NCBI GenBank assembly: GCA_013289765.1
Contig: JABCZI010000001.1
Location: 62,001 to 126,000, forward strand
Source: Acidobacteriota bacterium
GTDB taxonomy: Bacteria > Acidobacteriota > Terriglobia > Terriglobales > Acidobacteriaceae
DNA: 64,000 nt
Reading direction: 5' to 3'
Shown here: piece after piece, positions 1-64,000 of the stretch
How positions within the stretch are numbered: the stretch's first letter is position 1
Layout of the letters: every line of letters starts with the position of its first letter
Position numbers and translations under genes: made by a program
Notes under the pieces: generated by a model
Databases searched by the model: none
Told to the model about the DNA's origin: nothing
The model's input: the letters and a program-made list of their open reading frames with translations, nothing else

Positions 1-35
1 CGGCTCATGCTGCGAAGATAACAGGATCAAGGAGC

Positions 36-100
36 AATTGTTGAATTTTGATTGCTGATTACTAATAGCTAATTGCTGACCCGCTAATTGCTAATTGCCA
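36..100. repeat. Heptad-phased tandem repeat array behind xdhC-like gene
   Basis: About nine degenerate 7-bp units around the consensus RATTGCT / AATTGCT run in near-constant phase, with one 8-bp unit at 78-85. The array ends next to the stop codon of the minus-strand XdhC-like gene (stop at 102-104). Copies near the gene are closest to consensus and those further away decay. Seen directly; function unknown. Confidence 0.75.
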
Positions 101-101
101 T

Positions 102-965
102 TCACTCATCTTCATCAAGCGCCGCGTCCGGAACATCGACCGCCTCAGCCGGCGAGGCTTGACTGCGGAACCAACTCATGTGGGGTAAGCCTTCATCCGC
201 GTGGCGGCGAATCGCAATCAACTCGGCGGTGATCGCGACCGCAATCTCTTCGGGTGTGACCGCCCCGATATCGAGGCCGATCGGCGCATGCACCCGATCG
301 AATAGATGAGCCGGCACGCCCTCTTCCTGCAGTGTCTTCGAGATTTCGATCACTTTGCGTTTGGAGCCGATCATGCCAACGTAGCGCGCGCGAGTCTGCA
401 CCGCCCAGCGCAGAATACGCATATCGTCGCGATGGCCGCGAGTAACTATCACAATGTAAGAAGCCTCGTTGGGTTCGAGCTTCGCGAGTGCTTCATCGAA
501 ATCGAGAACATGCACTTCGCGAGCGGCGGGAAAGCGTTCTTTGGTCGCATAGGAGGCGCGGTCATCCGTGACAATCAATTCAAAACCAGCATGGGAAGCA
601 ACTTTGCAAAGGTTGATGGAAACGTGACCTGCGCCGAATACATAAAGTAATGCTGGAGGTAATACCGGCTCAACAAAAACTTCCAGTGTGCCGCCGCAAA
701 CCAGCCCAGTGTCGTACTTCGGATCCTGATTCAAGTCGAACTTCAAGGTCCGCGGCTTCTCCGATTCCATCACCTCGCGAGCCGCCTGCCACACGTCAGC
801 CTCGACGCATCCCCCGCCGATCGTGCCGACGATCGAGCCGTCGTCGCGTACCAGCATCTTCGCCGTCTTAAAGGAAGGGATGGAGCCGCGCACGTTCACG
901 ATGGTGGCTACGGCACCGCGGCGTCCCTGGCGGCGAAGCTCGACAATTTGCTCGTAGATATCCAT
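102..965 (-). CDS. XdhC/CoxI family protein
   Basis: Likely maturation factor of a molybdenum hydroxylase (xanthine or CO dehydrogenase family), a cytoplasmic protein that inserts or sulfurates the molybdenum cofactor. The N-terminal XdhC_CoxI domain has the typical GGGCVE motif near residues 50-55 and a second cysteine in VCGG near 90. The C-terminal Rossmann-like domain carries GAGHVS near 111-116 and a VTRGHRDD motif. I chose the ATG at 965 (MDIYEQI) over an upstream TTG at 980; neither has a clear ribosome binding site. No molybdenum hydroxylase subunit lies in the window, so its client enzyme is unknown; it may continue to the left of the window. Family assignment is firm, substrate is not. 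Confidence 0.88.
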   Translation of the reverse strand: MDIYEQIVELRRQGRRGAVATIVNVRGSIPSFKTAKMLVRDDGSIVGTIGGGCVEADVWQAAREVMESEKPRTLKFDLNQDPKYDTGLVCGGTLEVFVEPVLPPALLYVFGAGHVSINLCKVASHAGFELIVTDDRASYATKERFPAAREVHVLDFDEALAKLEPNEASYIVIVTRGHRDDMRILRWAVQTRARYVGMIGSKRKVIEISKTLQEEGVPAHLFDRVHAPIGLDIGAVTPEEIAVAITAELIAIRRHADEGLPHMSWFRSQASPAEAVDVPDAALDEDE

Positions 966-1037
966 GCGGGTTGCGAACAACTTGCAGCTTTGATTATCAG
1001 GCGGTTAACAGGAGGGAGTCAAACGTTCGACAAGCAA

Positions 1038-1222
1038 AAGCCCCGGGGTCATCACTCCCGAGGCTATGCACTAAACCAGTTGAGTACAACACGGTCCGTC
1101 AAACCAGTTTTATGGTTACGCGATTCGATGCTGATGTCAATATTTATTTAATGAGTGGCCGTACAGAAGGCGGCAGAGTCGAACTGCAATGGCTGATGAG
1201 CCACTCATTGGTTTGACGGACC
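1038..1222. repeat. Intergenic nested inverted repeat (broken 23-bp palindrome arm)
   Basis: This lies in the 435-bp gap between the XdhC-like gene and the dehydrogenase. The contiguous arm at 1200-1222 is the reverse complement of two separate pieces: GGTCCGTCAAACC at 1093-1105 and AATGAGTGGC at 1150-1159, both perfect. The two pieces are split by 44 bp (1106-1149). A small hairpin (GCCCCGGG / CCCGAGGC, one mismatch) sits at 1038-1064. No coding potential was recognised. It may be a decayed mobile-element end, a structured RNA or a terminator region. Confidence 0.6.
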
Positions 1223-1400
1223 AAGTCCAGTACCCACTGGCAACGCCTTCTAAAGCCTAGCCCGCCAACAGAATCCTACTCTGGAAATTGACCATAGCGA
1301 ACGATCTGGCGCAAGAAATCTGATTCAACATTCCGAATTGGGAATTCCCAATCTTCATAAGTATGCTTATGACAGCGCCCGAGTTTAGAGGAGAACGCGT

Positions 1401-2423
1401 ATGAAAGCAGTCCGCATACATCAATTCGGTGGGCCCGAAGTTTTGACCTACGAAGATGTCCCAGACCCTCAACCGCGCAAGGACCAGGTGCTGGTCCGCG
1501 TGCGCGCGTGTTCGCTCAATCATCTTGATGTCTGGGTGCGCAAAGGACTGCCCGGAGTGAAGCTGCCGCACATTCTCGGCAGCGATGCTGCCGGCGAAGT
1601 GGTCGAGGCCGGCGAGTACGTGAGCGGATTCAAGACAGGACAGCGGGTATTGCTGGCTCCCATGCACTTCTGCGGACGCTGTGAAAAATGTGTTGCCGGC
1701 CTGCAGAATCAATGCCGGGAATTTACCGTGCTGGGAAACGCGGTCGATGGCGGCAACTGCGAATTGATCGCTGCGCCCGCAGCAAATGTGATTCCGATTC
1801 CCGACTCGCTCGATTTCAACCAGGCTGCAAGCGTGCCGCTGGTGTTTGTGACGGCGTGGCACATGCTGGTCGGCCGAGCCGGCATTCGTCCGGGACAAAC
1901 GGTGCTGGTGCTGGGGGCCAGTTCCGGCGTAGGCATCGCGGCGATTCAGATTGCCAGGCTTTTCCACTGCCGCGTGATTACGACGGCAGGCGACGAAGCA
2001 AAGCTGGCCAAGGGCCGTGAACTCGGGGCAGACTACGGTATTGATCACTACAAGCAAAAGATTTCCGAGGAAGTGCGGAAGATCACCAATAAAGAGGGCG
2101 TCGACATTGTGGTGGAACACGTGGGAGCAGCGACCTGGGACGAGAGTGTGAAGTCGCTCAAGGCCGGCGGCACGCTGGTGACTTGCGGCGCCACTACCGG
2201 GCCGAATGTCGGAATCGATCTGCGACATCTTTTCGCGCGCCAGTTGTCACTGCTGGGCTCTTACATGGGAACCATGGGTGAGTTGCATGAAGTGTTGAAA
2301 CACATCTTTGCGGGACGGCTGAAGCCTGTGGTGGACCGCACGTTCCCGCTCAGCGAATTACGCGCGGCGCACGAGTATTTGGAGAAGAGCCAGATGTTTG
2401 GGAAGATCGTGGTGAACCCGTAG
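1401..2423 (+). CDS. Zinc-binding alcohol dehydrogenase (MDR family)
   Basis: 340-residue medium-chain dehydrogenase/reductase, probably an NAD(P)-dependent alcohol dehydrogenase or quinone reductase-like enzyme. The N-terminal GroES-like fold contains the four structural-zinc cysteines C91, C94, C97 and C105 (CGRCEKC pattern). The usual catalytic-zinc cysteine region reads SLNHLDVW, so the first catalytic ligand is replaced as in many members of the family, and zinc at the active site is doubtful. The Rossmann domain has VLGASSGVGIAAIQIA near 169-184. The ATG at 1401 follows a good GAGGAG site 7-8 bases upstream. It stands alone, so its substrate cannot be told from context. Confidence 0.9.
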   Translation: MKAVRIHQFGGPEVLTYEDVPDPQPRKDQVLVRVRACSLNHLDVWVRKGLPGVKLPHILGSDAAGEVVEAGEYVSGFKTGQRVLLAPMHFCGRCEKCVAGLQNQCREFTVLGNAVDGGNCELIAAPAANVIPIPDSLDFNQAASVPLVFVTAWHMLVGRAGIRPGQTVLVLGASSGVGIAAIQIARLFHCRVITTAGDEAKLAKGRELGADYGIDHYKQKISEEVRKITNKEGVDIVVEHVGAATWDESVKSLKAGGTLVTCGATTGPNVGIDLRHLFARQLSLLGSYMGTMGELHEVLKHIFAGRLKPVVDRTFPLSELRAAHEYLEKSQMFGKIVVNP

Positions 2424-2521
2424 CACGTTCGTGGCCTGGCTTGGCTTCCGCTCAGGACAGTAGCGCTAGTCACCGAGCGCTATGGCGATTTTTCACCAAC
2501 TACGCCTCACAGCGGTGCAAA

Positions 2522-3289
2522 CTAGGTTCCCCACTCGAACTCGATTGATGGAGAGCAAGTCGTCCCGACGCCTTTGATCGTGGTGGTGCCCTTTTGATGG
2601 CCAGCCACGAAAGGCATTAAAGCGAACTGAAGGTTGCCTTCGCTGTCTGTTTTCGCGTTAACCAGGCGCTTCTCGCCATAGGATTCGCCATTGAAAGAAA
2701 CGTCAGCGTTGGGAGGAAACCCGCGACCCGTAAAGTAGGCCAGCTCGAAGTGCGGGAGCAGACGCTCGACATTCAACACGCAGCCTTTATCCTTTGCCAT
2801 GATTGGTTCGGGCACAATTACGACGGCCGCTTTGTCATTTCCAGCGATCAATGCCACGCGATACGGTTCACCTTTCGCAGCGTTGAAGGCGAACTCGATA
2901 GGATCATCCTTCTTTGAGGAGTCGCCGCACTGCTCCGGCGTCCTTCCGGCACAAATCACAATTCCATCTTTTCCGAGGCTTACGCCTTCCATCACGGGGG
3001 ACGGTTTAGCTTGTGTGACGGGCCAACTCACGGCTGTGTACAGTTCGTTGAAGGGCAAACCTGAAACGTAAAGGTGGTACTGCACCAGCGATCCCTGCCG
3101 TCCTACTTCTTTTACCTGAATGGAAGCGCCGGGACTGGATAGCTTGCTCCTCCATGCGACATGCCCGTTCACGAGAGCTTGGCTGGTCGCGGCAGCACGT
3201 GTTTCCACATCGCTTTGTCCATAGTTGAGACTCGAAAAGCAGGCTAGCAGGAGTACCACAGTAGCAGCCGAGGCAAAGGCGTTTTTCAT
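2522..3289 (-). CDS. Secreted protein of unknown function
   Basis: 255 residues from the ATG at 3289 (MKNAFASAATVVLLLACF), which starts a typical cleavable signal peptide ending near NYGQS. Longer in-frame starts exist up to 3337, but they would put charged sequence in front of the signal. The mature part looks like a soluble beta-rich periplasmic protein with several cysteines; one pair (ICAGRTPEQCGDS) could form a disulfide. No family was recognised. It is convergent with the dehydrogenase gene and divergent from the YqgE-like gene. Confidence 0.7.
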   Translation of the reverse strand: MKNAFASAATVVLLLACFSSLNYGQSDVETRAAATSQALVNGHVAWRSKLSSPGASIQVKEVGRQGSLVQYHLYVSGLPFNELYTAVSWPVTQAKPSPVMEGVSLGKDGIVICAGRTPEQCGDSSKKDDPIEFAFNAAKGEPYRVALIAGNDKAAVVIVPEPIMAKDKGCVLNVERLLPHFELAYFTGRGFPPNADVSFNGESYGEKRLVNAKTDSEGNLQFALMPFVAGHQKGTTTIKGVGTTCSPSIEFEWGT

Positions 3290-3480
3290 TAGACCTTTTT
3301 CTTTCTGCATGGAATAAAAACCCATAGCGTTGAGCATTGTGTCATCAATTAGCGAGTCGTGGAAGAGTGATTGCCGAAATCACGGCGTAGCGCTCATTGA
3401 CCCCCAACAAGCACCATGACGACTTTGCACCCGCTCCCGAATCAGTTAAACTTTCGCAAACGCATGCAAGCGGACCGGTC

Positions 3481-4155
3481 ATGTCTCTGCGCAAACTATG
3501 CCTCTACGCGATGCTGGCCACGGCTTTGGCCTTCGTAGCGGCCGGAAGATGTGGAAGCCAGGCGCTGCCAGCTGATTTTCTTCCAGTCCAGTCCAAGAAT
3601 GCCAGGAGTCTGGCTGCCGGAAAGGTGCTGGTGGCGAGCCGGAATCTCGGCGATCCGCACTTCGCCAAAAGCGTGATCCTGCTGGTTCGCTACGACGCCG
3701 ATGGCGTACTCGGACTCGTTCTCAACCGGCGCACAGATATCCCACTCTCGCGGGTGCTTGACAGTTTCAAGGCGGCGAAAGATCGTTCTGACCCGGTCTA
3801 TCTGGGCGGTCCACTCGAAACGGCAGCCGTGTTTGCGCTGTTGCAGTCGACGGCCAAGCCCGAAGGGGCGGAGCACATCTTCGGCGGCGTCTACCTGATT
3901 AACTCCAAGTCTCTGTTCGAACAAACCATATCGGCTCAACCGAAGCCTGACGTTTTTCATGTTTATATGGGCTACGCCGGATGGACTCAAGATCAACTGC
4001 GGCAGGAAGTAGAATTGGGCGCCTGGTTCATTTTCCCGGCGCAGGCCGGCACAGTTTTCAACGCCGATCCGGATGCCTTGTGGCCGGAAATGATTCGGAA
4101 GACGGAGATGCAGATGGCGCGGGGCGAGCGTAGGGATGCAGAACGGCAGGATTAA
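3481..4155 (+). CDS. YqgE/AlgH family protein with signal peptide
   Basis: Residues from about 45 onward match the YqgE/AlgH (UPF0301) family: AGKVLVASRNLGDPHFAKSV, then GVLGLVLNRR, YLGGPLE, and a glycine-aromatic GYAGWTQDQLRQEVELGAW block near the C terminus. The family has no settled biochemical role. Unusually, this copy begins with what looks like a signal peptide (MSLRKLCLYAMLATALAFVAAG), whereas typical members are cytoplasmic and start directly at the domain. ATG 3481 is preferred; an upstream in-frame start at 3397 would add 28 residues. The C terminus is charged. It is convergent with the phosphoesterase gene. Confidence 0.85.
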   Translation: MSLRKLCLYAMLATALAFVAAGRCGSQALPADFLPVQSKNARSLAAGKVLVASRNLGDPHFAKSVILLVRYDADGVLGLVLNRRTDIPLSRVLDSFKAAKDRSDPVYLGGPLETAAVFALLQSTAKPEGAEHIFGGVYLINSKSLFEQTISAQPKPDVFHVYMGYAGWTQDQLRQEVELGAWFIFPAQAGTVFNADPDALWPEMIRKTEMQMARGERRDAERQD

Positions 4156-4262
4156 ACGCCGATAGGTCCCAAACCTTGACACGCCACGTCGGGTCGAGGA
4201 GTAACCTCGTCGTCGCCGCGGTGATCGCGGCGAGGGCACAATTGCATTTGGACGACGTCCGA

Positions 4263-5609
4263 TCAGCGCCTCTTCTTTTTGGTTTTATTAGATTTGTGCG
4301 GCTTCGGTCCCGGCCCGCGCTTGCCGCTTCCGCCACCTGGAACGCTAGTTCCGGTAACGACAGTATGGTTGGCAAGATCAACGACAAAAGCGTCTGCGAT
4401 GCTGGCCGTTGGCGCGCCACTCACCGCATAAGGCGCCGAAAAATATGTTCCCACTATTTGGCCCTGGCTCACTTCGAGGCGGAGGAACCCGAAATTGTCC
4501 TGATCGTACTGTTCGAGGGTGAGGCCGCCGCCAAGGTCCAAGGGCGGCGTGGGATAAACGTTGTTGATTTTGTGAAGCTTGCCGAGTTTTGTATAGCCGC
4601 CAGCTCCCGCTACCACGCAGGGAATCTGGAGTTGATCACTCGGACCCTGGACCACATTCGTGAAGCGCTGATAGTTGTGGACGTGTCCGGACAAGATTAG
4701 ATCGGGATACCGTTTTGCAGCTTTGAAGCTGCTAAAGAGGACCTGTTCGGCCACGGCGCTGCCGGAGTGCTCCACGTCACCGGAGAATAGTGGATGATGA
4801 ATGGTGACGATCAGGGCGAGCTTTGGATCGGCAGCCGCCAGCTCCCCCTGAAACCAATCAATTTGGTCCTGATGGATCTCCGCCTCAGTTTCGCCGACGT
4901 TGGAAAACAAGCCAAGGATCGTCGCCCAGGGCGTCGTAAAGGTCCAATAGACATTCGGCAAATCCATCTGCGTTCGAGCCGAATTGGTTTTGAGAGATCC
5001 GAGCTGAGCCGGATTCTTCGACATGAAGTTTTGGACCCAGCCATCGAGCGGATATTTGTTCGGATCCACCGGACCATCCTGCGGATCGTCCGGTTGGCAG
5101 TCATGATTCCCCGGGATCGCCACCACGAAGCCGGGATAGTCTGTGTAAGTTTCATAGAAATTGTTGCCGTACAGGTCGATGTCGCCGGCGAAGTAGACTA
5201 CGTCCCCGAGGTGGTAGAAAAAAGCAGGTTTCCTGTCGTTGGCCAAGGTTGTAGCATCTTGCGTCATCATGGTCGCGACAAAATCCTGCTGCCGGCCCCG
5301 AAAATCGCCAGTGTCCCCGACGGTGTGAAACACTAGAACCCCATTCTTGATTTTTGTCACATCGTCAGCCGAGAGCAATTGCGACAAATCAAACCGGTAA
5401 GGCGCTGGACCATTGGGAGGTGGAAGGGGCTGGAATGGGTAGTGTGGAAGCTGGATGCGGGCTCCCGCTTGGACAGGAAAAGCGGCTGAACGTTTCGTTG
5501 AGGCTCCGGCTTTTGCCATCACTGCCGTCGTGGAAGGGGCGATCGGCGGAATGTGACTCTGCCGCTTGCCGGTGCCTTTCCCAGTGTTGAAAAAACGCAT
5601 TGCGCTCAT
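4263..5609 (-). CDS. Calcineurin-like metallophosphoesterase
   Basis: 448 residues with the ordered metal-ligand motifs of the calcineurin-type superfamily: GDTGD, then LGDVVYFAGD, IPGNHDC, an IHHPLFSG block and SGHVHNYQRF. A dinuclear metal centre and phosphoester hydrolysis are therefore expected; the substrate is unknown. The start at 5609 (ATGAGCGC) is chosen because AAGGAG lies 6-7 bases upstream; the open frame continues to 5672. The first 50 residues are basic and Ser/Pro-rich without an obvious signal peptide, and the last 20 are Lys/Gly/Pro-rich. Paralogous in motif order to the lipoprotein gene at 48603. Confidence 0.88.
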   Translation of the reverse strand: MSAMRFFNTGKGTGKRQSHIPPIAPSTTAVMAKAGASTKRSAAFPVQAGARIQLPHYPFQPLPPPNGPAPYRFDLSQLLSADDVTKIKNGVLVFHTVGDTGDFRGRQQDFVATMMTQDATTLANDRKPAFFYHLGDVVYFAGDIDLYGNNFYETYTDYPGFVVAIPGNHDCQPDDPQDGPVDPNKYPLDGWVQNFMSKNPAQLGSLKTNSARTQMDLPNVYWTFTTPWATILGLFSNVGETEAEIHQDQIDWFQGELAAADPKLALIVTIHHPLFSGDVEHSGSAVAEQVLFSSFKAAKRYPDLILSGHVHNYQRFTNVVQGPSDQLQIPCVVAGAGGYTKLGKLHKINNVYPTPPLDLGGGLTLEQYDQDNFGFLRLEVSQGQIVGTYFSAPYAVSGAPTASIADAFVVDLANHTVVTGTSVPGGGSGKRGPGPKPHKSNKTKKKRR

Positions 5610-5832
5610 ATGCATCTCCTTAGAAGATCGAGAACTCTGCGAAGGGGCGAAAAACATCAGGGGAAGACGCATGATAGGTTACACCTGCGTCTTATTTTAT
5701 CCAGCGGTTCCCGCCAACTGTTACGTTTCACGAACAAGATTTTTCGCGAACCAGATTTCGGGAATAAGGCCAAGCTCCAGCCTCGGGGATTGCCTAGTGG
5801 ATTCCGGGCTTGGCAGCAAGTAAAATAGACTC

Positions 5833-6393
5833 ATGCCCCGTGAACTGAATTTCGGCCCTTACGTCGACATCGAAAACGGCAAGAGAGTAGTGAAGGATCT
5901 GACCTACGGCAATCCGACGCCGGAGGGCGTCGTGCTTACCACACTTGATTCCGCAGTGAACTGGATGCGCAAAGGCTCCATCTGGCCAATGACATTTGGA
6001 CTGGCCTGTTGCGCCATCGAGATGATGTCGATGGGCGCATCGCGTTTTGATATTGCGCGCTTCGGGGCAGAAGTGTTTCGCCCGTCACCGCGGCAGAGCG
6101 ATCTCATGATCATTGCCGGACGCGTGTCGAATAAGATGGCCCCCGTGATCCGGTTGCTGTGGGAACAGATGCCCGAGCCCAAGTGGGTGATCTCGATGGG
6201 AGCGTGCGCTACCTCGGGCGGCGTTTTCAATAACTATGCGCTGGTGCAGAGCGTGAACCAGGTGATCCCTGTCGATGTTTATGTGCCCGGATGTCCGCCG
6301 CGGCCAGAGCAACTCATTTATGCAATCACTCTTCTTCAGGATAAAATTCAGAACGAGCGTGGGACCATCCGCAAGGCTTTGAATCTTTCCTAG
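5833..6393 (+). CDS. nuoB: NADH-quinone oxidoreductase subunit B (NuoB), isolated
   Basis: 186 residues, the size of the complex I peripheral-arm subunit that holds iron-sulfur cluster N2 next to the quinone site. All four cluster cysteines are present: the pair in [11 protein letters not shown], the one in [10 protein letters not shown], and the one in [11 protein letters not shown]. It appears intact and functional. No other nuo gene flanks it: the phosphoesterase is divergent upstream and a small unknown gene follows. In many Acidobacteriota and other bacteria the nuo genes are dispersed, so this may be the only copy or a second one. Confidence 0.95.
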
Positions 6394-6647
6394 GTTGGCG
6401 CCGCGACCCGGCGGCGCGACCGACAAAAGACCCGACCTTCCGCACTAACTGTGCAATTATTTGCCACTCCGATGCCACAATGGGACTCAAGCGAGGAAAT
6501 CTTGGCCCGCGCCTGCTGCAGCGATGCACGAAACCATTTGCCTTGCCGATGAATCTAAGGTATTGAGTGTACAGCGCCCACTACTCTCCCAGGCGCCGCA
6601 CTTAAGAATGTCCCAGGTAGAACGCGGCGGTTGTGGAAGGATCTTCA

Positions 6648-6905
6648 ATGATCACAATGATCACAAAGATGATCGCAAAACTGATTGACTTGATTTTTGG
6701 TTGTCACCACTCTCGTTACAGTTTCCCAGTCACCATTCGAGGATCGGCACGCCGGCCTCAGGCGGGAGCTTTGACCGGAACTTATGTGGCTTGCCTCGAT
6801 TGCGGAAAAGAATTTCCCTACGATTGGCAGGACATGCGAGTGATCACCTCGCAGGCCGAGCGGCGGGAATACGTAGCCTCACTGGCCACGAAACAAGCGG
6901 TGTAG
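6648..6905 (+). CDS. Small cysteine-containing protein, possible zinc ribbon
   Basis: 85 residues. ATG 6648 is supported by GGAAGG seven bases upstream; the frame opens earlier at a GTG. The start lies inside a 9-bp direct repeat (ATGATCACA twice), so two alternative ATGs six codons or less apart exist. A short hydrophobic N-terminal stretch (MITKMIAKLIDLIFG) leads into GCHHSRYSFPVT, and later CLDCGKEFPYDW, giving a CH...CxxC set that could bind a metal. I recall similar small proteins in Acidobacteriota but know no function. Confidence 0.6.
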   Translation: MITMITKMIAKLIDLIFGCHHSRYSFPVTIRGSARRPQAGALTGTYVACLDCGKEFPYDWQDMRVITSQAERREYVASLATKQAV

Positions 6906-6962
6906 CGGCGTTGCAGAAATAAAAGCTTTGCGGGGACGACTGGCCCTGCGCTCCTCGTCCCA

Positions 6963-8273
6963 CTAGCGGGCCTGAACAGTTGCCCCGGTTCTCTTCTCCA
7001 TCGGCACAAAATCTCTTGCTGGTTGTCCCGTATAAACCTGCCGCGGCCGGGTGATCTTCTGCTCCGGGTCAGTGATCAATTCCTGCCATTGCGCCAGCCA
7101 TCCCGCGGTGCGTGGAATCGCGAACAGCACGGTGAACATCTCGGGTGGGAAACCCATGGCCTGATACATGATGCCGGAATAAAAGTCGACGTTAGGGTAG
7201 AGTTTGCGCTTGACGAAGTATTCGTCTTCCAAGGCGATGCGTTCCAATTCAAGAGCGATATCCAACTTAGGGTTGCGGCCTGTGACCTGAAAAACCTGTT
7301 CCGCAGTCCACTTGATGATCTTCGCCCGGGGATCGTAATTCTTGTAGACGCGATGGCCGAATCCCATCAGTTTGCCGTGACCGTCTTTTACCCGTTTAAT
7401 GTAAGCTGGCACATTATCCTTGGTGCCAATTTCGTCGAGCATTTTCAGAACTTCTTCGTTGGCTCCTCCGTGCAGAGGGCCCGCCAATGCCGAGGCCGCG
7501 GATGCGGTCGCAAGATAAGGATCGGTTTGGGAGCTGCCTACGGTACGCATCGCGGCAGTGCCGCAATTCTGCTCGTGATCAGCATGCAAAATAAACAGGA
7601 TGTCGAGGGCGCGCGAGAGCACCGGATTCGCCACATATTTCGGTTCGACCATCTTCCACAACATGTTCATGAAATTTTCGGTATAGCTCAGATCGTTGTC
7701 GGGATACACGTAAGGGAATCCGACGTTGTACCGGTAGGACATGCCTGCGATCGAAGGCACCTTGCCGATGAGCCGCTTGATCTGGAGCATCCGATTTTCC
7801 GCGTCATGCACCTGCCGCGCTTCCGGATACACGCTGGAGAGCGCCGCGACCGTGCTCACGAACATCACCATGGGATGAGAGTCGTAGCGGAAACCCTCCA
7901 TAAACTTTTTAGTCGCCTCATGCAGCATGGTGTGGTGGGTGATGTCATGCACCCAGGTCTTCAGCTCAGACTGGGTCGGCAATTCTCCAAAAAAAAGCAG
8001 GTAGGCAACTTCCAGGAAAGTACAGCGCTCAGCCAGCACTTCGATGGGATATCCGCGGTAGCGGAGAATGCCCAGGTCGCCATCAATATAAGTGATGCTG
8101 CTGCGGCATGATGCGGTGTTCATGAACGCGGGATCGTAGGTCATCAGTCCGAAGTCATCTGGACCAGTTTTAATTTGCCGCAGGTTCATGGCGCGGATGG
8201 TGCCATCCTCGATGGGAACGTTATAGGTTTTCCCCGTGCGATTGTCCGTGATGGTGAGGGTGTTCTCTGGCAT
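6963..8273 (-). CDS. gltA: Citrate synthase
   Basis: 436-residue type II (hexameric, Gram-negative type) citrate synthase that condenses oxaloacetate with acetyl-CoA to start the TCA cycle. The catalytic histidines are visible in LHADHEQNCGT and MGFGHRVYKNYDPR, and the C-terminal half shows the expected FYSGIMYQAMGFPPEMF block. The N-terminal beta-domain typical of GltA precedes them. Start at 8273 (MPENTLTI) has GGAG 12 bases upstream; the open frame runs a little further. Monocistronic; preceded on the same strand by the M48 protease and a hairpin at 8411-8437. Confidence 0.96.
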   Translation of the reverse strand: MPENTLTITDNRTGKTYNVPIEDGTIRAMNLRQIKTGPDDFGLMTYDPAFMNTASCRSSITYIDGDLGILRYRGYPIEVLAERCTFLEVAYLLFFGELPTQSELKTWVHDITHHTMLHEATKKFMEGFRYDSHPMVMFVSTVAALSSVYPEARQVHDAENRMLQIKRLIGKVPSIAGMSYRYNVGFPYVYPDNDLSYTENFMNMLWKMVEPKYVANPVLSRALDILFILHADHEQNCGTAAMRTVGSSQTDPYLATASAASALAGPLHGGANEEVLKMLDEIGTKDNVPAYIKRVKDGHGKLMGFGHRVYKNYDPRAKIIKWTAEQVFQVTGRNPKLDIALELERIALEDEYFVKRKLYPNVDFYSGIMYQAMGFPPEMFTVLFAIPRTAGWLAQWQELITDPEQKITRPRQVYTGQPARDFVPMEKRTGATVQAR

Positions 8274-8410
8274 GGAAAGGGCTGCTCCTGGCACGCACAC
8301 TGAAACTCTAGCCTAGCTTAACTTCGTTCGCCCGACAATGGACCCGGCTGTGACGTTAGTGATCAGATGGCCGGAGCCTTGCCGGAACTGGGAACCACGG
8401 CATAAACACA

Positions 8411-8437
8411 AATCCGGCGGCTTTAGGCCGCCGGATT
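8411..8437 (-). terminator. Hairpin behind the M48 protease gene
   Basis: Perfect 10-bp arms AATCCGGCGG and CCGCCGGATT, extendable by one C-G pair, around a 5-base loop. It lies between the stop of the M48 gene (8500) and the start of gltA (8273). The tail on the minus strand is only moderately T-rich, so it may terminate or simply stabilise the 3' end. Confidence 0.6.
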
Positions 8438-8499
8438 GCTGATTCGTATCTTCTTTCTGCAAATACGTCCTGCAAAGTCTTTCTGCCGATTCGCCATTG

Positions 8500-9750
8500 C
8501 TAGTTCGACGAATCATCCCGCCGCTTCAGCGTAGGACGATCATCGTCGCTTTTGCTGTCGCCCGTCTTATCGCCGTTGCTGCTGCTCGAAGTGCGCCGCA
8601 AGCTGGGCTTGTTGCCGTCTTTCTGATCCAGCACCTTGTGACGATTCTCGATTGAAGCCAGACGCGCTTTCACTTCGTCGAATTCCGATGTGGTCACAAT
8701 ATACTGCTGCTTCGAAGGCAGAATCTTTCCAATTTCCAGCTGAGTTTTCTGAATGCGGTCCGGAGTCTGGGGGTGAGTGTCGAACGCCTTGGAGAGGGTT
8801 CCGGGTTTCTTCTTCTCCATAGCCTGAATCTTTTCGAAGAAAGAAACGAACGCCGAAGGATCGTATCCAGCGCGATACATATATTCCACGCCGAGGTAAT
8901 CCGCCTCCGCCTCAAAGCCGCGGGAGAACTTCAAGAAAGTCATGGGGATGGCCAAGCCTGCGGCTTCGTAGCCGGCATAACCGATGGCGCCGCCCATAAA
9001 GATGAAGGGGATGGAAGCCATCTGCAGCAGGTTGGCGCGAGTCATTTCGCGGCCGTAATGGCAGGCGGCCACGTGGGCAATCTCGTGAGCCATGACGCCG
9101 GCCATTTCCGCTTCTTCGTCGGCTGCCAAAATCAAGCCGGAGTTCACGTAAAAGAATCCGCCGGGAAGCGCCATGGCATTTACGACGTCGGAATCGATGA
9201 CCTTAATGGTGAATGGAACCTGAGCGTCGGAGTTCCGCACCAGGTTCTGGCCGATGCGGTTGACGTACTCGGTGACGACGGGGTCGTTGACGAGCTTGAT
9301 TTGCGATTCGATTTGCTGCGCGTAGACTCGGCCTCGAGCGACCTGGCCTTCGACCGTGTACCAGTTTCCGACGCCGCGTCCGCAACCTACGTTGCGGTTG
9401 CCGACAGCGTCCACATCAGTCTTGGTGCCGTCGTGCTTGATTTGGCTGTCGTCCTGGGTGGGGAGTGCCGCAGGAGCCTGCTTCGGCGCATTTTGAACGT
9501 CGGCGGCTTTTGGCTGGTCTTTGTCAGGGTCTTGAGCCGGGGGTTGCGTGCCGCGGGGAGTCTGGGTTTGTGTCTGCGCCGGGCTCTTAGTAGGATCGGA
9601 TTGGCCGGGATTTTGACCCGGTGGCGGCTGATCAGTGGGAGTCTGCGACTGACCAGGATACTGAGTAGGAGCCTGCGTCTGTGCCACCATCCAGGAACCC
9701 GTGCCGAACCCCGCCAGTACCAGAGAAAGTGCCAACCATCGCGATTTCAT
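8500..9750 (-). CDS. M48 family metalloprotease, secreted
   Basis: 416 residues. A signal peptide (MKSRWLALSLVLAGFGTG) is followed by a long Gln/Pro/Thr-rich disordered stretch to about residue 105, then an M48 peptidase domain. The zinc site HEIAH (MAHEIAHVAACHYG) is intact, and the downstream glutamate ligand lies in the FEAEADYLG block. A FDTHPQTPDR motif near 325 is typical of the BepA/LoiP-like group. The C-terminal 50 residues are again charged and low in complexity. AAGGGG six bases before ATG 9750 supports the start. Probably a periplasmic quality-control protease; substrate unknown. Confidence 0.92.
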   Translation of the reverse strand: MKSRWLALSLVLAGFGTGSWMVAQTQAPTQYPGQSQTPTDQPPPGQNPGQSDPTKSPAQTQTQTPRGTQPPAQDPDKDQPKAADVQNAPKQAPAALPTQDDSQIKHDGTKTDVDAVGNRNVGCGRGVGNWYTVEGQVARGRVYAQQIESQIKLVNDPVVTEYVNRIGQNLVRNSDAQVPFTIKVIDSDVVNAMALPGGFFYVNSGLILAADEEAEMAGVMAHEIAHVAACHYGREMTRANLLQMASIPFIFMGGAIGYAGYEAAGLAIPMTFLKFSRGFEAEADYLGVEYMYRAGYDPSAFVSFFEKIQAMEKKKPGTLSKAFDTHPQTPDRIQKTQLEIGKILPSKQQYIVTTSEFDEVKARLASIENRHKVLDQKDGNKPSLRRTSSSSNGDKTGDSKSDDDRPTLKRRDDSSN

Positions 9751-9971
9751 AAATACCCCTTTTGGCCGAAACCGTACTTCTTACTCGAATTATACGCCCG
9801 ATCGGAAACGCCCAATCCGAAACTTCTCCTGCTGGTTAGACGCATGCTTCCCCGTCAAAGTTACCTGCTTGGTAATGGAAAGTTGGCGAGGTCCTCGCAT
9901 TCCCGCTTGAGGATTCCACGGGCCAGCCGTAACATAGCGCGTCCCATCTTCCAGTCGCCTGGAGGTAACCC

Positions 9972-11261
9972 TTGCTCGACCGCCGCCGTTTCCTTACCGC
10001 CTCCACCGCCCTGGCCGCTACCGTGGCATTTCGTGGCAACCTGATCGCTCAACTCGATAAAGCTCCCTCCACCCTTCCGGACCCTGCTCTCTTCGACAAG
10101 AACGAAGATGCCTACTGGGCCGAGATACGCAAACAATTCCTTATCCCGGCGGACGAGATTTACCTGAATAACGGGACCGTAGGCTCCAGTCCGGCTCCCG
10201 TGCTGCGCGCCGTGTTTGACGGCTACGCGTCCACGGAGAAGATGGATCAGCAGGACCCCGAGGACTATCCCATCTGGGGGTACGCCGCGTGGAACGAATT
10301 TCGCGATCCCCTGGCCGAGTTCGTGGGATGCCGTCGCGACGAAATTGCGCTCCTTCGCAATGCCACGGAGGCCAACAGCTACATCGCCAATGGCATTGAC
10401 CTGAAGCCCGGCGACGAGGTGCTGATGACGGACCAGGAGCATCCTGGCGGCGAGCATCCCTGGAACTTGAAGGCCAAGCGTTACGGAATCGTGGTGAAGA
10501 GAGTGACGCTGCCCCGTCCCGTGAAAGATGCGGCTCAAGTGCTCAACTTGTTTAACGACGCAATCACTCCGCGAACGCGCGTGATTTTTTTCAGCCACAT
10601 CACCACCTTCTCAGGTGTGGTGCTGCCCGCAAAAGAATTGAGCGCACTCGCGCGCTCGAAAGGGATTGTTTCCGCCGTCGACGGGGCGCACGTGCCGGGA
10701 ATGATGCGGCTGAACATAAAGGAACTCGGTTGCGACATGTATTCTGCAAGCCCGCACAAATGGCTGCAAGCGCCCAAGGGATCTGGATTTCTCTACGTGC
10801 GCGATGAAGTGATCGACCGCTTGTGGAATACGATCGTCACCGAAGGATGGGATGATCCCAAGCTTCGTGCGGAGCGCTTTCAGCGGATCGGAAGCTCGAA
10901 TGTGCCGGTGCTGTGGGGACTGCGCGCTTCCATCAAGCTCGCCAATGATATTGGCATGGACCGCATCGAGCGCCGACATCGCAAACTTGCCGACTACATA
11001 CTGGATGAGATGAAGGAGCGCGGAGCCGAATCGTGGACGTCGCCCGATACCGCGCTGCGTTGCGCCATCGTCACCGTCAATGTCCCGCCGGTGCCGCGTA
11101 TGGACTTGGAGAACTGGATGTGGAAGACCTACAAGATCCGAATTCGGGGGGCTGAGCCGAACAAGCTGCGGTTGTCGACGCCGTACTATCTGCAGAAGAA
11201 GGAGATCGACCGGTTTCTGGAAAAGTTTGACGAGTACAAGCGGGAGAGGAAGTTGGCATAG
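9972..11261 (+). CDS. Class V aminotransferase-like PLP enzyme with Tat signal
   Basis: 429 residues. It starts at a TTG that is fixed by a perfect GGAGGT five bases upstream (9961-9966). The N terminus has the twin-arginine pattern RRRFLTAS followed by a hydrophobic stretch, so a folded cofactor-loaded enzyme is probably exported. The body matches the aminotransferase class V / isopenicillin-N epimerase-like / cysteine desulfurase fold: NNGTVGSSP, RNATEANSYIA, DQEHPGGEHPW, and SASPHKWLQAPKG with the PLP lysine in HKW. The reaction is not predictable from sequence alone. Monocistronic; the toxin-antitoxin pair follows. Confidence 0.88.
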   Translation: MLDRRRFLTASTALAATVAFRGNLIAQLDKAPSTLPDPALFDKNEDAYWAEIRKQFLIPADEIYLNNGTVGSSPAPVLRAVFDGYASTEKMDQQDPEDYPIWGYAAWNEFRDPLAEFVGCRRDEIALLRNATEANSYIANGIDLKPGDEVLMTDQEHPGGEHPWNLKAKRYGIVVKRVTLPRPVKDAAQVLNLFNDAITPRTRVIFFSHITTFSGVVLPAKELSALARSKGIVSAVDGAHVPGMMRLNIKELGCDMYSASPHKWLQAPKGSGFLYVRDEVIDRLWNTIVTEGWDDPKLRAERFQRIGSSNVPVLWGLRASIKLANDIGMDRIERRHRKLADYILDEMKERGAESWTSPDTALRCAIVTVNVPPVPRMDLENWMWKTYKIRIRGAEPNKLRLSTPYYLQKKEIDRFLEKFDEYKRERKLA

Positions 11262-11264
11262 ACG

Positions 11265-11284
11265 TGGTCACTTTGAGATGACCA
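11265..11284. promoter_or_regulatory. Palindrome, possible autoregulatory operator of the antitoxin gene
   Basis: Perfect 6-bp arms TGGTCA and TGACCA separated by 8 bases, 20 bases in front of the antitoxin start. Phd-type antitoxins usually repress their own operon by binding such palindromes; binding here is inferred. Confidence 0.45.
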
Positions 11285-11303
11285 TGTATGTTACAATGTG
11301 TCC

Positions 11304-11537
11304 ATGAAGACAATCGCAGCAGCGGAATTCAAGGCACGCTGTCTCACGCTTATGGAAGACGTGCGCTCCACCAGAGAGCCCCTGGTAATCACAAAGCGTG
11401 GTAAGCCGGTCGCTAAGCTAGTGCCCGCGGAACCTCCGAAGCGAGAGTTCATCGGCAGTTTGAAAGGCGTTTTCCGGATTGTCGGCGACATTGAATCTCC
11501 GGCTGTGCCTCCTGAAGATTGGGAAACTTCGCGGTGA
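11304..11537 (+). CDS. Phd/YefM family antitoxin
   Basis: 77 residues. The N-terminal half has the Phd/YefM DNA-binding pattern (MKTIAAAEFKARCL ... PLVITKRGKPVAKLVP). The C-terminal part (FIGSLKGVFRI ... PPEDWE) would wrap the toxin. ATG 11304 is used; a GTG two codons upstream is possible. The stop TGA overlaps the toxin's GTG by four bases, giving translational coupling in the usual antitoxin-first order. Confidence 0.9.
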   Translation: MKTIAAAEFKARCLTLMEDVRSTREPLVITKRGKPVAKLVPAEPPKREFIGSLKGVFRIVGDIESPAVPPEDWETSR

Positions 11538-11923
11538 TTCTGCTCGACACTCACGTGCTGATTTGGGCCCGGGACGATTCAAAGCGGCTTTCCCGCACCG
11601 CGGCGTCGGCCATTCGGCGTGCCCGTCACAATGGCGGCCTCGCCATCTCGGCCATCAGCCTTTGGGAAATAGCATCCCTCCTTACGAGCGGGAAGATACA
11701 GGCCTATGGCACGGTCGAGGCTGCTGTGCAGTTGTTAATTGAAGATGTCACGGTACGGCCTATCACTCCGGAGATCGCGGCTCTCGCTGCACAGTTTCCG
11801 GATGCCTATTCCCGTGATCCTTCAGATCGCCTCATCGGCGGCACGGCCCGCGCTGAGGGCCTCACTCTGATCACTCACGACGAGAAGATTCGCAGAAGCC
11901 CCTTACTGAAAACGCTTTGGTGA
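11534..11923 (+). CDS. VapC-like PIN domain toxin
   Basis: 129 residues. PIN-domain ribonuclease with the acidic residues in LLDTHVLIW (first Asp), SLWEIA (Glu) and SRDPSDRLIGGTA (Asp pair), ending with LITHDEKI. It probably cleaves tRNA or rRNA when free of antitoxin. The GTG at 11534 overlaps the antitoxin stop as GTGA; a TTG at 11519 would add five residues. The gene is complete, so the pair is probably active. Confidence 0.9.
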   Translation: MILLDTHVLIWARDDSKRLSRTAASAIRRARHNGGLAISAISLWEIASLLTSGKIQAYGTVEAAVQLLIEDVTVRPITPEIAALAAQFPDAYSRDPSDRLIGGTARAEGLTLITHDEKIRRSPLLKTLW

Positions 11924-11944
11924 TCTAACGAGACTCCACACGCC

Positions 11945-13393
11945 TCAGTCGTAGTACTCCAGACCCAGGTGCGTGATCAGTTCCTCGCCCTTCAAATGCC
12001 GCAGCGTGTTTTTCAACTTCATCAACTGAATGAACAGATCGTGTTCGGGATACAGGCCGGGTGCGCTCATTGGAGACTTAAAGTAAAAGCTTAGCCACTC
12101 TTGAATTCCGCGGCCGCGCAGGTCGGAGCATCGTTTCGCAAGGTCCATCAAGAGAACCAGATCGAGCACGATGGGGGCCGCGAGAATGGAGTCGCGGCAG
12201 AGGAAATCCACCTTGATCTGCATCGGATAGCCAAGCCATCCGAAGATATCGATGTTGTCCCATCCTTCTTTATTGTCGCCCCGGGGCGGGTAATAGTTGA
12301 TGCGAACCTTGTGAAACATATTGCCATACAGCTCAGGATAGAGTTCCGGTTGCAGAATATGTTCCAGCACCGACAGTTTCGACTCTTCCTTGGTTTTGAA
12401 CGATCCTGGATCCTCCAACACTTCGCCGTCGCGATTGCCGAGGATGTTAGTGGAAAACCATCCGTTCAGTCCTAGCATGCGGGCCTTGAAGCCGGGAGCG
12501 AGGATGGTCTTCATCAGGGTCTGTCCGGTCTTGAAATCTTTTCCGCAGATCGGCGCATCATTTTTTCGCGAGAGTTCAAGCATCACCGGCAAATCAACGG
12601 TAAGGTTGGGCGCACCGTTGGCGAAAGGAACACCTTCCATCAGCGATGCGTAGGCGTAGACCATTGAGGGCGCGATCATCTCGTCGTTATCGCGCAGCGC
12701 CTTCTCGAATGATTTAACGGACTGATGCGCTTCGCCCGCCTCGATGTAGGATTCGGTTGAGCCGCACCACATGGTGACCAGACGGCTGGCGCCGCTCGTC
12801 TTCTTGAAGTCGCGGATGTCGTCGCGCAACTGCTCGGCAAGATCCATTTTCGTCTTGCCCTTTTTCACATTCGGGCCGTCAATCTTCTTGACGTAGTTGT
12901 GATCGAAGACGGCGGCGCGCGGCGTGATGGTGGAGAGAAACGGCTTCAACTGGTCCAACAATCGCTGCTCGAGCACGCCTGCGTGAGAAGCAGCTTCATA
13001 CATGTTGTCTTCGAAAATATCCCAGCCGGTGAAAACCAAGTCGTCGAGGCCAGCCAGCGGAACGAACTCTTTGATCTTTGGCGAACGGCCATCGGTGCGC
13101 TTGCCCAGGCGAACCGTGCCCATCTGGGTGAGCGAGCCAATCGGTTTTGCAAGACCTTTGCGAATGGCCTCGACGCCGGCGACGAACGTTGTAGCCACGG
13201 CGCCCATGCCGGGGATCATCACTCCGAGTTTGCCTTTCGCGGGCGCAATGGTGCCGCTATCTCTGAAGCTGCCGGGCTTCGTGGCTCCCGCGGATTTAAT
13301 TTCCTTCTTCGCTTTATTATTTTCAATGCCATTATTAATTTCAAACCGCGCAGTTTTTGCCGCCGGTTTCGCAGACTTCTTCCGTGTCGCCAT
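11945..13393 (-). CDS. ino1: Inositol-3-phosphate synthase
   Basis: 482 residues. Converts glucose-6-phosphate to 1L-myo-inositol-1-phosphate with bound NAD. The nucleotide-binding motif GVMIPGMGAVATT lies near 57-69. The C-terminal catalytic block includes GKDFKTGQTLMKTILAPGF and LGLNGWFSTNILGNRDG. A Lys/Ala-rich N-terminal extension of about 50 residues is unusual and looks disordered. In bacteria the product feeds phosphatidylinositol or related solutes and lipids. The 5' region carries three 20-bp tandem repeats about 140-200 bp upstream. Confidence 0.92.
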   Translation of the reverse strand: MATRKKSAKPAAKTARFEINNGIENNKAKKEIKSAGATKPGSFRDSGTIAPAKGKLGVMIPGMGAVATTFVAGVEAIRKGLAKPIGSLTQMGTVRLGKRTDGRSPKIKEFVPLAGLDDLVFTGWDIFEDNMYEAASHAGVLEQRLLDQLKPFLSTITPRAAVFDHNYVKKIDGPNVKKGKTKMDLAEQLRDDIRDFKKTSGASRLVTMWCGSTESYIEAGEAHQSVKSFEKALRDNDEMIAPSMVYAYASLMEGVPFANGAPNLTVDLPVMLELSRKNDAPICGKDFKTGQTLMKTILAPGFKARMLGLNGWFSTNILGNRDGEVLEDPGSFKTKEESKLSVLEHILQPELYPELYGNMFHKVRINYYPPRGDNKEGWDNIDIFGWLGYPMQIKVDFLCRDSILAAPIVLDLVLLMDLAKRCSDLRGRGIQEWLSFYFKSPMSAPGLYPEHDLFIQLMKLKNTLRHLKGEELITHLGLEYYD

Positions 13394-13530
13394 ATTTTGG
13401 CCGCTTCCTCAGTAAGAATCGATAGGGATGTGCAAACCTTGTATGGTCTCGCATCCGGGAAGGGTTTTGCAAATGAGAGCGGTTAAACGCGCAGGAAATC
13501 GCCTCAACGGTATTCTGACAACATCAAGCG

Positions 13531-13590
13531 GGACCATGTGGAGAAAAGCGAGATCATGTGGAGACAAGCGGAACCATGTAGCGACAGCTG
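13531..13590. repeat. Three 20-bp tandem repeats in a divergent promoter region
   Basis: The 477-bp gap 13394-13870 separates ino1 (minus) from a small secreted-protein gene (plus). Three adjacent 20-bp units begin at 13531, 13551 and 13571, sharing a CATGTGGAGAMAAGCG core; the third is more degenerate. The segment before them ends with the same AAGCG. The even spacing, close to two helical turns, would suit a regulator-binding array, but this is inference. Nothing else was recognised in the gap. Confidence 0.6.
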
Positions 13591-13870
13591 GCTCGGCCGT
13601 CCCGCGAAGGCGAAGCCGCGCGGCGCTCCACCACAGAGCGATGCAATCAATAGATTTTTTGCGTTGGACTCGATCCACGACTTGCTTCATAGTGAAATCA
13701 CTTCGCAAACCAGCTCGGCAGCCGGTCCCGCGAAGCTGATGTTTGCATGCCAGCCCTGATGCGGCATAGCAATTCTCCTGACCCCGTTGTTCTCCACTCA
13801 ATCTGAAACGCTGCACTCGGCATTGCGCCGGGTGTGTGCCCTTCAGACTTACACCAGAACAGGAGACTCT

Positions 13871-14299
13871 ATGAACACGATTCGGAAATTCGCCTACGCC
13901 ACAGTTTTAACTTTGAGCGCTCTGAACTTCTCGCCCAGCCTTGCCTCCGCGCAGGAAGCGGGGGGAACGTTCAAACTGAGCCACGAAGTTCACTGGCAGA
14001 ACATCGTTGTGCCAGCGGGAGAGTACCGGTTCTTCATTGAATCGAACGGTCCTGCCAGCAGGCTCACGCTGCGAAAGCTTAGCGGCAGCGGATCAGGGTT
14101 TGTAATGTTGGTGAGTGACACGGAGGAGTCGAAGCCAGCGGACACGAGCCGTCTGGTAATGGTTTCCCGGCCGGGTGGAAGCTTTGTCAAACAGATGCAG
14201 CTTCCTGAGTTCGGGGTGACGTTGCACTTTGTAGTACCGGAAGAAGCTCGCGAAGTGGCGCTGGCAACCGCAACCACGGCTGCGTCCGCCGCCCGCTAG
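13871..14299 (+). CDS. Small secreted protein of unknown function
   Basis: 142 residues from ATG 13871, with AGGAG six bases upstream. A clear signal peptide (MNTIRKFAYATVLTLSALNF ... ASAQE) is followed by a compact beta-rich domain with FKLSHEVHWQNIVVPAGEY near the start. Related small secreted domains occur in multiple copies in Acidobacteriota as far as I recall, with no known function. The tail is Ala/Thr-rich. A strong hairpin follows the stop. Confidence 0.75.
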   Translation: MNTIRKFAYATVLTLSALNFSPSLASAQEAGGTFKLSHEVHWQNIVVPAGEYRFFIESNGPASRLTLRKLSGSGSGFVMLVSDTEESKPADTSRLVMVSRPGGSFVKQMQLPEFGVTLHFVVPEEAREVALATATTAASAAR

Positions 14300-14315
14300 C
14301 CTTCCCCTGCCCGTA

Positions 14316-14347
14316 CCCGAGGGTGGATAACCCCTATCCCCCTCGGG
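14316..14347 (+). terminator. Hairpin terminator of the small secreted-protein gene
   Basis: CCCGAGGG and CCCTCGGG arms with an inner GGATA/TATCC helix give about 12-13 pairs with one mismatch, 16 bases after the stop codon. The tail is C/T-rich rather than a clean T-run. Confidence 0.6.
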
Positions 14348-14424
14348 CCTTCCTCAGTTGAAATCCATTTTCGCTTGGCTTGGTTTCAGGGCTTGGTTTT
14401 AGCGAGCGATTTCAGGATTTGATC

Positions 14425-15150
14425 TCAGGCGGGTTTCGGAGAGAGCGAACTTCCTCTTACTTCCTCACTGAGCACAATCGCTTCCGCGATTTCTTTCATT
14501 GCCTTACGTTTTTGCCGGCTCTGCCGCTGCAGTGTCAAATACGCTTGTTCTTCGCTGAGTCCGAGATCGCGCTGCAGAATCCCTTTGGCGCGTTCCACTA
14601 CTTTGCGGGTTTGCAATTGTTCCGAGAGGTTGGAGTTCGCATCTTCGAGACGAGCCATTTCAATTTCCGCGCCCACCAGAAATCCAACCGTCGAAATCAA
14701 ACGGATTTCGCGGCGGCGGTAGACATGATGCTGGCGATGCTGCAGGTTGATTACGCCAACCACCCGGCCCCTGCACATCAGCGGGACCGACAAGAAGGCT
14801 TCGTAACTGTCTTCGGGCAGTTCGTGAAAAAACTGAAAGCGAGGATCGAGCGACGCTTTTTCCGCTACTGCGACGGGTTCCTGATGCTCCGCGACCCAGC
14901 CTGTAATCCCCTGCCCCACGCGGAGTTTCAGGCGGTCCACGACTTCGGGATGAGGATTTTTCGAGGCGCGCAGCACCAGTTCATCGCCCTCGAGAACATA
15001 AATCAGGCAAGAGTCGCACTTAACCAGAGCGGTGGCAAATTCAACTACACGAGTAAGCACGTCGTGAAAACCGTCGGCGGATGCCAGACGGTTGCCAATT
15101 TCGTGCAGCAAATCAACATGTGATTCCTCAACAGATAATAGCGGGTCCAT
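14425..15150 (-). CDS. GAF-ANTAR domain regulator
   Basis: 241 residues from ATG 15150; a TTG at 15190-15192 is also possible, and neither has a clear ribosome site. Residues about 10-165 form a GAF sensor domain (RVGQGITGWVAEHQEPVAV, VPLMCRGRVVGVINL). Then comes a coiled helix and an ANTAR domain (LQTRKVVERAKGILQRDLGL, SEEQAYLTLQRQSRQKRK). ANTAR domains bind paired RNA hairpins and prevent transcription termination, so this is probably a ligand- or redox-gated antiterminator. Its RNA targets are unknown; the candidate leader in front of hemC lies in the same window, but no link is shown. Confidence 0.88.
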   Translation of the reverse strand: MDPLLSVEESHVDLLHEIGNRLASADGFHDVLTRVVEFATALVKCDSCLIYVLEGDELVLRASKNPHPEVVDRLKLRVGQGITGWVAEHQEPVAVAEKASLDPRFQFFHELPEDSYEAFLSVPLMCRGRVVGVINLQHRQHHVYRRREIRLISTVGFLVGAEIEMARLEDANSNLSEQLQTRKVVERAKGILQRDLGLSEEQAYLTLQRQSRQKRKAMKEIAEAIVLSEEVRGSSLSPKPA

Positions 15151-15271
15151 GGTTAAGAGTACGGGGCGGGAAAAGGTTGTGTCTAATTCCAAATTTCAAT
15201 CAGCGCGAGAAAGGATTTGCGGGACGATTGTTACGATCCTTTAACATCGTTTCCGAAACCGTTGCATCGCC

Positions 15272-15360
15272 TCGATAGTAACTAGTATCGAGTACCTAGC
15301 AACAAGCACCTGCAACTTGGTACTTGGTACTTGGTACTCGGTACTCGGTACTTGTTACTA
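15272..15360. repeat. Heptad-phased tandem repeat array (TACTTGG type)
   Basis: At least twelve consecutive 7-bp units stay in exact phase. Six near the gene are close to TACTTGG or TACTCGG (15314-15355), while those farther away (15272-15313) decay but keep the 7-bp phase. The last unit overlaps the TAG stop codon of the minus-strand gene at 15358. Function unknown. Confidence 0.8.
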
Positions 15361-15810
15361 TTTTTCCACATCCACTGTTTTTACCGGCAAATCCCAGTGC
15401 CCGTCGAGAATTTCGAAGCGCCGCTGCTCTTCGCGCTTGAATGTTTCCTGATCGGGATATATTTCCTTTTGCAGCGCCGCTTCATCGAAGGGCTCGTTGG
15501 CCACAGTTGCGTTCTTGAAAATGATGGTCACGCGATAGTCCCAGCGTCCGTCTTCCGTTGTGTGATAGCGAGGTTGATCGACCCATACCTTTGCAATCCG
15601 CCCCATCTCCATCTCTTTCCTGAGGACAGGGTAGTGATTCTTCTTGAACAGCTTTAGAAATTCGTCGGCATGCCCCCACTTGGTTTTGTAATAGTACTCA
15701 ACCACAAACGGCTTGTCGGAGGTTGCGAGAGCAGTCTGGCCGCGGGAGAGAATTGGAATTGCAATGGCGAAGAAAATCAGCGTCGCGTTGAAGCGCAGCA
15801 TTCGAAGCAT
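15358..15810 (-). CDS. Secreted protein of unknown function
   Basis: 150 residues. ATG 15810 is supported by GGAGG five bases upstream. A signal peptide (MLRMLRFNATLIFFAIAI ... LSRGQ) precedes a small domain with VVEYYYKTKWGHADEFLKLF and YHTTEDGRWDYRVTI. The first block is reminiscent of ferredoxin-like dimeric alpha-beta-barrel (NIPSNAP/EthD-like) proteins, but I cannot confirm that. It is divergent from the SnoaL-like gene with only 39 bp between start codons, so they share a promoter region. The stop codon is embedded in a heptad repeat. Confidence 0.72.
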   Translation of the reverse strand: MLRMLRFNATLIFFAIAIPILSRGQTALATSDKPFVVEYYYKTKWGHADEFLKLFKKNHYPVLRKEMEMGRIAKVWVDQPRYHTTEDGRWDYRVTIIFKNATVANEPFDEAALQKEIYPDQETFKREEQRRFEILDGHWDLPVKTVDVEK

Positions 15811-15849
15811 GTCATCCTCCAGGTAGAGAGCCTGTAGACTAACAAAATC

Positions 15850-16251
15850 GTGGACCACGACGAAAAACAGATTCTACAACTCTTCGAAGACGGCGACCGG
15901 GCGCTAATCGCCGCCGACCTCGCCGAACTGTCGCGCATCTTCGCCGATGACTATGTGCAATACGACGAGACCGGCAAATCCTTCAGCAAGCAGGACGTGA
16001 TCCAAAATCTAAAGTCGGGAACGATTCGATACATCTCGATGAACTCCACCGGTCGGCGAATTCGGATGCTGAGTGAAGATATGGCGATCGTGCACGGCTC
16101 GGAAGAAGACGAAGTCGAGCAACGCGGGAGGCGCTTCACGGTTCGCTATATCTATATGGACGTGGTGGTGAAGCGCAAGGGCAAGTGGCAGATCGTGGGA
16201 TCACAACTGGCGAAGAATACGACAGACCAACGTTCTGCTGAAGCGCGCTGA
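15850..16251 (+). CDS. SnoaL-like / DUF4440 family protein
   Basis: 133 residues starting at GTG 15850. NTF2-like fold with the DUF4440 pattern: an N-terminal helix (EKQILQLFEDGDRALIAADLAELSRIFADDYVQ), a central strand region, and a C-terminal VVVKRKGKWQIVGSQLA strand pair typical of the family. Members are small binding proteins or isomerase-like enzymes; the ligand is unknown. Divergent with the secreted-protein gene at 15810. Confidence 0.8.
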   Translation: MDHDEKQILQLFEDGDRALIAADLAELSRIFADDYVQYDETGKSFSKQDVIQNLKSGTIRYISMNSTGRRIRMLSEDMAIVHGSEEDEVEQRGRRFTVRYIYMDVVVKRKGKWQIVGSQLAKNTTDQRSAEAR

Positions 16252-16260
16252 CGGATCGAG

Positions 16261-16887
16261 CTAAGTTTCTGTTCGCATCCGATGCTGCCAGTGACTCCAC
16301 ACAAACCAAGCGACGGCCGCCAGCAGGGTCACCCCAATCACGGCGTCGAACTTGTGAAAGTACTTTCCTAACTCGCGCCAGTTTTCCCCGAGCTTCATCC
16401 CGAGATAGGCCAGGCCGAGGCACCAGGGCCATGAGCCCAGGAAAGTATAGAGATGAAATCTTCCGCGGGGCATGCGGGCCACACCGGCGGGCAGCGCAAT
16501 GAAAGTTCGAATCACGGGAAGCAGGCGCCCGAAGAACACCGCCAGATATCCCCAGCGGGCAAAGAACTTCTCTGCCCAATCCAGTTCGCGCTTGCCCATC
16601 AGAATCCAGCGGCCGTAGCGCTCGACCAGCGGACGTCCGCCATAGCAGCCGATCTCATACGCTACGAGCGACCCCAGGTTGCAGCCAATCGCGCCCGCCG
16701 TCGCCACCCAAAACAGATTGAACTTGCCCTGGAAAACCAGGTAGCCAGCAAACGGCATGATTAGTTCCGAAGGCAGAGGGATGCACGCCGACTCGATCGC
16801 CATCAGCAGAAGCACGCCAGCGTAACCGGTGGTAGCGATTACGGAGTTAATGAATACGAAGATGACGGCAAGAAGTTTTTCGGTCAT
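16261..16887 (-). CDS. DedA family membrane protein
   Basis: 208 residues with five or six hydrophobic segments. The DedA (SNARE-associated, VTT domain) pattern is clear: ESACIPLPSELIMPFAGYLV near 32-51 and FGRLLPVIRTFIALPAGVARMP near 118-139, with the conserved arginine and proline. Family members act in undecaprenyl-phosphate or phospholipid translocation and envelope homeostasis. The 3' end faces the SnoaL-like gene tail to tail. Confidence 0.92.
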   Translation of the reverse strand: MTEKLLAVIFVFINSVIATTGYAGVLLLMAIESACIPLPSELIMPFAGYLVFQGKFNLFWVATAGAIGCNLGSLVAYEIGCYGGRPLVERYGRWILMGKRELDWAEKFFARWGYLAVFFGRLLPVIRTFIALPAGVARMPRGRFHLYTFLGSWPWCLGLAYLGMKLGENWRELGKYFHKFDAVIGVTLLAAVAWFVWSHWQHRMRTET

Positions 16888-16977
16888 GGGACAAAACAGT
16901 TCTCAGCCGGCTGTCTACGGCCCAACGGCCTAACTGAGAATGGTTAGTGTATCGGAAAATTGAAAGGGACACTTCGG

Positions 16978-17202
16978 CTAGAATGAGCCGTCTTGGGTAA
17001 AAGTGTAGCCGGGCAGCGATGCACCTTGCGGACTCTTCGCGACTTTGATGCGCACGGTCGGGACATCGGGAGCGGTAATTCCGGCTGGGCGCAACATGGC
17101 ATATTGCGTAAATACTTCGCTGTAAACCTTGGTGACCAGATAATCCTGACCATCGGCATCGTTGCGCCAGACTTGCCCGAGTTGAATGGAATTTACGGCC
17201 AC
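16978..17202 (-). CDS. Small protein of unknown function
   Basis: 74 residues from a GTG at 17202 that has AAGGA eight bases upstream; the frame stays open to 17265. Sequence VNSIQLGQVWRNDADGQDYLVTKVY looks like a small all-beta fold, resembling short SH3-like or DUF6553-type proteins, but I know no match. It is soluble, with no signal. Its start is divergent from endonuclease III, about 100 bp away. Confidence 0.55.
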   Translation of the reverse strand: MAVNSIQLGQVWRNDADGQDYLVTKVYSEVFTQYAMLRPAGITAPDVPTVRIKVAKSPQGASLPGYTFTQDGSF

Positions 17203-17309
17203 GATAACTTTCCTTGAATGTTCTGAGGTTGATTCCAGACTACCGGGGCGCGTGGTGCGCGTCAATCGGGCGCGTGGTTACCGAAGGTCTCTGCTAAGAT
17301 GTTGCCCTC

Positions 17310-18155
17310 ATGCCCCGCGGCCGCACGCCCCGTCAGCCAGCACGCACCGGCCGTCAAGACCGCGTGGCGCGTACACCTGTTCGTCAAGCACAAGCTAATC
17401 TCCGGCCCGCGACAGACGGGGAGCGGCGAAAGAAAGCTCTGTCGCCCGCGAAGGCCAAGCCCGCTAGAAACAAAAGCTACGATCCCCTGGCCCCCGAACG
17501 CATCGCCGAAATTCTGAAGCGTCTCGATCAGCTCTATCCTGATGTGAAGTGCGCGCTTACTCACACGAGTGCATGGGAACTACTGGTCGCAACGATTCTC
17601 TCGGCGCAATCGACCGATGTAAATGTGAATCGCGTCACGCCCGAACTGTTTCGCAAATATCCCACCGTCGAAGATTTCGCCGCGCTCAGCCCAGAGCAAC
17701 TTGAGCCGGACGTGCGGTCCACGGGATTTTTTCGCAACAAATCCAAATCCGTGGTGGGTGCGGCCAAGAAGGTGGTGGCCGATTTCGGGGGCCAGGTTCC
17801 GCGGAACATGAAGGATCTGCTCACGCTGCCGGGCGTGGCACGCAAAACTGCGAACGTTGTGCTGGGATCCTGGTTCAAGATAGCGGAAGGCGTGGTCGTC
17901 GATACTCATGTGCACCGCATCTCGCGGCGGCTCGAACTCACGACGAACAACGATCCGCAGAAAATTGAACAGGACTTGATGCGAGTTATCCCGCGCGAGA
18001 GATGGATTTTGTTCTCCCACCAGATCATTTGGCACGGACGCAAATTGTGCATCGCCCGTAAACCCAAGTGCGTCGATTGCCTGCTGGAAAATATCTGCCA
18101 TGCTGCCGATAAGACCTGGAGCACGGTGGAGATGCACAAGAACGCGAAAGCGTGA
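17310..18155 (+). CDS. nth: Endonuclease III
   Basis: 281 residues. DNA glycosylase/AP lyase of base excision repair that removes oxidised pyrimidines. The helix-hairpin-helix LLTLPGVARKTANVVLG holds the catalytic lysine, and VVDTHVHR holds the catalytic aspartate. The C-terminal cysteines fit the C-x6-C-x2-C-x5-C iron-sulfur loop (CIARKPKCVDCLLENIC). An Arg/Ala-rich N-terminal extension of about 55 residues is longer than usual and may be unstructured. The frameshifted Imm50-like gene follows within 10 bp. Confidence 0.95.
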   Translation: MPRGRTPRQPARTGRQDRVARTPVRQAQANLRPATDGERRKKALSPAKAKPARNKSYDPLAPERIAEILKRLDQLYPDVKCALTHTSAWELLVATILSAQSTDVNVNRVTPELFRKYPTVEDFAALSPEQLEPDVRSTGFFRNKSKSVVGAAKKVVADFGGQVPRNMKDLLTLPGVARKTANVVLGSWFKIAEGVVVDTHVHRISRRLELTTNNDPQKIEQDLMRVIPRERWILFSHQIIWHGRKLCIARKPKCVDCLLENICHAADKTWSTVEMHKNAKA

Positions 18156-18164
18156 GGTGAATTG

Positions 18165-18579
18165 GTGTCCATTCCTACGGGCCTAGAATCAAATTGCCGG
18201 AGCGCAGGAACTACACGACTGGTTCGGTTATTGGCCGGATTTTCATGATGCCGAAGTCGTCATATTTCGTCTCGATACTGCTGGTTCCTCCTTGCTTGCC
18301 CTTCACACTTGGCAGATGACCAATAAAATTGATGAGCAGGGATACTACGAATTAACAAAGCATGTCGTCGTCAAGTTTGGACTCGAGTCCATAAGAAGCG
18401 CCAGCGTTGTCGATCTCTGGCACAAAAGCATACTTCTAGACCTTGCAGTGGACAGAACCGAAAGCGGATTCCAACTGATTTTTTCGGCGGCTTATGGCGT
18501 TTCTGGAACTATTGAGGTTGAGAGGCTATCTCTTTCGGTTACGCCGGGAAAACCGTCTCCCCCCGTCTCCCTGTCATAA
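18165..18579 (+). pseudogene. Imm50-like protein gene with N-terminal frameshift
   Basis: The frame from 18187 to 18579 encodes about 130 residues starting QELHDWFGYWPDFHDAEV. This W-F-GYWP-FHDAEV pattern reminds me of the Imm50-type immunity family and of common acidobacterial unknown proteins. No usual start codon exists in that frame before 18292; a TAG stands at 18184. In the neighbouring frame a GTG at 18165 with AGGTG just upstream gives a short N terminus (MSIPTGL), which would join smoothly if one base near 18184 were removed. So this is probably a gene with a one-base insertion (pseudogene) or a sequence error. No toxin gene is next to it. Confidence 0.5.
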
Positions 18580-18822
18580 TGGCATGTATGGGAGCAAGAA
18601 GGTGCGACCTCGGCGAGCTTAGCTTGAATTGTAGACGCGAATTGTTTGCTATCTTGACGCGAGAGATTGCCCGCCAGCTTGCGAAGAAGCGCATCCCTGA
18701 AACAACCGTTCTTCGTGAGTTCGAGTCGTGGCGAACAAGCCGGGTTGAACCTTACCGCCGACGCGAGCGTTGATATACTCAACAGCGTTTCTCATCGAAG
18801 TTCACATCGAGGCCCCTGTTCC

Positions 18823-20808
18823 ATGCGCGCTTTCATTCTGTTTGCTATCGTCATACTCATGAGCACAGTTGTCGTCGAAACCACAGCCCAAACTCTTCCC
18901 GCGCCTCAGGCCGTCACCGATCCCAAGCAGATTGCGTCGAAGCCTAACGCGCAGGTCGAGCCGCGCGGCCTCACGATTGAGAAGCTCTACATGACTCGCC
19001 AAGTGGGACGGCCCACCTGGTCGCCAGACGGCAAAAGCATCGCGTTCATCTCAAACATGAGCGGACGAAATAACCTCTGGCTCGTCCCCGCAGAAGGCGG
19101 ATGGCCGGTGCAGCTCACAGTCAGCGACCAGCGCCAGACTTCGCCCGCGTGGTCACCCGACGGTAAATGGATCGCCTACCAATCGGATTACGATGGCGAC
19201 GAGCAGTGGGATATTTTTCTGGTTTCGCCCACCACTGGAAAAGTCGTCAACCTCACCAGCACGCGCGAGATTGCGGAGACGGATCCGACATGGTCACCGG
19301 ACGGTCGCTACCTTGCTTATACGGTGAAACCAAAAACGTCTGCAGCACATGAAATTGACGTCTACGACATGGTGATGCGCGAGGTGAAGCACGTCACCAC
19401 CGGCACGCCGCAGGATAAGGGCAACTCGAATCCCATCTGGTCGAAGGACGGCAAGTACATCGTCTATACGCAGGAGCAAGCCAAGGGGACGGATTCGAAT
19501 ATTTTTATCGCGGATGTCGCGACCGCGAAAAGCACGCCGCTCACACCGCATGAGGGCGAACAACGCTTCTCGGCAAACGACATATCGCCTGACGGCAAGC
19601 GCGTTCTGTTTACGTCGAACGCCGCGAATGGCTACGAAAATATTGGTCTGCTCGAGATCGCGACTGAAAAGATTGCATGGCTCACCCGCGACAAATGGGA
19701 AATCCGCGGCGGCGAGTTCTCGCCCGATGGAAAGCGCCTCACTTTCAACGCCAACGTCGACGGCAACGAAGATATTTATTTGCACGATCTCGCGACCGGC
19801 AAGTCTACGATGTTGCCCGTCCCGAAAGGCCTGAACGAGCCAGCGGGCGGGCATTCCGCGTTCACAAAAGATGGCTCGCGTCTCCTTTATTACCACAACG
19901 GTCCCACGGCTCCCGGCGATCTATGGGTGTATACGCTGGCGACCGGCAAGTCGCATCAAGTGACGCATTCGCTGGTTGCCGGCGTGCGCTCGGAAGACAT
20001 GGTCGAGCCTTACCTGGTGCACTATCCTAGCCGCGATGGGAGATGGACCATCTCCGCGTTTCTATACGTGCCCTTCAACATGGCGCGCAACGGCCAGAAC
20101 GCGGCCATCGTCTACATCCACGGCGGCCCGAGTGCGCAGACTATGAATTCGTTCAACCGCTTCGTGCAGTATGCGGCGAATCAGGGATACATGGTGCTGG
20201 CGCCCAACTATCGCGGTTCGACGGGATATGGAAAAGAATTTCAGCAGGCGAATCTATTCGACATGGGCGGCGGCGATTTGCAGGACGTGCTGGCAGGCGT
20301 GGACTGGATCAAGCAGACGGGCCATCTCGATCCCAAAAAAATCGCCGTCATGGGCGGAAGTTATGGCGGATATCTCAGCATGATGTCAGTGACGAAAGCT
20401 CCCGAAGTCTGGGCGGCGGGTGTCCCCATCGTGCCCTTCGTGAACTGGTTTACCGAGATTGAGAATGAGGATCCGGTGCTGCAGCAGTCCGATCTCGCGA
20501 CCATGGGCGATGTGGTGAAGAACAAAGCGTTGTACGAGGACCGCTCCCCGATCAACTTCATTGAACAGATCAAAGCGCCGCTGCTGCTGCTGGCTGGAGG
20601 ACACGATCCGCGCTGCCCGAAGTCGGAGACGCAGCAGGTGGTCGATGCCATCAAGAAGCGAGGCGGGACCATCGATTACAAGATTTATGAAAATGAAGGG
20701 CACGGGTTCGCGCGCGTGGAGAACCAGATCGACGCCTATAAACGCGTTGCTGACTTTTTGCTGGCGCACGTGCCGCCGGCGGATTGCAGTTGCTCGCTAA
20801 CGGAATAG
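18823..20808 (+). CDS. S9 family prolyl oligopeptidase-like peptidase, secreted
   Basis: 661 residues from ATG 18823, which starts a signal peptide (MRAFILFAIVILMSTVVVE). An N-terminal beta-propeller of TolB/DPP-IV-like repeats (PTWSPDGKSIAF, PAWSPDGKWIAY, PTWSPDGRYLAY) covers about residues 60-400. The C-terminal alpha/beta-hydrolase domain has nucleophile Ser in GGSYGGYLSMM, Asp in AGGHDPRCP and His in NEGHGF. It is an exported serine peptidase of the acylaminoacyl- or dipeptidyl-peptidase type. No partner genes. Confidence 0.92.
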   Translation: MRAFILFAIVILMSTVVVETTAQTLPAPQAVTDPKQIASKPNAQVEPRGLTIEKLYMTRQVGRPTWSPDGKSIAFISNMSGRNNLWLVPAEGGWPVQLTVSDQRQTSPAWSPDGKWIAYQSDYDGDEQWDIFLVSPTTGKVVNLTSTREIAETDPTWSPDGRYLAYTVKPKTSAAHEIDVYDMVMREVKHVTTGTPQDKGNSNPIWSKDGKYIVYTQEQAKGTDSNIFIADVATAKSTPLTPHEGEQRFSANDISPDGKRVLFTSNAANGYENIGLLEIATEKIAWLTRDKWEIRGGEFSPDGKRLTFNANVDGNEDIYLHDLATGKSTMLPVPKGLNEPAGGHSAFTKDGSRLLYYHNGPTAPGDLWVYTLATGKSHQVTHSLVAGVRSEDMVEPYLVHYPSRDGRWTISAFLYVPFNMARNGQNAAIVYIHGGPSAQTMNSFNRFVQYAANQGYMVLAPNYRGSTGYGKEFQQANLFDMGGGDLQDVLAGVDWIKQTGHLDPKKIAVMGGSYGGYLSMMSVTKAPEVWAAGVPIVPFVNWFTEIENEDPVLQQSDLATMGDVVKNKALYEDRSPINFIEQIKAPLLLLAGGHDPRCPKSETQQVVDAIKKRGGTIDYKIYENEGHGFARVENQIDAYKRVADFLLAHVPPADCSCSLTE

Positions 20809-20881
20809 TTTCTTCCCGACGAAACTTTGATCGCAGAGATCGCGAAGAACGGCCGCGGAGGTCGCGGAGGAAACCCTCGCA

Positions 20882-21700
20882 TCAGCAGTTGCGAGTATGC
20901 ACAATCGCCTCGACCAGCCCCGGGATGGTGAACTCTTTCGCTTTGATATCAACCCGCAACTTGAGCTCTTGCAGGGTTGACGACGTGACTGGGCCGATGG
21001 AGGCAAGTAGTATTCCGTCCAGTTTCTTCCCGCGTGAGCCGATCAGTGCCACGAAGTTTCGCACCGTCGAGGAACTGGTAAAGGTAATCACGTGCGGACG
21101 CCGGCGCGGATTCGCCAATGCGCTGCGCAAGCGGGTGCGGGACGATTGCGGAATGACGGTTTCGTAGGCTTCCACTACGTCCACGTCTGCGCCCGCTTTT
21201 CGGAGTTCCTTTGGAATCACGTCGCGAGCTACTTTGGCGCGCACCAGCAGCACTCGCTTATTTTTAACGCGCCTCTGCAAACTTCTTACCACTGATTCGG
21301 CTACGTATTCCCTAGGAACAACATCCACTTTCACACCGCGCTGCTCGATCGCTTTCTTAGTTGCCGGACCGATTGCCGCGATGCGCAGGTGTTTGAAATT
21401 TATATTATCGAGTCGCAGTTTCTTCAACCGCTCCCACATAGCCTCGACGCCATTCACGCTGGTGAGGATCAGCCAGTCGTAGTTGTCGAGATTCATCAGC
21501 GCCAAATCCAGAGGCTCGAAAGTGTGCGGCTTACGAATTTCGATGAACGGAATTTCAATCACGGTCGCGCCCAACTTGCGCAACTCAGTGGAGAGAGCGC
21601 CGGCCTGATGGCGCGCGCGGCCTACCAGCACACGAACGCCGGCAAGCGGCGGCGACGATCTTCCTGCGAGTTGTGCGCGACGACGGTTCTTGCTTTGCAC
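20882..21700 (-). CDS. hemD: Uroporphyrinogen-III synthase
   Basis: 272 residues. Closes and isomerises hydroxymethylbilane to uroporphyrinogen III. Two lobes are visible: VRVLVGRARHQAGALSTELRKLGA near the start and the HemD-type LTSVNGVEAMWERL; later FTSSSTVRNFVAL and ASIGPVTSSTLQEL. Starts with GTG at 21700 directly adjacent to the TGA of the upstream paiB-like gene, so translation is coupled. Third gene of the hemC-paiB-hemD block. Confidence 0.9.
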   Translation of the reverse strand: MQSKNRRRAQLAGRSSPPLAGVRVLVGRARHQAGALSTELRKLGATVIEIPFIEIRKPHTFEPLDLALMNLDNYDWLILTSVNGVEAMWERLKKLRLDNINFKHLRIAAIGPATKKAIEQRGVKVDVVPREYVAESVVRSLQRRVKNKRVLLVRAKVARDVIPKELRKAGADVDVVEAYETVIPQSSRTRLRSALANPRRRPHVITFTSSSTVRNFVALIGSRGKKLDGILLASIGPVTSSTLQELKLRVDIKAKEFTIPGLVEAIVHTRNC

Positions 21701-22321
21701 TCAGACCCCCAAGCCTTGCTCCCTCATCAATTTGGCGATTTCCGAAGCGGCGGAATCTTTGCTGGTTCCCAGAGCCGTAATCACGTTGGCCTGGTCTCGC
21801 TTGGTTCGATTTTGGCTGAGCTTGAATTTAGCCTCGATGCGCGTGGTAACAATTTCAAAGCCGACGATATGTTTCAGCATCCCCTCGCGAAACTTGTCGC
21901 TGAGGCTGATCCATTGGGCGAAGTAGTCAGGATCGAACGCATTGATGATTTCGCGCACCTCTTCCATCAACTGCTCGGGTTCGGAAAACAGGCGAGCACG
22001 GCCGTAGGCGTGGACAGTCGCGTAATTCCATGTGGGCACACTGTCGCGGCTTTCGTAGAGACGGGGTGAGATGTAAGCATGGGGACCGTGAAAGATGGTG
22101 AGTGACTCCTCTCCACGCTGCAGAAGTTCCCAGTGCGGATTCGCCTTGGCCATATGTCCGTGCAGAATTATTTGATCGCCCGCTTCCCGTGCCAGGATGG
22201 GGAGATGAGTGGCGAACGGACCTGCGTCGGACGCCGTAATCAGAATGGCAAATGGGTTTGCCTGGATAAAAGAGATGATCTCGGTATGGTCGCGGACGCG
22301 GTTAAATTCCGGGATGTACAT
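21701..22321 (-). CDS. PaiB-like FMN-binding split-barrel protein
   Basis: 206 residues. PaiB / FMN-binding negative transcriptional regulator family: MYIPEFNRVRDHTEIISFI at the start, then FAILITASDAGPFATHLPIL, GHMAKANPHW, FHGPHAYISPRLY and VPTWNYATVHAYG. Family members bind flavin, and some repress sporulation or protease genes. Here it sits between hemC (41 bp upstream) and hemD (touching). This suggests a role tied to tetrapyrrole synthesis or redox sensing, which is inference only. Confidence 0.88.
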   Translation of the reverse strand: MYIPEFNRVRDHTEIISFIQANPFAILITASDAGPFATHLPILAREAGDQIILHGHMAKANPHWELLQRGEESLTIFHGPHAYISPRLYESRDSVPTWNYATVHAYGRARLFSEPEQLMEEVREIINAFDPDYFAQWISLSDKFREGMLKHIVGFEIVTTRIEAKFKLSQNRTKRDQANVITALGTSKDSAASEIAKLMREQGLGV

Positions 22322-22362
22322 GCTGCGGGTCTCCTGCTTCAGCGAGGTGACGATTTAAGCGA

Positions 22363-23304
22363 TTACGGTTGCTGCGGGACGGCCAGGCCGCGGCCATAGA
22401 CGGCTTCCAGGATTTTATCGCCGCCCCGCTTGAGAAGAGTTTCGCCGACGGCATTGCCGAGCGCTTCAGGATCGATGAGATTGCCGTCGCGTGATTCGCG
22501 GAGGAGCGTTGAGCCGTCGGGATCAGCGACAACCGCGTCGAGATGCAGTTTGCCATTGCGGATTTCCGCAAATGCGCCGATGGGGACCTGGCAGCCTCCA
22601 CCGAGGCGGTTAAGCAGAGCGCGCTCGCAGGTGGTGGCGGCGCGGGCGGCGGGGTCGTTTAGAAATTCCAGGTGCTGTCTGGTGGCCGAGTCGCCTTCGC
22701 GTATTTCAATGCCGAGCGCACCTTGTCCAGCAGCCGGGCACATGATTTCGGCGGGGATGATTTGCTTCATCAGTTCTGTTTTGCCCAGCCGCGTCAGCCC
22801 GGCCGCGGCGAGAATGATTGCGTCGTATTCCCCTTGTTCGAGTTTGCGCAGACGCGTATCGACGTTGCCGCGCAGAGGATGAATGTCGAGATCGGGACGA
22901 ATCGCTGTCAGTTGCGCCTGGCGGCGCAGGCTGGATGTGCCCACGCGCGCGTGTTGCGGCAAGTCTTCGATTTTATAATAAAGCGGCGAGCAGAAGGCGT
23001 CGCGCGCGTCTTGCCTTTCCGTGATAGCGGCGATTTCAAATCCCGGAGGAAGTTCGGTGGGCAGGTCTTTCAACGAGTGGACGGCGAGATCGACGCGTCC
23101 AGCGGCGAGGGCCTCTTCGATCTCTTTGGTAAACATGCCCTTGGTGCCGACCTTGGCGAGGGCAACGTCCGTAATCTTGTCGCCGGTGGTGTGAATGATT
23201 TCAATTTCGACTTCGTGTCCGCGTGCACGCAAAAGCGCGGAGATGTGATTCGCCTGCCAGAGGGCGAGTTGCGAACCGCGAGAGCCGATGCGGAGTTTAG
23301 ACAT
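22363..23304 (-). CDS. hemC: Hydroxymethylbilane synthase (porphobilinogen deaminase)
   Basis: 313 residues. Polymerises four porphobilinogens to hydroxymethylbilane. Key sites: N-terminal [16 protein letters not shown], the conserved [11 protein letters not shown] with catalytic-site Asp, RRQAQL arginines, and the dipyrromethane-cofactor cysteine in GGGCQVPIG near 243. ATG 23304 has no Shine-Dalgarno sequence, and the 37 bases before it come straight out of an intrinsic terminator (23341-23364). Expression therefore seems to need read-through of the upstream leader, or an unusual start. A truncated divergent copy of its first 31 codons lies at 23687-23782. Confidence 0.95.
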
Positions 23305-23324
23305 GGTAGACGATCCGGGGAAGG

Positions 23325-23364
23325 ATACCGCACAAAAGCAAAAGGCGGCTGGTTGGGCCGCCTT
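23325..23364 (-). terminator. Intrinsic terminator immediately in front of hemC
   Basis: On the minus strand AAGGCGGC and GCCGCCTT form a perfect 8-bp stem with a 7-base loop (plus-strand 23342-23364), followed by TTTTGCTTTTGTG. It is oriented to stop transcription heading into hemC, whose ATG is only 37 bases further on. This placement is typical of leader attenuators. Confidence 0.75.
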
Positions 23365-23578
23365 GAAAAACTGATACTGAACCGCGCTTGAGAACCAATT
23401 TAAGAGTACCTTCTGACGAAGGGATCGTCAAGAACCATTCGCGGGTTAAGCAGGTTTTAACGTCCCATGGGTCGCGCAAGGCGGCGGAGAGTAAGGGATT
23501 GGAACCCCTCGCGGCTGCGAACAGCCGCGACCCACGGTTCTCAAGCGCGGCCCGGTACCCACACTGGTAGTACTCTCC
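23341..23578 (-). ncRNA. Candidate structured leader RNA (tRNA-like domain plus attenuator) of hemC
   Basis: The domain at 23486-23578 is closed by an 8-bp helix GGAGAGTA/TACTCTCC. Inside are an 8-bp helix CGCGGCTG/CAGCCGCG with a TTCG loop (plus-strand 23510-23529) and a T-arm-like AGGGG-TTCCAAT-CCCTT (23493-23509). This resembles a class II tRNA (long variable arm), but the D- and anticodon-arm regions do not fold well. Next to the domain, GCCGCCTT (plus-strand 23478-23485 reversed) repeats the 3' arm of the hemC terminator and could pair with its 5' arm. A 15-base segment of the domain (23536-23550) is also perfectly complementary to 23382-23396, just before the terminator. A degenerate tRNA gene is the main alternative. 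Confidence 0.5.
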
Positions 23579-23686
23579 GAAGCCCCACTTGAGCAAGGTC
23601 AGCATACTACGGTCACGAAAGCATATCTTTCGGATTCGTTTGGAGCGTAAACAATTCCGTTCCAATATGGGCAAAAGCATTAGTGT

Positions 23687-23782
23687 CTACTCGTGGGCAC
23701 GCGCGCACAGCAGCGCGGAGATGTGGTTGGCTTGCCAGAGTGCAAGCTGCGAGCCTCGGGAGTCGATGCGGAGCTTGGTTCG
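23687..23782 (-). pseudogene. Truncated remnant of a second, divergent hemC
   Basis: Minus-strand translation reads [20 protein letters not shown] and then [10 protein letters not shown] followed by TAG at 23687-23689. This matches residues 2-31 of the intact HemC downstream almost residue for residue. At the DNA level the two copies differ mainly at third codon positions, which indicates long separate evolution under selection before truncation, not a recent local duplication. The start codon is not preserved (CGA at the aligned position). Confidence 0.82.
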
Positions 23783-23808
23783 AATGGCGCAGTTCCTGCG
23801 GGATTGAT

Positions 23809-24018
23809 TCATATAAAGTCCGACTTCTGAAGGACCTCCGCGTTAACCTCGGTCAACTCACCGTCTGAGAATTCGTTTGTAGCCTTGCAGTGTGGGCACA
23901 CGACTTTGGTCACGCGACTGGCGACCGGAAGCTCGATGACTTCCCGGCGCGTGTCCGAACGACGAACCCCAGACATCTCACCACAGGATTTGCATTTCGC
24001 CGCCCAAACTCTTGGCAT
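23809..24018 (-). CDS. Small zinc-ribbon protein
   Basis: 69 residues from ATG 24018 (an earlier ATG lies at 24030). Two CxxC knuckles, CKSC near residue 9 and CPHC near 41, point to a zinc ribbon; the rest is basic and polar ([19 protein letters not shown]). Function unknown. It lies between hemA and hemC on the same strand, in the roughly 1.2-kb segment that interrupts the heme genes. Confidence 0.6.
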
Positions 24019-24061
24019 GATAAGTCCCATCCTCTAGCGCAACGTCACCTAGAAAGTTGCC

Positions 24062-24481
24062 TTATTCTCTCCCCATCCCCGCGCCGTCCTCCTTAACAAC
24101 GTCATCCCATAAGTGATGCCTTGAAATGTATCTTAAAACACGATCGTCAGATTCCCTTTGGAACAGTGTCATCAGATCGATAAATGAACTGTTTATGTGA
24201 ACCGCAGCATCGCCGGCGGTAAAGGCCTCAATGGCCGAACAGTGCGACAGTAGAGTGGCGGTCGCATCAAGCTCTGGGATGGAGTAGTGGGAAAGAGGAG
24301 AAACCCCCTTCGCTCCTCCGGCCAGCCACGCCTTTTGTGCTGCCGCAAGCGAATTACTCTGTTCGTAAGCAGAGTGACACTCCGACTTTGTGGGTTCCGG
24401 CTTTGTGCTGCTTGCCGGATTTTGCGCCGAGGCCATGTTTGACAGGACTATTGCCAGCAGAACTGACGTCGTGGTTTTCAC
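24062..24481 (-). CDS. Secreted protein of unknown function, coupled to hemA
   Basis: 139 residues from GTG 24481, with AAGGA eight bases upstream formed by the end of hemA; only five bases separate it from the hemA stop. Signal peptide MKTTTSVLLAIVLSNMASAQ, then a Ser/Pro-rich linker and a helical domain with two cysteines (SECHSAYEQ and LLSHCSAIEAF) that may be disulfide-bonded. No family recognised. The tight spacing says it is co-translated with hemA. Confidence 0.68.
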   Translation of the reverse strand: MKTTTSVLLAIVLSNMASAQNPASSTKPEPTKSECHSAYEQSNSLAAAQKAWLAGGAKGVSPLSHYSIPELDATATLLSHCSAIEAFTAGDAAVHINSSFIDLMTLFQRESDDRVLRYISRHHLWDDVVKEDGAGMGRE

Positions 24482-24486
24482 GCTCG

Positions 24487-25755
24487 TTATCCTTTTTCTT
24501 TGTCGTGCAGATTAAACAACCGCCGCACCACATCGATCACAGTGGTCGCCTCGGCCTCGCGGGCTGCGGTTTTCAGCGTGGTGATGGGAGTGTGCATGAC
24601 CTTGTTGATGATGCCGCGAGTCAGGGCTTCGACGGCCATTTCCTGGTCTGGAGTCAGCGGGCCCATGCGGCTGCGTACACGATCAATTTCTGCCTGGCGG
24701 ATGGTTTCGAGATGATCCTGCAGCGAGACAATGGTAGGCACCACGTCGAGCGTGTTCAGTCTGGCTTCGAAGCGCTCGACTTCTGTGGTGATTATTGCTT
24801 CCGCGAGTTCGGCCTCTTTGCGGCGGTCGGCAACGTGGCTGCTGACGGCCTGTTGCAGGTCGTCAATGTCGTAGGCGAAGATGCCGTCGAGCTTTGCCAT
24901 TTCCGGCGAGACGTCGCGAGGGACGGCAATGTCGATGAAGAACATCGGCTTGTTCTTGCGACGGCTGAGGAATTGCTCGCCGTGCTCGCGGCGGAAAATC
25001 GCCTGGGGCGAGCCGGTGGAGGTGATAACGATATCGGCCTTGTCGCAGTTCTCGTACAGATCGTCGAACTTAATCGCCTGACCCTTGAAGCGATGGGCCA
25101 GTCCGACGGCGCGGTCGTAGGTGCGATTAGACACAAAGATTGATTCGCAGCCGTGCGCGACCAGATGACGCGCTGCGAGTTCGCTCATCTTGCCCGCGCC
25201 GACGATAAAAACATTCTTGCCCTGCAAGGTACCGAAAATCTTCTTGGCGAGTTCAACGGCAACCGAGGCGATAGAAACTGAGGAAGATCCTACCGCGGTT
25301 TCGCTGCGTACACGCTTGGCAACAGCGAAGGCACGGGTAAAAAGTTGATCGAGTTGTCCGCGCACCGAGCCCACCGCGCGGGCTGTGGCGTAAGCCTCTT
25401 TTACCTGACCGAGAATTTGCGCTTCGCCAACCACCATTGAATCCAGACTCGAAGCCACACGGAAAAGGTGCCGGACAGCATCTTTCTCGCGGAATTCATA
25501 AAGATGCGCGTCGAGTTCGTCGGCCGTGAGATGAAAATGCGCATGCAGAAAGCCGCGCAGGTCGGCCGAGCCATTCGTGGTATGGGTAATCATTTCCACG
25601 CGATTGCAGGTGGAAATAATCATGCCCTCTTCCACGCCGGGATGGGCCGTGAGTTCGCGGCACGTGTCGGGCAGGCGCGACTCGGGAATCGCCAGGCGCT
25701 CACGCACTTCGAGCGGCGCGCTCTTGTGATTCACGCCAATGAGCTGATATCTCAT
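24487..25755 (-). CDS. hemA: Glutamyl-tRNA reductase
   Basis: 422 residues. First step of C5-type heme synthesis, reducing Glu-tRNA to glutamate-1-semialdehyde. The N-terminal GVNHKSAPLEVRERLA and catalytic-cysteine STCNRVEM are intact. The NADPH domain has VFIVGAGKMSELAARHLV and FVSNRTYDRA, and the dimerisation helix lies near the C terminus. ATG 25755 overlaps the ccsA/hemX stop as ATGA, so the long upstream frame to 25905 is not coding. The reductase shows the organism uses the glutamate pathway. Confidence 0.96.
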   Translation of the reverse strand: MRYQLIGVNHKSAPLEVRERLAIPESRLPDTCRELTAHPGVEEGMIISTCNRVEMITHTTNGSADLRGFLHAHFHLTADELDAHLYEFREKDAVRHLFRVASSLDSMVVGEAQILGQVKEAYATARAVGSVRGQLDQLFTRAFAVAKRVRSETAVGSSSVSIASVAVELAKKIFGTLQGKNVFIVGAGKMSELAARHLVAHGCESIFVSNRTYDRAVGLAHRFKGQAIKFDDLYENCDKADIVITSTGSPQAIFRREHGEQFLSRRKNKPMFFIDIAVPRDVSPEMAKLDGIFAYDIDDLQQAVSSHVADRRKEAELAEAIITTEVERFEARLNTLDVVPTIVSLQDHLETIRQAEIDRVRSRMGPLTPDQEMAVEALTRGIINKVMHTPITTLKTAAREAEATTVIDVVRRLFNLHDKEKG

Positions 25756-26564
25756 GAGGCGGCAAACCTGTGGATGGTCGAAAAATAGTTTGCGGCCCAG
25801 GCTACAACCGCCGCCACGAAGGCAAAGGTCGCAAGCACGGCGGCGCGGCGGCCACGCCATCCCGAATTCCACCGGGTAAAGACCATGATCATGTAGACGA
25901 CCCACATCAGGATCGATAACAGGATTTTAGGATCGGCGAAATCCACGCGCCCGTAAGTCGACATGGCCACGATCGAGCCGGTGATCAGGCCGAGCGTCAT
26001 GAACGGAAAACCGAGGAGCAACGAGCGGTAGCCGATCTGGTCGATTACTTCGAGCGCAGGCAAAAACGAAATCAGGCTGCTGGGTTTTTTGGCTTTCAGG
26101 CGGCGCTCTTGCAGCAGGTAGAGCAGGCTGGCGCCGAAACTGAGCACCAGAGCGGCGTATCCGGTGAAGATGAGGATGATGTGCGCAATCAGCCATCCCT
26201 TGTGCTGAACGAAAGCGGTTAACAGCACGGGCTGCTCATCGATGGCAGCAACGAAGGTCAGAAAAAACACAATGGGAAAGACGACCACGCCAGGCGAAGT
26301 GGTTTGATAAACGGCGTAGACGATCATGAAGAAAATCATCGAAAAGAAAGCAAGCAGCGATTCGCCATTATGAACTGATGCCCAGACTACGTGGCCGGAT
26401 ACGAAAAGCTCGACGAGCGAGACAAAATGAAAGACCATACCCAGGCTGGCAGCGTGAAACGCGATCCGGCTGAAGAGATCACTGGTGCGGGTAAGCGCAA
26501 AAAAAGCGTAGGTGAGGCCGATGAAATAGCAAGCCAGCGCGAAACGCAGCCAAAGTAATGACAT
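25752..26564 (-). CDS. CcsA/HemX-like cytochrome c assembly membrane protein
   Basis: 270 residues with about eight transmembrane helices. Family of CcsA/ResC/HemX: HFVSLVELFVSGHVVWASVHNGESLLAFF near 45-75 corresponds to the tryptophan-rich periplasmic segment, although the classical WWD repeat is weak. In Bacillus the homologue HemX sits beside hemA and affects HemA levels; CcsA proteins handle heme for cytochrome c. Four-base overlap with hemA. ATG 26564 is preferred to the TTG two codons before. Confidence 0.85.
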   Translation of the reverse strand: MSLLWLRFALACYFIGLTYAFFALTRTSDLFSRIAFHAASLGMVFHFVSLVELFVSGHVVWASVHNGESLLAFFSMIFFMIVYAVYQTTSPGVVVFPIVFFLTFVAAIDEQPVLLTAFVQHKGWLIAHIILIFTGYAALVLSFGASLLYLLQERRLKAKKPSSLISFLPALEVIDQIGYRSLLLGFPFMTLGLITGSIVAMSTYGRVDFADPKILLSILMWVVYMIMVFTRWNSGWRGRRAAVLATFAFVAAVVAWAANYFSTIHRFAAS

Positions 26565-26722
26565 AAGCAAGGTAAGTATCAGAGTCCGCTGAATTTAATG
26601 CAAGCCGGCACCAAACAAACTCAGGAACCCGCGTCCCTTTCTACGCATTATATTCTGCAGAAGGCGCAGGCGGGCGGTAAGCGCCGATAGATACGCACCG
26701 TATTGATGTGAATCAGAATCCT

Positions 26723-27085
26723 CTATTCGACCCCTAAACTCGCGAGGGCTTCTTCGAGCAGCGCCGCGTCCGTTACCAGACGTCGACCTTGTGTCTTCAT
26801 ATCTTCCACGTCATCGAAGGCGCGAAATAACCGCAGCTTGGCGGCGGCGTACTGTTCCGTATCGCTGAGGGGCCGGCCATGGGATTGCACCCACTGGTCT
26901 ACCGCTTTTGCCGGGAGAAAAACACTCACCGCATAGGTCAACTTTCGGTCGGAGGTTACGTCAAAGACGAATTCTGTAGCGGGAGCTTCGGGATCGTCGG
27001 CGAGCGCGGCGCGCTGACCGACAAAGTAATACTGATAGACATATCCTTGAACGCCAGCATAGGTCTTGAGGCGGCGGATCGTCAT
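26723..27085 (-). CDS. Conserved protein of unknown function
   Basis: 120 residues, soluble. MTIRRLKTYAGVQGYVYQYYFVGQRAAL is followed by a strand-rich FVFDVTSDRKLTYAVSVFLP and a helical C terminus. I recall similar short proteins in Acidobacteriota but no function. Divergent from the GGDEF-EAL gene; the 195-bp gap holds a heptad-repeat array. Confidence 0.65.
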   Translation of the reverse strand: MTIRRLKTYAGVQGYVYQYYFVGQRAALADDPEAPATEFVFDVTSDRKLTYAVSVFLPAKAVDQWVQSHGRPLSDTEQYAAAKLRLFRAFDDVEDMKTQGRRLVTDAALLEEALASLGVE

Positions 27086-27139
27086 CCGGACATTATGAAC
27101 GGTCGGGGAGCGTTTGTCGTTGGCCGACAGACTTTGGGC

Positions 27140-27202
27140 GTTCGCCGTTCGTCGTTAGTCGTTGGTCGTTAGCCGAAAGCCGGAAGCCGGAAGCCGGAAG
27201 CC
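27140..27202. repeat. Heptad-phased tandem repeat array in a divergent promoter region
   Basis: Nine 7-bp units in strict phase. Five are GTT-type (GTTCGTC, GTTAGTC, GTTGGTC, GTTAGCC and a related first copy); they shift through GAAAGCC into three identical GGAAGCC units. The gradual change along the array suggests repeated slippage. It sits 80 bp before the GGDEF-EAL start codon. Confidence 0.8.
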
Positions 27203-27280
27203 GATCGGATGCTCTTCGATGCCGCAGCTCTCGCCCAATCGATTAAGTTTTCTGCCGGAACCTGCCGATAGCCTCATTGC

Positions 27281-29128
27281 ATGATGCCGCAATGGAATTG
27301 GATCGCGCTGGGCGTGCTGGCCATCCTCGTACTTTTTCTGCAGTTCCGCATTAACCGGATCCGCCAGAATTCGAGGAAGCGCGAAGAATTGTTCCAGATC
27401 GTGACCGAAAATGCAGCGGACATGATTGCGCTGGTCGACGTGAAGGGACATCGGCTTTACAACAGTCCTGCCTATAAACGGATTTTGGGTTATTCCGCTG
27501 CTGAACTGGGAGAGACGTCATCGTTCGAGCAGATACATCCTGACGACCGTTTCAAAGTGCTGGAGGCGGCGCGCGAGGCGCGCAGCAGCGGAGTCGGCAG
27601 AAAGCTGGATTACCGCATCCGCCACAAAGACGGGACGTGGCGTGTGCTGGAATCGATTGCCCGCGCCATCCGGAATGAAAAAGGCGAGGTCAGCAAGCTG
27701 GTCATTGTGAATCGCGATGTGACCGAGCGCAAGCACGCAGAAGAACAACTGGAGCACAATTCCTTTCATGACGCGCTCACCGGATTGCCCAACCGGCGGT
27801 TGTTCCTGGACCGGTTGCAGCACATTTTTGCCCGCGCGCAACGCAGCCCGGAGCGCCAGTATGCCGTCTTGTTCGTTGACCTCGACGGTTTCAAAGTGTT
27901 CAACGACACCATGAGCCCGAGCATCGGCGACCAAGTGATCATCGAAATGGGGCAGCGTCTGGCAGGTTGCCTGCGGGAGCAAGACACGGTTTCACGGCCT
28001 CAGGAGAGCGTGCCCTTGAAGACTGCAGTGCTATCCAGAATGGGCGGAGACGAATTTACCATCCTGCTGGAAGCGGTGAACGATCCGAGTGACGCAATGC
28101 GGGCCGCCAACCGAATTCTCTCGGCTGTGGCGGAGCCTTTCCTGGTGGGAGGACGGGAAGTTCGCACCTCAGCGAGTGTGGGCATTGCTTTGGGCACGAC
28201 GGTGCATGAGCGGGCCGAAGATCTGCTTCAGGACGCCGATAGTGCAATGCGCCGCGCCAAAGCCATGGGTGGCGGGCGCTGCGAACTGTTCGACGAGGCC
28301 ATGCATGCGCGCGCTACCAACCGGCTCAAGCTGGAGGCCGAATTGCGCGAGGCCATGGTGAAACGCCAGTTTCGCGTGTATTACCAACCGATTGTGCTGC
28401 TGGAAACGAAACGGATTGTAGGCTTTGAAGCGTTGTTGAGATGGCAACATCCGGAACAAGGATTAATTTCTCCGCTCAAGTTTATTGAAGCCGCGGAAGA
28501 TACGGGCCTGCTGGTTTCGACGGGCCAATGGGTAATTCACGAAGCATGTAAACAGTTACGGGCGTGGAAGATTGAAATCCCAGCGATGGGTGCGGTGAGC
28601 ATAAATATAAACATCTCCGCGAAGCAGTTGGCGGCGGCCCGCTTCGTCAGCGGGTTGGAAGCGACTTTGCGCCAGAGTGGGATTGATCCCGCCCAGTTGT
28701 GCGTAGAGATTACGGAGAATGTAGCGGCGGCCGATCCCAAATTAGCGGCAACCGTTCTATCCCAGCTCAAGCAGTTGCGGGTGGGCGTGCTTCTGGATGA
28801 TTTTGGATCGGGAAATTCTTCTCTAAGCGGACTGAGGCAGTACCCGATTGAAGCGTTGAAGATCGATCGCGCACTGGTGGCTGCGCTGCTTCTTGATCGC
28901 AGCGCGTTAGAGACAGTGGAGCTGATCCTTTTATTGGCGCGCAAGTTGAAGTTGAAAGTGATTGCCGAAGGCATTGAATCCACGAAACAGCTCGACCACC
29001 TGCTGGCGCTGGGATGTGAGCTTGGGCAAGGATATCTTTTCTCGCAGCCGGTTGAGGCGAGGGCAGCAGGACTGCTTATGCCCAAAGGCGGTCCGGTTCA
29101 GCAAACAAAAGTGGCGGGGGCGCAATAA
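27281..29128 (+). CDS. PAS-GGDEF-EAL membrane protein (c-di-GMP turnover)
   Basis: 615 residues. One N-terminal transmembrane helix (IALGVLAILVLFLQF), a PAS domain with PAC motif (about 35-150), then a GGDEF domain with an intact MGGDEF site. The GGDEF domain has an insert of about 15 residues before the motif. An EAL domain follows with FEALLRWQHP, ITENVA, LDDFGSGNSSL, LKIDRALV and AEGIES all present. Both cyclase and phosphodiesterase activities are possible. A PAS sensor input and membrane anchor suggest response to an internal redox or small-molecule cue. No clear ribosome site. Confidence 0.93.
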   Translation: MMPQWNWIALGVLAILVLFLQFRINRIRQNSRKREELFQIVTENAADMIALVDVKGHRLYNSPAYKRILGYSAAELGETSSFEQIHPDDRFKVLEAAREARSSGVGRKLDYRIRHKDGTWRVLESIARAIRNEKGEVSKLVIVNRDVTERKHAEEQLEHNSFHDALTGLPNRRLFLDRLQHIFARAQRSPERQYAVLFVDLDGFKVFNDTMSPSIGDQVIIEMGQRLAGCLREQDTVSRPQESVPLKTAVLSRMGGDEFTILLEAVNDPSDAMRAANRILSAVAEPFLVGGREVRTSASVGIALGTTVHERAEDLLQDADSAMRRAKAMGGGRCELFDEAMHARATNRLKLEAELREAMVKRQFRVYYQPIVLLETKRIVGFEALLRWQHPEQGLISPLKFIEAAEDTGLLVSTGQWVIHEACKQLRAWKIEIPAMGAVSININISAKQLAAARFVSGLEATLRQSGIDPAQLCVEITENVAAADPKLAATVLSQLKQLRVGVLLDDFGSGNSSLSGLRQYPIEALKIDRALVAALLLDRSALETVELILLLARKLKLKVIAEGIESTKQLDHLLALGCELGQGYLFSQPVEARAAGLLMPKGGPVQQTKVAGAQ

Positions 29129-29279
29129 GTAACCGGCGTCGAAACACTTCCCCGATGTAGTGAGAGCGTAAATCCTAAAGTAGACGCCGCTTATGCCGAT
29201 GAGTCTGCTGATGGAGTGAGCGCACAAGCCGGATGCTCGAATCCACTGATCCCATCTTTAGAGCAGGAGGAACCAGAAC

Positions 29280-30974
29280 ATGAACAAGCTGAGCCTGAGG
29301 ATGAAGCTCGGGTTAGGTTCTGGCAATCTGTTATTGTTCCTGGCCGCGATGGGATATTTGGCTTATCACTCGGTGGGCCAACTGGCTGAGATCACGGCGC
29401 GCGCCGATGCGGTGATGGTCAAGACTTATTTGACTGCGGAGATCGCGGCGGCAACGGAAAAGCAGGCGGCGGGAATTCGCGGCTTCCTGCTCACTGGCAA
29501 AAACAGCTTCCTCAAAGACGATGCGGAGGGTCGGGAGCAATTCGCCGACAGCATGGATAAGCTGAACAAGCTGCTGGTGCTAGAGGAATCCAAAAAGCTG
29601 CAAGCTGCAATCCGCGAGCATTATGCGGCTTTTCGCGGGGGCTCGGACCGCGAGATCGAAATGCGCCGCAAGGGGAAGCTCAAGCAGGCTCAAGCCGTGA
29701 TGTTGACGCCATCGATTCAGGAAACGCGCACGCAAATGAGCCAGGCGATTTCCGATATTGCGGCAGTGGAGAATCAGGCAAGGAAAGAACTGGCCAAAGA
29801 GCGGGCTGCGATGGAATCCCGCGTTCGCTTCATGGTGGTGATTATTGCCTTGGCGGGAATGGTGATCGGGATGGGGATAGCGCAGCTCATCGCCCGCTCG
29901 GTCAGCGCTTCCATCGCGCGAATGCTGGGAGTAATTCAAGCGATCGCCGACAATAATCTCGCCATGGCGGATATGGAGGTTGTCTCCGAGGACGATATTG
30001 GCAAGGCCGGCGCAGCCTTGAATCGCATGAAGAACAATTTGCGGGAAGTGATTGTTTCCATCGCCGGCACGGCGTCGCACATGGCCAGCGCCAGCGAAGA
30101 GATTTCCTCCTCGGCAACGCAGCAGGCGCAAAGCGCGGAAACCGAAAAAGACCAGACCATGCAGGTCGCGACCTCCATGCAAGAAATGTCTTCCACCGTG
30201 ACCTCAGTTTCCGACAGTTGCAACAAGGCCGCCGAGGCCGCGCGTCAGGCCGCGGAAACGGCGCGGCTGGGCGGTTCGATCGTCGCCGGAACTTTGACTA
30301 AAATGCGTGGAATTGCGGATTCGGTTGGGGCAACCGCAAAAAAGATGGAAGAACTCGGCAAGAGTTCCCAGCAAATCGGACGCATCATTGGCGTAATCGA
30401 TGACATTGCCGACCAAACCAATTTGCTGGCCCTGAATGCCGCCATCGAAGCGGCGCGCGCAGGTGAGCAGGGCCGCGGCTTCGCCGTGGTCGCTGACGAA
30501 GTTCGCAAGCTGGCCGAGCGCACCACCACCGCCACCAAAGAGATTGCCCAGATGATCAAGAATATTCAAGACGAAACCAAGCTCGCCGTGGTCGCAATGG
30601 AGATTGGCACCAAGCAGGTGGAAGAAGGAGTGAGTTCAACCGCCAAGTCAGGGGATTCTTTAAGGGCGATTATTCAGATGTCGGAGCAGGTGGGGGGAAT
30701 GATCACCGAGATTGCGACCGCGGCGAACCAGCAGTCCAGCACCACCGAGCAAGTCAACATGAACATCGAGCAGATTGCCAGACTGGTGAAAGAATCCGCC
30801 ATCGGCGCACAGCAGTCGGCCACCGCTTGTCAGGATCTTTCCAGTCTCGCGCTCGACCTGCAAACCTTGGTGAGCAAGTTCAAGCTGGAGGAAAGTATGC
30901 AGGCTGCCTCGGGCAACAGTGCGGCGCAGTTCCTGTCGGCTCATCCCAAAACATTCGCCGCGGCCGCTCACTAG
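29280..30974 (+). CDS. Methyl-accepting chemotaxis protein
   Basis: 564 residues; AGGAGG ten bases before ATG 29280. Two transmembrane helices (about 10-30 and 187-207) frame a helical periplasmic four-helix-bundle sensor (CHASE3-like). A HAMP segment and the signalling domain follow, with the conserved hairpin tip [20 protein letters not shown] near 365-385. No CheA/CheW genes are in the window. No c-di-GMP riboswitch pattern was found in the 150-bp leader. The stop codon abuts a 15-bp tandem repeat. Confidence 0.93.
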
Positions 30975-32007
30975 TCGTTGGTCCAGCAGTCGTCGGTCCA
31001 GCGGTCGTTCGTACAGCAGTTGTGTCCAGCAGCCCTGGATCCGCCAGCACTGGGCCTGGTCCGCATTTATCGGCTGCCATTGCCCGGGGACACCACTCGA
31101 CCGTATTCCGAAGCGCGACTGAGACGGTCAAACATCGCCACGCCGCCAGAGAAACACTGGTGATAGCTTGTTCCCCGTCGCGTTCGTTCCGCAGAAACGC
31201 AGTCATCACGCAAATCACATAAGGACGGCCTTCGACGAAAACCACGCCAGAGTCGTTGCGCACTCCTTCAAGGCTGCCGGGCTTGTTTGCAGTTTTAATA
31301 TCGGCGGGCAGGTCGCGGGGAAGCCATGAATCCTTATTAGTACTGAGAACCTTGAAAAAGTCGGCTGTGGATTCCTTATTGAGCACCTTGTCGTGATAAA
31401 TGGCATCGAGCAGCGTCATCATGTCGCGCGGCGTCGATATATTTTCGCGGCCCTGTTTGGCGGCGTCGAGGTCCATCATCTTGCGGCGAAGGCGCGTGTG
31501 CGTTAGGCCAAGCCCATCGAGCATCGCATTGACGCTGTTCATGTCGACGCGGTCGATCAGAACATTCGCGGCCGAGTTGTCACTGACCGCCACCATCATG
31601 GTGGCGAGATCGCGAAGCGTGAGGCGCGTGATTCCGGGAGTAAGTCCGCCCATGATGTCGCTCTCGGGGACGAGGTCGGAAGCTTGCACGGTGTATAAAT
31701 CCGTAAGCTTGAGCTTGCCTTGTTGCGCCTGGATGTACAGATTCGCGAGGACCGCAATTTTGATCGAGCTGGCCTGAGCAAAGACTTCATTCTCGTGAAG
31801 AAAGAACTGATCGCCGGTGTTGAGGTCCTCGATAGCCACACCCATTACACCGTCGAGGTGTTGGTCGATCTCATGGATGGAAGATTCCAGTTTTTGCCAG
31901 AGAGCTTTCTGTTTCTCCAATGCAGCCGACGCGGAGCCACTGCCGGCGATCTGCGCCACCGAAGTGGTAACGAATAAAACCAAGGTCACCAAATATTTCA
32001 AGGGCAA
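30880..32007 (-). CDS. Secreted serine hydrolase (class A beta-lactamase fold) with C-terminal frameshift
   Basis: Signal peptide [19 protein letters not shown], then the penicillin-binding fold: SSIKI (SxxK nucleophile), VSDNSA (SDN) and NKPGSLEG (KTG equivalent). A proper class A Glu166 motif is not evident, so true beta-lactamase activity is doubtful; a peptidoglycan or ester hydrolase is as likely. The last 75 residues are implausible: Thr/Gly/Pro repeats from 15-bp DNA repeats, then antisense to the chemoreceptor gene. In the next frame, beginning at 31135, sequence reads [16 protein letters not shown] and ends with TAA at 31067-31069. That is a more natural C terminus, so a one-base deletion near 31135 probably extended the frame. 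Confidence 0.8.
30974..31031. repeat. 15-bp tandem repeat behind the chemoreceptor gene
   Basis: Three 15-bp units begin at 30974, 30989 and 31004 (GTCGTTGGTCCAGCA type), with a 13-bp fourth copy at 31019. The first base is the last base of the chemoreceptor stop codon. It lies between two convergent genes if the serine hydrolase ends at 31067. Confidence 0.8.
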
Positions 32008-32085
32008 TCTCCAGAGGGCAGGATTGTAGCAGCTTGAAATTCTGCGGTGCGGTTTCTCCAGACCCGTGACTTGGCTCGGGCAACC

Positions 32086-33069
32086 TCACCCATCGATTTT
32101 CGCGTCGCGCAATTGCTTGACCGCCGTCTCGGACGTTACCGGCGAGTAGTAAACCTCTTTGAAAGTGTAAGACCGGGCTTTGGTGGCCAGAACAGGCATG
32201 ATTTCAATGTGCCAGTGGTAATCGTCGTCAATCGTCTTCCAGTAACCGAGAGTCTTCGAAGGATGCAGACTATTGGGCGAGGTGTGCAGCACGAGATGAA
32301 AACTTTCCGTCACGGTCCGCACACGCTGCAAGGTGCGGCGCAACAGCGCGGCAAGATTGGTTCGCAGCCCTGGTTTTGATAGTCCGGTGCGCTCGAACGA
32401 AGCTTCGTGATTGCGCGGCATGATCCAGGTCTCGTACGGCACGCGCGGAGCGTAGGGACCGAGAGCGACGTAATCGCCGCGAGCTTCAATCACGCGCGAG
32501 GCTTGCCGCTCTTCCTGAGTGAGAATGTCGCAGAAGACGCAGCGCTCCTTCTGCATAAAATATTCGCGTCCCGCCCGCAATTCGTAAAGCACGCGCCGCG
32601 GCACGAATGTGGTCGCCGTTATCTGCGACGAAGGATGGCTGAATTCCTGCCCAGCGTTCGCACCGTAATCCTTAAAGAGGCTGACGTACTTGATGCGCGG
32701 GTCGCGCTTGAGATCCATGATGCGTTCGGCGGCGAGACGCAGAAACTGGCCGATCTCGTCGTCGCTGGCACTCCAGAGTTGGCGATCGTGCCGGGGATTT
32801 TCGACCAGCACTTCATGCGCGCCGACTGAACTCATGCGGTCATAGATACCGTCACCACGACGGCCCGGCTCGCCTTCGATATGGTAAAGCGGAAAGGGAT
32901 GCACCATCGAGCGCGCCGACCAGCCGGATGTAGCCGGTATCGCAGAAACCACCTGCGTCGCTTCGGAAGAATCCGGACAAAAACGGCAAACGCCTTCGGG
33001 ATGCGGACCGCTGGGTTCGTCTCCCGTCATAACCCAGGAGCGCGTGATGGGATCTTTGCGGAGTTCCAT
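32086..33069 (-). CDS. galT: Galactose-1-phosphate uridylyltransferase-like protein
   Basis: 327 residues from ATG 33069 (MELRKDPITRSWVMTG); the frame opens to 33132 but those residues look non-coding. HIT-superfamily GalT features: CRFCPDS and CVFCDIL zinc-type cysteine pairs, SLFKDYGANAGQEFSHPSSQI in the middle, and the active-site HWHIEIMP near the C terminus. Transfers a nucleotide between UDP-glucose and galactose-1-phosphate, or acts as a related ADP-glucose phosphorylase. Divergent from mutS. Confidence 0.85.
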   Translation of the reverse strand: MELRKDPITRSWVMTGDEPSGPHPEGVCRFCPDSSEATQVVSAIPATSGWSARSMVHPFPLYHIEGEPGRRGDGIYDRMSSVGAHEVLVENPRHDRQLWSASDDEIGQFLRLAAERIMDLKRDPRIKYVSLFKDYGANAGQEFSHPSSQITATTFVPRRVLYELRAGREYFMQKERCVFCDILTQEERQASRVIEARGDYVALGPYAPRVPYETWIMPRNHEASFERTGLSKPGLRTNLAALLRRTLQRVRTVTESFHLVLHTSPNSLHPSKTLGYWKTIDDDYHWHIEIMPVLATKARSYTFKEVYYSPVTSETAVKQLRDAKIDG

Positions 33070-33162
33070 GCAGTAGCTAAACACTGCAACAGAACGCGCG
33101 TCAACTGCGATTTCCAAATCGTGCTGTGACAAACCTCACAAGAGACGAGGATGCGCCTTTGT

Positions 33163-33168
33163 TATAAT
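33163..33168 (+). promoter_or_regulatory. Possible -10 box of the mutS promoter
   Basis: A consensus TATAAT lies 26 bases before the mutS start; the -35 region is weak. Confidence 0.35.
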
Positions 33169-33193
33169 CCGCGCCAAGCCCGCTTTTTTCCGA

Positions 33194-35917
33194 ATGAGCA
33201 TGACTGAGGCCTCAACTCCGCTGATGCGGCAATATGCCGCCGTCAAAAAAGAACATCCCACGGCGTTGTTATTTTTTCGTCTTGGGGATTTCTACGAATT
33301 GTTTTTTGACGACGCAATCGTCGCATCGAAGGAGCTGCAGATCACGCTGACTTCCCGCAACAAGGAAAAAGGCATCGCGGTACCTATGTGCGGCGTGCCG
33401 CACCACGCGGCTGAGGGCTACATTGGGAAGCTGATCCGCAAGGGATTCAAGGTGGCCATCTGCGAGCAAATGGAAGATGCGCGGCTGGCGAAGAAGCAGA
33501 TGGGAACGAAACTGGTGCGGCGCGAAGTGACCCGCGTGGTAACCCCCGGCACGGCGGCGGATGCGTCACTGGGATCGGAAGAAAATAATTTTCTCGCTGC
33601 GCTGGCTCAGGCAGGAGATCGCGTCGGTTTTGCGGCGCTTGATCTCTCCACCGGCGAGTTTCGCGCCACGGAATTCACCGGAGAAGGCGCGCTGCGCCGC
33701 GTGCAGGAAGAACTTGAGCAGCTTCGGCCGAAGGAACTACTGTACGGGTCGGCAGCGCCATTGTTTGAATCGAAAACATTTGAATCGAAAACGTTTGAAT
33801 CGAAAACGTTTGAGCCAAAGACGTTTGATTCCCCGACCACCCGAAGCCACTCACCTCAACCCCGCGCATCCGGTGCCACATGCACCGAAACTCCGCTCGA
33901 CGATTGGATTTTCGCACCCGACCATGCCATTCCGCTGCTGGAAAATCATTTCGGCGTGTTATCGCTGGAGGGATTTGGGTTGGCCGGGCGCACTGCTGCC
34001 GCCGCCGCGGCCGGAGCGATCCTTTATTACGTTCGCTCCACGCAGCGTGGATCGCTCGTCCACGTGGATCGCATCGGATGGTACGAACGCCAGAATTGCC
34101 TGGTGCTGGATGCGGTTACGGTTAGAAATCTCGAACTGATCGAACCGTTGTTTGCCGGAACGGATGCGGGCGTCACGCTTTTTCGCTCGATCGACTCTGC
34201 TGTCACTCCGATGGGCAAGCGCCTGCTGCGAGCCTGGCTGCTGCGCCCCTCGCTCAATCTCGCGGAAATTAACGCGCGCCTGGATGCGGTGGAAGCGGGC
34301 GTGAAAGATACGATCGCACGCGAAGAATTACGGCGCGCGCTCGATGGCGTCTTCGACCTGGAGCGCCTTTTAAGCCGTGTCACGCTCGAAACGGCGAATC
34401 CGCGGGATGTGCTCGCTCTGGCCGCATCTCTGGCGAAACTTCCGGCCATTAAAGCCGCTGTCGGCCGATCAGAGGCGCAACGACTAAAGACCCTGCACGC
34501 ATCGCTTGACGAGCTTGGCGATCTTCGCGATCGGATCGACAAAACAATTGTCGCCGAACCTCCGCTAAGCTTCGCCGATGGCGGAGTGATCGCCCCAGGT
34601 GTAGATCAGGATCTCGACGAATTACGCGAACTCTCCCGCAACAGCAAGCAAGTGCTGGCGCAAATCGAGCAGCGCGAACGGGGACGAACTGGCATTACCT
34701 CGCTCAAGGTAAAGTTCAATTCCATCTTTGGTTACTACATCGAAGTTTCAAAACCCAATCTGCACCTGGTCCCACAGGACTATGAACGAAAACAAACTCT
34801 GGTGGGCGCGGAGCGTTTCACCACGCCGGAGTTGAAAGAATACGAAGTCAAGATTCTCGACGCGCAGGAAAAGATTGTCGAGATCGAGCGCCGGCTTTTC
34901 ACCGAGTTGCGTACAGCAATTGCCGCGGAAGCGAAGCGAATCCGGCAAACCGCGCTGGCTCTGGCTGAGGTGGACGTGCTGGCTTCTCTGGCCCACGTCG
35001 CGGCCTTGCGGAATTATTGCCGGCCGCAATTCATAACGCCGGCGGAAGGGGAAGCGGGAGAACTGGAGATCATCGAAGGCCGGCATCCCGTGATTGAGCA
35101 ACAGGAGATGGCCGGAGGCAGCGAGCGCTACGTCCCCAACGATCTTTACCTGAATGCGGCCACGCACACGATTCTTCTGGTGACTGGACCAAACATGGGC
35201 GGCAAGTCGACCTACCTGCGGCAGACGGCGCTGATCGTGATTCTGGCGCAGATGGGCGCGTTCGTTCCGGCGCGCTCGGCACGGCTCAGCGTGGTGGACC
35301 GCGTGTTCACTCGTATCGGTGCCAGCGACAACCTCGCCCGCGGCCGTTCGACATTTATGGTCGAGATGACGGAGACGGCTGCAATCTTGCATACAGCAAC
35401 CGCGCGGTCTTTGATTCTTCTGGATGAAGTCGGCCGCGGCACGTCAACGTATGACGGTCTCGCCATCGCATGGGCTGCTATTGAGTATTTGCACGCGCGC
35501 GTTCGCGCCAAGACTCTTTTCGCCACGCACTATTTCGAGCTGACGGAATTGGGGGAACAGCTTGCGGGAGTGAAGAACTATCACGTCTCAGTGAAAGAAA
35601 CCGGAGGAGGAATCGTCTTCCTGCGCAAGGTGGAACCCGGCGCGGCGGATCGCAGCTACGGCATTGAAGTTGCAAAACTCGCGGGGCTGCCGAATGAAGT
35701 GATCACGCGCGCCCGCGAGGTGTTGGCCGAACATGAATCCGCCGAACGTCAATTGACTGAACACCTTTCGCCCGGGTCCACGCCTCCTGCAACGCAGTTA
35801 ACAATTTTCACGCCACTGTCGCAGCCGGTGCTGGAGAAGTTGCGGGAAGTCGACTTGAACCGGCTGACACCGCTGGAGGCGTTGAATTTGCTGGCGGAGT
35901 TAAAGAAAGAAATCTAA
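33194..35917 (+). CDS. mutS: DNA mismatch repair protein MutS
   Basis: 907 residues. Domain I carries the mismatch-wedging FYELF motif near residues 36-40. The ATPase domain has Walker [15 protein letters not shown] near 665, Walker [19 protein letters not shown] near 747, and the helix-turn-helix [13 protein letters not shown]. Residues about 190-235 hold an extra segment not expected in the family: four copies of a FESKT-type pentapeptide (33764-33823) followed by a Ser/Thr/Pro-rich linker, between domain I and the connector. The reading frame is kept. It probably heads an operon with the next five genes. Confidence 0.96.
33764..33823 (+). repeat. In-frame 15-bp tandem repeat in mutS
   Basis: Four 15-bp units (TTTGAATCGAAAACG type) start at 33764, 33779, 33794 and 33809 and encode repeated FESKT pentapeptides. 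The first three are almost identical, suggesting recent slippage. Confidence 0.85.
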
Positions 35918-35940
35918 CAGCCGGCGTTCAGACAACGAGA

Positions 35941-36390
35941 ATGAATCAAAGAATAAATCGACAAGGACAGTCTCTACGCTTAGGGGAGATCACTGTTGAG
36001 AGCAATTGGGTCCTAACGCTGGAGATGGTGGTTCTTTTCGTGATTGTTGGAGCGATGCTGATTTGGAAGATTCGCATTCTTGCTTCCGGGATCGTAACCG
36101 GGCACGTATCGGCACTGGCCATCGTCAACGTGATTTATTACTTTCTCTTTGCCTTTGCGATCCGTGGAAAATTTGTGAAAGCAGCCTTGATCATGATGGG
36201 AATGGAAAATGCCTATCGCCTCGCGTTGCAATACGCTCACGCCCCTCTAAGCCTCAGGCACCGGGCCGATGTGGGCGGATACGTTGTTGATCAAATCGCT
36301 TTAACAATAATTCTGATAGCCATGGTCTATTGGTTCAAGTCGGTTGTGCGCAGGACTTCCCCATCTAGCACTGGAGACCCCGGGCTGTGA
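35941..36390 (+). CDS. Small multi-pass membrane protein of unknown function
   Basis: 149 residues with three or four hydrophobic helices (VLTLEMVVLFVIVGAMLIW, SALAIVNVIYYFLFAFAI, an amphipathic stretch, and QIALTIILIAMVYWF). No family recognised. The stop TGA overlaps the GTG start of nagZ by four bases, so it is translated with the mutS-nagZ-anmK operon; it may be a membrane component or a simple passenger. Confidence 0.7.
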   Translation: MNQRINRQGQSLRLGEITVESNWVLTLEMVVLFVIVGAMLIWKIRILASGIVTGHVSALAIVNVIYYFLFAFAIRGKFVKAALIMMGMENAYRLALQYAHAPLSLRHRADVGGYVVDQIALTIILIAMVYWFKSVVRRTSPSSTGDPGL

Positions 36391-37562
36391 CGTTCGATCA
36401 GACTCGCATCGGCCAACTCCTCATCGTCGGCTTCGACGGCACGAAGATGACGACGCGGCTCAGCTCCCTGCTCTCGCGTCTACAGCCAGCAGGGGTAATT
36501 CTGTTCGCACGCAATATAAAGACCGCCGAACAGACGTGGCAGCTTTTGCGCGATTGCCAGCAGTGCGTTTCGACTCCCTTATTTACCTGCGTCGATCTCG
36601 AAGGCGGAACCGTGGACCGCTTCCGCGACCTGCTGGGACCGACGCCCGCAGCGGCGGAAGTGTTCGCTACCGCCGACCGTAAACTATTCCGCAAGCATGG
36701 ACAAATCATCGGGGAGAACTGCCGCGCTCTAGGTTTCAATGTCGACTTCGCTCCCGTGCTCGACCTGGCATTTGAAGCGTCGCGCAGCGTGATGAGTTCG
36801 CGAGCGGTTTCGGCGAATCCGCGCGACGCGGCCACGTATGCTCGCGAGTTTCTCGCCGGCTTAAAAAGTACAAACATGTTGGGGTGCGGCAAGCATTTTC
36901 CGGGCCTCGGCGAGGGCAAGCTCGATAGCCATCATGAACTACCTGTGATCGAGAAGCCGCTGAAAACGCTTTGGGCCGAGGATCTGGCTGCTTATCGTGC
37001 GCTACGCGCGCAGCTTCCGATGGTGATGATTTCCCACGCAGCGTATCCGCTTGTTACGGGTGATAAAACTCCTGCGTCGCTGTCGAAGGTTTGGATCGGC
37101 GACATTCTCCGCAAACGCATTGGCTACCGAAACCTGATCGTCTCTGACGATCTGGAAATGGGCGGAGTCTTGTCGGCCGCTCCAGTGGGAAAAGCAGCGG
37201 TCGAGTTTATTCGCGGGGGCGGAGATTTGTGCCTGATCTGTCATCAGCAGAACTACATCGAGAAAGCTTACGGCGAAATAGTAAAGATGGCGGCGCAAGA
37301 TCCGAAGTTTGCTCAACGCGTCGCGGAATCGGTGCGACGCGTGCTGGCATTCAAGAAGAAATCCGCAAAAGTAATTCGCAAAACGGGCCCGCCCGCCGCC
37401 GGAACGGTCCATAAACTCTCGCGCACGCTGTGGGAATTCGGGGAGCAAGTGCGCGTGGAGGGCTTGGTTCACGCAGAAACAGTTCGTGCAGAAACGGTTC
37501 GTGCAGAAACAGTTCGTGCAGAAAAGGACCGCGCCCGTCTTTCGCGGCGGCCGAGATCATGA
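36387..37562 (+). CDS. nagZ: Beta-N-acetylhexosaminidase NagZ
   Basis: 391 residues. Glycoside hydrolase family 3 enzyme that removes GlcNAc from muropeptides during murein recycling. Visible: CVDLEGGTVDRFR, the KHFPGLGEGKLDSHHELP loop with the catalytic Asp-His dyad, and the nucleophile Asp in IVSDDLEMGG. The C-terminal 25 residues are HAETVRAETVRAE-type repeats coded by a 15-bp tandem repeat and do not belong to the fold. The GTG start overlaps the upstream gene and the stop overlaps anmK (ATGA). Confidence 0.93.
   Translation: MTFDQTRIGQLLIVGFDGTKMTTRLSSLLSRLQPAGVILFARNIKTAEQTWQLLRDCQQCVSTPLFTCVDLEGGTVDRFRDLLGPTPAAAEVFATADRKLFRKHGQIIGENCRALGFNVDFAPVLDLAFEASRSVMSSRAVSANPRDAATYAREFLAGLKSTNMLGCGKHFPGLGEGKLDSHHELPVIEKPLKTLWAEDLAAYRALRAQLPMVMISHAAYPLVTGDKTPASLSKVWIGDILRKRIGYRNLIVSDDLEMGGVLSAAPVGKAAVEFIRGGGDLCLICHQQNYIEKAYGEIVKMAAQDPKFAQRVAESVRRVLAFKKKSAKVIRKTGPPAAGTVHKLSRTLWEFGEQVRVEGLVHAETVRAETVRAETVRAEKDRARLSRRPRS
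37467..37526 (+). repeat. In-frame 15-bp tandem repeat at the 3' end of nagZ
   Basis: Four 15-bp units (GTTCGTGCAGAAACA type) at 37467, 37482, 37497 and 37512, coding VRAET pentapeptides. It uses the same period as the mutS repeat with unrelated sequence. Confidence 0.85.
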
Positions 37563-38746
37563 TAAAGAAAAATATGATTGTGGCCGGCGTGATGAGTGGA
37601 ACGTCAGCGGATGGGATTAACGTTGCGTTGCTGCGTATGGCGCAAGGCCGCGGCTACAGCGGTTCTAATGCCGCATTCGAACTGATCGGGCACGCCGAAC
37701 ACTCCTACCCAAAACAAGTCCGTGCCGCTGTGTTGGCTGCGATGAATGCTTCAAGCGCAAACGTGGCGGATTTAGCCCGGCTAAATTTTCTCCTCGGCGA
37801 ACTTTATGCTGACGCCGTGCTGGCTACCGAGCGAAAGAGCCGGACGAAAGCAGAACTCGTCGGATGCCACGGGCAAACCCTTTATCATCAGGGTGAACCG
37901 CAGAGCTTTCTTGGACGCAAAATTACCGCTACCTGGCAGACAGGCGAAGCAGCGATTGTGGCCGCCAGAGTGGGCGTGCCCGTGGTTTCCGATTTTCGTC
38001 CGGCGGACATGGCGGCAGGAGGCCAAGGCGCGCCGCTGGTTCCCTTCCTCGACTACATGCTGTTCCGCGACGCCCACGTAGGACGGATCGCGCAAAACAT
38101 TGGCGGGATCGCTAACCTTACCGCGATCCCCGCAGGAGCAGACGTGACTGACGTGATCGCATTCGATACCGGACCCGGCAACATGGTGATCGATGCTGTC
38201 ACCGAGAAGTTGTTCGGTCTACCGTTCGATCGCGGCGGTAAGATTGCGGCTTCGGGAAAGGTTTTGGAAACTGTCCTCGAGACGATATTGCGCCACGACT
38301 TTTTCCGCCGCACACCTCCAAAAACCGCGGGACGCGAAGAGTTCGGGCGGGAGTTCGTCCGCGAATTTCTTCAACGTTGTGGCCGTTGCAAAAAGCAAGA
38401 CGCCGTCGCCACCGCAACCGCACTCACAGTCAAGTCGATCGCCGATGCGGTGCGAAGGCATCCTGCGCAAAAAGCTGTCTCTGCACGCAAGCAACTGTTC
38501 CAGGAAATGATTCTTTCCGGCGGAGGAGCGAAGAACGCGACGCTGGTCGCGATGTTAAGCAAAGAACTAGCGCCACTCGGATTGCGGCTGCGATCCTCCG
38601 ACGAATTGGGTGTGCCTTCGCCGGCGAAAGAGGCCATCGCTTTCGCCGTACTAGCCCATGAAACCTGGCATCGGCGGCCTTCCAACGTTCCTTCAGCGAC
38701 CGGAGCGAAGCGTGCTGCCGTGCTCGGCAAGATTTCATTTCCATAA
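37559..38746 (+). CDS. anmK: Anhydro-N-acetylmuramic acid kinase
   Basis: 395 residues. Phosphorylates and opens anhMurNAc to MurNAc-6-phosphate, the step after NagZ in murein recycling. Motifs: VMSGTSADGINVALL near the start, GCHGQTLYHQG, VVSDFRPADMAAGGQGAPLV and AFDTGPGNMVIDAVT. ATG 37559 overlaps the nagZ stop by four bases, so upstream in-frame sequence to 37430 is not used. Adjacent NagZ and AnmK argue strongly for a recycling operon. Confidence 0.94.
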   Translation: MIKKNMIVAGVMSGTSADGINVALLRMAQGRGYSGSNAAFELIGHAEHSYPKQVRAAVLAAMNASSANVADLARLNFLLGELYADAVLATERKSRTKAELVGCHGQTLYHQGEPQSFLGRKITATWQTGEAAIVAARVGVPVVSDFRPADMAAGGQGAPLVPFLDYMLFRDAHVGRIAQNIGGIANLTAIPAGADVTDVIAFDTGPGNMVIDAVTEKLFGLPFDRGGKIAASGKVLETVLETILRHDFFRRTPPKTAGREEFGREFVREFLQRCGRCKKQDAVATATALTVKSIADAVRRHPAQKAVSARKQLFQEMILSGGGAKNATLVAMLSKELAPLGLRLRSSDELGVPSPAKEAIAFAVLAHETWHRRPSNVPSATGAKRAAVLGKISFP

Positions 38747-38752
38747 TTTCCT

Positions 38753-39301
38753 ATGCCGATTTACATTTCCATGCTTCGCGGAATCAACGTAGGCGCGCAC
38801 AAGCGTATGAAGATGGATCAGCTTCGAGCCTCCTTCGAGGCGCTGAGCTTCGGGCAGGTGAAGACCTACATTCAGAGCGGCAATGTAATTTTCAAAACTA
38901 CCAAAGTTTCTCCGGCGCTGCTGTCGGAGAGAATCGAGAAAAGAATTTTCGCCGACTTTGGATTTCCGGTCTCGGTGCTCACACGCACCGCCGACGAAAT
39001 GGCAAAGGCTATCGAAGACAATCCGTTACTGAAGAAGCGCGGCATCGATCAGGAAAAACTCCACGTCATGTTTCTTTCCGATGCCCCAGCGGCGGCTGCG
39101 TTGACAAAGTTAGCGGCGCTCACCGCGGCGCCCGACCAGTCCTGCTGTCTCGGCAAAGAAATTTACCTCTACCTTCCGAATGGAACTGCCGAAAGTAGCT
39201 TGATGAAGAATCAACTCGATCGCGTATTGTCTGTCGTCACCACTACTCGCAACTGGAGAACCGTGAACGCGCTTCACAAGATGTGCCAGGAATGCCGCTG
39301 A
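38753..39301 (+). CDS. DUF1697 family protein
   Basis: 182 residues. The DUF1697 pattern is clear: MPIYISMLRGINVGAHKRMKM, VKTYIQSGNVIFKT, and RNWRTVNALHKMCQ at the end. The biochemical role is unknown. Six bases behind anmK, and its TGA shares one base with the next ATG, so it is part of the same operon. Confidence 0.88.
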   Translation: MPIYISMLRGINVGAHKRMKMDQLRASFEALSFGQVKTYIQSGNVIFKTTKVSPALLSERIEKRIFADFGFPVSVLTRTADEMAKAIEDNPLLKKRGIDQEKLHVMFLSDAPAAAALTKLAALTAAPDQSCCLGKEIYLYLPNGTAESSLMKNQLDRVLSVVTTTRNWRTVNALHKMCQECR

Positions 39302-40830
39302 TGGGCCGGACGATTCCCGCAACGCTCGCGCTACTTGCCGCGCTCCTGACGCCTCTTCTGTCCTGCTCCAGCCAGCCCGATCCCAATACTCTGGTGATGG
39401 TGATTGAATCGAGTCCTACAAATCTGGACCCTCGCATAGGGCAAGATGCGCAGTCGGAGCGAATCGACAATCTGATCTTCGACGATCTTCTGTCACGCGG
39501 TAATAATCTGGATGTGGCGCCGGGCCTGGCGGAGCGTTGGGAAGTCCCCGATCCTCAGACCTACATTTTTCATATTCATCACGGCGTAAAGTTTCATGAC
39601 GGTCGTCCGCTGACGTCGCGCGATGTGAAGTGGACTTTCGATTCTCTACTCACTGGGAAAATCCGCAGCCCCAAAGCTTCCGCATATCGTTTCGTTGAGC
39701 ACCTCGACGCGCCGGATGACCTCACCGTCGTCTTCCACATGAAAGAACCGGATGCCGCACTACTGTGGAATCTCTCTGATGGCGCGGTCGGTATTGTCCC
39801 CGCGGGCAGCCTGGATGAAATGTCACGTCATCCCATTGGCTCCGGCCCGTTCAAGTTTGTCAGTGCCGAGACCGACAAAGAAGTCGTGATCGAGCGCAAT
39901 GAAGACTACTGGGGCGACAAAGCGAAACTGGCGCGCGTGCGTTTCGCGATCGTGCCGGATGCGACCACGCAGGCGCTCGAACTGCGCAAAGGGAGCGGCG
40001 ACGTCATTATTAACGGTTCGTTCCCGCCCGATTCAGTCCTCACGCTGAAGCGCGAATCGTCGCTCGCAGTAGAGTCTGCGCCCGGCACTCGGCTGGCTTA
40101 TCTGGGATTCAATCTGCGAGATCCAATTTTGAAGGACGCCAGAATTCGCCAGGCCATTGCCTATGCTCTCGATCGCCAGCCCATGATCGATTATCTGTGG
40201 CGCGGCGAAGCGCAGCCGGCGCGCAGCGTACTCCCGCCGCAAAGCTGGGCTTACAACGGTAACGTTCCCGCGTACAGCCATGATCCCGATAAAGCGCGTG
40301 CTTTGCTGGATGCCGCCGGATATCCCGCAATCAACGGCGTGCGCTTCCACATTACGATGAAAACATCCACGGATGAAAACACGCGGCTCATGGTCGCCGT
40401 CATCCAACAACAATTACGCGAGGTTGGAATCGCGCTCGACATTCGCAGCTTCGAGTTCGGCACTTTCTTTTCCGATGTGACCCACGGCGCGTTTCAGCTT
40501 TACGGGTTGCGCTGGATAGGCGGGAACGAAGATCCCGATATTTTTTATATCTTCCATTCATCGAGGTTTCCGCCGAATGGCGCCAACCGCGGCTTTTATT
40601 CCAATCCAAAGGTGGATGCGCTCATCGACCAGGCCCGCCGCGAGGTCGATCCCAAAGTGCGCAAATTGATTTACGCTGAAGTACAGCGCATCCTGGCCGA
40701 GGAATTGCCCTCCATTAATTTGTGGTACCTGGATAATGTTCTGGTCCACAACAAACGCGTGCGCAATCTTCAGCTCAATCCCGCAGGCAACTACGACTTT
40801 CTGCGCACGGCGGAACTGGCAGCGCCCTAA
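39301..40830 (+). CDS. Solute-binding lipoprotein (SBP_bac_5, peptide type)
   Basis: 509 residues. A lipoprotein signal with lipobox LLSC (residues about 16-19) and an oligopeptide/nickel-type binding protein body: LDPRIGQDAQSERID, YIFHIHHGVKFHDGRPLT, PIGSGPFKFV, and RQAIAYALDRQPMIDYL. No ABC permease or ATPase gene follows, so it relies on a transporter elsewhere. Its place behind nagZ and anmK suggests import of murein peptides, as with the E. coli MppA protein; that is inference. Confidence 0.88.
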   Translation: MGRTIPATLALLAALLTPLLSCSSQPDPNTLVMVIESSPTNLDPRIGQDAQSERIDNLIFDDLLSRGNNLDVAPGLAERWEVPDPQTYIFHIHHGVKFHDGRPLTSRDVKWTFDSLLTGKIRSPKASAYRFVEHLDAPDDLTVVFHMKEPDAALLWNLSDGAVGIVPAGSLDEMSRHPIGSGPFKFVSAETDKEVVIERNEDYWGDKAKLARVRFAIVPDATTQALELRKGSGDVIINGSFPPDSVLTLKRESSLAVESAPGTRLAYLGFNLRDPILKDARIRQAIAYALDRQPMIDYLWRGEAQPARSVLPPQSWAYNGNVPAYSHDPDKARALLDAAGYPAINGVRFHITMKTSTDENTRLMVAVIQQQLREVGIALDIRSFEFGTFFSDVTHGAFQLYGLRWIGGNEDPDIFYIFHSSRFPPNGANRGFYSNPKVDALIDQARREVDPKVRKLIYAEVQRILAEELPSINLWYLDNVLVHNKRVRNLQLNPAGNYDFLRTAELAAP

Positions 40831-40969
40831 ACAATATTTTCGGCGAGCACTCCGCGATCAACCGCCGCAGACATCTCCCAGTGTTACCATCAAAGGCTGG
40901 AAGTAATTGCGAAAATGCCGGCGAGACGCGGGAGCCACGTTGCCGGCGGAAAGCCTGCTCCACCTTCTT

Positions 40970-41767
40970 ATGCGGATTCTCTTCATCGGCGATATTTTCG
41001 GCCGCCCAGGACGTAGCATCGTCAAGGACAAGCTTCCCGGCATTGTCCGCGAGCAACTCATCGACCTCGTGATCGCCAACGGCGAAAATTCCGCCGCGGG
41101 ATTCGGCATTACTCCTGCGCTCGCCGAGGAACTGTTCGAACTTAATATCGACGTAATCACCACCGGCAATCACGTTTGGGACAAGCGCGAAATCGTCGAC
41201 TACTTTCAAATGGTCGAAGGCAATGGCCAGGGTCCGCAACGGAGATTGCTGCGTCCCGCGAACTATCCCTCGGACATGCCCGGCTGGGGCTTGTACCAGG
41301 GGCAGAAGGGGAAAATTCCTTACGCGGTTATCAACCTACAGGGGCGCGTCTTCATGGCTTCGAACGACGATCCCTTCCGGACCGCCGACCAACTCCTGCA
41401 GAAGATTGAAGCCAAAATCATTTTTGTGGACTTCCACGCCGAGGCCACTTCGGAAAAAGTTTCGCTCGGCTGGTATCTCGATGGCCGCGTAACCGCGGTA
41501 GTAGGCACGCACACGCATATCCCAACTGCTGACGAACGCATTCTGCCCAAGGGAACGGCCTACGTCACCGATGTTGGCATGACCGGCCCTTACGACGGTG
41601 TGATTGGCGTAAAGAAAGAACTGGTTGTAGGCAAATTCTTGAATGGCATGCCCGTCCGCTTTGAGCCGGCCACGGGCGACGTCCGGCTGTGCGCCGTGAT
41701 CGTTGATTGCGATGAAAAGACCGGCAGGGCGCGGGATATCGAGCGCCTGATGCTTAGCGAGATTTAG
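40970..41767 (+). CDS. YmdB-family metallophosphoesterase
   Basis: 265 residues from ATG 40970 (MRILFIGDIFGRPGR). YmdB/TIGR00282-type phosphodiesterase; homologues hydrolyse cyclic nucleotides such as 2',3'-cAMP. Metal ligands: Asp in GDIFG, Glu-Asn in NGENSAAG, TTGNHVWDK, DFHAEATSEK, and GTHTHIPTADE. The family size (about 265) fits exactly. The frame opens 21 codons earlier without a sensible start. Confidence 0.92.
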   Translation: MRILFIGDIFGRPGRSIVKDKLPGIVREQLIDLVIANGENSAAGFGITPALAEELFELNIDVITTGNHVWDKREIVDYFQMVEGNGQGPQRRLLRPANYPSDMPGWGLYQGQKGKIPYAVINLQGRVFMASNDDPFRTADQLLQKIEAKIIFVDFHAEATSEKVSLGWYLDGRVTAVVGTHTHIPTADERILPKGTAYVTDVGMTGPYDGVIGVKKELVVGKFLNGMPVRFEPATGDVRLCAVIVDCDEKTGRARDIERLMLSEI

Positions 41768-41897
41768 ATCTTTGCAAGAAGGCCGTGTTTCAGCGTTCTC
41801 ACAACCTGTACCGAAAGTGACGCTCCAGTTAAACCCAAAGGTACCCTGCACTAATAGCCCTCCGTGATGAGCACGGGGCAGGTTAAAATCAAACCCA

Positions 41898-43751
41898 ATG
41901 CGTCGCGCGCCGTCCATCCCTGCGGTTTGTCTTCTGGCGGCTGTGCTGGGAGTTCCGGCATTTGCCGGGACCGATTCTTTGGTCGAGACCCCGAACATCT
42001 CCTGCGGCAATGGCGTGCCCGGAGGCGTCAATTGCGTCGCTTCAAAAAAAGATCTAAAGCAAGCCCGCAACGCTTATACGCACGGACTAAAACTTCACGA
42101 TCACGGGCGTCTGGAAGATGCTCTCGTTCAATTTAACGACGCGGCGCGTCTGGTTCCGCAAGACACATTGTTCCTTTCGGCACGCGAAGTCACAAAGGCC
42201 CAGCTAGTCTTTCAGCACACCGAACAGGGCGATCGATTTTTGGCGGACGCGAGGCACGAGCAGGCTGTGGCCGAGTATCGTGCTGCGCTCATGCTTGATC
42301 CGGAGAATACTTACACGCAGCAGCGGCTCAACGAAGCGATGCGCGATCCGGCGGCCTCTGGCCTGATCGGGATCGCATCGCTGGCTGACTCCACTGAAAT
42401 CCATCTTCGACCTAAAGGCGAACAAGCAACCTTTCACTATCGCGGCGATGTTCGCGGACTCTTTACCGAGTTGGCCGCGGCCTACGGCGTTCAGCCTCAA
42501 TTTGACGACACGGTGGTAGCGAAGACAGTGCGTTTTTACGTCGACGATGTCGACTTCTTCACCGCGCTTACGCTGGCATGCCGCGCCACCAAGACGATGT
42601 GGACCGCACTGGACGCGCACCAGATGCTGATCGCCGCCGATACCACGGAGAATCACAAACAGTTTGATCGCATGTCGCTGGGCACGTTCGCCGTCCCCGG
42701 AGCGGTTACGCCGCAAGAAGTAACGGAGATGGTCACGTCGCTACGCAACATTTGCGACTTCCAGAAAATCAGTACCGGACAGGGCGGAACCGTTGAAGTG
42801 CGCGCGCCCCAGCCGATTTTGCGGGCGTGCGCGACGTTGTTGCAGCAGTTGACCAGCGAGCGTCCGCAAGTGATGCTCGACATTGAGGTTTTCCAGATCA
42901 GCCACAACCTCACCCGAAACATCGGCCTGCACATTCCAGATACGTTTAATCTCTACAACATTCCGGCCGTAGCGCTGGCGGGCTTGGGCGGACAGAGCAT
43001 TACCTCGCTGATCAACCAACTAATCGCTTCGGGGGGAATCAATCAGGCAGGAAGCTCGAGTCTGTCGGCACTTCTGGCGCAACTGCAAGGTCAGAACTCA
43101 ATTTTCAGCCAGCCGCTCGCGACCTTTGGTGGCGGCCTCACCTTCATGGGCCTAAGCCTCGATCAGTTTGCCGCCGCCCTCTCCTTGAATGAGTCATGGT
43201 CGCGCACGCTCGATCACATCAGCATGCAAGCTGCGCAAGGGAACGAGGCAACTTTCCATCTGGGCGAACGCTACCCCATCCTGAATGCTTCGTACGCGCC
43301 CATTTACAACTCGCCGCAGATTTCGGCGGTGCTGGGCAATCAAAGCTACATTCCGCCGTTCCCCTCGGTCAGTTATGAAGACTTAGGGTTGAACCTCAAG
43401 GCGAAGCCAGTCATTCATGGGAGCGGCGAAATCAGCATGACGCTGGAATTGCAGGTGCGTTCGCTCACCGGGCAGAGCGCCAACGGCGTGCCTTACATTT
43501 CCAATAAGGAATACAAAGGCAGCATCCGCCTGCGTGACGGGGAACCGGCCGTAGTGGCGGGCGAAATCTCCAGCAGCGATCAACGCTCCATGAGCGGCAT
43601 CCCGGGCTTAGGAGCTATTCCGGGGCTCAATCAAGCCATGGTCAACAACACGACAACGAAAGAAGATGACGAGCTACTGATTGTGATCACGCCGCATATA
43701 GTCTCAAACCGCAACCACCTCACGGACGAGATCTGGGTCAGCGAAAACTGA
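41898..43751 (+). CDS. Secretin-domain protein (GspD/PilQ-like) with TPR region
   Basis: 617 residues. Signal peptide MRRAPSIPAVCLLAAVLGV ... AFAG, a TPR-like region (about 50-140; ARNAYTHGLKLHDHGRLEDAL), N-domain-like segments (FHYRGDVRGLFTELAAAYG), and a C-terminal secretin domain. The secretin domain contains the VxGEISSSDQRSMSGIPGLGAIPGL signature before the last strands (LLIVITPHIV). It forms an outer-membrane channel ring for type II secretion or type IV pili. No other secretion gene adjoins it; the pilins at 53.5 kb might use it. Convergent with the DsbA-like gene. Confidence 0.88.
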   Translation: MRRAPSIPAVCLLAAVLGVPAFAGTDSLVETPNISCGNGVPGGVNCVASKKDLKQARNAYTHGLKLHDHGRLEDALVQFNDAARLVPQDTLFLSAREVTKAQLVFQHTEQGDRFLADARHEQAVAEYRAALMLDPENTYTQQRLNEAMRDPAASGLIGIASLADSTEIHLRPKGEQATFHYRGDVRGLFTELAAAYGVQPQFDDTVVAKTVRFYVDDVDFFTALTLACRATKTMWTALDAHQMLIAADTTENHKQFDRMSLGTFAVPGAVTPQEVTEMVTSLRNICDFQKISTGQGGTVEVRAPQPILRACATLLQQLTSERPQVMLDIEVFQISHNLTRNIGLHIPDTFNLYNIPAVALAGLGGQSITSLINQLIASGGINQAGSSSLSALLAQLQGQNSIFSQPLATFGGGLTFMGLSLDQFAAALSLNESWSRTLDHISMQAAQGNEATFHLGERYPILNASYAPIYNSPQISAVLGNQSYIPPFPSVSYEDLGLNLKAKPVIHGSGEISMTLELQVRSLTGQSANGVPYISNKEYKGSIRLRDGEPAVVAGEISSSDQRSMSGIPGLGAIPGLNQAMVNNTTTKEDDELLIVITPHIVSNRNHLTDEIWVSEN

Positions 43752-43763
43752 CAACCTTAACGC

Positions 43764-44675
43764 TCACTTCCCTTGTTTCGCTGCAAAATCGACGAGCGCT
43801 TTCAGGCTAGACGCAGGGACTTGGCTCACGTTTCCGATGCTGCGGCCGTTGATAAAAAGAGTCGGCGTGCCCGTCACGTTTACGGATTTCCCCAGCGCCA
43901 GCGAAGCCTCCACATGCGCCTTGGGTACAGGAGTGGAAGCGCAAACGGCAATATCCGCGCCTTTCACACCTGCGCCATCCGCCAGAGCGGTCAGTTTCTC
44001 ATCGGCGTTTTCCGCGGTGATGTCAGATTGGGTTTCGTAAGTTTTGGCGATGAACTTCCAGAAGGCATCGTTCGAAGCTTGCGCCACACAGTCGGCGTAG
44101 GCTGCGCCCTTTGCGGCCCAGTTGTGCATCTCCAGGGGGAAGTTCTGAAAGACAAAACGCGCATCCGGTTCAGAAGCAATCAGGCTTTCGATTGCCGGCT
44201 GCGCGGCCTTGCACGCTGGACATTGCAAATCGCCGAACTCAACGATCGTCACCGCGGCATTCTTCGGTCCGCGTGACGGTCCCGTGATTCCCTTCTCGAG
44301 CGTCTTTCGCGCTGGGTCGAATGGCTTCGCTCCGAACGGAATGATGTCGCCAATTACGGCGTGGTCGCCATCCGGAGTCACATAAAACCGGCTGAGTTGC
44401 TGGCCCTGCGGGTTCGCTAAAATTACATCGACTTGCGCCAGTCCCGGCACCGGCGCCGGCTTGATACTCGAGATCTTCCAACTGATCTGCGTTTCATACC
44501 CGAAGGTCTGCTGCATGAAGGCGTTTACCGTCGCTTCGGAAGGAAGATTGACGGTGTTTCCGGCGACCGGCTTCTCCGCGGACTTCGCGGTGGCCGAATT
44601 TTGGGCAGCGGCCGCACTGCACATCAGAACGAGAATCAGGACGAGAATAAGAATCAGATTAAGAGAAGAGCGCAT
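43764..44675 (-). CDS. DsbA-like thioredoxin-fold protein
   Basis: 303 residues. A strongly hydrophobic N terminus (LNLILILVLILVLMCSAAAA) serves as signal or anchor. An N-terminal alpha/beta domain (about 45-120) precedes a DsbA/BdbD-type thioredoxin domain with active site CPAC (FGDLQCPACK) and the cis-proline TPTLFINGR. Probably a periplasmic disulfide oxidase or reductase. Only 12 bp separate its stop from the secretin stop. In-frame with no partner; DsbB/VKOR not seen. Confidence 0.88.
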   Translation of the reverse strand: MRSSLNLILILVLILVLMCSAAAAQNSATAKSAEKPVAGNTVNLPSEATVNAFMQQTFGYETQISWKISSIKPAPVPGLAQVDVILANPQGQQLSRFYVTPDGDHAVIGDIIPFGAKPFDPARKTLEKGITGPSRGPKNAAVTIVEFGDLQCPACKAAQPAIESLIASEPDARFVFQNFPLEMHNWAAKGAAYADCVAQASNDAFWKFIAKTYETQSDITAENADEKLTALADGAGVKGADIAVCASTPVPKAHVEASLALGKSVNVTGTPTLFINGRSIGNVSQVPASSLKALVDFAAKQGK

Positions 44676-44749
44676 GGCTTCCTTTCAACTGCAATTAAGT
44701 ATGAGGGCAAGAGAACTGAAACTTCGTGATTACGGGTAACCAATCTCTT

Positions 44750-46390
44750 TCAAACCTCGCTTTTGGCGGCGATCGGAAAACGGCGGCCGTAGCCGAAGGC
44801 CTTGGAAGAAATCTTGATGCCGGGCGCAGCCTGCTGGCGCTTATACTCGGCGCGATCCACCATTCGGACGACGCGCTTTACGACATCAATATCGAATCCG
44901 CGGTCGGCGGCGATTCGCCCGGCGCTGTGCGCGTCTTCGACATAATCTTCCAGCACCGCGTCGAGAACTTCGTAGGGCGGCAGCGAATCGCTGTCTTTCT
45001 GGTCGGGCCGCAACTCCGCCGAGGGCGGCTTCTCCAGCGTGTCCCGCGGAATTACGTCGCGGCGCGAATTCGCGTAACGACTCAGCCGATACACCAATGT
45101 TTTCGGCACATCCGAGATGACTGCGAGGCCTCCGACCATATCCCCGTAAAGTGTACAGTAGCCCACGCCCAGTTCGCTCTTGTTGCCGGTGGAGAGAACG
45201 ATCGCGCCGAACTTGTTGGAGAGCGCCATCAGCAGCGTGCCGCGCGCGCGGGACTGAATATTCTCTTCCGTAACATCTTCCTTGCGGCCGGCAAAAACAT
45301 CTTGCAAAGTTTGCCGGTACGCGTCCACTGCGGCGTTGATGGAAAGCAATTCGAAGCGAATGCCAAGGTTCCTGGCCAGCGCGCGCGCGTCGTCGATCGA
45401 TCCCCGCGACGAATAAGGGCCGGGCATGCCCACACCGATCACGTTTTCCGCTCCAACGGCGTCGGCGGCGATGACGGCGGTGAGCGCGGAATCGATGCCG
45501 CCGCTGAGGCCGATGATCGCCTTCTGAAAACCGCACTTGCGCATGTAATCGCGCGTGCCCAGAACCAGCGCTGAGTACACGCTCGCCTCCTCGCCCTCAA
45601 TCTGCTCATGAAGATCGCCCGTGAGGGTCTTCGAATCAAAGTAGATGAGATCTTCTTCGAAGGAACGTCCCTGCGCGATGATGTTGCCTTCCGGGTTGAG
45701 AACGATGCTCGATCCATCGAACAGCAGGCTGTCATTGCCCCCGACCTGGTTGACCATGGCGACTGGAACTTTGTGCTGACGAGCGATCGACGCCAGCATG
45801 TCGCGGCGCAGTTCACGTTTACCAATCCAGAATGGCGATGCGGAGATGTTGAGAACGAAGTTGCCGCCAGAGCGAATGAGCGCCTCGATAGGATCGACCG
45901 TATAAAGCCGCTTGGGCCAGAACAGCTTGTCGTTCCAGGCATCTTCGCAGATGGTAAGCGCAACCTGATTGCCGCAGAATGGAAACAAGCTTTGACTTTT
46001 CGCGGGAGCGAAGTTACGCATCTCGTCGAAAACGTCGTAAGTGGGCAAGAGCATCTTGGATTGCAGGAAGGCGATTTTGCCATCCTGCAAAAGCGCAGCG
46101 GAATTCATGACCGCCTTGCCGGTTTCGGATTCAGCGGGAGTCACCAATCCACAAATGACAGCAATGCCGCGGGTGGCGGCGGCGATTTGTTCGGCAGTCT
46201 CGCGGTTCCGCGCAACAAAGGATGGACGCTCGACCAGATCGCGCGGCGGATAGCCGCAGACCGATAGTTCAGGAAACAAAATCAGGCCAGCTCCGTCGGC
46301 TTGCGCACGACGGGAAAAGTCGATCATCTTAGCGGCGTTGCCGGAGAAATCTCCGACGGTGGGATTGATTTGGCCTAACGCGATCTTCAC
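44750..46390 (-). CDS. nadE: NAD+ synthase, glutamine-hydrolysing
   Basis: 546 residues. Amidates nicotinate adenine dinucleotide to NAD+ using glutamine. The N-terminal nitrilase-type glutaminase has Glu in FPELSVCGYP, Lys in LQSKMLLP and Cys in LTICEDAWN. The C-terminal synthetase has the P-loop GLSGGIDSAL and STGNKSELGVGYCTLYGD. It starts with GTG at 46390 without an obvious ribosome site. Three 18-bp-spaced palindromes TTTAGCTAAA lie 9-54 bp upstream, suggesting repressor control. Confidence 0.95.
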   Translation of the reverse strand: MKIALGQINPTVGDFSGNAAKMIDFSRRAQADGAGLILFPELSVCGYPPRDLVERPSFVARNRETAEQIAAATRGIAVICGLVTPAESETGKAVMNSAALLQDGKIAFLQSKMLLPTYDVFDEMRNFAPAKSQSLFPFCGNQVALTICEDAWNDKLFWPKRLYTVDPIEALIRSGGNFVLNISASPFWIGKRELRRDMLASIARQHKVPVAMVNQVGGNDSLLFDGSSIVLNPEGNIIAQGRSFEEDLIYFDSKTLTGDLHEQIEGEEASVYSALVLGTRDYMRKCGFQKAIIGLSGGIDSALTAVIAADAVGAENVIGVGMPGPYSSRGSIDDARALARNLGIRFELLSINAAVDAYRQTLQDVFAGRKEDVTEENIQSRARGTLLMALSNKFGAIVLSTGNKSELGVGYCTLYGDMVGGLAVISDVPKTLVYRLSRYANSRRDVIPRDTLEKPPSAELRPDQKDSDSLPPYEVLDAVLEDYVEDAHSAGRIAADRGFDIDVVKRVVRMVDRAEYKRQQAAPGIKISSKAFGYGRRFPIAAKSEV

Positions 46391-46398
46391 ATCTTTAG

Positions 46399-46444
46399 TT
46401 TAGCTAAAATCAGAGGTTTAGCTAAAGTCAGGGATTTAGCTAAA
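46399..46444 (-). promoter_or_regulatory. Three palindromes TTTAGCTAAA in front of nadE
   Basis: Perfect 10-bp palindromes at 46399-46408, 46417-46426 and 46435-46444, each 18 bp apart, located 9-54 bp before the nadE start. They are the cores of an 18-bp tandem repeat. They could be an operator array for an NAD-biosynthesis regulator (NrtR/NiaR-like), or simply a repeat. A GC-rich repeat (GGGCTCCGGC type) follows to 46490. Confidence 0.6.
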
Positions 46445-46517
46445 TCGGGCTCCGGCTCTCCGGCTTCGGGCTCCGGCGCCTGGGGCGGCGCGAGTTACCT
46501 CGGAATGCCGGGCCGGG

Positions 46518-47864
46518 CTACACCGGATTGCCGCCCGCTGCGGTCGAAACTGCCTTTTCTTTATTGACATTGATCTCTTTATTAACATTGATCTCTGCGA
46601 CAGGAGCGATCGCGGGTTCCGAGACAGCAACAGGGGATCTCAAACACATCTCCACCGCCTCTGCCATGCTTTCGCATTCCTCCTGCTTTTGCGTGAGCCA
46701 GTTGTTGAAGGTGGCTTTCTCTCGCGCGACGCCTTCCAGGTTACGGCTGATGCGCGCCAGGTGGTGGGCTTTCACGCTATCAAGTTCCGCCTGAATTTGG
46801 ATGACTTCCTCCGCCTTCCTTGCCCACATGGCCTCGACCTGCTTCTTCTGCGCGGCTTCGTAGGAATCGAGGGCATCCTGCCGAGCTTTGGCATCCTGCT
46901 GCACGTGGTCGAGTGAAATGCCGGCGGCGTCGAGAGCCATCAGCACCGCAGCCTGCTTCATCTCTTTGGACAAACCGCGGATGTGTTCGCTGTGGACCAT
47001 ATCGACGACTTTGCTAATGCTGTACCCTCTGCGCGGATTCATAATCCCGGCCATGCGGTAGATATCTTCCATTGGTAACAGTTCGACCTGGAAGTTTGGG
47101 ACCTCTCGCGCCGTGTGCGCGGGGGCTTTTTCGGTGAATTGGTTCAGGTGAGGCATACGATTCTCCTTGTCTGTGTTGCCGTCGCCGCTACCGTCGTCGC
47201 TTGCTTTGCACTCACCACTGGCGTTTTTGGCGGCGTCGTTTTGCTTACTGTGCCAGGGTGCCAACTCGAGCCATTTGCGTGCCATAGGTTTCCTTTCCTG
47301 ATTAGTATTAGTCTCGCCAACTTCTTGTTTCTTCCTGGGGCGTGATACTGGGTCGTCAGGCCGTGAAGGAGGCAGCCGTGGGGGCTGCGGCGGCTCTTCC
47401 GCCATCCGCTCGGCCAGAAAAAAGTTCGGATTGCTCTCCTGGAGTGTGGGCACACTTTGCGCTATGGCTGCGGAGACATAAGAGCCGCGGTTTGCGACGC
47501 TTTTTTCCTGTGGCCTGACCGTGGGAACGGCACGATTCGGGAGAGAGGTCTCGGTGCTATCGCGCTGAATGCCTACGAGATATTCCCTGCCCTCGCCGCG
47601 GCAGTATCGTACCGCGCCGGTGAACTGATCGAAGCGCCACTGAATTCTTAGCTTTGAGCCCACGCGAATTGGCGTCTTGACTCGTATACAGGCTCCGCCA
47701 ACAGACTTATCTTCCATCCGGGCGGTAATTTTCTGGGAAACGCCGTCGGAATCCTCCCACGACGCTTCCACCAGGGTCATCACCGGCGTACGCAGCTCTG
47801 GCATAACAGCGCTCATGAGAGGTCTATCGGCAGGAATTGAAACGAGTTCATAGCTGCTTGTCAT
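46518..47864 (-). CDS. PilZ domain protein with long linker and C-terminal coiled-coil domain
   Basis: 448 residues from ATG 47864 (another ATG at 47816 is equally possible). An N-terminal PilZ-type c-di-GMP-binding domain (RMEDKSVGGACIRVKTPI, then WRFDQFTGAVRYC) is followed by a Pro/Lys-rich linker. A helical C-terminal domain follows (VELLPMEDIYRMAGIMNPRR, SKVVDMVHSEH, then long coiled coil). Strong ribosome sites precede in-frame ATGs at 47284 and 47156, so shorter products may be made. The C terminus has an INVNKE repeat from two 18-bp units (46561-46596). Function unknown; possibly motility-related. Confidence 0.75.
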   Translation of the reverse strand: MTSSYELVSIPADRPLMSAVMPELRTPVMTLVEASWEDSDGVSQKITARMEDKSVGGACIRVKTPIRVGSKLRIQWRFDQFTGAVRYCRGEGREYLVGIQRDSTETSLPNRAVPTVRPQEKSVANRGSYVSAAIAQSVPTLQESNPNFFLAERMAEEPPQPPRLPPSRPDDPVSRPRKKQEVGETNTNQERKPMARKWLELAPWHSKQNDAAKNASGECKASDDGSGDGNTDKENRMPHLNQFTEKAPAHTAREVPNFQVELLPMEDIYRMAGIMNPRRGYSISKVVDMVHSEHIRGLSKEMKQAAVLMALDAAGISLDHVQQDAKARQDALDSYEAAQKKQVEAMWARKAEEVIQIQAELDSVKAHHLARISRNLEGVAREKATFNNWLTQKQEECESMAEAVEMCLRSPVAVSEPAIAPVAEINVNKEINVNKEKAVSTAAGGNPV

Positions 47865-48013
47865 CCCTGGCTTCGCTCGGGATGAGATTGGGTGATGGAG
47901 TGCCGACTTGGCGGTGCCGCCAGTTTTTCCCGCTCTGGTAACAATTCGCGATTTGGTATCGCGAACAATCTCAGGATCCGTCGTGATAACATCCAGGAAA
48001 CTTTGCACTTCCT

Positions 48014-48394
48014 ATGAACTATCTGCTCAAAACCGAATCTAGTGTTTACTCCTTCGCTGATCTGCAACGGGACAACACGACAATCTGGGACGGCGTTACC
48101 AATCCGGTGGCGGTGAAGAATCTTCGTGGCATGAAGCCCGGGGATCGGCTGGTTATTTACCACACGGGAGATGAGAAGAGCGCAGTGGGAACCGCTTCCG
48201 TAGTGTCGGTGGACGCCTCCGACGCAAAGAATCCTCAAGTGAAGATCAAAGCAGGAAAAGCCTTGGAGAAGAAAACCACTTTAGCCGAAGTTAAAGCCAA
48301 TAAGCTGTTCGCCGACTCTGCGCTGGTGCGCCAAGGCAGGCTGAGCGTGGTGCCATTAACCGACGCGCAATACAAAGTTCTCACCGGCGAATGA
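48014..48394 (+). CDS. EVE domain protein
   Basis: 126 residues. EVE (PUA-like) fold: MNYLLKTESSVYSFADL, TIWDGVTNPVAVKNLRGMKPGD, and LVIYHTGDEKSAVG. EVE domains are thought to read modified nucleotides in RNA or DNA; related ones occur in restriction and stress systems. Standalone here and divergent from the PilZ gene. Confidence 0.92.
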   Translation: MNYLLKTESSVYSFADLQRDNTTIWDGVTNPVAVKNLRGMKPGDRLVIYHTGDEKSAVGTASVVSVDASDAKNPQVKIKAGKALEKKTTLAEVKANKLFADSALVRQGRLSVVPLTDAQYKVLTGE

Positions 48395-48602
48395 GATCGT
48401 CCCACTGCACTGCTTCGCGCTTTCGCGTCTTATTAGATAGCGCTTCTGCGACCTCCAAACCTTCACTCCCGTATCATCACCTTGTATCGTCAGCCCAATG
48501 TACATTTCGACTTGGACGACCCTGCAACTTAAGCCGATTCAGGTTGCTTTCAGGTAGACGGGATAGAGTTCTCTGGAGCGTTTGAAGGAGTAGTTCCCCA
48601 TC

Positions 48603-49640
48603 ATGCCTTCGCGTAAATCTCTCGAGCGCACCGTATTTATTCTCTGCCTGGTCGCGTCGCTATTCGGGTTGATTGCTTGCACGAAGCCCTCAACCGAGTC
48701 GACCGAGCAAATTCCAGTCGATTTGAAATTGAACGTGAGTGCCCCGTTCCGCTTCGTAGCCTACGGCGACACTCGCTTTCATGATCCCAGCGATACGGAT
48801 GCCGCGAATCCCGCCGTGCGCGTAGCGCTGGTGCAGGCCATTGCCGAGGTGAATCCAGCATTCGTATCTTTTACCGGGGATATCGTCTACAACGGCAACG
48901 ACGCGAACGACTGGAAAGTCTGGGACAGTGAAACCAGCGTTTGGCGCGATAAAAATATTCCAATTTATCCCGCGCTCGGCAACCACGATCTGCACGGGGA
49001 TGCAAACACAGCGCTGGGCAATTATTTTCAGCGCTTCCCTGCCCTGAAGAACAGCCGCTATTACTCCGTGCGGGCCGCGAACACGCTCACGCTGGTGCTC
49101 GACAGTTCGCTGGATGAGACCTCCGGGCCACAGAGCCAGTGGATGATCGACAAGCTGGACCATCTCCCGCCGGACGTAGAATTCGTCTTCCTTATGTTCC
49201 ATCATCCGCCCTATACCAGTTCCTCCGACGACAAGAAATATGGAGGCGGACACTCCGCCCGATCAGGGGAGCAACAGCTGGCGAAAGTCCTTGAGGATCG
49301 TCAAGCTCACGCCAGCGCTCGTTTCGTAGTGTTCTCCGGACATGTGCATAACTATGAGCGGCATGAGCACGGCGGAGTCACTTACTTCGTCTCGGGTGGC
49401 GGAGCGGCACACGCTTATCCCATCGAACGCGCCCCGGACGATCTTTTTCAGAGCAAGCTGGTGAACTATCACTACCTGCTGGTCGAAGTGAACCATCAGC
49501 AATTGAAAGTCACAATGAACCGTCTGGAATTGACCAACGGAAAAGCTGAGTGGACTCAGCCGGATTCGGTGACGATTACATCCCCGAAAGCAACCGTCGC
49601 GGCGCCCGCCAGGCGAGATCGCCTCGGCATCTTAAAGTAG
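48603..49640 (+). CDS. Lipoprotein metallophosphoesterase
   Basis: 345 residues. Lipobox LIAC near residue 26 gives a membrane-anchored protein. Calcineurin-like ligands: AYGDTRFHD, TGDIVYNGND, LGNHDLHGD, FHHPPYTSS and SGHVHNYERH. Close in motif order to the enzyme at 4263 but exported. Substrate unknown. Confidence 0.9.
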   Translation: MPSRKSLERTVFILCLVASLFGLIACTKPSTESTEQIPVDLKLNVSAPFRFVAYGDTRFHDPSDTDAANPAVRVALVQAIAEVNPAFVSFTGDIVYNGNDANDWKVWDSETSVWRDKNIPIYPALGNHDLHGDANTALGNYFQRFPALKNSRYYSVRAANTLTLVLDSSLDETSGPQSQWMIDKLDHLPPDVEFVFLMFHHPPYTSSSDDKKYGGGHSARSGEQQLAKVLEDRQAHASARFVVFSGHVHNYERHEHGGVTYFVSGGGAAHAYPIERAPDDLFQSKLVNYHYLLVEVNHQQLKVTMNRLELTNGKAEWTQPDSVTITSPKATVAAPARRDRLGILK

Positions 49641-49663
49641 AATCGCAATCCGTTTCGGCAGCT

Positions 49664-50557
49664 TCATTTCGCCGGACGGCCGCTGACTGTCTCTGCGGTT
49701 GCGGGCTGCCATGCCACCACCTTCTGCCGTGACTCGCCAAGCTGGTCAATGCCTAGCTCAACCACGTCGCCCGCTTTTAAATACTGTGGCGGCTTCATTC
49801 CCAAACCCACTCCAGCGGGCGTTCCCGTACTGATGACGTCCCCAGGCAACAGCGTCATGAATTGGCTGACGTAGCTGACGAGCGCGGGTACATCGAAAAT
49901 CATTTCGCTGGTCGAACTGCGTTGCCGGAATGCGCCGTTAACCTTCAACCACATTCCCAAATGGCCCGTGTCCGGAATCTCGTCAGTTGTCGCGACGAAT
50001 GGTCCCAGCGGCGCAAACGTATCTGCACTCTTTCCCTTAACCCATTGCCCGGCGCGCTCCAGCTGAAACTCACGCTCGGAGTAATCGTTGTGCAGAGCAT
50101 AGCCAGCTACATAATCGAGCGCCCGTTCAGGCTCGATGTAGACGCATCTCTTTCCCATCACGACCGCCAGTTCGACTTCCCAATCGACTTTTCGCGCATT
50201 CTTGGGAATGATGAGATCGTCGTTTGGTCCCACCAGCGAAGTTGAGGCTTTGAAAAATATTACTGGCTCTACCGGAATTTCCATTTTGCTTTCTCTGGCG
50301 TGATCGCGAAAGTTCAGCCCGATACAGACAATCTTGCTGGGGCGCGCAATCGGCGACCCCAGCCGAACTGTGTGCTCAATCCGTGGCGCGGCAGCCGCAT
50401 TGCCTTGCAACCATCGCTTGAGTTCCGCAAGCCCGCCGTCTGCGAAGAAGGCTTCGTCGTAGTCTTCAACAAAAGCGGAGACATCCAGACGGGTTCCGTC
50501 CTCCATGAGAATCCCCGGAATTTCTTTGCCTGGTTCTCCAAATCGAATGAGCTTCAT
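49664..50557 (-). CDS. Fumarylacetoacetate hydrolase family protein
   Basis: 297 residues from ATG 50557, preceded by AAGG. FAH-family (2-hydroxyhepta-2,4-diene-1,7-dioate isomerase type) enzyme: CIGLNFRDHARESKMEIP, FFKASTSLVGPNDD, the metal-ligand WEVELAVVMGKR, ALHNDYSEREFQ and STGTPAGVGLG. Probably acts in aromatic or keto-acid breakdown, or as an oxaloacetate or acylpyruvate hydrolase. Confidence 0.92.
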   Translation of the reverse strand: MKLIRFGEPGKEIPGILMEDGTRLDVSAFVEDYDEAFFADGGLAELKRWLQGNAAAAPRIEHTVRLGSPIARPSKIVCIGLNFRDHARESKMEIPVEPVIFFKASTSLVGPNDDLIIPKNARKVDWEVELAVVMGKRCVYIEPERALDYVAGYALHNDYSEREFQLERAGQWVKGKSADTFAPLGPFVATTDEIPDTGHLGMWLKVNGAFRQRSSTSEMIFDVPALVSYVSQFMTLLPGDVISTGTPAGVGLGMKPPQYLKAGDVVELGIDQLGESRQKVVAWQPATAETVSGRPAK

Positions 50558-50796
50558 CCTTTGTCCTTCCCTTGATCGCGGCATCGCCGAGCATTTTCGG
50601 CGGAGTCTCATCGCGGCAACCTGTGGATTGCCTGGATTCCGACCACAACCTCTTCACGGAATTTCACGATTCCATCGCTCCGGAGTTCCGTCAGTATAGC
50701 GGAGCGCTCCCGCAACGTCTTCATGCCTGCCGATCTCGTGCGGAATTCGAAGTTGAAATCGTTACCTCGGGCCACTTGAGAAGGGCGCACGAGTTC

Positions 50797-50826
50797 TTGA
50801 CAAGACCTATAAAGAAGACACATAAT
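50797..50826 (+). promoter_or_regulatory. Putative sigma-70 promoter of the radical SAM gene
   Basis: TTGACA at 50797-50802 and CATAAT at 50821-50826, separated by 18 bp and 20 bp before the ATG at 50846. The -35 is perfect and the -10 has one mismatch. Confidence 0.6.
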
Positions 50827-50845
50827 AGGCGAACAAACGGCGAAT

Positions 50846-51862
50846 ATGTCAACTCTGCCCTTGTTCGCGCTGCCGGAAAAATCGCCGCTTGTCGGCATTG
50901 CCCGCCTGGCTTCGGAAGGCGAATCCCTGCTCGAGGGCCACAATGTAGAGTACTTCACTCTGCCCGCAAAATCTCTGTTGAACCGCTGCATCAGTGACCG
51001 GGGGATGCCATTTACCTGGACCATTAATCCGTATCGCGGCTGCGAATTCGGCTGCCAGTATTGCTACGCGCGCTATACCCACGAATTCATGGAACTGCGC
51101 GACGGGCGCGAGTTCGAACAGAAAATCTACGTGAAGCAACATACCTCGGATCTGCTGCGGCGCGATCTGAAGAAAGTAAAATCCGGGGAAGGCATTGCCC
51201 TGGGGACGGCAACCGATCCTTACCAGCCCGCCGAGCGCCGCTACCAAATCACGCGCGGAATTCTCGAAGAGTTCGCGCGCCATCGCGGATTCGAGCTCGG
51301 TATCGTCACCAAATCCAACCTGATTGTTCGTGATGTAGATCTGCTGCGCGAGGTGTCGCGGAACAACACTCTCTCCATTCACATCACCATTACCACCCTG
51401 GATACGGAACTGGCGAGAATTTTGGAGTCGCGCGCTCCCCGGCCGGATTTGCGCATGGATGCGGTCCGGCAACTCAGCCAGGCTGGAATCAGCGTAGGAG
51501 TAAGCTGCTCGCCGGTTCTGCCCGGCATCACCGATTCCCCAGCCAGCCTTGAAGCTGTGGTGCAAGCAGCCGCGGCCGCCGGGGCGCGTCACATCTTCGG
51601 CGGACCTTTATTTCTTAAGCCCTGTTCGGCGGCCGTTTTCCTTCCCTTCCTCGCGCAACACTTTCCCGATCTGGTCGAGAACTACCGCGCCCGCTATCAG
51701 GAACGCTCGTTCCTTCCCGCTTCGTATGGCAAACGCATCGCGCAACTCATCGCCAGCCTTCGCCAGAAATATGGAATCAAACGCGCCGACCCGCGCGGCA
51801 CAAGCGCCCTTGCCAATCAGTGGCCGGTGCAATCTCTGGACCAACAGCTGCCGCTTTTCTAG
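50846..51862 (+). CDS. Radical SAM protein, SplB-like (PA0069/Rv2578c type)
   Basis: 338 residues. The iron-sulfur motif reads YRGCEFGCQYCYAR (C-x3-C-x2-C). It is followed by LGTATDPYQPAERRYQITRGI and IVTKSNLIVRDVDLL, as in the spore-photoproduct-lyase-related uncharacterised family common in many bacteria. No SPL-type catalytic evidence; DNA repair is only a guess. Upstream promoter is recognisable. Confidence 0.9.
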   Translation: MSTLPLFALPEKSPLVGIARLASEGESLLEGHNVEYFTLPAKSLLNRCISDRGMPFTWTINPYRGCEFGCQYCYARYTHEFMELRDGREFEQKIYVKQHTSDLLRRDLKKVKSGEGIALGTATDPYQPAERRYQITRGILEEFARHRGFELGIVTKSNLIVRDVDLLREVSRNNTLSIHITITTLDTELARILESRAPRPDLRMDAVRQLSQAGISVGVSCSPVLPGITDSPASLEAVVQAAAAAGARHIFGGPLFLKPCSAAVFLPFLAQHFPDLVENYRARYQERSFLPASYGKRIAQLIASLRQKYGIKRADPRGTSALANQWPVQSLDQQLPLF

Positions 51863-51971
51863 AAAAGACTTCGGTTGCGCCTCTCGAGTGCAGATTCCTT
51901 TCGACCTGGTTGGCTGGAAATCCGACAGCCGCTATTTCTTCTTCCTCTCCTCTATAATCACGTCACCCTCA

Positions 51972-53153
51972 ATGGCATCTTCTTTCCAGCCCGCCGAACC
52001 GGCGCCGCCACAACGACTTCCTTTCGGGGCGCGGGCGAAAGGGTTCTGGCGGCGAGTTAGCGAAGGCTTGGAACTTACCCAACTCTGGTCGCAATTCGAA
52101 AATGAAGCCCGTGCCAGCTACCGCCTGTATTCGCGCGATGTAGCCGCGAAAACTCCAGATGGGCTTACCCGCCGCGGCCGGCGTCTGCATGTGGTGAAAG
52201 AGTTTTTCTGGGCGGTGATCGAAAAACTCTCGCCAGCCCGCCGGGTCCTGTTGATTGCCGCGCTGGTGCTTCTGGTCTTCCCTAGCGGCGGATTCAGCTA
52301 TCGCGGTTCTGGAGAAGACCTTCACGTCATCGAGTTCGACTTCCATTTCTGGGGCGGCCTTCTGCTCTTCCTGCTGCTGATGCTGGAGATTGCCGACCGC
52401 GTCGTGATGAAGCGCGATCTGCAGATTGCGCGCGAGATTCAAACCTGGCTGCTGCCGGGCGCTCCGCCGCAAATCCCCGGAATCTCCATCGCTTACGCCA
52501 CTCGTCCCGCGAACACCGTGGCCGGAGATTACTACGATGTGTTCCCGCGCCCGGGGAAAACGCCTGACGAGAATCGCGTGATGTTCGCGGTAGCCGACGT
52601 CGCCGGCAAGAGCATTCCCGCCGCCATGCTCATGGCTACGTTTCAGGCCAGCCTGAAAACACTTTCCACCGCTCAGGTTGCCTTGCCAGAGCTGGTCGCA
52701 AACATGAACAAGTACGCCTGCTCCAATAGCCAGGGCGGATTACGTTTTACCACTGCCTTTCTCGCCGAGTATGACACCGCCCGGCGCATTTTCACTTACA
52801 TCAATGCCGGTCACAACACACCGATCCTGCGCCGCAGCTCGGGATTGATCGAGCGCCTGGATGTGGGCGGATTGCCCATCGGCATTCAGGCGGAAGCGAA
52901 GTACGAATCGGCCAGCGTGGCGCTCATGCCCGGAGACTGGCTGATTATCTTTACCGACGGCCTGGTGGAAGCGGTGAACGCCAACGACGAAGAGTTCGAC
53001 GAACCGCGCTTGCTGAGCACACTGGAAGCCGGCGTGGGTACCGCTCCTAAGGAATTGCTCGAGCGCCTTATGGCCAGCCTGGATCTCTTCGTTGGCTCGA
53101 CCCCGCAGCACGATGACGTCACTTGTTTGCTGGTGAAGAGCGAAAATATCTGA
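51972..53153 (+). CDS. PP2C-type (SpoIIE) serine phosphatase, membrane-bound
   Basis: 393 residues from ATG 51972; a consensus TATAAT lies 14 bases before it. N-terminal charged region, two transmembrane helices (ARRVLLIAALVLLVFPSGG and FHFWGGLLLFLLLMLEIAD) and a C-terminal SpoIIE/PP2C domain. Metal-ligand motifs are GDYYDVFPRPG, VADVAGKSIPAAMLMA, FTDGLVEAVN and QHDDVTCLLV. Likely dephosphorylates an anti-anti-sigma factor in partner switching; no partner gene adjoins. Confidence 0.9.
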   Translation: MASSFQPAEPAPPQRLPFGARAKGFWRRVSEGLELTQLWSQFENEARASYRLYSRDVAAKTPDGLTRRGRRLHVVKEFFWAVIEKLSPARRVLLIAALVLLVFPSGGFSYRGSGEDLHVIEFDFHFWGGLLLFLLLMLEIADRVVMKRDLQIAREIQTWLLPGAPPQIPGISIAYATRPANTVAGDYYDVFPRPGKTPDENRVMFAVADVAGKSIPAAMLMATFQASLKTLSTAQVALPELVANMNKYACSNSQGGLRFTTAFLAEYDTARRIFTYINAGHNTPILRRSSGLIERLDVGGLPIGIQAEAKYESASVALMPGDWLIIFTDGLVEAVNANDEEFDEPRLLSTLEAGVGTAPKELLERLMASLDLFVGSTPQHDDVTCLLVKSENI

Positions 53154-53422
53154 CCATCCGGCCAGTCGCAAACGGTGAAAAGAACGCAGGGTAACAGATG
53201 GCGCGTTACCTCTGTGCAAGATCGTTAGAAAAGAGCGTTCTAACTTGGTCAGGGACGTTTGTAGCGGTGAAATCTCACGATGTGACAGAAATTGGCACTC
53301 TTCAGCCTAATTCTGGCGCTGTATCACTGCGGAAGAAGTGCTGGAATCGAACTAAAGTTGTCATGGGAGTGAAACAAAAGCACTTAGTCGAAGCACAAGC
53401 CGGTGTTAGTCGGTTTCCCGGT

Positions 53423-53439
53423 TTGGCGAGGTGGTTGCA
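53423..53439 (+). promoter_or_regulatory. Putative sigma-54 promoter of the first pilin gene
   Basis: TTGGC at 53423-53427 and TTGCA at 53435-53439 give the required GG-N10-GC spacing, 76 bp before the start codon. The 362-bp gap in front of the gene shows nothing else. Sigma-54 control is common for pilA. Confidence 0.6.
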
Positions 53440-53515
53440 AAGATCAAGTCCGACTGAGTCATTACGAATGACCAGCGTGAGTTAAAATTAGGGCTTAAAA
53501 GCGAGGGGAAAAGAC

Positions 53516-54031
53516 ATGCGGAAACAAAAGGGTTTTTCACTGATTGAGCTGCTGATCGTGGTGGCTATCATTCTGATCATTGCAGCTATCGCCATTCCTA
53601 ACCTGTTGCGCGCGCGCATTGCGGCTAACGAGTCGTCTGCGGCCGCTTCCAGCCGTACCATTGCTACTGCTCAGGTAAGCTACACCACCTCTTATCCGTT
53701 CAATGGCTATGCGGCGAGTCTGGGAGTCCTTGGGCCTGCGGATGCGGGTTGCTCGGCCGGGCCGGCTTCGACCAACGCTTGCATCGTTGATTACACTTTG
53801 GGTCTCGGGACTAAGAGCGGCTACTCCTTAACGTCTATAGGCGCAGTGCCGGTGGGCGGCGCCAATACCGTGTACGTCACCAACGCCTTTCCGGCGACTC
53901 TGAACACGACTGGCGTCAAGGGCTTCTGCGGTATCGAAGACAACGTCGTTCGCTATATCACCCCGTCCGGCGGCGCAGCGGTAACCCGTGCGGTCTGCAT
54001 CGGCGGCACCTTCCTCGTCATGGGTCAGTAG
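53516..54031 (+). CDS. pilA: Type IV pilin (first of a tandem pair)
   Basis: 171 residues with a short positively charged leader and prepilin peptidase site G/F-S-L-I-E (MRKQKGFSLIELLIVVAIIL), followed by the classic hydrophobic helix. A globular head holds four cysteines (DAGCSAG, NACIVDY, GFCGIED, AVCIGG), giving two likely disulfides. Glycine/alanine-rich. AGGGG lies upstream of ATG 53516. Followed by a hairpin terminator. Confidence 0.95.
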   Translation: MRKQKGFSLIELLIVVAIILIIAAIAIPNLLRARIAANESSAAASSRTIATAQVSYTTSYPFNGYAASLGVLGPADAGCSAGPASTNACIVDYTLGLGTKSGYSLTSIGAVPVGGANTVYVTNAFPATLNTTGVKGFCGIEDNVVRYITPSGGAAVTRAVCIGGTFLVMGQ

Positions 54032-54058
54032 TTCGACGAGTTGAGTGGATCTAACCTG

Positions 54059-54084
54059 GGGCAGCGGAGGCAACTCCGCTGCCC
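54059..54084 (+). terminator. Terminator of the first pilin gene
   Basis: Perfect 11-bp stem GGGCAGCGGAG/CTCCGCTGCCC with loop GCAA, followed by TTTATC. The identical hairpin follows the second pilin. Confidence 0.85.
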
Positions 54085-54326
54085 TTTATCATTTTCTGTG
54101 CGAGTTCCTTCCCAGGGCCCCGTTGACTGTGGAAATTCCGTTTCATTCACCACCTGTTCCAGGGTCATATCACCGCCTGTACTGGAATGACACGAATTGT
54201 CAGGCGCCAGCCGCTTTTTGGCAAGAGACCCGGCTGGGAAGGCCATGGAATCCAATAACAGTTTGGCCTGGTACTGAAAGTAAAGGAATTATGCTCTCGC
54301 GGCTGAAACCAAGGTAACTGGTCGAT

Positions 54327-54343
54327 TTGGCTTAGAAAGTGCC
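54327..54343 (+). promoter_or_regulatory. Putative sigma-54 promoter of the second pilin gene
   Basis: TTGGC and GTGCC with GG-N10-GC spacing (GG 54329-54330, GC 54341-54342), 75 bp before the start codon; the -12 element is weaker than in the first copy. The distance to the start matches the first pilin. The remaining sequence in the 386-bp gap shows no gene. Confidence 0.45.
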
Positions 54344-54417
54344 AACATAAACTCGTCTGAGCCATCAGGGGCAATGGCCGGCGAAGGACTTTAACTTAAG
54401 AAACGAGGGGAACAAAG

Positions 54418-54933
54418 ATGCGGAAACAAAAAGGTTTTTCACTGATTGAGCTGCTGATCGTGGTGGCTATCATTCTGATCATTGCAGCTATTGCTATTCC
54501 AAACCTGTTGCGCGCGCGCATTGCGGCTAACGAGTCGTCTGCGGCCGCTTCCAGCCGTACCATTGCTACTGCTCAGGTAAGCTACAATACTTCATATCCG
54601 TTCAACGGCTACGCGGCGACTCTGGCAATCCTTGGGCCTGCGGATGCCGGTTGCTCTGCCGGTCCGGCCTCGACCAACGCGTGCATCGTCGATTACACTT
54701 TGGGTCTCGGGACTAAGAGCGGCTACACCCTTTCGTCGGTGGGCGCAATACCGGTGGGCGGCGCTAACACCACGTTCATCACCAACGCTTTTCCGGCGAC
54801 TCTGAACACGACTGGCGTTAAGGGCTTCTGCGGAGTTGAGGACGTCGTAATTCGCTACATTACCCCATCGGGCGGTGCGGCCGTAAGCTACGCGACCTGC
54901 ATCGGCGGCACTTTCCTCGTCATGGGTCAATAG
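54418..54933 (+). CDS. pilA: Type IV pilin (second of a tandem pair)
   Basis: 171 residues, with the same length, leader and cysteines as its neighbour; differences are confined to scattered positions in the head (ASLGVL versus ATLAIL; NVVRY versus VVIRY). The first 130 bp are almost identical in DNA, so the pair is a young duplication or under gene conversion. GAGGGG precedes ATG 54418. Confidence 0.95.
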   Translation: MRKQKGFSLIELLIVVAIILIIAAIAIPNLLRARIAANESSAAASSRTIATAQVSYNTSYPFNGYAATLAILGPADAGCSAGPASTNACIVDYTLGLGTKSGYTLSSVGAIPVGGANTTFITNAFPATLNTTGVKGFCGVEDVVIRYITPSGGAAVSYATCIGGTFLVMGQ

Positions 54934-54960
54934 TTCGACGAGTTCAATGGATCTAAAGTG

Positions 54961-54986
54961 GGGCAGCGGAGGCAACTCCGCTGCCC
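54961..54986 (+). terminator. Terminator of the second pilin gene
   Basis: Same perfect 11-bp stem GGGCAGCGGAG/CTCCGCTGCCC with GCAA loop, followed by TTAATTTTTCT, a better T-tract than the first copy. Confidence 0.88.
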
Positions 54987-55181
54987 TTAATTTTTCTAGG
55001 ACTACTCCTATGGTCCGGCCCGCGTTGGCTGCAAGTCGAAATGACCTTCGTAATCCCCCGCTGGATCGAACCCCCTCCGATTTGAAATATAATATTTCCG
55101 AAGCAACACGAGCGCGATCTCTGTTGCGAAGCAAGCGCGGAAAGAGATCTCCCCCGTTCTTGTTCTGTATCGATAAAAGCT

Positions 55182-56123
55182 ATGGCTGCAATTGAAATCC
55201 TCGGACTGGAAAAAACGTACAAGATCGGCTTTTGGCGAAAGCGGCCGAAGCACGCCTTGTATCCCTTACAACTCACCGTCGAGGACGGGGAGATTTTCGG
55301 CTTCCTCGGGCCTAATGGCGCCGGCAAGACTACAACGCTAAAACTTCTGATGGGGTTGGTGTACCCGACGGCTGGATCGGCGCGCATCCTCGGCCGCGAA
55401 TGGACTGACCCGTCAGTGAAAGCACAGATTGGCTTCCTTCCCGAACAGCCGTATTTTTACGACTACCTGACCGCGCATGAACTGCTGGAATATTACGGAC
55501 AGCTTTCCGGCGTTCCCGCCAAGCAACGCAAGCAGCGCGTCGACCAGGTGCTTCATCAAGTGGGATTGCGCGACGTGCAGGGCTTGCAGTTGCGCAAGTT
55601 TTCCAAAGGCATGTTGCAGCGCGTGGGCATTGGACAGGCCATCCTGCATGACCCCAAGCTCGTGTTCCTCGACGAACCTATGTCCGGACTTGATCCCATG
55701 GGCCGCCGCGAAGTGCGCGACCTCATGGAAGAACTCAAACACCAGGGCAAAACCGTATTCTTTTCAACTCACATACTTTCCGATGCCGAAGCGCTTTGTG
55801 ATCGTGTCGCCATCATTCACAAGGGAGAACTTCGTGGCGTGGGGCGGGTCGAGGATCTGACCTCAACTATTCAAGGCAAAGTGGAGATTATCTGGCAAGG
55901 CACACAGGTGCCAGCCGCGATCAAAGCGATGGTTGCAGAGTGCCATGTGAGCGGAGACCGGGTTCGGGTGATTGTCGAGGAGAACCAGCAGGACATGGTG
56001 ATCGATATACTGCGTCGCGAGCGGCAAAGATTAGTGGCAGTGATTCCAGTGCGCACTTCGCTCGAGGCTTATTTCGTGGAAAAATTGCGACGCGCGGAAA
56101 CCACCGCCGGGAGCACCATATGA
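55182..56123 (+). CDS. ABC transporter ATP-binding protein
   Basis: 313 residues. Walker [13 protein letters not shown] near 44-55, Q-loop FLPEQPYFY, signature [11 protein letters not shown], Walker [14 protein letters not shown] and H-loop [10 protein letters not shown] are all intact; a C-terminal regulatory extension of about 90 residues follows. ABC-2-type exporter ATPase. Its stop overlaps the permease start (ATGA). Confidence 0.94.
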
Positions 56124-56896
56124 GAGCGCGTATCGCGCATATTGCGTCTAACACTTTCCGTGAAGCCGTGCGCGACCGGGTGCTCTACAACCTGATCGCG
56201 TTCGTCCTGCTGCTTTCCGGAGCGGCTGTGCTGGTGGGGCAGATTTCGATTGAGATCGAAAAGTTGGTCGTGATTAACCTTGGTCTCACCGCAGTCTCTC
56301 TTTTCGGCGTGGTCATTGCTATCTTCATTGGCATCGGCCTGGTCTCAAAAGAGATCGAAAAACGAACTCTTTATACCGTGCTTTCGCGGCCGGTGCGGCG
56401 GTGGGAATTCATTATTGGCAAGTTTTTCGGCCTTGCCGGCACGCTGGTGGTGAACACGTTCTTTATGGCGATCGGCGTGTTCGGAGCGTTGTTCTACGTT
56501 TCTCATAAATTCGTGCGCGCCGACGCCTTGATTTTGGTCGCTTTGTATTTCATCATTCTTGAGTTCATCATTATCTGCTCATTATCTTTGCTGTTTTCGT
56601 CTTTCTCTTCCCCCTTGCTTTCGGCTGTTTTTGCCTTCTCGCTATTCGTGATTGGAAGCTTCGCCGAAGACCTGCGTAACTTCGCGGGCATGGCGCATGG
56701 AATGTCGCGTTGGCTTGCAACGGGCGCGGCCTATGTCGTGCCGAACCTTTCGGCATTTAACATCATCAGTTCGATTGCACACGAGCAGCCAGTGGCGGGG
56801 CAACTGGTTCTGCAGAACACCTTGTATGCGTTGTTCTATGCAAGCATGGCTCTGAGCGGGGCTGTGTTGATTTTCGAGCGGCGCGATTTGAAATGA
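56120..56896 (+). CDS. ABC-2 type transporter permease
   Basis: 258 residues from ATG 56120. Six transmembrane helices, with a conserved VSKEIEKRTLYTVLSRPVRRWEFIIGKF block typical of ABC-2 permeases of the gliding/copper (NosY-like) type. Overlaps the ATPase gene upstream and the TPR gene downstream by four bases each. The exported substrate is unknown; nothing next to it identifies it. Confidence 0.88.
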   Translation: MRARIAHIASNTFREAVRDRVLYNLIAFVLLLSGAAVLVGQISIEIEKLVVINLGLTAVSLFGVVIAIFIGIGLVSKEIEKRTLYTVLSRPVRRWEFIIGKFFGLAGTLVVNTFFMAIGVFGALFYVSHKFVRADALILVALYFIILEFIIICSLSLLFSSFSSPLLSAVFAFSLFVIGSFAEDLRNFAGMAHGMSRWLATGAAYVVPNLSAFNIISSIAHEQPVAGQLVLQNTLYALFYASMALSGAVLIFERRDLK

Positions 56897-57813
56897 AACA
56901 TCGCAAGAAAATTTCGCTGATCGCCGGCGCATGCATGGTTCTGTCGCTGGTTGCCAGTTCGATCGTCCTGCATCGCACGGATCAACTGCGCCCGCAAGCC
57001 ACGCTCGACGAAGTCCTGTTCCTGAATTCGCCGAAGGTGATCAAGCGTGCCAGCCTTGGCTTTGATGGACTGGTAGCCTGCATTTACTGGACTCGCGCTG
57101 TGCAATACTTTGGAAGCCGGTTTCGCTACGCCGAGCCCAACTACAGTCTCCTGGCGCCGCTTCTGGAGATCACTACCCAATTGGATCCACATCTTGTGGT
57201 CGCTTACGATTTCGGCAGCACATTTCTGGCTTCGAAGCAGTATGGCGCGGGCGAACCAGAACGGGCGATCGAGTTGGTGAATTACGGAATTCAAAACAAC
57301 CCCGATAACTGGCGGCTCTACTATGACTTGGGTTTTGTTTATTACATGGAGCTTAAGGACTACAAGAGTGCCGCCGAAGCTTTCGAACGCGGATCGCGGG
57401 TTCCGAATGCTCATCCTTTCGTGAAGATTCTGGCGGCGCAGATGGCGCAACACGCTGGCGAGTATCAGACCGCACGAATGCTGTGGTCGGCGACTTTTCA
57501 GACAACCCACGACAAGCAAATCAAGCAGAGCGCCTTCGAACATCTGCGGGCGTTGCGAGTGGACGAAGATGTAACGCATTTGCAAGACGGGGTAACCCAT
57601 TTCGGAGAGCGCACTGGACGCTTGCCCGCCAGCATGGCCGAACTGCTGGCCGCTATGGGATTGGATCGAGTTCCGGTCGATCCCGACGGCAATCCTTATA
57701 AATTGACGCCGGAAGGTAGAGTCGAAGTCCGCGTGCCCGATGACTTTGCTTTTGCCACCAAAGGCCTGCCCCCGGGTTACAAGCCACCGCCGAAGGCCCA
57801 CGCACAATTCTAA
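56893..57813 (+). CDS. TPR protein with pseudopilin-like C-terminal segment
   Basis: 306 residues. An N-terminal membrane anchor (ISLIAGACMVLSLVASSIVL), then TPR-type repeats (about 85-210; NWRLYYDLGFVYYMELKDYKSAAEAFERGS). A C-terminal block RTGRLPASMAELLAAMGLDRVP plus DPDGNPYKLTPEG resembles the end of GspG-like pseudopilins. The ATGA overlap makes it the third gene of the ABC operon; probably a periplasmic accessory. Function unknown. Confidence 0.78.
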   Translation: MKHRKKISLIAGACMVLSLVASSIVLHRTDQLRPQATLDEVLFLNSPKVIKRASLGFDGLVACIYWTRAVQYFGSRFRYAEPNYSLLAPLLEITTQLDPHLVVAYDFGSTFLASKQYGAGEPERAIELVNYGIQNNPDNWRLYYDLGFVYYMELKDYKSAAEAFERGSRVPNAHPFVKILAAQMAQHAGEYQTARMLWSATFQTTHDKQIKQSAFEHLRALRVDEDVTHLQDGVTHFGERTGRLPASMAELLAAMGLDRVPVDPDGNPYKLTPEGRVEVRVPDDFAFATKGLPPGYKPPPKAHAQF

Positions 57814-57854
57814 TCTCGATTGCGATGTATTCCTGTCGCTTATGATAGCGGGAA

Positions 57855-58634
57855 ATGGATCGTAACGATTCCCGGGATGCATCATCCATCGCCGCATCAT
57901 CTATCAGGATCAGCGTGTCGCGATCGGCATGGAACTGGTGGAATGACATTGCTCATCGCGAGGGGCGGCTTGCGGCAACCCGTCAACTCTTCGTTGCACT
58001 GTGGGAGTTCATTCGCGATTCGACGCCAGAGCGCCGACGCCGGCGCTACGGCGACGCTGGCTTTGATTGGGATCACCGCGTGGACACGACCAGCGCGGCC
58101 GTCGATTGGCGCGACCGGTTGCTCGGAGCTTTTCACTCGCCGTATCAGCCCACGGAAGCCGATCTTTTTCACGAGATGCTCGACGCGCTGCGGGAGAAGA
58201 GTCAAATCGATTTTCATGATTTCATTTTCATCGATCTCGGATCGGGCAAGGGACGCACGCTGCTGATGGCATCGGATTATCCCTTTCGCCGGATCGTGGG
58301 CGTGGAACTTTTGCCGGCGTTACACCGGGCGGCGCAAGAAAACTTAGAAAAGTACCGGAGCGAATCGCAGAAGTGTTTTGCGATGGAAGCGATTTGCGCG
58401 GATGCAACTGAATTCCGTTTTCCTGTTGAGCCGACTGTGCTTTATCTTTTCAATCCGCTTCTGGAAGCGGGTTTGAAAAAGATGATTGCAAATCTGGAAG
58501 AAAGTCTGCGGTCGCATCCGCGAGCGGTGTATGTGCTCTACCACAATCCTCTGCTCGACCACGTTTTGGGAGACAGCGCCGCGCTAAAAACAATCGGCGG
58601 GACGCATCAGTATGCGATGTATACATCGCGGTGA
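57855..58634 (+). CDS. Class I SAM-dependent methyltransferase
   Basis: 259 residues. Motif I FIDLGSGKGRTLLMA near 125-139, then VGVELLPALHRAAQEN and AICADATEF. No substrate specificity can be read. It is 41 bp behind the TPR gene on the same strand and may be cotranscribed. The first 35 residues look low in structure. Confidence 0.85.
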   Translation: MDRNDSRDASSIAASSIRISVSRSAWNWWNDIAHREGRLAATRQLFVALWEFIRDSTPERRRRRYGDAGFDWDHRVDTTSAAVDWRDRLLGAFHSPYQPTEADLFHEMLDALREKSQIDFHDFIFIDLGSGKGRTLLMASDYPFRRIVGVELLPALHRAAQENLEKYRSESQKCFAMEAICADATEFRFPVEPTVLYLFNPLLEAGLKKMIANLEESLRSHPRAVYVLYHNPLLDHVLGDSAALKTIGGTHQYAMYTSR

Positions 58635-58853
58635 ATGAAGCGCAGCCTGAGGATGTCTTCCAGGATAAATCTTTTCCTGGGTCCGTCCCGAGTTAGTTTT
58701 TTGTCCGCTATGTGAGCGGTCCATTCCCACGTGCGCGGTACCCTCCATTAGGGGCGGGACGGAGAATGGAGCTGCGCTCGACGGACAGCCGAGGACTGCT
58801 GTCCCCACATGAACCCGTTCTCGCGGGCGACGACAAACGTATAAACTTGAATC

Positions 58854-61073
58854 ATGACCACCACGATCCTAAACTCCCTAGCCCGCGCGTCATCGGCCTA
58901 CTTGCGCTCTGCCATGCATCAGCCTATCCAGTGGCATGAGTGGGGGGAGGAGGCGTTTGCGGCGGCGCAGCGCGAGAACAAACCGATGCTGCTCGATATA
59001 GGCGCGGTGTGGTGCCACTGGTGCCATGTGATGGACCGCGAGTCGTATGAAGATCCGGAAGTAGCGGCCATCGTAAATGAGCATTTCATCGCGATGAAGG
59101 TGGATCGCGACGAGCGTCCCGACATTGACAGCCGGTACCAGGCTGCGGTGAGCGCGGTCAGCGGGCAGGGCGGTTGGCCGCTCACAGCTTTTCTGACGCC
59201 GGATGGGAAGCCGTTTTACGGCGGCACATATTTTCCTCCGGTGGATGGCTATGGGAGGCCGAGCTTTAAGCGCGTCCTGCTTAGCATTGCCAACGCTTAC
59301 AAAGAAAAAAACGGCGATGTGGTCGAGCAGGCGAAGATGGTCGAGAGCGCGATCGCGCAGGCGGAGTCATTCTCTGGGCGGGACGGGCGAGTTTCCTACA
59401 ACATCATTGCGGCGATTGAGAAATCCGCGTTGAAAATGTTCGATCCGCAGCACGGCGGGTTTGGGCAGGCGCCCAAGTTTCCCCATTCTTCAGCGGTCGA
59501 TTTGCTGATCGAGCGTTATGCGCGGACGGGAGACGAGACTCTTCGCAATCTGATTGTCACCACTCTCGAGCACATGGCAAATGGCGGCGTCTATGACCAG
59601 TTGGCAGGGGGATTTCATCGTTACTCCGTCGACGAGCGCTGGGTCGTGCCGCACTTCGAGAAGATGTGCTACGACAACTCGGAACTGCTGAAGAATTATG
59701 TACACGCGTATCAGGCTACGGGATCGGAATTTTTCGCAAGCGTGGCGCGCGACATTATCCGCTGGATGGATGAATGGCTGAGCGATCGCGAGCGTGGGGG
59801 ATTTTATGCTTCCCAGGACGCCGACATTTCCATGGATGACGACGGCGATTACTTCACCTGGACGCTCGCAGAAACCCGGGCGGTGCTTACGGAAGAAGAG
59901 GCGCAGGTTGCGGTGCTGCACTATGACATCAACGAAGTTGGGGAGATGCATCACAATCCGGCAAAGAACGTGTTGTACGTGCGTGCGCCGATAGAGGAAA
60001 TTGCGCGCCGGATGAGCCTGAGAGTGGATCGAGTGAAGGAGTTGCTCGAATCCGCGAAGAAAAAAATGTATGCCGCGCGATTGAAGAGGCCCACGCCATA
60101 CGTGGATAAGACGGTTTACGTGGGATGGAACAGCATGTGCGTATCGGCGTATCTGGAAGCGGCCAAAGTGCTAGGGCTCGAAGACGCACGGCATTTCGCG
60201 CTGCGCTCACTGGATCGCGTTCTAGCGGACGGCTGGAGAGGGCATCTTACTGACGCTGAAACAAAGCAAGCGGGCGAGTTGCCCGCTTACACACAAGTTG
60301 ATTCTCAGCAGACTCCCTCTACGTTGTTACACGTGGTCGCTTATTCCGATCCTAAGGCGGAACGCCGCGCAGTTTGCGGCCTGCTGGACGATTACGCTGC
60401 TACCGTAATTGCATGTCTCGACGCTTATGAGGCAACTTCGGCCTTGAGTTACTTCAAATTCGCCCGCGCGATTGGCGACGCGATGATTGCGAAATTCTTC
60501 GATGCGACATCGGGAGGGTTCTTCGATGCGGAACCGGCTGCCGATGGCAAGAGTCTGGGCGTGCTGGCCACGCGGCGCAAGCCGTTGCAGGATTCTCCGA
60601 CACCGGCGGGCAATCCTATGGCGGCGATCGCGTTGCTGCGATTGCATCACTACACCGAGGAAGAGGCTTATCGGGATAAAGCGGAACAAACCCTGGAAGC
60701 TTTTGCCAGTGTTGCCGAGCAGTTTGGGATTTTTGCAGGAACCTATGGCATCGCGGTCGTCCAATTCCTGGAAAGTCCGGTACAGGTAGTTGTGGTCGCT
60801 GAATCGAAAGCAGGGGGCACTGCAGATGCCCTGGCCACCGTGGCTGCCAGTGCGTTCGCCTTCAACAAGACCGTGCTCCGGCTAGCGTCGAACCAGGTGG
60901 TCGCGGCGAATCTTCCACCCGCGCTTGCGGATACGCTTCCAAACCTTCCTCAACTGAGTTCGGGGGAGGCATTTGCGGTTCTCTGTTCCGGATCTGCCTG
61001 CCAGCCGCCTGTCACGAGCGCCGCGGAGTTGCAGCGCGTGTTGGATTCTGGTTTGAAGCGGCAGTCACGGTAG
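58854..61073 (+). CDS. DUF255 thioredoxin-domain protein (YyaL/Spermatogenesis-associated 20 type)
   Basis: 739 residues. The N-terminal DUF255 thioredoxin-like domain has IQWHEWGEEAFAAAQRENKP and the active site AVWCHWCHVMDRESYED. The six-hairpin glycosidase-like C-terminal part contains KFPHSSAVDLLIERY and FHRYSVDERWVVPHFEKM. Conserved from bacteria to animals with no firm function (possibly cellobiose epimerase- or thiol-related). ATG 58854 is used; a slightly later ATG at residue 21 begins with the conserved MHQPIQWHEW block. Confidence 0.93.
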   Translation: MTTTILNSLARASSAYLRSAMHQPIQWHEWGEEAFAAAQRENKPMLLDIGAVWCHWCHVMDRESYEDPEVAAIVNEHFIAMKVDRDERPDIDSRYQAAVSAVSGQGGWPLTAFLTPDGKPFYGGTYFPPVDGYGRPSFKRVLLSIANAYKEKNGDVVEQAKMVESAIAQAESFSGRDGRVSYNIIAAIEKSALKMFDPQHGGFGQAPKFPHSSAVDLLIERYARTGDETLRNLIVTTLEHMANGGVYDQLAGGFHRYSVDERWVVPHFEKMCYDNSELLKNYVHAYQATGSEFFASVARDIIRWMDEWLSDRERGGFYASQDADISMDDDGDYFTWTLAETRAVLTEEEAQVAVLHYDINEVGEMHHNPAKNVLYVRAPIEEIARRMSLRVDRVKELLESAKKKMYAARLKRPTPYVDKTVYVGWNSMCVSAYLEAAKVLGLEDARHFALRSLDRVLADGWRGHLTDAETKQAGELPAYTQVDSQQTPSTLLHVVAYSDPKAERRAVCGLLDDYAATVIACLDAYEATSALSYFKFARAIGDAMIAKFFDATSGGFFDAEPAADGKSLGVLATRRKPLQDSPTPAGNPMAAIALLRLHHYTEEEAYRDKAEQTLEAFASVAEQFGIFAGTYGIAVVQFLESPVQVVVVAESKAGGTADALATVAASAFAFNKTVLRLASNQVVAANLPPALADTLPNLPQLSSGEAFAVLCSGSACQPPVTSAAELQRVLDSGLKRQSR

Positions 61074-61080
61074 ATATCCG

Positions 61081-61126
61081 ACAAAACAAAAAACGGGGCT
61101 GACGGATTATGAGGTTCCGTCAGCCC
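61081..61126 (-). terminator. Intrinsic terminator of the secreted peptide gene
   Basis: Perfect 11-bp stem GGGCTGACGGA/TCCGTCAGCCC (61096-61126). On the minus strand it is followed by CGTTTTTTGTTTTGT, so it ends the peptide transcript about 80 bp beyond its stop. On the plus strand it could also shield the end of the DUF255 gene. Confidence 0.85.
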
Positions 61127-61206
61127 AAAGATTGCGAGCTCTGAGTTCGGCCCAGGTTACTGATGTTACCTTAGTGACCTTGCGGCCACCGGCGCCATCG
61201 GGTTAA

Positions 61207-61395
61207 CTACTTGCTGGTTGCAGCTTTTGGGTGAGTAGGAATCATCCCACCGTCAGGGGCAGGACCCTGAACAGTTGCAACTTTTGGGTGCGTAGGAATC
61301 ATTCCACCGTCAGGGGTAGGACCCTGAACAGCGGCTGATGCATACATACCCACTAATCCAAGCATCAGGACGGCAATCCTGATTGTGTGCTTCAT
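61207..61395 (-). CDS. Secreted repeat peptide of unknown function
   Basis: 62 residues. Signal peptide MKHTIRIAVLMLGLVGMYAS ending near ASA-A, then two 19-residue repeats (VQGPxPDGGMIPTHPKxAT) and SK. The repeats are encoded by a near-identical 57-bp tandem duplication (61217-61273 and 61274-61330). AAGGAG lies nine bases before ATG 61395 and an intrinsic terminator follows, so it is a real, separately transcribed gene. No family recognised. It could be a processed extracellular peptide or a structural repeat peptide. Confidence 0.75.
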   Translation of the reverse strand: MKHTIRIAVLMLGLVGMYASAAVQGPTPDGGMIPTHPKVATVQGPAPDGGMIPTHPKAATSK

Positions 61396-61601
61396 GGTTT
61401 GTTTCTCCTTATCGCGGCTTGGGTTCCGTTACCAGGACCCAAGTCGCGGTGAGGCATTATAAGGCACGAGTCAATACTATCCGCACCGTAGTCCTCTTTT
61501 GCTCCTACCAGCCCGTTGATTGCGGGCCCGTTTTGAGGCAAAACTCCAACCTCGTAATTATCGGTTAAGTATTGTTGTGTCTATGATTTAGGAGGATCAC
61601 G

Positions 61602-61703
61602 ATGGGTCCTGCGAGGAGGCAACATCGGGGCGACGGCGAGGGCACTGAAGTGTTGTTACGAAATCCGGAATTACGTCCGGGATGCGGGCGAGGCGGGACT
61701 TAA
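61602..61703 (+). CDS. Possible small ORF with strong ribosome site
   Basis: 33 codons (MGPARRQHRGDGEGTEVLL ...) starting at ATG 61602 with a perfect AGGAGG six bases upstream (61590-61595). The composition is Gly/Arg-rich and unlike a folded protein, so the ribosome-site match may be chance. The rest of the 346-bp gap 61396-61741 shows nothing. Confidence 0.3.
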   Translation: MGPARRQHRGDGEGTEVLLRNPELRPGCGRGGT

Positions 61704-61741
61704 GAGAGACCCAGACTCGAGAGCGAAAAGTCCGAAGCCAA

Positions 61742-62617
61742 TTACCGCACGAGAGTGACGCGAGTGGCGGACACGCGGTTCTCTGGAGTGATTGGCGGTG
61801 CCGGATGAGTTCGCGAGAGCGCCCGATCCACCATCCCCTCAAACATGGGTATCAAGGAAGAATCTGGCTGCAAGGGGTGCTGAATATCCGACAAGGTTTG
61901 CTCCCAGCGCTGGGGACGAAGCAGAATTGAGGAGGCATCCCGAGCAGGACTCTTCACCAGGGTGTAGCCCAGCCAAATAAGCAAGGTGCAGTTGTAAGCG
62001 GCCATATTGACCACGCCCATTGAAACATCACTCAGGTGATAGCCCACCCAAGACGCGATCAGGACCAATTCCACCATCGCAAATGTGCCGAAACCTAATG
62101 CGATGCCGAAGCTATGTTGGCGACGGCTCACTCCCAGGTAGCGCGCGAAGAACAATAGGAAAAGAACCATGCCGACTTGAACAATGCGGACGCAACGTTG
62201 GGCGGTCATGATGGCCTCCACCCAGGGAGCAGTATCTGACGAGTTGGTTGAGACAGAGACTACGCCCGCGACCAAAAGCATCACGAGACCTGCCCACTTG
62301 AACAAGACAGTGCCCAAGTCGCGCAACGTGTGGAACGGCCGGAACACATCGAGGAAAGCTTCGTGAATTACCTTAAAACCCAGAGCCACGCTGATTGCGG
62401 TGGCAATCCAGGAGACATAAAAAAAGAGGACGGTGCGGCTATACAAGTAGGCCGGAAAGACAATTGGAAAGGTCAGGATCTGGGCGACGATGTAGGCAAA
62501 GAAGAACTTGAATTGGAGGTGCTGGCCGCGACGGAACATGGCGACAGCAATACCCGTCTGCAGGATAGGATGAGCGATCCAGAGGGTGTAACAAAGAATC
62601 GTGATTTTTTCGCTCAT
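61742..62617 (-). CDS. Multi-pass membrane protein of unknown function
   Basis: 291 residues. About seven transmembrane helices between residues 5 and 220 (ITILCYTLWIAHPILQTGIAV, FFFAYIVAQILTFPIVFPAYL, etc.), followed by a cytoplasmic tail of about 65 residues. The tail holds RPQRWEQTLSDIQHPLQPDSSL. The gene is preceded by AGGAA before ATG 62617. I recall such seven-helix proteins in several copies in Acidobacteriota genomes; no function is known to me. Confidence 0.75.
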   Translation of the reverse strand: MSEKITILCYTLWIAHPILQTGIAVAMFRRGQHLQFKFFFAYIVAQILTFPIVFPAYLYSRTVLFFYVSWIATAISVALGFKVIHEAFLDVFRPFHTLRDLGTVLFKWAGLVMLLVAGVVSVSTNSSDTAPWVEAIMTAQRCVRIVQVGMVLFLLFFARYLGVSRRQHSFGIALGFGTFAMVELVLIASWVGYHLSDVSMGVVNMAAYNCTLLIWLGYTLVKSPARDASSILLRPQRWEQTLSDIQHPLQPDSSLIPMFEGMVDRALSRTHPAPPITPENRVSATRVTLVR

Positions 62618-62871
62618 GGTAAGAATTCCTGGTAAGACTTCCTGGGCCTCTTCCAGAATGTCGTAATAGCCAACGTTGCGTCCGGCGCCTACGGAAGACG
62701 GTCAGACTTATTAAAGGACGTTAAACCTTTTGGCGCAACGGTTCAATGTACTCAGGTAATCGAAGGTAACGTTACTTTCGGGCCATATGAGGACCGGGGG
62801 CAACATTTGGAAGTAAGGCTTCGCGGATCCAGATTCTCCGGGGGATTGGTTTCGGAAAGCGGGTGCGAGTT

Positions 62872-63303
62872 CTAGGCGTCCGGGACCGAGTGGATATAGG
62901 CGCGCATCATCCGCACTTCATCGCCCTTCTCATCTAAATCGTGCAACAGAATGTCGCGAAGGGAGACAATGCCGACCAGTTGTCCATCATGGCAGACAGG
63001 AAGATGACGGAAGCTGTTCTGCTGCATTAAGGCCCTGCAGCTATCCAACTCGTCATTTATGTTGACAGTGAGAGGCTCGTCCGTCATTACCTCGGCCAGG
63101 CAGGTGCGGCGCGGATCGCAACCCTGCGCCACCACGCGTTTCATCAGATCGCGTTCGGAAAAAATTCCCACGAGCTTGCCGTTGTGCAAGACGGGAACAG
63201 CGCCGATATTGCGTTCTACCATGGCTTGGACGGTTTCCAGCACGGTCTGACTCATCTCGGCATGGTAGGTTTCCTGACTCTTAATCAGATCACGGATTCG
63301 CAT
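62872..63303 (-). CDS. CBS domain pair protein
   Basis: 143 residues: two CBS motifs (SQTVLETVQAMVERNIGAVPVL and NDELDSCRALMQQNSFRHLPV) with the LVGIFSERDLMKRV and LVGIVSLRDILLHDL ends. Standalone CBS pairs bind adenine nucleotides and often act as energy sensors. The 254-bp gap to the membrane-protein gene has no other feature. Confidence 0.92.
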   Translation of the reverse strand: MRIRDLIKSQETYHAEMSQTVLETVQAMVERNIGAVPVLHNGKLVGIFSERDLMKRVVAQGCDPRRTCLAEVMTDEPLTVNINDELDSCRALMQQNSFRHLPVCHDGQLVGIVSLRDILLHDLDEKGDEVRMMRAYIHSVPDA

Positions 63304-63494
63304 CTGGATTCTCCCGAGTTTCGAATTCCGAATCGCCCAAAACCACTACCGGGGCGTGAGTATACGTGAAACCAGATGCGCGGAAAGGGATAAAAGGTTG
63401 GGAAGAAGAAAAAATCAGGTCACGAGGACCCGTTCTGGGAAGAACGAAATCCGAGAAGGGACTCGGTAAACCAGTCGGACTCCCCAAGCGCCAT

Positions 63495-64000
63495 TTACGG
63501 TTGCGGCGCGACATCGCCGAGAAATAAGAAGTAAGAGCAGTTCCACAATGCGGTGGGCAGACTGCCGCGCGGTCGGGCGCTGAGGATGATGTTGTATTCG
63601 CCGCTGCCCTCCGAGTTTATTTCCCGAAGGATATCTGCCTGGGGACTTATTTGCGCGGAAAAATCGTCTCGCGGCTCGATCACCGCCAGCCGCGCCAGGA
63701 ATTCATGCAGATCGACGCTGCGCCCGAAACCCGGCAGCGCAAATGAAACTTCGGCATCCTGAAGAGAGAAATGCCACGCCAGAGAAGCGGCCAAGTTCAC
63801 CGCGCGTTCGTATGCTTTCCGGGAGATCAGCCCGGTCGCGGGATTATCGAAGACGATGCAAAGCTTGCGCTCATCTTCGCGGCTGAATTCGCGAACCTTC
63901 AGCGAGCCAGATTTTGCGGTGGCCTTCCAGTCCACATGACGCGCCGAATCCTCTGGCATGTACTCGCGAATGCGATATAGATCGGAGCCGCGCCCGCGAA
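63495..64000 (-). CDS. DUF58 domain protein (5' end beyond the window)
   Basis: The frame continues through the window edge. The last bases encode GSDLYRIREYMPEDSARHVDWKATAK, the typical DUF58 signature, so the ATG at 63959 is internal. DUF58 proteins usually sit next to a MoxR-type AAA ATPase and a von Willebrand domain gene, expected just right of the window. 168 residues are visible, the C-terminal part of a larger protein. Confidence 0.88.
   Translation of the reverse strand, partial: RGRGSDLYRIREYMPEDSARHVDWKATAKSGSLKVREFSREDERKLCIVFDNPATGLISRKAYERAVNLAASLAWHFSLQDAEVSFALPGFGRSVDLHEFLARLAVIEPRDDFSAQISPQADILREINSEGSGEYNIILSARPRGSLPTALWNCSYFLFLGDVAPQP

Follow-up and report, generated by a model that had tools for sequence, protein, structure and literature searches.

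A strongly folded stretch of DNA that ends in an intrinsic terminator lies directly in front of hemC in an Acidobacteriota bacterium, and raises the question of what such an arrangement is for. The window analysed here is the whole stretch of 64,000 nt that contains it (assembly GCA_013289765.1, contig JABCZI010000001.1, positions 62,001 to 126,000 of the forward strand). A first-pass annotation had read the locus as a riboswitch or attenuator of the heme pathway, in which alternative pairings in the leader decide read-through into hemC. Comparison with related genomes points elsewhere. The locus is probably a module of two RNAs, one of them a potentially mistranslating allo-tRNA and the other an antisense RNA that would silence it.

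The domain that had been described upstream of the terminator (23578-23485, minus strand) does fold beyond chance (z -5.43 for the whole stretch, with 0 of 100 shuffles equally good), but its nature had been missed. Judged by its sequence, it is an allo-tRNA-type gene of selenocysteine-like form. In ARAGORN the stretch 23578-23483 (minus) comes out as tRNA-Leu(gag). The best Rfam match of 23485-23578 is tRNA-Sec (RF01852), and at the gathering threshold the whole window yields zero Rfam matches. The gene combines an 8-bp acceptor stem, a selC-like D arm and a 9-bp variable arm, and CCA is not encoded. Its acceptor branch has the 12 bp (8 + 4) of allo-tRNAs of the 8/4 type, and the long variable arm (9 bp) goes with non-serine anticodons (gag here and gtc in a second allo-tRNA of the window, both by ARAGORN). 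G73 is present in both genes. Like tRNA-Sec (selC), module tRNAs have an 8-bp acceptor stem, a 6-bp D stem with a 4-nt loop and a long variable arm; unlike it, they lack an encoded CCA, and control loci with anticodon UCA have no antisense. A tRNA-Sec identity was rejected, since the anticodons are GAG and GTC, not UCA, and the score of 35.7 bits is below the gathering score of 47.

The lowest-energy fold is a four-arm cloverleaf in five of the six orthologous copies at hemC, with an acceptor stem of 8-9 bp, a 6-bp D stem with a 4-nt loop, and a variable arm of 8-9 bp. In G028 and G014 this fold has the 8-bp acceptor and 4-bp T stem, plus a possible extra C:G pair outside; in G020, G003 and G009 it has a 6-bp T arm with a 4-nt loop, which is 2.2 kcal/mol better than the 8/4 form. 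The exception is the window's own copy (G000), whose D stem contains an A:C mismatch that makes the cloverleaf misfold. This copy also has TTCC for TTCG in the T loop, unlike its five relatives, and may therefore be decaying. The weak candidate -10 box of promoter 1, in front of the tRNA, reads TAGTAC in the hemC-locus relatives (3/6 consensus matches). Ordinary tRNA-Leu(GAG) and tRNA-Asp(GTC) genes are both present in the window's genome, so decoding has no need of the modules. The features of the window are collected in Table 1.

Table 1. Features of the hemC-locus module, its surroundings and the second module, in window coordinates
Feature	Position	Strand	Basis or remark
hemC (porphobilinogen deaminase)	22363..23304	-	Pfam PF01379, PF03900
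Predicted antisense RNA, ~61 nt, starting at the first G of GGTTCTCAAGCGCGG and ending in the terminator tail	23336..23396	-	predicted from promoter 2 and terminator
Intrinsic terminator of the antisense RNA	23342..23364	-	AAGGCGGC-CCAACCA-GCCGCCTT, T-rich tail
Antisense to D-stem 3' strand and anticodon arm	23373..23397	-	perfect core 23382-23396; covariation across modules
Promoter 2, TTGACG - 17 nt - TACTCT, expected +1 at 23396	23403..23431	-	comparative box, 8/12 consensus
Trailer, antisense to variable-arm 5' strand	23465..23476	-	inverted repeat I3; p 0.01
Allo-tRNA gene, anticodon GAG	23485..23578	-	ARAGORN, Rfam, folding, six-copy alignment
5' leader segment CTCAAGTGGGGCTT, imperfect antisense to anticodon arm	23580..23593	-	p 0.007 against shuffles
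Candidate promoter 1 -10 (TAGTAT), weak	23604..23609	-	near usual module position; 4/6 matches
Relic copy of hemC 5' end, 78% identical to the functional one	23691..23776	-	blastn
Terminator of second antisense RNA	1039..1065	-
Antisense to anticodon arm of second allo-tRNA, perfect core GGTTTGACGGACC	1088..1106	-	0/200 shuffles as good
Promoter 2 of second module, TTGACA - 16/17 nt - TAACCAT	1112..1140	-	read by eye; absent from the scan pattern's list
Trailer GGCCACTCATT, antisense to variable arm of second allo-tRNA	1150..1160	-
Second allo-tRNA, anticodon GTC	1164..1251	-	ARAGORN tRNA-Asp(gtc); model R2, 71.5 bits

Downstream of the tRNA, the 15-base perfect complementarity that had been reported between 23382-23396 and 23536-23550 is indeed present. 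It sits inside a 22-nt arm pair that is 86% paired, its score is reached by 0 of 200 shuffles, and in the six carriers of the full element the antisense is invariant (16/16 columns). The reported terminator also holds: it spans 23364-23342, carries a T-rich tail and lies 37 nt upstream of the ATG at 23304, and it is read here as the end of the antisense RNA. It was right that no normal promoter is recognised between terminator and hemC, but a conserved box lies further upstream (23431-23403, in 6/6 copies). This box, promoter 2, has the form TTGAC-N17-TAnnnT, with an invariant TTGAC and a 17-nt spacer in all six hemC-locus copies and a consensus score of 8 or 9 of 12; a strict promoter scan of 22500-25000 found no sigma-70 site. 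A +1 after a 6-nt discriminator falls on the first G of GGTTCTCAAGCGCGG in 6/6 copies, and the RNA predicted from promoter 2 to terminator is 58-61 nt long in each. In the window's copy, promoter 2 is a sequence match that scores 8/12, and the antisense RNA is predicted from this match together with the terminator. Lastly, an extra GCCGCCTT at 23478-23485 had been proposed as an anti-terminator arm. It exists, but is the acceptor end of the tRNA and occurs in only two of the six carriers, so that it looks like a chance match.

The full element stands at hemC in 6 of the 45 genomes of the genus, and its exact inverted pair was found in five records of a collection of 84,980 species (three Candidatus Sulfotelmatobacter, two Acidobacteriaceae or Acidobacteria). 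Besides the antisense, the six-copy alignment is invariant in 88/93 columns of the tRNA, in 5/5 of TTGAC and in 20/26 of the terminator. The drifting parts are invariant at 3/18 (promoter spacer), 6/30 (gap before the -35) and 10/34 columns (stretch after the terminator).

The same module is also found beside unrelated genes. A covariance model of the tRNA alone (R1) and its widened form (R2), both of which exclude the flanks, gave matches in 26 of 45 genus genomes and in 46 of 399 class genomes, the latter including true tRNA-Sec. The R2 survey took 76 sources as input; at class level there were 56 matches, of which 23 (L122-L128 and 16 further places), all outside the window's family, lie outside the analysis. 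For each tRNA, the 160 nt downstream were compared with its own anticodon-arm region and with 200 shuffles. In 56 of the 78 R2 matches examined, this downstream stretch holds an antisense to the tRNA's own arm with a score that 0/200 shuffles reach (55 in another run, as the shuffle test is random and L103 is borderline). By tally, modules passing this test occur in 24 of the 45 genus genomes. None of 43 control loci of ordinary tRNA-Sec and tRNA-Ser type, made up of 30 tRNA-Sec loci and 13 weak R1 matches (L084-L096), carries such an antisense, nor does any of the 31 UCA loci among them; for the nearest control, 7 of 200 shuffles were as good.

The remaining R2 matches fall into several groups. 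In four weaker ones (L107, L117, L142, L158) an antisense and a terminator are visible by eye. Among the 63 module-type matches, one tRNA lacks an antisense (L138, with an acceptor mismatch and 193 nt from a contig end), one locus is decaying (L144) and one is cut by an assembly gap (L143). The other 15 matches comprise three tRNA-Sec, two others (L082, L160) and a second allo-tRNA-like group of ten with a TTATAA or TTTATAA loop (L081, L112, L114, L116, L118, L153, L156, L159, L161, L162). None of these 15, the ten loop-group members included, has an antisense that passes the shuffle test; L118 comes closest, equalled by 10 of 200 shuffles. The loop of this second group fits the UAU allo-tRNA group of a review, whose allo-tRNA section says that this group was thought to be linked to transposons (PMC7609411).

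A sample of the phylum gave matches at E 1e-7 in 3 of 297 genomes, all in the same family. R1 at E 0.05 matched in at least 235 of 250 family genomes; among the matches listed, most are weak (about 33 bits or less), and such weak matches are taken for ordinary tRNAs. A genome search with RF01852 was uninformative as a module finder, as it gave matches in 200 of 200 genomes and in all 14 controls.

The 56 modules share further parts. A trailer directly 3' of the tRNA is antisense to the variable-arm 5' strand in 55, and in 39 the anticodon arm has a further antisense in the short 5' leader (p<0.05 in each case), while a terminator follows the antisense in 53. Sequence matches to promoter 2 with a score of at least 9/12 occur in 43 modules, against 2.9% of shuffles, and matches to a promoter 1 -10 box with at least 5/6 identities in 31, against 7.3% of shuffles; the window's hemC copy is below both thresholds (8/12 and 4/6). 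CCA is encoded after the tRNA in only 2/56 modules, against 43/43 ordinary tRNAs. The discriminator base is other than G in 19/56 module tRNAs, and position 33 is C in 22/56, as called automatically by a procedure that puts the loop in the wrong place for some tRNAs, including those at hemC.

Neighbouring genes vary, and include sigma-70, NtrC-type regulator, gyrA, groEL (chaperonin), xseA, ccmB, xdhC and zinc dehydrogenase genes. No family is shared by all modules among the 30 of 93 flanking ORFs scanned. The recurrent families among these 30 (sigma-70 five times, NtrC-type four, DUF6600 three, chaperonin twice) are best explained by one locus that recurs across several species. Mechanical ORF calls, from which the hemC group and the window were excluded, place the nearest downstream ORF convergent to the module in 19 of 48 cases. 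One chaperonin (Cpn60) locus (L133, in G025) holds two different modules in tandem, at 968-1055 and 1501-1588, about 450 nt apart and behind the chaperonin gene. The window itself has a second, complete module (1164-1251 with 1031-1160), which lies between xdhC and zinc dehydrogenase. Four loci in other species (L141, L143, L151, L152) have the same or nearly the same arm as this GTC module, with flanking ORFs of similar length.

tRNA and antisense also vary jointly across species. Anticodon arms diverge widely between modules, and the antisense changes along with them. Among 54 distinct arm/antisense pairs, 86.8% of cells are paired, against a mean of 65.4% and a maximum of 69.4% in 1000 permutations, with a register set by the best local pairing, which somewhat favours pairing. 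Changes on both sides occur at 16 of 17 positions, and exact antisense runs across the anticodon arm are mostly 10-21 nt. The co-change can be followed at single loci. Behind the sigma-70 gene (L073, L146, L147, L136, L080), the tRNA body is nearly fixed while the anticodon arm and antisense change, giving anticodons GCG, GCC and GTC with a matching antisense each time. The same is seen between the NtrC-type regulator and the DUF6600 gene (L100, L102, L139); L103 has the same NtrC-type regulator, with its downstream ORF outside the scan. Helix conservation and covariation had been named as a check on the attenuator: the arm/antisense pairing is conserved and covaries, but the GCCGCCTT arm is absent from four of the six carriers.

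In the 13 genomes tested that have at least two modules, the cognate duplex was the strongest for 31 of 31 tRNAs. With internal folding ignored, duplex energies ranged from -38.4 to -56.2 kcal/mol for the 31 cognate pairs, and from -20.4 to -39.2 kcal/mol for 48 non-cognate pairs of the same genome. In a swap test, 22 of 24 loci beat all their own shuffles, and for 10 of 22 tRNAs the downstream sequence of other modules, mostly near relatives, did as well as or better than their own.

Folding predictions suggest what the antisense would do. The tRNA alone is predicted to form its acceptor stem in 54 of 56 modules. In the predicted full-length transcript this stem forms in 0/56; the antisense is there paired to the anticodon region in 56/56. 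Mutually exclusive pairings thus exist and are conserved, as the first-pass annotation had supposed, but in these models they hit the cloverleaf and not the terminator. Across the six hemC loci, the predicted terminator probability stays at 0.94-0.999 whether one folds the full transcript, the promoter-2 RNA or a state with the cloverleaf enforced (for G000, with the D stem left free).

On the reading preferred here, RNA 1 would be the allo-tRNA, selC-like with anticodon GAG and located between hemA and hemC. RNA 2 would be the antisense RNA of ~61 nt, with its own promoter and terminator; its 5' end exactly complements the anticodon arm of RNA 1 and, in part, the D stem. Both RNAs would be made, and RNA 2, or the same segment acting in cis within the full-length transcript, would pair with RNA 1, exclude the cloverleaf and so silence it. 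Because this pairing is incompatible with the cloverleaf, RNA 2 would most likely keep the allo-tRNA from processing, charging or use in decoding, until RNA 2 was lost or outnumbered. The low promoter scores and the D-stem and T-loop changes of the window's own copy, the swap test and the antisense that G024 retains tell against this reading. The reason for silencing may be that a serine-chargeable tRNA with a leucine anticodon would mistranslate. Relatives that insert serine at leucine codons, the ordinary tRNAs of the genome and the usually unencoded CCA suggest that the allo-tRNA is a potentially harmful decoder. The frequent C33 and non-G discriminator argue against efficient decoding, and consequently against a mistranslation poison. 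The anticodon arm seems to behave as an address that co-evolves with the antisense, rather than as a fixed codon reader. The module may be a toxin-antitoxin pair, a device for controlled mistranslation or a selfish element. A more far-reaching proposal must be regarded as tentative and rather doubtful: that the modules form a new two-RNA class resembling toxin-antitoxin or immunity systems, with a mistranslating tRNA as poison and an anticodon-arm antisense RNA as antidote. In such a class, the arm would diversify for mutual specificity, as plasmid incompatibility loops do, and the anticodon would have turned from codon reader into address tag.

How do other explanations compare? The original proposal of a hemC attenuator or riboswitch can point to a terminator 37 nt before the ATG without a recognised promoter in between, to pairings that do exclude each other, and to a genome (G024) that keeps the antisense and terminator before a relocated hemC. 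It is nevertheless highly improbable: terminator probability is the same in all three predicted states, the extra GCCGCCTT occurs in two of six carriers, and promoter 2 is located 3' of the domain that was supposed to act as sensor. Varied neighbours and the 19 of 48 convergent downstream ORFs argue against a heme-pathway riboswitch and, in general, against a leader. The attenuator through GCCGCCTT was rejected; none of the three states folded prevents the terminator, and hem genes are no consistent neighbours. T-box riboswitches, in which a leader RNA reads a tRNA anticodon through a 3-nt specifier before a terminator, are another parallel. The module likewise has a leader-like RNA that reads an anticodon and lies before a terminator, but its exact antisense, mostly 10-21 nt, runs across the arm. 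A T-box riboswitch proper was rejected, as the Rfam searches gave no T-box match and the antisense spans the whole arm. A T-box-like co-option limited to the hemC clade is unlikely. It would have the allo-tRNA bind in trans to positions +1 to +15 of the promoter-2 leader and change hemC expression, which suits the six carriers, where hemC follows promoter 2 and its terminator, and suits G024, which keeps the promoter-2 stretch without hemA. The bound segment, however, ends about 20 nt before the terminator, enforcing the cloverleaf left the terminator unaltered, the generic module needs no downstream gene, and the G024 assembly (77% complete) gave no R2 match.

Two further explanations were weighed. 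The antisense RNA might be an effector small RNA that acts on mRNAs, with the allo-tRNA as its sponge. The architecture is symmetric in this respect, with a 5' seed, a terminator and its own promoter, but the seed varies from module to module, at a single locus too, which makes conserved mRNA targets unlikely and the explanation as a whole improbable. Equally improbable is the view that these inverted copies belong to a mobile element, as ends or hairpins that serve its transposition, and not to a silencing RNA. The distribution is patchy and spread over many loci, a relic of the hemC 5' end lies beside the element, leader and antisense are near direct repeats, and related allo-tRNAs were, according to the review's allo-tRNA section, thought to be tied to transposable elements (PMC7609411). 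Module L140 has a Y1 (IS200-like) transposase ORF 146 nt upstream, and module L110 has, 26 nt upstream, an IS1/IS240-type match that stays below the cut-off. Transposase domains occur, however, at only 2 of the 30 flanking ORFs scanned, promoter 2 and terminator are conserved in register with the antisense start, and modules keep their locus from species to species even as arm and antisense change together. Searches for module 1 in phages and for module 2 in plasmids gave no match, and viral contigs hold no exact match to the 19-nt anticodon arm.

Among known systems, the RNAs of type I and type VIII toxin-antitoxin pairs and plasmid RNAI/RNAII use antisense with loop-specific, diversifying recognition. 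Antisense recognition in the module is likewise loop-specific and diversifying; unlike these systems, its antisense follows its target on one strand, and that target is a tRNA cloverleaf. As regards a type VIII-like pair, arm and antisense are complementary and covary, and the candidate promoter boxes are sequence matches, to promoter 2 in 43 and to a promoter 1 -10 in 31 of the 56 modules. We know of no earlier dedicated antisense system against a tRNA anticodon arm, of which the module would be the first. A 2017 abstract by Mukai et al. reportedly raises the possibility that the allo-tRNAs of Acidobacteria act as suppressors and/or regulatory noncoding RNAs; these authors may therefore have seen part of the arrangement. 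The allo-tRNA section of a review describes those of Acidobacteria as having an 8-bp acceptor, a 4-bp T stem, a long variable arm and varied non-serine anticodons, including GCG and GUC, all of which the module tRNAs share in kind (PMC7609411). Allo-tRNAs of Silvibacterium put serine at leucine codons in E. coli, according to the same section, and one tested on the leucine codon CUC would match anticodon GAG. The review calls the role of allo-tRNAs 'a bit more speculative', and its allo-tRNA section mentions no downstream promoter, antisense RNA or co-variation. Among the papers that searches of an open library listed, PMC7609411 and PMC7590224 included, no title or abstract opening describes antisense partners of allo-tRNAs. 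CreTA, an RNA toxin with an RNA antitoxin, resembles the module in having two small RNAs and tRNA-related toxicity; as outlined in PMC8501985, CreA is a noncanonical CRISPR guide that represses CreT, whereas the module's partner RNA is directly complementary to the tRNA-like RNA.

Allo-tRNAs serve genetic-code engineering, and a covarying antisense with its own promoter offers a testable answer to the question of their role, namely locked RNA pairs. If this is true, antisense partnering would explain the diversity of anticodons, and the modules would supply natural orthogonal tRNA/antisense pairs. It also calls for caution in annotation, where a tRNA finder can list module genes as ordinary tRNA-Leu or tRNA-Asp.

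The history of the hemA-hemC junction can be followed in part. Of 23 non-carrier loci examined, 13 have a hemA-like frame that ends, by eye, at or over the hemC start; the rest have other sequence. Upstream of the element, the relic of the hemC 5' end lies within a short, still-open frame. This partial copy is 86 nt long in the window's genome, 41 nt in G020 and split into two fragments in G028; blastn found none in G003, G009, G014 or G024. The relic is a scar either of insertion or of later exchange. A foreign origin of the hemC 5' end found no support, as the relic resembles other species about as closely as the functional copy does (mean 0.82 vs 0.83). Two small ORFs between hemA and the element (24062-24481 and 23809-24030) have no Pfam match above cut-off, and are either cargo or decay products of an insertion.

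In G024, where hemC is no longer next to hemA, the antisense and terminator stand before hemC without the allo-tRNA (L022, 1400-2300), together with a degenerate -35. The gene that precedes hemC there in place of hemA resembles, by a motif, a uracil-DNA glycosylase. Since the promoter-2 region, antisense and terminator are kept without the tRNA, the stretch could be retained as a hemC promoter. In the carriers, it is the module's place in the hemA-hemC junction that puts hemC downstream of it, and expression of hemC probably depends on read-through or leakage through the module.
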